Assembly: GCF_000003605.2 (NCBI RefSeq)
Contig: NW_003133846.1
Span: forward strand, 146,374 to 172,069
Source of the DNA: Saccoglossus kowalevskii
Taxonomy: Eukaryota; Hemichordata; Enteropneusta; Harrimaniidae
DNA: 25,696 nucleotides
Direction of reading: 5' to 3'
The position numbers and the translations under genes were made by a program. A model generated the notes under the pieces. It saw only the letters and a list, made by a program, of their open reading frames with translations. It was not told where the DNA came from and made no database searches. This document shows positions 1-25,696 of the stretch, piece after piece (position 1 is the stretch's first letter; each line of letters starts with the position of its first letter).

Positions 1-285
1 TTTAACATATATGGTATCACTTTAATATATCACGTATATCGTTTAACATATATGGCATCACTTTAATATATCACGTATATCGTTTAACATATATGACACC
101 ACTTTAAAATATCATGTATATCGTTTAACATATATGGCCTCACTTTAATATATCACATATATCGTTTAACATATATGGCATCACTTTAATATATCACGTA
201 TATCGTTTAACATACATGGCATCACTTTAACATATCGCGTATATCGTTTAACATATGTTATCACTTTAATATGTGACTTATATCG
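1..285. repeat. 41-bp tandem satellite, about 7 copies
   Basis: Seven head-to-tail units of a 41-bp AT-rich sequence begin at bases 1, 42, 83, 124, 165, 206 and 247. Each opens with TTTAACATATATGG and ends in a GTATATCG-like block. Copies differ by a few substitutions; the last is shortened to 39 bp and decays at TTTAACGTCGACG. The array runs off the left edge, so its true length is unknown. It is non-coding. Confidence 0.93.
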
Positions 286-3200
286 TTTAACGTCGACGTT
301 CTGGATGCGTGTTGCAAGTGTGAACGCTATGAACAAAGCAAATTAGTAGCGTTGTGATAAAAGCCCCTTCTATCCAATCACAATCACGAAGCAACAGCAA
401 CAGGTCATAGGTTGATAAGATACGGCGTATAAACTGAACCGATTGTCGACATGGTAATCAGCGAAATCTGGGCTGAATTTCTATTTCTAGTCATTTAATT
501 GTTATTGTATGTCTTGAATTATACTATCAGCCAGTAATGACTAGATGGATCGGTATATTGGTGACCCACACTTTGCAAGGTTATCTCCGACAATCACGGT
601 ACATCACGCATTTCCCTATACGGGGTCAGTTCACTTGCTGAAATAAAATAAAATGAAGTGAAATGAATTATGGGCCGTGCACCAGATTTTAATAAGATTG
701 CAGATACCAATAAACTGCTCGGTCGCGAAACTGTGGCTTTCAAAGTTAAAACCGATCGGCGTACTTATGTCGAATTGGAACAGGTCAGTTGAGCCATCGT
801 ACGCTCTTAAGGTTTCTAATCCGATCGGAAATTCCTCCTTCGTTGAACAATATTTGAACTCACTTCGCTGAAACATTGAAACCTTGAAATTTCAAGAGCG
901 GCTGAGCTGCGAATGACCTGTTGATTCATGACAACCACGGCGGCGGACAAAAATGATTTACTTATAGCTTGTTAAAAATACACAAATTAAGATTACTTTG
1001 TCAAGTTCAACAGTTATATACAAACACCGAGTCAACCGATTATATCGTCTAACGATCTCATTACATGTGAGAAATAGCCGTTAAACTTGATTGCAAAATA
1101 CTCATATTACCGTTGTCGGGCACCGAGAGTTCGTGTCACCATGGTGATTTGTGTTTACATTACATTCATATTTCTCGTGTCGGTTTCCGTCGATGATAAT
1201 TAAATAACATACAAAGTGTCTTTGACGGTTCAAGTCTATGACAAACGTATACAGCCGTGAACTGTAGAGGGCGCCTTAGTTTAGGGACAGAGGAAAACTC
1301 TAAATGCTTATAGTAAGTTCACTGAATATAGTAGTATAACACAAAACTGGGCGAACTTATTTATATTCTTGGCTGTATAAGTCGACATTGTTTTGTTTCT
1401 ATCTTGATGGAACAAATGGTCAGTTGTCGTTATGCTACCGTTGCACGTGGTCTAATGGTGATTTATTTAAAGAGGCAATGTGATTAAAATTCAGTATTTT
1501 CTTATTTTCTAAATATTACATAATTATTTTCGATATTAGTTCTTGATAAAAAGACATCAGGGGATGATATTTCATAAAAGATAGCCCTTAATTCTGGGAG
1601 CTAATACTAGTATAACAGTTCGCGCATGCGTCCCGGTTTTGTCTACACTACACAGGTATAAAAACTCGTGTTAATATTTTATCGAATGATTACTGCTGCC
1701 AAAATTGTATTTTTTATTTTACGATAATCATACTTATGCTTATGATGCACGTCAGAAAATGTATAACACCCTCAAGAATACTCAAAGTATCCATTGTCCC
1801 TGTATGTCTAGTTTTCACAATTTCCTCTTGTAATTTGTTTCACATTGAGAGCATCGATTTTATCGACCCCGTTGTCATGTGTGGTCACATTATATCGATG
1901 GTATGTCATGACGGGCTATGATGGATTGACTTCAAATGTCTATCCCATTCGTCGCACTGGGACCCATATCAAACACCGTAGCGATCATAGCGATTACCAG
2001 CGCGGGTAAAGTATTAGTCGGTATCACATTGTCTCGAACTGTTCCCTCGTGGTATGCGAGACTCGACTACATTTCACGAGGACAAGGGACATTGCAATTC
2101 TGTGTGATTGATTGAATCAGGAAGCTTTCAACATAAACCATGGCACTAAGCGCAACTTTAGATAAACACGACAATTTATATTATAACACTGAAACTCCAC
2201 ATTCTCATTGGTCGCTTGGTACCACGTGCAGCCCTGTTATCAGACGATAACTGGGCAGTGCTTGAAGTCAATGCACGAACATATGAACAATATTCTCATA
2301 AATATTCAATGTTTCTCGCACATTAGTACGGAAACAACAAACCAACCATTATACTTGAGCAATCCTTGACATTTTCATCTGGGAATTTGTCTATGTGCGT
2401 GTTTTTGCATGTCGTTTGCTCATTTTTTGGCTCTCTATAGTAATATAGGTAATTAAAATGACTCCGCACTGCCCCTTGTTGCGTGGTAACAAGGCTCAGA
2501 TGGGATGTTCACTTAAATAATGGGCTCTAATGCCGAGTGGGTCTTACCCTTATTGTGCAAATCCCCGTCCTGGCCCTGTTATCAGGCAATAATGGGGAGC
2601 GCGTTGTTCTTTATTCGCTAATTATACGTTTTTTTTTCTGAAATGTATACATATTTCATTCAGTGATTCCTCTTTTGTGGATGCGCCGCAGGTCACTTCG
2701 TCTTTCTGTTAAAATCACTATTTCGCCGGGAGCGGCGCCCTCGGATAGAAGTCGCTCAGTGTCAAGGCTCTTTGTCGACCACACGGAATTGGTTTCAATG
2801 ACTCGCAAGAAGTTCAAGTTAATTAATTGAGTTATTCGTTAATCGTCCGATGCGTTCTGTCGTCTGATTGCTGTTGCTATATAGTATATCAAATATATCT
2901 TTGATTCGATACGCTGAGTTTAAACTAAATATTTTTTTAGTGGTCTTAGGTTCAAATGTTGACCGATTGACGACCCTGCTTAATCTAAAAAAGCAGCTGA
3001 GCGCCATGGCAACTATTATTACGAAGTCGGTAAACGTAAAATTACAGGTCATGCACTGTTGTCACGATTCTCCAACTGTTATTCACTCTTTATGCCCCGT
3101 CTATTATTCTTTCGTTTGACTCACTTGACCCCGTCACGATTATGACTGGCACAACAGGTGGTGTGACCAGCGCCCTCGCGCGATACAGAAAAAGAAAGTT

Positions 3201-4422
3201 GCCGTCCCATTGACAAAAACAACAACAGGCAGCATTAGTACAAGCCAAATAGTCAACATTGCAAATGATTTGTTTACACAGAATGCTTTACAATGTCCAC
3301 TTTCAATCCGAAACAGGTACACGTGTACATTGGTCTTTAGAAATGTATGCACTTTGTTTACGAAGCTGGGGGCTAGCTCGTCTTGATTTGAAAAAGAAAA
3401 ACACTGCCGTAGTGTTAATTGGTATAATTCTAGCCCTGGGGTGAAAATGTCTATGTTATTTAGTCATGTCTGCGTACTACGTAACAGAATAATGTTTGGG
3501 CCAGTGGGCAAACAAATTGTTGTCATGGCGACTAAGCCACTGGTGCATGAAAATACCCACAGCAACTTTCTCACTCATACGGGAGTACGGGGAAGTGGCA
3601 ATAGTACGAGCCGTGGTGCATTGTGGTACCCATTACAGGTTGTACCAACAATTATTACAGCCGGGTCGGGTGTGAACGGGACATATCGTAATTACGGCAC
3701 TAAAATCGCCGAAAATCATCTACGCATGATGAGTGTTCGGAAATTGTCTCGATGATCGCAATATGGCCTTATTTGTTGTGATAACTTGTTTTCTGCACCT
3801 GCGGGGAAAAAGACAAACGTGCACGAGAAACGAACACGAATATTTATACTTGTATTAAGATTCAGTGTAGCTCCCCCCCCCCCATATATTCGAAATATCC
3901 GTCTATACACTTGACTCCAACTCGTAAAAACAGCGAGTAATTGGCACAGTTTATGACCAAATACCTGCCGTTGTTCGCGAAACTCGCTTATGAACAGCGT
4001 GACGGTGTGAACTGGCCATTGTACGCGACCGTATTGTTGGCTGAAAATTGGACTCGGACAACAAATAAATTGGGGATTCAGTTTAAATACTGTATATGCC
4101 AACTCTTTGTGTTGTTTCACCAAAGTTATGGTTAGAGTCTGTTGTGCAGACCGGTTATATGTGCCATCACACGGTGTGTTTCGGTGAATAGGGAAATAAT
4201 CACCGCTTACAAACATGCATTTTAAGGAGACGATTGCTGTGTTTGTATTGACAATTGACGATATGTGGGTGCGTGGATACGGACTATTCAACGTGTTCAC
4301 TGGCATATGGCTTTCGACCTGTGCCTGACGTGAGATATCAGTTGTAGCCACGCTACGAAGAGCACAATCAGGCCAAGGTGTTTGCCACTACATTACAAGT
4401 ATCACAGTCGCGCTAAGGTGTC
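286..4422. other. intergenic or upstream region without a supported gene
   Basis: No open frame here has both a convincing start and protein-like composition. The stretch is moderately AT-rich, with an 11-C run at 3873-3883 and two related small palindromes near 2232 and 2574. A 5' untranslated exon or promoter of the downstream gene could lie here, but I see no TATA or initiator arrangement I would defend. Confidence 0.6.
2232..2607. repeat. pair of related small palindromes (possible remnant of a foldback element)
   Basis: The 12-mer CCCTGTTATCAG occurs at 2232 and again at 2574. Each copy is followed by a partial reverse complement: GATAACTGGG at 2246-2255 and a weaker CAATAATGGG at 2587-2596. 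Between them, GCACTGCCCC near 2466 is the reverse complement of GGGCAGTGC near 2253, and CTTGTT..AACAAG at 2475-2493 forms another hairpin. This suggests an old inverted-repeat element, but its boundaries are unclear. Confidence 0.35.
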
Positions 4423-4584
4423 ATGGACCCTTTCAAACGAGATATACGCAAAAGGATGGCACATAAAATGGCAAATATGAAACGAAAGCACCCGTCTCGG
4501 ATGCCAGTGTTACCGCACATTTTATCTCTGGACAAAGCGCTGGCCTCTGGATATGTACTCGATCCAGCACTGTTTGCCAAGACG
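4423..4584 (+). CDS. exon 1, N-terminal start of NWD-like protein
   Basis: The ATG at 4423 follows an in-frame TAA at 4414-4416 and is the only Met-initiated frame here that ends cleanly at a splice donor (GTAAGA at 4585) in phase 0. It encodes 54 residues rich in Lys and Arg ([15 protein letters not shown]...), followed by a hydrophobic-helical stretch ending LDPALFAKT. It resembles no domain I know. Phase 0 matches exon 2. The start could lie in a different upstream exon, so the choice of this ATG is an inference. Confidence 0.55.
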
Positions 4585-7500
4585 GTAAGAATGTCCGTGA
4601 ACACACATACACATGTGTTACTCCCGATCTAAATATATTTGTCAGTGTGATTATTTTTCTCTATAAGTTTATGGCGTCTATACTATTACAGATTAATAGT
4701 AGTTAGTTGACTTTTCTAGGGTCTATGGTTGGTATCCATATACCACAGTCTGTCAACGCAACGATATCAGTGTTTGCGACAGAGTTCAACCTTTGATTAC
4801 AATGCGATTGGGTTAAACTAGACTCATTTACCAATCATCGACGAACAGTTATTATTGTGGGGAAAAAATCTTTGTTTTCTCTAACTTCAGCTCCGAGCAA
4901 TTGACACCTGTTGAAATATATGAGCTAGTAATTTTATAAAGTGTCGTATGATTTCGCGTCATGTCATCGAGACAACCGTCATTTGTGTGTTGCGCCACAG
5001 GGGTCATCATGACTACCATGGACCGTGGATCAAGTGGACACATGTTTACTTACTGTCAACATTAACTCCATGCAAATACTGAAGCTAACTTTGGGTTATG
5101 ATTTCAAAGCATTCACATCCGCGTGTAATTCCTTCCATGACAGAATTTGGTGAAATCTACCAATTTCACCACCACAAGACAATTTATCGGTGACGAGTCA
5201 TTTTCCACATCAATCGATCTTTACAACATTCAAATATGTTCTTATTTAAGTGTCATACTTAACCGAAGCCAATTCGGGATCCGACCATTTTCGGCCGATT
5301 TTAATTACGAATTCAATACCGACATAGATGAACAGGTTTTAACACAAAAGTCACGTCCCGGGCATATACAACACTGCACCAGTATATAAAAGTTTATGAT
5401 GGGTGTCAACGATTAAGAGGTATTGTAATCTGGTTTGAAATCAATATTAACCAAATTAATAGAGAGGCCGACATGTTTACTGGTTTTCACAGAGATTAGA
5501 CTCACATGTCCTCAATGTATTTTGATCTATTTCAGAATGGAGCTTACAATGGTGCTAGAAATTTCTCCTTTCCACCCGTTCCTATCGGTTCAAAGTATTC
5601 ATCGCCGAGCAAAGCTAGTTCCAGTAGCTCCCTGCAGCAGCGTGACTTGGGACTTGCGCCCAACCCTAATATAGTGGAAGAGGTAGGTAAACAATCTCTC
5701 GGGGTTCGGGATCACGTGGTACGCATTCTCCAGCGAGTGGTGGCTGTAAACAATATCAACTCACTCTTAGCCGCGTACGAGATATTAGCGTTTTTCTACA
5801 ATCATGTTACAGAACTGTACAATCACGGCAGTGGCAAACATAAGCACCTGTGTGTGCGTCTGAATCACAGCGCAGAGGCACGCCCAATTCTATCGACTAT
5901 TAATAGAACAATTGATATGCTTTTACAAATAATCCTATCTTCAGGTACCTACCCCAAACTGTAGACTGATCATAATGCATGCTACCGTTATAAGATCGAC
6001 ATTGTTATGTATTAGAAAACTGAAAATTACCGGGAATATCCAAGCTTTAAACAATTATGAAACTCAAAGAATTATTCTGTGACGTCACATCCCTTCACCA
6101 ATGTGACATATTCATCTGGAACGACAAAAACGTCTGTTAAATACTCAAACATCAATACTAATACATGAATATACCCAGAATGTAATAAAAAAAATAGAAG
6201 TATATTGGCGTAAAGAAGGTGGGGTAAATTTACCATGACATATCCCGAGAAAATGCTGGCTAAGTTACAGTGGATTAATAGCGGCCATTTTGTGGCCATT
6301 CTTTCAAATTACAAATTGAACCTTTTACATAATTTTTAATCTTCTGAACTGAATACAGCGTGTCATGTGTGTTTTTGCAGTGCCGGTTAACAGGTTTGAA
6401 TTTTTTTTAAATATCAGTGTACTAGTACAGTCATGATGCATGTTTATTAGCAACGAAGTAACCGACAAACAAACAAACTCCGAAGACGTATGATCACTCC
6501 TTTTTTACGATTTACGATCATTTTGAAGTAGCTTTGAAACCTAAATGTGTTAGTGAAGTGTGGGGGAGGGGGCAGTTTACTTGCTGGTTTCAGAAACACT
6601 AACCGAATCGAATCGAACACATGCATATCGAGTACGTAAAACACTTTATAATCATAACTGAGATGAAAACACAGATTTGGTAATTAGTTAATCTTTCATG
6701 AAACAAAGTTCGTTCGAGATTTAGTGTACTGAATTGATAGACTGAAATGGAAGTAGTGAATTATAGGTCGACATTCGTTGTCCGGATTGTAAACACGCCG
6801 GCACATTATTAGACGGGTTTTGAAAGTGTCGGGGTACAGTGAACGGTGGGAGTGGTTTGAAACACAAAACCTGATTATAAATACCTTCGTGAACAAGTCT
6901 CGACTTTACCCCATCACTGTAAGCACTTGTCGTATTTACATTCATCTCTATGACGACCACAAGCGATTTCTGACCCTATTCTCGGCGTAGGTGACCTCCG
7001 GCCCGGATGACTTGCCTCACTCTGTTACATGAAGGCAATTTCACGTTAATCATGTTCGCGATACTAATCAATAAAACCGAATTTTCTTCTATCCTAATAA
7101 TTTTTTTTAATAATTAAGGGGGTAATTGGGACAAATATTTGTGTTACAGCAAACAGACACTAGGGGGGCTGTCCCTTAACGACTATGGAATGTATTCGTC
7201 CATGCGTGCAATGTTTCTACTAGACCCCGCACTCCACTTCACACTCACAAAACACATTTACTGTTGTACATTTCTGATCAAACAGCCAATCATGGATGTA
7301 CAAATACTTATTATTTTCAGATCGGTGATCGACACTGGCATGTACAGGGAAGAAGAGGAAGAATTAGTATCCGAAACGACAAAAAGATAGTCACTTATCT
7401 ACGGGTCAGTTGCGTACGAATTTTAAACTGAAATGTATAAAATTAAAATTACCCAAGCATACTATATGGGTAATTACAAATACCACAAGCCCTTGGTGTT

Positions 7501-10500
7501 ATGTGGTTTGTAATTCGTTTTGTGTGTGTGATGTTCATGAAATGGGGAAAATTTGAACATGAGTTTGGTTTATCGACCGTGACCCGTATTTGTTTTTATT
7601 ACAGCGACAACTTCGTAAACGCATACAGCAATGGTATGATGAGACCGACAGTGACGAGTACGACGAGGAGAAACACGACAGAATGCCGTTGAACTTGGAT
7701 TCCGAAGCATACGCGAAAAGGGTAAGAACAACGGCAATCAATGTTCAATTTAACCAGTTGTTCTATTTCACGCAGTTTATCGCGTCGCAAGCGGGCGCTG
7801 TCCACGAACAATCGGGTAGTTTGTAGTTTTAAGGGCAACACGATTTACTTTTAGCTATTTTAACCCGTATTGTGTTATTTCAGACCCCGTCTTGTAGGCA
7901 CCGAAAAAAGGCAATATTTGAGCAATATAACGATGTCGGTGGACGTGTGAGTAAGGAGGGGACGATGGTGAAAGAGGACACATTTGTGATGCGTCATCCT
8001 TTGATCGATATGTCGCCTCTACCGACGTCCCGTGTGCATTCGTCGTCAGATTCTGTCCTCGACGTTATTGACGGTGATATTATGGACAACAACAACACAC
8101 TGACGCAGTCCAGTGCTCTTAAGTATACCTCACAGAACGGTGACAATGATGTAGTCGTTAATGGAAACAGTCTCGAGAAAGGTGTCACTTTTGCGGAACG
8201 AGAGTTCGAAATCGTCCCGGAAGATAAGCGAACCGCTCCTAAAAGCTCCAGCTCGATGTCTATTACGTCCATAAGCAGCGGCACCAGCTCGCAGAGACAA
8301 ACGCCTGTCCACAGGGAAGGACAAGTCCCGGAGACCCTCCCAGAAATACACACAACCAAACACGACTCCCACTCATCACAATCTTCGACGGCGCAATCTC
8401 CGCCTCTTGTCGATGTCCTAAAACTGCCCAAAATTGCCGGTGCGAGTACTGAATATGAAAATGTGAACGAGGACTCTAATATCGATGACGAGGTGCGCCA
8501 GGCACAGGAACGCCCTGATACAAGAGGCAGCACAGTGGACTCCGATGAACAAATTGTAGCTTTTACACCAGTGCCAACTCCATACCCGTTACCAATAGGC
8601 CGATCTGATACCAACGATTATCTCAAGTTAGACTATCCAAACACAGTTGATCAGATAATCCGTGGACAGTTAAATGTCAAATGTCAAATCAATAAGAGGA
8701 TTATCCGCATATATGTATCATCGGGAATATCAGGTACGTACACAAAATATACCGGGTTTCCCAGAACATGGGCTCTATTAATTAATGCATGCACACTGGT
8801 CATGAGATTTAGTTGGTACAACCATGACTCTAGCGCATTAAATAACCGATGATTGTAGATGTAAAAAAAAATGTCAACATTTACTAGGATGACAACTTCT
8901 TGAATTTACGTCAAATTGGTCGTGGTTCATTCCAGTTGTGGTTAATTTCAAACCTTGTCCTATATACGTATCCACGGCAGTAATCGCAAACAAGGTCAAC
9001 ACACTGTGTCAAATGCATAAAGTACGTTGAAAAATAAACTTTACAGAAATATGAAACACACGCGTGTTTAAAGAGCGGTAGTTACCAAGGTAATTTTAGG
9101 TAATCAGTGCAAGTCGAGCCCAGGTTACCTCGCTTTAAACTGGGTGTGCTGGTCGCATATCCATATGTATATAACACTTACTGTCACTCGTCCTAGATTG
9201 TGAACCGGAGAGAAACGCAATGATGGAAAAGGTGTATCCCAAATTGAGACAACATTGCACGGAGAGAGGATTTGAGCTGCAAATTAGCGATCCCAATTGG
9301 GGGTTGAAAGACTCAATATTTGACGACCAGGGACATACTGATCTATGTCTACAAGAACTAAAACGAGCAAGACAAGTGTCGAGAGGGCCTAATTTCGTGG
9401 TGAGTAAACCTTGTGGTTTACCTCGTTTTATGCACTGGGATATCATGAAGTATTCCGGTTAGCATTTTTTGCAAATTCTAAGGAATGCAAGTTGAAAACC
9501 AACGTAATTATTTTCGTCATTTCTATGAATGACCACTCGGTATGGACCATTGTCATATACACCATTCTAAAGCACGTTTTGTATCTTACAGACATTTTTA
9601 GCTCAAAAATACGGCGCTAGTGAAATCCCGACATGCATTTCGTGTGAAGAATTTAATGCGTTAACTAATCTGCTACAAGGCCGTAGGGATGAGTACATTG
9701 CATCACACCGACCGCCTACCAGCGAGGGAGACGTCGAAGCGCCCTCTGGCGATGGAAGTTTGGTGAGAGAGAAATCAAGTGATAGCTTGAAAACCAAAGA
9801 GCCCAATGTGTCCAAGACGGTAGAGGCTCAGAAGACGCAAGTCAGGTAGGTCTCGTAATATTGTGTTAAACTTTCGTGGTAGTCTTTTGAGGGTGATAAA
9901 ATCGCCTTATATCTGCAATGTCAGACTTGTACTATAGTTGCTGTTTGAGTCGTTAATAGTTTTAAACCTATTTTTGTTCCAGTGGCGATCAGGTGTCTAT
10001 GCTGTGTTTTAAACCATATTATTGATACGGAGACAAATAAAATAGTATTTTAAATAAAATAGAGGAATCACAAAATTTTCTCGTCGTTATAGTCATCTCA
10101 TTTGCCAAAACGTCTTGCCTCTGCAAATAGAAAATATCAAAAACCGTCTCGACAGTGGCATACGTAAATCATCGAACCACAAAGCTGGAAGATTTCAAAC
10201 GGAACAATCTATCTTGTAAATTTATGTTTCACACGAAAACAAATTAAAGTTTGCGTCATATGGGAATCGGACATCCCATAAGTTCATTTTCATAAAACAA
10301 TCCTAACATCCAAACGCGAAAGTTACGGTATACAACACACCCACCCGCATAAATAATTACTAACACTCCATGCATTTATAATTAAATACCGATTAAGCAT
10401 CACGTTTATATCCATTTCTATTCATAATCTTAATCCCCACCATTTACATCTATTCACAAGGGATATTCAGTTGTGTTTAATAATAATTAATGTCATGCTG

Positions 10501-13500
10501 TTTAACTCTTTGTATTCCTCCAGTCATTTTGTCACATATGTAATAATCAGGGAGTGGTGATATTTCTTCAACCGTCTTTGTCGTATCCATGTTGTAAATG
10601 TATCAACCACTTTCTTCACCGTGTGTTTGCTTTTCCATTTATTGTTTGCACTCCCTTTTACATGATAATATACCTATATTTGCTGGATAACCACAGGAAG
10701 TTCCGCGCAAGGAAAGCATTTCTAAGAGGGGCTTCTAAAGTGATGCGTGCTAGCAGGGTCACACGTGCCTTCATGGTACGATCCATCAAACCAAATCTCA
10801 CGAGAATACGGTAATTGTAACGAAATCACGTTTCCTGCACTTTTGTTTTTTATCACTTTTAAGTGCTATATATATCGTGCTTTGCCGTTTAGTGTTCACT
10901 AACCCCATACACAGCTTGTACCTGCAATTAACATTTAGGGAGAACCTTCATATTTAGAAAAGAAGGATAGAACGAGGGGGATCTTCTGCTGCAAGGAACA
11001 AATATCGAAATTCTCATTTCTCCAAAAAACAAAGACGGTTTCAATTTAAAATTGGTATTGAATAACACTGCCATGGTTCATGTAGTTGGTGATCTCCCTC
11101 CCTCGGAAATAACAGAGAACTCACGAGTGTATCATAGAGTAAACTAATAAGCACTTAGTTTAAAATAAAATATAGAGTCGATTAACAAGAGTTTTCTATA
11201 CATGTGAAGTCACTTCCGTATGTCTTATCTATATATGGACTGTGACGTGGCGTCACTTCCATGTGTCGATTCTATATATAAGCTGTGACATGACGTCACA
11301 TCATATGTATTTCCCATACATAGACTGTGGCATGACGTCACATCATATGTTTTTTTTTTGTGACGTTATTTCATTTCTTATCTATATATGAAGTTGGGTT
11401 AACTATACCATCTCTATGCGCGGGACAGTTTGTGTGACTTTATTTTTCAGCCTGACAATTCGAGCAGACGTAACCGACTTATTTCAGCATTATGTCACGG
11501 TCACGGTAATGTAGCGCTCTGTCTTACGCGACAGAACTGAATTGCGCTTTCGTTTGTTATTGCGTGTTTCTTGCGTGTTGCATGACGTCATATTTGCACG
11601 ATTTGTATTGATGTTGGCTGTGTAATACTTTGCACTAGCAGATAGCAGAGCGCTTTAGATTGGAAACAATTCAGTAGCCAGTATAATTTGGTAGTTATTT
11701 TGGTGGGACGTTTTAGTATTTCCAGTTACAAGAACGTATTTTTAGAGACAGACTATGTCTCACCTTCAGTAACTGACTTGTGTGCGTTCTAAGCTGGCTG
11801 TAACAAACTCTAGTGATAATTTACATTCATTACGGTCTGTCGCGTGAAGCCATGTCCATCCTCGCTGTGGGGATGGAAGGTGTACACGGAATTATTACTA
11901 ATTACTTGGTGTATTGTTGTTGACAGCGAAGGGGAAGGGGGCAAGTCGAAATTGAACCAATCACACGACGATGATGTGGTGAAAGAGAAGTCTGACCGTG
12001 ACTACGACTCCGAGATTACGCTGCTTAATACATGGTATAAACTAGATGAAAATACAGTTCCACCTGTGTACCGACTACAACTAATCAGGTCAGTTAATCC
12101 TCATGACTATCGGGACAGTCGTGATACTTGATTCAACAGCCACGTAATCATTTTCATCCGGGTATGTTGTTCTGTTTTCAGCTCCCAGTTCAAAGACATC
12201 AACGCCCGTGATAACGTACGAAGGGTGACTGCAAAACAACAATGGGGAATCCAACATCGCCGATTGGAGGCGCTGTTTCAGACTTACATCAGAGATATCA
12301 CATCTGATCCTGCCAGAATTGATAATTGCTACAAGTCAGGTTAGTTGAGAGCACCAACAACATTCCAAAAGCAGATTCCGTCCACTTTTCTGTCAGTGTC
12401 CCAAATTTATGAAATATTGATTATTATATTTCAGTACTGGAGAGAGAGATCGAAGAAGGGATATTGAATTTAGAGTACAAACCTTTCGAGGAAGTCCAAT
12501 GGTTTCGGAGAAAAATCACAGACTTAGAAATGAATGTTGGAGATTTCAATGCCAAGGAATTTATGGATATCATCCCAATGTCATCAAAAGCTAACAAAGA
12601 GAGAAGCGACAGGTTGCATGTGTTGAGTAACATTAAAATACCAGACAGGGTAAGTAATCGAGTTGTCACGGTTACAGTTAGATCAGCAAGTAGATGTTTC
12701 TCTCCATAATCCCTGATATTTCGGTTCATTAATGGTAAAGTTATCATTTCAATAGTTATTTAAGAAAAAGTGATATAACACACTTTTTCTATTAATTGCG
12801 CCCTCTAGTAACGCCCCCGTTACTTCGAAATTACGTAAATAGAAGAATTATACTTAGAAATCATTCTTATAATTTATCAAAAGAATGTAAAACATTGGTA
12901 CTGTTCATATTAATCTACCCCGAGGCCCTCCAGAAAAATAGATAAATATAAAGTTACATTAACTATTTACAAATAAAATATTCAAAATCTTTGATTTAAA
13001 AGTTTAAAAATTGTAAATTATTCTTACGGGCGGTGAAAATTCGTTCCAATGCGCTAATGGCCGCAAACTTGAAAGAACGTTTATATAATTTCGTCACGAC
13101 ACACGGTAATGCGGGAGATTTTGAACTCGTTTTAATATTTGTTATATTTAGCTGGTTCTGGTAATGCTAACGTTGTGACAACGTTGAAAGATCACCACTA
13201 CGCAAATGTGGTCTAGTTATGTACTAGTATGTAAGAAATTGACACACATAAGGACTCAACCATGACCGTTCTCTCTGCATCCTGGACCTTCAATTCGGGC
13301 TTGTTCATTAGTCAGTGATTTATCAAATCAGATTTCGGAAACATCAACATTACCATCATTTCTGGGGTCTGACAAACGAGTGTTTTTGGAACAGGATTCT
13401 CACATGTAAATTAACAACATTTTAGGCCTTTGTTGGGTAATTTGAAAAAAGACCAGGCTGATTTTGAACCACAGTCAGATAGTGTACAAGTATAATACAA

Positions 13501-16500
13501 TAAATGGAATTTAATTTAATTTAATTTGCCGTCATTTACTCTATGGGGTCGCCATCTTGGATAAGTTGAGAAACGGGTTTACATATATTCGTAGAAATAG
13601 AACTTTGCCTGGGAGATTGAGGCTGCAGGTCAAAATAATGTCGCCCAGTGACGGCACAGAAGCGTTTAATCTCTAGGGGCACGGCTTATATTGAAGTGTT
13701 TGTTTTGACACAAACGCGGAACGGCGAAAGATGTGAAGGGAAAGTGAAAAAAGCTGCTAAAATATCAGTAATTGTAATTCTAAACATGTTTATTTTCAGA
13801 CAAGTTTATCAAATGTACACGAATACAGCGTCGGTTGGCACGCCGATGGTATCAGACCAGAGACCAATAGAGGGCACTACCTCTACATTGAGAAGATGGC
13901 ACGTGACCTCGGTGACGTACTGATCAATAAAGTAGATCGCGCCATTCATGATAATATGGCGGCCACGGATGCTAAATCGAAACTTTATGACGAAATTGCT
14001 CAGCATGTACAGTTTGTGAGGGAACGGTTAGTAGTTCGACCAAGTGCATGGACAGAGTAATATATAAAACACTTGTTTTGTATTTCACATTTCATAAACT
14101 GAAATAAGCAGAATTTGTTTTGCAGAATTGTTAAAGCAAGAGGGTCGCCACCTGCGCACGCGCGGGATTTGGGTCCCAAGACTGCGCATGTGCAGATGAC
14201 GACTCCCCTGCTTTATTGTCTATATTGCCGATTTGCATTGTGGGTCGCAATTCAACAGAAGCGTTGTTAAACAAATATTCTGTTTATAAGCGAATAATAA
14301 TGTGGTTTTGTCATGTAGGTCACGCGTTTTCCATGGCCGTAAAGAAACAATGAACAAAATAAAGGAATACGTTCGAATGGGTCCCCGTCAACCATTGATA
14401 ATCCACGGTCAATCAGGTTACGGTAAAACATCAGTCATGGCTAAGGCTGCAAAAGACGCACCATACATGTTGAAATAGTGAGTTACCCTATCCTTATTCA
14501 ATTAGTTAATTGCACAGTACTGTTGTTTTTCGTTTGTCATTTAGTATTGAACCGCATGTGCAAGCTTGATGGAAATATTTGTTGTATTAACATGTATGCA
14601 TGATACTTGCTGCAATTATTCTAGATTTTAAAAAATACGATTATTCCCAATTTGGACATATTTAGGATTTAATTCGAAACTGTATTTGTTACTATATTCT
14701 ATTGTATCTACGTATTGCGTGTTCATTTTGATGAATCTTAATATTTAATCAGCCTTCACGACGAGGATAGTTTAGCAAAATTGATATTATATAATCATAA
14801 TATAACTTGTACGATGATGAAGTGGCCTTAACGCACGTTCTTCACGTTCACCTTTCAGTGGCGAACCTCACGTAGTGGTTCGATTAGTTGGGATAACCGG
14901 TGAATCTTTACACATTAGACAGCTACTACGTAGTATGTGCCTGCAGTTATGTTATATCTTCCATCAAAACTCAGCAATGATACCACACGTAAGTTGTATC
15001 CTATTAGTCACGTGTTACCGTTGTTGTAACATACTGTGTGCTTAATACTTGTACTTGTAGTTCCATTGCAAATTAAAGTTATTGAACATTTGGGTACTGT
15101 GAAAGAATTAATTATTCACGGGGTTGTGTTTTCTTATTATATTGACGTGAACAAATAAAAATCCCTGGTAAATGCATGGAATTAAAAACCAGTCGATATG
15201 CTCAAAATAACGAAATTAAATGATATGTGGGTCTCATATAAACAAAGATGGCGACTTTGACTGTTGCGCAGATCAACGAGTACAAACTGGGACGTTTCCA
15301 AGCTTTAATTGGGTAATTGTCAGGTGATTAGAAAGTATCGACGGAATCACCGGCGGTATTCAGTGCATGTCGCGCCCCAGGTCAAACCTCATACTTGTGA
15401 TTTCCATTTGAAGAGCGCATTGGATTGTGGGGAAATTAATGTTTATCAACACAAATGTCGCACATGCAGCAACGCGACGACCACCGCCCTTTAAATACCT
15501 GTGAAAAATAATGCAATTACAGTACACTGTCAATTATTATATCCTCTAAAATTTCAGAAAAATACACAATCACAGAAGATCTGGGAAATGTATGTTCATT
15601 TAATATGACTCAAACAAGACATGTTCTGTATTATAGGACTATAGGGGAGCATTAAATGACTTTAATGGACGACTTGCTGGGGCAACGGAAGACAATCCTC
15701 TCTTTATTTTCATGGACTCGTTAGACCAGTTATCCAATGAAAATGACGGCCGTGGATTACAATGGCTGCCAAAAGAACTGCCAGAACACGTTTATATGAT
15801 CGTTTCCACGCTCTCCGAAGACCACTACGACTGTTTCAGCACACTGAAGGTATGCACAGTTAAACCAATACAATCAAGTTGATGTTGTACAAAACGTACT
15901 AATATTGCATCGTTCATGTTCATTGCGCCCACTAGAGACGAAATGGGTGTCGGGTGCTGTTCACAGCATCGTTATTATTCAGATCCGTGGTCGTGTCAAT
16001 ATTAGAAACGTTAAAATTATTGTAGTCGGAATTGGAGGTTTTTGGAGCAGTCTGATTATTAAACTTAATAGAGTCGCGTGTCAACATATGCTAATCAACT
16101 TATGCTACTTCGCTGTATTTCTCTTTGCAGAAAATGTTTCCGGAAGGCGACAATTTTGTCGAAATACCAGAACTGCCAGAAAGCGATGCGGAATTCATTT
16201 TGGATCATTTGTTAGCGCACGAGAACCGTGCTATGACAACCGAACAGCATGACGTCATCACCACGGCATTTAGAAAATGTCCAACTCCTCTGTATTTGCG
16301 ACTGGCAATAAACGAGTCCAAGACATGGAGGAGTTATTCAACCGGAAAACAAATCTGGATCGCTGACAGCGTGAAGAAAGTCATAACTGGTAATTACTTT
16401 TTCAATTTTTGCCGATTTATTTGAGAAAGCACTAAATCTGAATCTGAATTCATATACTTCGTGTAGCATACGCCTGTTTGATTCAGTAATATAGACCAAA

Positions 16501-19500
16501 CCAAAATCGTGATTTAAAAACCACAATCAGTCATTATTGCTCTGAATTTTCCACAAGAATTTCGGTATATAAGGGTTAGTCATAATGAAATGCATGTTTC
16601 GTTCCAGCTATTTTCAGCAAAATGGAGTCACAGCACGGCGAGCCATTCATACGCAGAGCCCTTGGTTACATCACAGCAGCACGTAGCGGGGTCACTCATT
16701 CGGAATTACTTGATTTGCTATCCCTCGATGACTTGGTAATGGGTGATGTATCGTCGCACATGACCGTGAACGTTCGTCGGTTTCCACCGATTCTGTTGAT
16801 GAGGCTCCGTAATGATCTTGATTGGTATCTGACGGAGCAATCTGCGGATGACACGTGGACGTACAGGTGGTCACACAGAAAACTCCACGAAGGTGCTGTC
16901 GAGAGGTTTGTAAAACAAATAAGATGCCCTTTCCTTATAAACACCACAAGTTGGTCAAACCAGTTGCTGTTTCATTTCTTTAGCTATATACAACAAGATG
17001 TTTCAAAGACTCAATTACCACGTATATCAAAAATGACGTCACTCTTGTCACGCAACTTTTACGTACAGGAAGGAATTATTTAAAAAAATCAATTGTACAA
17101 ACACAAATTTCAATTTATTTCAAACTAAAGTAAAACCTTATATATATGAATATTTCAATTGTTCGTTATTTATACTTACAATTTGAAGTTTTATTACTTC
17201 GAATCATAATGAATAATGTCAATGAAATAAAGTCAATGAAATTTAGGCTTTATGCAACACGCTTCTTGATTCAGGGTTGAAAATCCATATTCAAGTGAAA
17301 TTCACGATTACGTTGAAAAAAATAAAGCTGTACTTATCCATCCAATTACAGATACCTAGAACAGAAAGACAAAGCGCCCTCGTACCACTCAGCACTGAGT
17401 GAATATTTCATGGGAATTTGGGCCAATAAGAAGAAGCCATACCCGGGATCGGAATCTGGCGCCTTCAGATACGTTGACCCCCAGGCACTGACGTATAACA
17501 TAAACACGCCTACAGGTATATCTTTTGTCAATGAAACTTTTTACACACCACAGTAATTATTAGTGTAGTATTATTGCTTATCACTGCTATATAGTGTTTT
17601 CATATTAATACACAATAATGAATCTAGAGTCAACGCGTAACTATTTACTAGATCGTGTCTGATTGGCTACTTAACCCGAACACCTTACAGTCTGACCAAT
17701 CAGAAAGCAGCTTGTTTTGACATGTTTGTTTTCGATGTATGAAATTCTGACATGTATATATACTTTGATTTAAATGTGAACCTACATTGGAATGTGAAAT
17801 ATTGGAGAACTCAGGTATGACCAAGGATTGGGTGAAAACAAAATACTTTTTTGCCCCACTCAAATATTCACCATATTAAGGGCGGCAGTCGTCGCGCCGC
17901 GTCCTGTTCGATATGGGACTCATAGCGACGTATACAACGCGTGTAAAATACATTGTTTATTTACATGAAATTCGACACGCGCTGCGCGACGACCACCACC
18001 CTTTAAGCATTGCATTCTACAAAATACATTTATTATATGTTTTACTTTCTATTAGGAAAAACCAAGACTATATTCAATCTACGCAAATTAAATGAATTAC
18101 CACACCATCTGATAAACTCTAACCAGTTTGAGAAGTTGAAATTAGCAATCCTGCTTAATTACGAATGGTTTGGCCTAAACTACGAGCGACCTCTCTACGG
18201 ACTGTTCTCGACGATATTCACAACGCTCTAGTCATCGAACCCAGCGACAAGGAATTGAAGCTCATCGCCGACTCGTTGCAGTTGTCAGAGACAGCATTAA
18301 TGCGGAATCCCCGAGAGCTAGCCACACAATTGGTTGGTCGGCTCCGTGATATCATTGTCAAAGACAAACCGATATCACCGGGTGATCCAAAGAAATATCC
18401 ACACATGGGACGTTTTCTGAAACAGGCCATCAAGTCTTCCATTCCCACGTTCATACCTTCTATGACTTGTCTGACCCCTCCTGGGGATGTTCTAAACGAC
18501 CTGTTAGCCGGACACACCGATGTCATAACAGCGATCACTGTGACCGCGGATGGATATATTGCTGTAACAGCAGCGAAAGACAATTGTATAAAGATATGGG
18601 ATTTAAGAAGCGGTAAAGTAACCAAGACAATCCAGGGAACGGGGAAACAGGTAAGGGGTTCCACCATCAGATTAACAAATATTGTTTTTAAACTGTTCAT
18701 ATTATTTGCCAATGTCACACTGTATCTTTCGTTGTAGATACGTGCAATACGGCTGTGTCTCAATCATTTCTATGCTGTCACCGCTGAGACTGGGATGATT
18801 CGAGTTTGGAACACAAGAACCGGCCAATGCGTTTTCAAAGTAGACGACTACATTGACCCAGCGTCCATCACTGCAGCTGGCGGTGATTTGCAAATTCTTG
18901 TGGCGTTCTATAATGGTTCCAACGTGATGAGAACGTGGGATTTGGAAAATAATTTCCAGAAACTACAAGACGTCAAGGTCCAAGAAGATGACGGTATCCA
19001 CAAAGATCAATCGCTGTGTATTTCGTACAACTCACATGGCGATCAGGTGTTGTATGCTTTCCGGAGTGGGAACAAAGCTTATGTTCGTCATGCCAGAAAA
19101 GGACAATTGGTTAGTGTTTTATTTGTCTGTAAACAATAGCATTCATAGGTCAGCTTTTTTGCAAGCATCTGGACCAATGTATTAACCTACCTCATTTGTG
19201 TACATGTGCTTTCTACCAGGTTCGTACACTGACGGCATCACGTGACTCAGCCTCCATAACAGCGGTTGGCGTAACACGTGATTATTTTGTCGTGAGTTGT
19301 CGCTATCAGTACATGAAGCTATCTGAGATTTATCACCTAGAATTATTTGACACCAAGAATGGATCCTTCATTAGGTTTGTCAAAGGTAAGTTTAAATATT
19401 CATGTAATAACTGGGATTTATTAAGTTGCCATGGGACAATTGTACTTGTGTAAATTACAAAATACTCTTCCTCTTCTCTTAAAGGTTGCACCGGAGACAG

Positions 19501-21487
19501 GATTACAGAACTGATGATCAACAAGTCAGGTTCGCACGCTCTGTCTCTGTGTACATCTGTTGATACAAACACTTCAGATATTGCTGTATGGAATATCGAA
19601 ACTGAAGACCATAAACATTTAGGTAGACATGCCAAGGTATGTTGTTGAGTAACGAACATTAAATGAATACCTTATGAAATCAACTTTTTTACTCGTTTAA
19701 CATTAAAGCGCGGTAGTCGTCACGCTACGTATGTGCGACATTTGTGTTGATAAACATTGATTTTCCCACAATCCAATGCTCTCTTCGAATGGAAATCACA
19801 AGTATGAGGTTTGACCTGGGCGCGACTTGCACTAATTACATACATGGAGAAGGAGTGTATATGTTCATATATATAATGTGGAATGTATTATGGTATATGT
19901 GAGTATATATACTGTTATCATATGGAATATACTTTAATCATGATTGTGTGATCAACATTTTTGGGTATCTAGGTGTCGACCATGGGTGCCTGCATGGATC
20001 TGAATTATTGTCTAACAGCTGCCAAAGATGAGAGAGCTCTCCGGAAATGGAATTTATCTCAGAAAATCAACGATAGAGATGAGGCCGGAAAGTCAAAAGA
20101 TAAAGGTGGCATAGCTGAACTGTTGCCAATGAAAGACAACCCAAGGTATGTGATTGCGAAGAACTCTAGGAATGGTCCCATGGAGGTGTGGAATGTTGTG
20201 AAAGACAAATGTGCAGGAGCTCCCATCCGTACAGAAAGAGGTCTGACTGGTGACCACGACATTGTCTTGATCCGAAATGAGCAGGTTGTCATCCTCACCG
20301 ATCGTGGCATGTCCAGTGTCAGCGAAGAGCCGAAGCCAGTGTTTCAGACAATATACTCATATAACCTGCAGACGAAGAAGTATACCAATAAACTGAATAA
20401 TGTCTTCATCGTGCCATCACAGCCACACGAATATCGATTGCTAGATAATAAATTATTGATGGGACTGTCAGATACCAGAGACCACCTGATATGTTGGAGT
20501 TTGGAGACCGGTCATGTAGTGCAGAGGATAAAGACGAAGTTCAAAGAGATGGAAAGGCAGCAAAGAACACTTGGACGCCGAGATGAATCAAATCTTCATG
20601 CCATCAGCCCGATGAAACAACGAGCAACCCTGCGAAGGGAGACCACAGCTATGATGACACCCTGGGAACGTCGATCTGAGACTCACACAGCAAGGACGAG
20701 AAGAAAGGAAGGAGAGATTGATAATGAGAGAAAACGTATCGAAGATTTGAGGAAAGAGAAAGACAATGCAATAGAACAATTTATTATGAGTAAGGACGAG
20801 AAAATTCTGTTATGTTCTTACTTTTCCCACCACCTGTGCGTTTTTGATATGAAGACACAGACGCATATATCAACCTTGGAAATGGAGAGTTCAATGTTGT
20901 ACTTACACACTGCTGCTATGACGCCTACTGGTACACACATGGTCCATGCAAATTACGATGACTGGGATAAAATAAGCTATGTCACACTGTGGGATCTGAA
21001 GACAGGTCAAGTACGCAAACGTATCAAGAACGAGCCAAATGTTTTCGCCATTGCAATCTCTGATGATGCCAATCGAGTTGTTTTTGGTAATGATAAGAAT
21101 ATTCTAAAGATTTGGGATCCTTTTCAGAAGAACTCTCTCAGGAAGATTAAAGGCTATGCTGGGTTGAGACTAGGTGTTGGTAGTCAGATGTATTTGATTG
21201 AAAGGGCTACACAGGCAATCGTTCTTAGTGGGGATGTTTCTCTCTGGGATCTCGAGAAGGCAGCATTGCTGGCGGTATATACGCCAGATACACGCATTCA
21301 ATGCATGGAAGTTGTTTTAGATGGGCAACTCATTATCTTAGGCCTCAGGGACTCATCTAGTGTAGTCACGTTGAAGCTAAAAGGTAGGGAAATTAAAGAA
21401 GTCAAAATACCGCGAGATATAGGGCCAGAGTTGTTTAATGAAACAACTGGTGATACAGATGATGAGGACTCCGATGAAGATCCATAA
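4423..21487 (+). CDS. NWD1/NWD2-like NACHT-WD40 STAND ATPase (whole gene span, about 22 exons)
   Basis: This entry spans the complete gene; exons are listed separately. Joined at GT-AG sites with matching phases, they give about 2,300 residues: an unrecognised N-terminal extension (about 1-515), a DUF4062-type domain (about 516-620 and onward), a helical region, a NACHT NTPase (P-loop about 1007-1015, Walker B Asp about 1100), a winged-helix and helical arm, about eleven WD40 repeats (about 1530-2290) and an acidic tail. By family it is a STAND signalling ATPase whose propellers sense and whose NACHT core switches on nucleotide binding; the ligand is unknown. Phrases such as [21 protein letters not shown] and LPxxLP-type NACHT segments line up with vertebrate NWD2 as I remember it. 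Human NWD2 is about 1,740 residues, so this protein is longer, mainly at the N-terminus. The frame breaks once, at about 18165, and the connection between exons 2 and 3 is uncertain. TEP1 and NPHP3 are related alternatives but fit less well. Confidence 0.85.
4585..5535 (+). other. intron 1
   Basis: GT-AG intron of 951 bases with a strong donor and a polypyrimidine acceptor ending TATTTCAG at 5535. I see no repeat or second gene in it. Confidence 0.5.
5536..5944 (+). CDS. exon 2, Ser-rich linker and helical segment
   Basis: The exon is open for 136 codons from the acceptor at 5535 to a donor GTACCT at 5945 and ends in phase 1. Its first third is Ser-rich and probably disordered ([12 protein letters not shown]). 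The remainder is a run of amphipathic helices, including [20 protein letters not shown] and a Leu/Ile-rich end. I recognise no family. A second donor, GTAGGT at 5683 (phase 0), would shorten the exon to 49 codons and join exon 3 in frame, giving a possible shorter isoform. Confidence 0.68.
6381..6393 (+). CDS. tentative 13-nt microexon
   Basis: Exon 2 ends in phase 1 and exon 3 begins in phase 0, so coding sequence of length 2 mod 3 must lie between them unless the short exon 2 is used. A good acceptor (GTTTTTGCAG, ending 6380) followed by TGCCGGTTAACAG and a donor GTTTGA supplies 13 bases. Together with the block at 7321-7366 this restores the frame. A longer version ending at 6418 (38 bases, donor GTACTA) also restores it alone. 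The evidence is only phase arithmetic and splice-site quality. Confidence 0.22.
7321..7366 (+). CDS. tentative small acidic exon
   Basis: After an acceptor ending TTATTTTCAG at 7320, a 46-base block encodes [15 protein letters not shown], acidic like the adjoining exon 3. It needs a phase-2 entry, which the proposed 13-nt microexon supplies, and it leaves in phase 0 at GTATCC (7367), a weak donor. If that donor is not used, the frame continues seven codons to a TAG at 7388. It could be a chance match. Confidence 0.28.
7605..7721 (+). CDS. exon 3, charged linker
   Basis: A 39-codon, phase 0-0 exon between an acceptor TTTTATTACAG (7604) and a strong donor GTAAGA (7722). The peptide starts basic ([13 protein letters not shown]), becomes very acidic (DSDEYDEE) and ends EAYAKR. 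It has no known domain and is probably part of a flexible N-terminal extension. The symmetric phase means it could be skipped without a frame change. Confidence 0.75.
7884..8733 (+). CDS. exon 4, disordered Ser/Thr-rich extension leading into DUF4062
   Basis: This 850-base exon, phase 0 in and phase 1 out, encodes 283 residues. Most is low-complexity and rich in Ser, Thr, Asp and Pro (for example [19 protein letters not shown] and PVPTPYPLP), as expected for a disordered, phosphorylatable region. The last dozen residues change to [13 protein letters not shown], the first beta strand of the DUF4062-type domain, matching the RVFIS strand of NWD2. The donor is CAG|GTACGT at 8734. Acceptor and donor are both strong, so the boundaries are firm although the sequence is unconserved. 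Confidence 0.85.
8734..9196 (+). other. intron 4
   Basis: A 463-base GT-AG intron. I see no repeat, RNA gene or second frame worth reporting. Confidence 0.6.
9197..9399 (+). CDS. exon 5, DUF4062-type domain core
   Basis: Phase 1 in, phase 0 out, donor GTGAGT at 9400. It encodes [19 protein letters not shown], then [18 protein letters not shown] and a helix ending [12 protein letters not shown]. The order ER-x-VYPKLR-x-C-x-GxE-x-Q-D-x-WG is the signature of the N-terminal domain of NWD1/NWD2 proteins, a Rossmann-like, TIR-related fold also found next to bacterial STAND ATPases. Usual family members have Leu-Tyr-Trp-Gly where this one has Pro-Asn-Trp-Gly. Confidence 0.92.
9592..9845 (+). CDS. 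exon 6, end of DUF4062 strand-helix and acidic/basic linker
   Basis: Phase 0 in, phase 2 out (donor GTAGGT). It opens [20 protein letters not shown], equivalent to the VGLLGEKYG...IP segment of NWD2, and continues with a helix ([12 protein letters not shown]). It then departs from the family into a roughly 45-residue charged, probably disordered linker with repeated EK/KS dipeptides. The linker sits exactly where the optional exon 7 is inserted. Confidence 0.9.
10697..10810 (+). CDS. exon 7, in-frame basic cassette exon (probably optional)
   Basis: A 114-base block with acceptor ACCACAG (10696) and donor GTAATT (10811) is phase 2 on both sides, so it can be included or skipped without a frame change. 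Skipping joins exon 6 to exon 8 through an AG|C serine codon. It encodes [20 protein letters not shown] followed by a similar basic run, with about 14 Arg/Lys and no acidic residue in 39. I know no counterpart in NWD2. An internal donor (GTACGA at 10776) would break the frame. Transcript support is needed, as this is called from frame and composition only. Confidence 0.5.
11209..11350. repeat. 43-bp tandem repeat with CRE-like palindromes, in an intron
   Basis: Units begin at 11209, 11252 and 11295 (43, 43 and 42 bp), with a partial fourth at 11337. Each contains a GTCAC start, a TATAT core and a CTGTGRCRTG end. Unit junctions create the palindrome TGACGTCA at 11291-11298 and 11333-11340. A further TGACGTCA lies at 11583-11590 in the same intron. 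TGACGTCA is the consensus binding site of CREB/ATF bZIP factors, but function here is only a possibility. Confidence 0.85.
11927..12088 (+). CDS. exon 8, helical region after DUF4062
   Basis: Phase 2-2 exon, acceptor TTGACAG and donor GTCAGT (12089). After a charged stretch it encodes [20 protein letters not shown], aligning with the LLEEWYCRDENSVPAAYYL motif of NWD2. That is a reliable family landmark and fixes the frame. The last split codon, AG|C, gives Ser with exon 9. Confidence 0.92.
12182..12339 (+). CDS. exon 9, helical region
   Basis: Phase 2 in, phase 1 out; acceptor TCTGTTTTCAG, donor GTTAGT (12340). Its 53 residues are mostly helical and charged ([20 protein letters not shown]... 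[15 protein letters not shown]), equivalent to the stretch between the WY-x-DEN motif and the NACHT domain of NWD proteins. Confidence 0.9.
12435..12649 (+). CDS. exon 10, helical region
   Basis: Phase 1 in, phase 0 out with a consensus donor GTAAGT (12650). It encodes [20 protein letters not shown], then [13 protein letters not shown] and [20 protein letters not shown], a helical pre-NACHT segment. The corresponding NWD2 region ends RDEFIPTIVASSN, similar in role to the end of this exon and the start of exon 11. Confidence 0.92.
12650..13799 (+). other. intron 10
   Basis: A 1,150-base AT-rich intron. It holds a short ATTTA-type run at about 13507-13530 and nothing else I recognise. Confidence 0.6.
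13800..14026 (+). CDS. exon 11, pre-NACHT segment
   Basis: Phase 0 in, phase 2 out (donor GTTAGT at 14027). There is no methionine near the start, so the block is easily missed by ATG-based scans, but it is fully open and in phase with both neighbours. It encodes [20 protein letters not shown] and then helices such as [17 protein letters not shown] and [15 protein letters not shown]. It matches the family's conserved W-x-x-x-G-I-x-P-x-x-x-x-H-x-x-Y-x-E region that leads into the NACHT domain. Confidence 0.92.
14131..14217. mobile_element. short inverted-repeat element, copy a (intron 11)
   Basis: An 87-bp element with near-complete terminal inverted repeats. The left end is TTAAAGCAAGAGGGTCGCC and the reverse complement of the right end is AATAAAGCAGGGGAGTCGTC; both continue with a CTGCGCA-like block. 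GC-rich arms in AT-rich surroundings and TTAA-like ends suggest a non-autonomous DNA transposon. It has no coding capacity. Confidence 0.75.
14319..14477 (+). CDS. exon 12, NACHT domain P-loop (Walker A)
   Basis: Phase 2-2; acceptor ATGTAG and donor GTGAGT (14478). It encodes [19 protein letters not shown], then [29 protein letters not shown] (14407-14433) is an exact GxxGxGK[S/T] P-loop that binds the nucleotide phosphates and Mg2+ through its Lys and Thr. The preceding hydrophobic strand and the following helix complete the first NACHT beta-alpha unit. All catalytic positions visible here are intact. Confidence 0.97.
14478..14858 (+). other. intron 12
   Basis: A 381-base AT-rich intron with a consensus donor and acceptor. 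I see nothing further in it. Confidence 0.6.
14859..14988 (+). CDS. exon 13, NACHT domain
   Basis: Phase 2 in, phase 0 out (donor GTAAGT at 14989). It encodes [20 protein letters not shown], then [15 protein letters not shown]. This is the NACHT strand and helix that carries [11 protein letters not shown] in place of the family's VIVRFLGTTDMS, followed by the conserved LLxSxCxQL helix. Confidence 0.96.
14989..15636 (+). other. intron 13
   Basis: A 648-base intron whose second half holds element copy b (15367-15494). The rest shows nothing I can name. Confidence 0.6.
15367..15494 (-). mobile_element. dispersed repeat, copy b (intron 13, opposite to copy d)
   Basis: The reverse complement of this stretch is about 85-90 percent alike, by eye, to bases 19703-19829. 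Shared landmarks include AGGTCAAACCTCATACTTGT and TTTATCAACACAAATGTCGC. It ends in CGACGACCACCGCCCTTTAA, the same terminal sequence as element c. Its other end lacks a clear inverted repeat, so this is probably an old or truncated copy. Confidence 0.8.
15637..15849 (+). CDS. exon 14, NACHT Walker B
   Basis: Phase 0-0, 71 codons; acceptor TATTATAG and donor GTATGC (15850). [12 protein letters not shown] (15700-15735) is the Walker B strand with Asp-x-x-Asp, equivalent to LVIIFDALEQLS of NWD2. It is followed by [20 protein letters not shown], matching WWLPAHLPRFVRIVLSTL (sensor 1 region). The first Asp coordinates Mg2+ and the second position is the usual acidic catalytic residue. Confidence 0.97.
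16131..16389 (+). CDS. exon 15, end of NACHT and helical linker
   Basis: Phase 0 in, phase 1 out (donor GTAATT at 16390). It encodes [20 protein letters not shown], then a helix with the NACHT sequence [18 protein letters not shown]. The last part matches the family pattern C-x-x-P-x-[FY]-[VL]-x-L-x-x-x-E-x-x-x-W (NWD2 CTLPMFVNLTFREVRHW). Confidence 0.96.
16608..16905 (+). CDS. exon 16, winged-helix-like arm
   Basis: Phase 1 in, phase 2 out (donor GTTTGT at 16906). Two acceptors lie 12 bases apart. The upstream one (CCAG at 16607) keeps the frame and gives [20 protein letters not shown]; the downstream CAG, just before CAAAATGG, gives a -1 shift and is not used. The exon continues [20 protein letters not shown], matching RALGYITMAKMGLSEMELEDVLALDN of NWD2, and ends [13 protein letters not shown]. 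This arm connects NACHT to the helical and WD40 parts. Confidence 0.96.
16906..17351 (+). other. intron 16
   Basis: A 446-base AT-rich intron. A reading frame continues from exon 16 through the donor to a TAA at about 17081, so intron retention would add about 60 residues and stop. I see no repeat here. Confidence 0.6.
17352..17515 (+). CDS. exon 17, helical arm
   Basis: Phase 2 in, phase 1 out (donor GTATAT at 17516). It encodes [20 protein letters not shown], then [13 protein letters not shown] and [18 protein letters not shown]. HxxLxxYFxGxW-x-x-KKP is a family signature (NWD2 HTILADYFLGVWSGGRRK). It opens without a methionine but is in phase with both neighbours. Confidence 0.94.
17516..18055 (+). 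other. intron 17
   Basis: A 540-base intron containing inverted-repeat element c close to its 3' end. Otherwise unremarkable AT-rich sequence. Confidence 0.6.
17877..18006. mobile_element. short inverted-repeat element, copy c (intron 17)
   Basis: A 130-bp element with about 25-bp imperfect terminal inverted repeats: left TTAAGGGCGGCAGTCGTCGC, right (reverse complement) TTAAAGGGTGGTGGTCGTCG. TTAA flanks both ends, as expected of a TTAA-inserting DNA transposon such as a piggyBac-type MITE. There is no coding capacity. It ends about 50 bases before exon 18, so it sits between the branch-point region and the donor. Confidence 0.8.
18056..18650 (+). CDS. exon 18, helical arm and first WD40 repeat, with a frame break
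   Basis: Phase 1 in, phase 0 out (donor GTAAGG at 18651), acceptor CTATTAG. The first frame encodes [20 protein letters not shown], then LLNYEWFGL and meets TAG at 18229-18231. The second frame, -1 relative to it, is open only after TAA at 18156-18158 and encodes [18 protein letters not shown]. It goes on to the family hallmark [18 protein letters not shown]... QLVGRL and then [15 protein letters not shown]...KIWDL, a canonical WD40 blade. Both frames are clearly coding, so a -1 change occurs between 18159 and 18228, best placed at GGTTTGGCC (about 18167-18175). One missing T would restore the exact NWD2 spacing (15 residues from Trp to the Asp-Ile pair). This may be a sequencing error, a real mutation or, less likely, frameshifting. 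Confidence 0.88.
18738..19109 (+). CDS. exon 19, WD40 repeats
   Basis: Phase 0-0, 124 codons; acceptor CGTTGTAG, donor GTTAGT (19110). It holds blades ending [15 protein letters not shown] and [13 protein letters not shown], each with the typical strand-d WD/WN pair, and a third strand set [20 protein letters not shown]. These propeller blades are the presumed sensing surface. Confidence 0.95.
19220..19385 (+). CDS. exon 20, WD40 repeat
   Basis: Phase 0 in, phase 1 out with a consensus donor GTAAGT (19386). It encodes [20 protein letters not shown], then YFVVSCRYQ and [17 protein letters not shown], one divergent blade with FDTKNG in the WDxxTG position. Confidence 0.93.
19485..19636 (+). 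CDS. exon 21, WD40 repeat
   Basis: Phase 1 in, phase 0 out (donor GTATGT at 19637). It encodes [20 protein letters not shown], then [20 protein letters not shown], one complete blade with IAVWNIET as its strand-d motif. Confidence 0.94.
19637..19972 (+). other. intron 21
   Basis: A 336-base intron, about 40 percent of which is element copy d; the remainder is TATAT-rich. Confidence 0.6.
19703..19829 (+). mobile_element. dispersed repeat, copy d (intron 21, opposite to copy b)
   Basis: It begins TTAAAGCGCGGTAGTCGTCA, an end like those of elements a, c and e, and its body matches the reverse complement of 15367-15494. The far end lacks a clear inverted repeat, as in copy b, so both are probably the same truncated variant. 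Confidence 0.8.
19973..21487 (+). CDS. exon 22, terminal exon: WD40 repeats, coiled-coil insertion, acidic tail
   Basis: Phase 0 after acceptor GTATCTAG; 504 codons to TAA at 21485-21487. Blades include [98 protein letters not shown] and [17 protein letters not shown] charged helical insertion of about 84 residues (20525-20776) splits the series. It contains [17 protein letters not shown] and [14 protein letters not shown], the latter a phrase I associate with invertebrate NWD homologues. The protein ends in an acidic tail ([12 protein letters not shown]). An uninterrupted 1.5-kb exon is unlike the short upstream exons. Confidence 0.96.
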   Translation: MSTMGACMDLNYCLTAAKDERALRKWNLSQKINDRDEAGKSKDKGGIAELLPMKDNPRYVIAKNSRNGPMEVWNVVKDKCAGAPIRTERGLTGDHDIVLIRNEQVVILTDRGMSSVSEEPKPVFQTIYSYNLQTKKYTNKLNNVFIVPSQPHEYRLLDNKLLMGLSDTRDHLICWSLETGHVVQRIKTKFKEMERQQRTLGRRDESNLHAISPMKQRATLRRETTAMMTPWERRSETHTARTRRKEGEIDNERKRIEDLRKEKDNAIEQFIMSKDEKILLCSYFSHHLCVFDMKTQTHISTLEMESSMLYLHTAAMTPTGTHMVHANYDDWDKISYVTLWDLKTGQVRKRIKNEPNVFAIAISDDANRVVFGNDKNILKIWDPFQKNSLRKIKGYAGLRLGVGSQMYLIERATQAIVLSGDVSLWDLEKAALLAVYTPDTRIQCMEVVLDGQLIILGLRDSSSVVTLKLKGREIKEVKIPRDIGPELFNETTGDTDDEDSDEDP

Positions 21488-22393
21488 GATGTCTAGATCC
21501 TGCAAGACAGTTTAGATCCTCTTTGTATGATGGAATGTTTCGAAGTTTGTGCCATCCCCTGCGAGAATATGATGAAAATAATAATAATGATTTTACATCC
21601 TAAAAATATTCCCACTTCTGTCTCATACATTTCATGCAAAATGTGAAATGTCATCATAATTATCATTAAATTAAAAGGTGGTGGTCATGTGAATGTTTTA
21701 AATTAAGGTTGGTGCTCAGTAATGATGATATACAAACACAAACTCACGGGTTGCAGGATTTTTATCAACACAATCAGAAGTTAATGATTTGTATTGTAAG
21801 GTGTGTATTAAACTCACTAACCCCAGATCACATGTGTGTCAAATCATAGACCTTAGAAGGTCTATGGTCAAATATATCTAAGAATTTTCAATCAATTATA
21901 ACCAATGCTTTCAATCGGTAATTTGTAATTATATATACATCCTGTTCATTTAATCATGATAAGATATAGACACTGAGTAAATATCACATTCTGCATGTTA
22001 ATATATTTAGTCGTTCATATGATAAATTCTCACGTGGCTTGTTTAACTGTCCATATAACTTATTTCGCTGCCAATTTTGCGTGTTCATGCATAAATGCAT
22101 GTGTCCATCAATCAATCGATCCACCAACCATTCAATCAAGCGAGCCATCCATCCATTCATCCATCCACCCATCCTCCCATCCGTGTGGTCCTTTTAATCA
22201 ACAACTTGTATGCGTTGTGTAACATTACTAAGTTGCCTTCTGTGATCCCAGGAGAGACATAACACCAAGAATCTTTCCTATGTATTCTCCTTCAACTGCT
22301 TACAGTGTATACTACTGACTTCTAAATATCTTACTACTAACAGTTATATAATTTGTAATATATCTGTATCTTTATTATGTTGATTTTATTTTA
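21488..22393 (+). other. presumed 3' UTR and flank, AT-rich
   Basis: There is no coding frame of note. ATTAAA occurs near 21665 and 21806, but no AATAAA lies close after the stop, so the 3' end is undetermined. A CCAT-type microsatellite lies at about 22104-22185. Confidence 0.5.
22104..22185. repeat. imperfect CCAT/CAAT microsatellite
   Basis: A run of tetranucleotides CCAT, CAAT and CACC (for example CCATCCATCCATTCATCCAT) with frequent substitutions. The frame through it has no meaning. Confidence 0.85.
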
Positions 22394-22556
22394 TTAACGC
22401 GGGGAGTCGTCACCTGCGCATGCGTCATATGGCCATAGCGTGTCATTGTTTACGAACAAGCGTATACCATGGGCCTTTGCGTTTTGAGCGTGTGTTGTTA
22501 TCGTCGTTTGGGACTCAATTTCCGAGCGTGCGCAGGTGACGATCCTCCCGCTTTAA
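22394..22556. mobile_element. short inverted-repeat element, copy e (3' flank)
   Basis: The largest and cleanest copy, 163 bp. The left end TTAACGCGGGGAGTCGTCAC and the reverse complement of the right end TTAAAGCGGGAGGATCGTCA continue into a shared CCTGCGCA block, for about 28 bp of terminal inverted repeat. TTAA borders both sides. The internal sequence differs from copies a to d. It is non-coding. Confidence 0.82.
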
Positions 22557-23920
22557 CAACCGTCCAACAAATGCACGCAATGTTTTGTACGTCCAAAGGT
22601 ACGGCACTGATCATTTTTGTGGATGAATGTCCCGACTTTTTTGTGTATCCTGCCATCACATAGCATGCATGAAAATGTTATTATTTAGTCCATATTTATT
22701 TGAATTATTAAAGTTGTTTAACATGTTCATTACACGTAAGGTGGCAATATGGAGCTTGGAATGAATAAGTTGCATTAAATATTAGTGCTGCACTATACTA
22801 GACAGCTCTACCTTTGGTGCGTGCCATATTTAAACATTTTGCTGTGAATCATTTTATCAATTCCGTCCAATGCGAACTTTCCTGAATTGAAATCATACAT
22901 GTATTTTGTAGTTAGTTTTTTATGATACATATCAATTTACAAAATCCATTCATTATTTGATTTCATGTACATATATTTGTAACACAAATATTTCAAACAA
23001 CATTTTGCTATTACATTTTTGTTCAAAAAAATGTATTCTATTAATGCCCAAGTCAATGTAACTGAATCATTTGACAGTTGAGGTTAAAGTTCGAAGTGAC
23101 GAAATCGAGGTTTGGCGTCATATATACAAACAAAAGTGAGAATATTAGATCCAGATCATTCTGATCATTGGGTTTCTGTCTGTTCTGATATACATACACA
23201 TTGTAACCTCCACTGCATACACGTATAACGGCGGGTGTACATAGATTGGCGCACAGTATAAGTTCGCGAATTATGTGCTGTTATATGTAACATTGTAGGG
23301 AACATACAATAGAGAATATTTGGTAAAACACAAGTTATGTACTATTTTCGTAGTTATATAGCTACTTAGAAAACTAATTATATAGAAATTGTGTGCTAGC
23401 TAACTTGAATTTATATTTTAATACACAGAACTTAGGTTCCATATACAGTAATAAATTGTATATGACATTCATCTAAGGGAATTTAACATCATGTTATATC
23501 TTAAATTGTATTGCATCACAATGTCGAATTGAGAGATAAAGCAATCATCAATTTACACGAGTGTATATATTCAAAGTAACTCGTCAACCACAAATCATCT
23601 TATTTATAACTGTATCGGAAAGTTGTAATGTTTCCGTCCATTTTAACGAAGTGTGACTAATGTTATAAATGAATATTTTTTGTAAGTATTTTTTTGTAAA
23701 ACAAGTGACAATTTACATTTTAAATAAATCAAACAGCATTAAAAGATGATAATAAAACTTCGCTGTTGTATTTTTCATGAATCTTTATATAAACTGAACG
23801 AAAATAAAATAATGCTCTTTTCATGCGGTGCCTGTCTCCTCCATACAAAAAGGTAGGTATTCACCGTGCATACATTATATTAAATGTATAAACAATTGGA
23901 GTTATCACATCTCAAATGGA
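22557..23920. other. AT-rich flank without recognised features except AATAAA motifs
   Basis: No frame, RNA gene or repeat that I can name, apart from the AATAAA cluster listed separately and a single AATAAA near 23451. Confidence 0.55.
23723..23808 (+). terminator. cluster of three AATAAA poly(A)-signal-like motifs
   Basis: AATAAA occurs at 23723-23728, 23751-23756 and 23803-23808 on the gene's strand. If used, the 3' UTR would be about 2.3 kb. In AT-rich DNA such motifs also arise by chance, and an earlier variant signal (ATTAAA near 21665) is an alternative. Confidence 0.3.
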
Positions 23921-25320
23921 CCCCCCCCCATATTGCATGTATTAAGGGTTGAGGTTAATTTCCCATCTTTACACATCAGAAAATTATAAAATCTGTTAGG
24001 GTTTCATTTTTAGTAAGACTATTTTTCAAATACATGTTTGAAAAATTTGTGTTTTTCACATTTATATGAGTAAGGACATAGTTCCCAATATAAAGGGTTT
24101 AGTATCCCACATTGCGTTTTTTACATATCAAAGGGGCTGATTTCCCATGTTATACCATATCTGAAAGTGTGGGGTAATTTCCCCATAATACATATATAAA
24201 CGTTGTAACATATAAAGGGCTTAATATGTTTTAACGGCCGAGGTTTGTAATTATATATAAAGGGTATGATTTTTCTACATTACATATTTTAAAGATTGGG
24301 CGTTTCATTTATAAAAGAATAATTGTCCCATATTACATATCTAAAACGTGAGGGGTTTCGTGATTGATTTATCTACATTACACTTATTTATTATTCGGGT
24401 TTTCAAATTTAAAGGGCCAATTTCCTACACTACTTGTCTAAAGGGCTGGGATTTTCACATTTATAGAGGTAAGCTCTCATTACAGGTATAAAAAACACAG
24501 TCAGCTGGCGCACACGATAACAAAATTCGGCCGAATTCGTCGTTATTGTGTGGAAAAATCCTAATTACACGAAGAACATAGAACACTTTAGATTGGTATT
24601 TTTGTCCAGATTTGTAGGAATCTGAAAAACGCGTTTCACAACTTGTCTCTTATTTAGTTTTATGCTGCATTCAAGATGGCGGCCCCCATATAGTAAATAT
24701 CGTATTTATTTTAAATTATTAACACGTGTGCGCCATATTGAAATGGCAGAGGAATTCAAATATAAAGGAGTTATTTTCTCACATCATTTATATAAATGGT
24801 TTGGATTTTCACGTAACATGAGTATTTTACCGGCCCATATTATATATCTGATAGGCTGGATAATTCACACACAAAGAGTTAATTTCTCCCACATTAAAAA
24901 TCTAAAACATAAGGGGCTTCACGTATAGAGTGTTTTGGGATTTTCAAATATAAATATTACATTTCTCCTACCACATGTCTGAAAGGTTTGGAATACCCCC
25001 CCCCCTCCAACACACACACACACGTATTACATACACAAAAGATTAAAGTTTTACGTATTAATTTAAAGATTAATTGTCCAACATTACATATCTAAATAGT
25101 TGGGTGTTTCATATATAAATAATTAATTGTTCAACATTACGTAACTAAAACGTAAAGGTTTTCACATGTACAGGAGTGGTGTCCCCACATTACATACCTA
25201 AATGGTTGTGGTTTCCCCACATAACGTGTTAATTGCCACACATTTCATATATAAATGGTTAGGATTTAAAGAGTTAATTTTCTTCACACTATATATCTAT
25301 ATAAGTGTAGGGTTAAATAT
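23921..25320. repeat. highly decayed minisatellite, about 50-60 bp period
   Basis: From a C-run at 23921, similar phrases recur every 50-60 bases: ACATTACATATCTAAA, a G-rich GGGTT or GTTGGG, TTTTCACATTTATA, and AAAGGGTTAATTTCCC. The order is constant though individual copies vary greatly. Several C-runs and a short CA run at about 25005-25023 interrupt it. No coding frame is supported. Confidence 0.65.
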
Positions 25321-25330
25321 ATTATTTTAA

Positions 25331-25666
25331 ATTCAGTCTCACTGTTTGGTCAACATGGCCTTATTAATTATGCTCATATCTAATACTAGATTCAGTCTCG
25401 AAGTGTTTTGTCAACATGGCCTTCCTAATTATGCACACATCTTCTTCTAGATTCAGTCTCGCAGTATTGGATCAACAGGACCGTATTATGCTCATATCTA
25501 ATTCTAGATTCAGTCTCACTGTTTGGTCAACGTGACCTTATTAATTATGCACATATCTAATACTAGATTCAGTCTCGAAGTGTTTTGTCAACATGGCCTT
25601 CCTAATTATGCACACATCTTATTCTAGATTCAGTCTCAAAGTGTTGGGTCAACAGGACCTTATTAA
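25331..25666. repeat. about 60-bp satellite with a 3-unit (177-bp) higher-order pattern
   Basis: Units begin with ATTCAGTCTC at 25331, 25390, 25451, 25508, 25567 and 25628 (lengths 59, 61, 57, 59, 61, then a partial). Units 1 and 4 share ACTGTTTGGTCAAC, 2 and 5 share GAAGTGTTTTGTCAACATGG, and 3 and 6 share a GTATTGGATCAACAGGAC-like form. The order A-B-C repeats, so the array was amplified as a 177-bp trimer. The right end decays near 25666. Confidence 0.93.
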
Positions 25667-25696
25667 AGTAGAAGCCTACTCATATTTTTTGAGAAA

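Follow-up and report, generated by a model that had tools for sequence, protein, structure and literature searches.

Introduction

In the proteins NWD1, NWD2, TEP1 and NPHP3, a DUF4062 domain lies beside a NACHT domain and an APAF-1-like helical domain; DUF4062 is assigned to a TIR-like NADase family, and among the four human proteins NAD+ hydrolysis is ascribed to TEP1 only, according to PMC13174449. QUI-1 of C. elegans is given as the NWD1 orthologue in PMC8871372.

The gene described below appears to have the same domain order as NWD1 and NWD2 of animals and as QUI-1 and T05C3.2 of C. elegans, but differs from them in that its reading frame is broken in the helical arm. This arm is homologous by profile (48.1 bits) to that of APAF-1 and of prokaryotic STAND proteins with an APAF1_C domain, although NACHT is accompanied by DUF4062 in this gene, whereas APAF-1 combines CARD with NB-ARC. 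A likeness of another kind is offered by the apparent frameshifts of T. brucei, which, as PMC8445201 reports, likewise consist of a single indel in an otherwise intact frame.

We analysed a stretch of 25,696 nucleotides, referred to in its entirety as the window, which contains, on the + strand, a large intron-rich gene that resembles an immune sensor. The gene can be followed from DUF4062 to the WD40 region, and its coding sequence (CDS) of 6.6 kb is interrupted once, in exon 18.

Results and Discussion

A gene of the NWD1/NWD2 type

The principal features of the gene, all on the + strand, are as follows.

4423 to 21487, + strand: NWD-type gene modelled in 22 exons, of which 21 are open and can be joined in phase while exon 18 is broken
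8680 to 9399, + strand: DUF4062 (TIR-like), end of exon 4 and exon 5, continuing into exon 6
14319 to 16389, + strand: putative NACHT-type NTPase, exons 12 to 15
16608 to 16905, + strand: NWD1-like winged helix, exon 16
18056 to 18650, + strand: exon 18, APAF-1-like helical arm and first WD40 blade, one base short
18738 to 21487, + strand: putative WD40 propeller region, exons 19 to 22

Judged from its sequence, this is an animal NWD1/NWD2-type STAND protein gene, with the apparent domain order DUF4062, NACHT, NWD1 winged helix, APAF-1-like helical arm and WD40. DUF4062, which sits before NACHT as in proteins of the NWD1/NWD2 type, scores above its Pfam cutoff (PF13271, E=5.1e-6, 27.0 bits, cutoff 24.7), and so does the winged helix (PF25469, HTH_NWD1, 50 bits, cutoff 27), whose score rises to 55 bits when the neighbouring exons are included. 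The NTPase region displays a P-loop, GQSGYGKTS, and remains below the cutoffs of both Pfam NACHT (PF05729, 19.5 bits, E=0.00095, cutoff 26.7) and AAA_16 (28.3 bits, cutoff 32.6). A profile that we built from 36 relatives recognizes the helical arm, which scores 48.1 bits when X stands at the break, while Pfam APAF1_C gives the joined arm 17.3 to 17.6 bits, below its cutoff of 22.8. Many beta-propeller families match in the last exon, none above its curated cutoff; PF00400 reaches 26.5 bits against 27, and the NWD2_C propeller 24 against 33.

No relatives of the gene were found in the viral_contigs collection, and an Rfam scan of the window gave no match. Comparison with solved structures was of no help with the register of the break, because the NACHT-to-arm piece matched nothing, the frame-B piece matched WD40 proteins only (among the best 60 of 555 matches), and the three matches obtained for the joined arm were weak (E 0.31 to 2.7) and did not include APAF-1.

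The 22-exon model was put together manually, with open frames and GT/AG ends as guides; since exons were picked so as to join, the phase consistency of the 21 intact exons is partly built in. Exons 1 to 4 are its least certain part, and the first 185 residues of the modelled protein match no Pfam family.

The frame break in exon 18

The coding sequence of the model totals 6632 nt, that is 3k+2, and exon 18 is its only break. Exon 17 enters exon 18 at phase 1, corresponding to frame A, and exon 19 requires frame B; at 595 nt, exon 18 is one base short (or two long) for the phase of both neighbours. Frame A, read from 18058, yields 57 residues before its stop codon, and frame B is open only after a TAA at 18156-18158, from which point it runs to the end of the exon.

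18058 to 18171, + strand: frame A part of the helical arm, ending in NYEWF
18169 to 18177, + strand: likeliest site of the one-base break, from Pfam join tests and profile scores
18174 to 18650, + strand: frame B part, from PKLRATS to the first WD40 blade
18229 to 18231, + strand: TAG ending frame A; the model as given ends here in a 1335-aa product without WD40

The break falls within the arm that links the NACHT/winged-helix switch to the WD40 sensor. A preliminary description of this DNA had claimed the same limits for the two frames, which the reading frames bear out, and a deficit of one base in an otherwise open gene, with which the phase arithmetic and the 21 other open, joinable exons agree. 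It had also placed the break in GGTTTGG (18167-18173), a position that accords with the Pfam spacing and join tests and with the profile of relatives, both given below.

A codon-usage model derived from the 21 remaining exons favors frame A over positions 18058-18170 (A +8.1, B -14.6 and C -28.3 bits) and, weakly, frame B over positions 18171-18226 (3.3 bits, against 0.1 for A). The resulting distribution of break points is broad and peaks at 18207 (probability 0.18) instead of at 18171-18174.

Family spacing and the size of the break

When the two parts were joined with a varying number of X between Trp and Lys, Pfam APAF1_C matched at one of seven spacings, three X (17.5 bits, E=0.004), and gave no match with 0, 1, 2, 4, 5 or 6 X; nor did it match either part by itself, frame A or frame B, or a form using an acceptor at 18186 (one match in ten proteins overall). 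When the join point was varied instead, two of ten joins matched, those after 18171 and 18174.

Since a slight drop in score may be enough for the filters of HMMER to suppress a match altogether, a filter-free profile was made. A probe sequence led to 39 bacterial and archaeal loci, of which 36 entered the profile; L028 and L032 were left out for their long inserts and L035 as truncated by a frame change. Pfam APAF1_C scores above its cutoff in four of the five prokaryotic loci tested, which ties the profile to that family. With 0 to 8 X at the break, the arm scores 39.5, 41.1, 42.4, 48.1, 42.8, 41.8, 41.1, 39.7 and 38.7 bits, respectively; by join point, it scores 45.6 (18168), 48.2 (18171), 48.6 (18174) and 44.1 bits (18177). 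The best of 200 shuffles reached 3.7 bits.

The relatives themselves are uniform at this place: exactly three residues separate the aromatic residue from the Lys/Arg in all 36, and a further 11 (24 of 36) or 13 (12 of 36) separate the Lys/Arg from the Asp. A Trp-x15-Asp spacing thus matches 24 of the prokaryotic relatives, the other 12 having 17, and equals the 15 residues between Trp and Asp-Ile that the preliminary description gives for human NWD2. Aligning the two arm pieces separately leaves one empty codon column (alignment A1, in which the cut points 18171 and 18174 were chosen by the analyst and 9 of the 39 loci were left out).

Family spacing and join scores together indicate that one base is lacking, within about 18169-18177. 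The locus is best explained as an NWD1/NWD2-type STAND gene whose given sequence lacks a single base at about this place in its helical arm; from the sequence, one base lacking appears more likely than two extra. A gain of two bases was considered and rejected, its profile score being 42.4 bits against 48.1 for the loss of one.

The locus omitted as truncated, L035, belongs to the cyanobacterium Argonema antarcticum. At about 2501-2718, the frame of its arm shifts and, shortly beyond DFIEAKI...LRLIKG, meets a stop, so that this domain has an apparent frame break there too.

Two of the rival readings take the sequence to be complete as it stands. Programmed -1 ribosomal frameshifting in the overlap of the two frames would agree with the -1 sense of the shift, and CCTAAAC at 18174-18180 is one letter off a slippery heptamer. 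The preliminary description had pointed to this near match, which is indeed present, and had already ranked frameshifting low. That ranking stands: CCTAAAC is the single near match, frame A of exon 18 holds no strict X XXY YYZ heptamer up to its stop, and the folding of 18160-18280 does not exceed that of shuffled sequence (z-score 0.52, with 143 of 200 shuffles as good, in pseudoknot-free folding). All 36 prokaryotic relatives in the profile, moreover, read through the site in one frame, and we regard recoding here as exceedingly improbable.

Equally hard to credit is a pair of genes, one encoding a WD40-less protein that ends at 18231 and the other a downstream protein of 896 aa. A suitable start exists in the frame-B ATG at 18165, two codons past the frame-B stop, but the halves of one conserved helical domain flank the break at exactly the family spacing, which a split of the gene need not keep.

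Possible splicing around the break

A further possibility is that splicing skips the break and yields an in-frame protein with a shortened arm, either through a 77-nt intron at 18168-18244 or by pairing the exon-17 donor with an acceptor at 18186 or 18288.

18168 to 18244, + strand: best GT-AG pair inside exon 18, 77 nt, total score 7.1; judged not to be an intron
18287 to 18288, + strand: AG in phase with the exon-17 donor, at the 96th percentile; possible bypass

The preliminary description held that no GT-AG pair could join the two frames. This is not the case: 12 GT-AG pairs (and 44 GC-AG pairs) inside exon 18 join them with no stop codon in the way, and the exon-17 donor could be paired in phase with any of 13 alternative acceptors. 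In the best pair, the donor at 18168 (4.9) and the acceptor at 18244 (2.2) each outscore the weakest of the 21 donors or acceptors in the model, and the acceptor at 18288 (6.6) stands at the 96th percentile when every AG of the window is ranked.

The best pair nevertheless scores no better than chance, an equal or better one occurring in 26 of 57 one-base-deleted control chunks of the same gene (overlapping chunks drawn from exons 4, 19 and 22, which test in-exon pairs and not acceptor-only choices). The 77-nt stretch has a GC content of 50.6%, against 28.7-41.9% in the 21 modelled introns, and is shorter than the shortest of these (87 nt). Removing it lowers the profile score of the domain from 48.1 to 26.4 bits, a loss of about half, and use of the acceptor at 18186, which at -4.3 scores below all 21 modelled acceptors, lowers it to 25.1 bits. 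The stronger acceptor at 18288 would cut 233 nt from exon 18, including much of the helical arm. An intron inside exon 18 is thus judged unlikely, its sites lying within the weak range and its GC content and length outside the range of the 21 introns, and splicing past the break, by whichever route, seems to us improbable.

Sequence artefact or recent allele

The break is most likely ordinary in kind, reflecting either an error of sequencing or a gene copy broken in the usual way rather than any new mechanism. Of these two, we lean slightly toward an artefact over a true frameshift allele, and infer with a probability of roughly 0.52 that the consensus is in error or that a pair of haplotypes was collapsed. 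In its favor, exon 18 holds the sole break in 6.6 kb of coding sequence, the 21 other exons being open and joinable. Long-read assemblies, and collapsed or uncorrected ones, are known to yield such indels (PMC8445201).

Against an artefact stands the local sequence, in which runs of equal bases do not exceed three. The coding sequence contains one homopolymer run of 6, nine of 5 and 63 of 4, all of which fit open frames; with the longer runs fitting the frames and the break lying in none of them, the usual pattern of homopolymer errors is not followed.

A real loss of one base, whether a frameshift allele of recent origin or a gene that has newly died in the individual or its species, is a substantial possibility to which we lean less. 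The deficit is exactly one base and falls outside long homopolymers, and broken alleles are common among STAND genes. The other 21 exons, however, are open and have usable splice sites, and any real loss would therefore be very recent. Were it real, translation would stop at 18231 and the product would lack its WD40 sensor. An mRNA with splice junctions downstream of its stop codon is an expected target of nonsense-mediated decay; four lie beyond this stop, and the mRNA of a real allele should thus be such a target. In the given sequence, a true allele of recent origin would look no different from an error in the consensus or from collapsed haplotypes.

Very improbable, in our estimate, is a break that is both real and kept, in which a 1335-aa DUF4062-NACHT-winged-helix protein would be freed from self-inhibition, a step drawn from analogy with APAF-1. 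The 3' splice site at 18288 or 18186 would provide a second form with a shortened arm, and the locus might then act as a switch between sensing and sensor-free products. If the loss were true and maintained, it would offer a naturally occurring version, devoid of the sensor, of a STAND protein about which little is understood.

The consequence is mainly one for annotation, in that automatic gene calling would split this NWD gene in two or label it a pseudogene. The spacing of the arm, which is conserved between prokaryotic STAND proteins and this animal gene, also offers a way of detecting and locating a one-base break from sequence where reads are lacking.

Repeats in the window

Several repeats lie in and around the gene. 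A pair of 90-nt inverted repeats (15376-15465 and 19731-19820), 96% complementary and situated in two introns, probably represents copies of a short mobile element. A second inverted pair, of 52 nt and 85% complementary, has one arm in an intron (14128-14179) and the other beyond the gene (22508-22559); GC-rich sequence of the CGTCAC/GCGCA type, like that of this pair, recurs. The long intron between exons 7 and 8 contains a 43-nt tandem repeat of 3.4 copies (11205-11350), and tandem arrays occupy both ends of the window, with a 41-nt unit in 7.1 copies at its start (1-291) and, at its end (25317-25661), a 61-nt unit in 5.8 copies, which can also be read as a 177-nt unit present twice at 92%.
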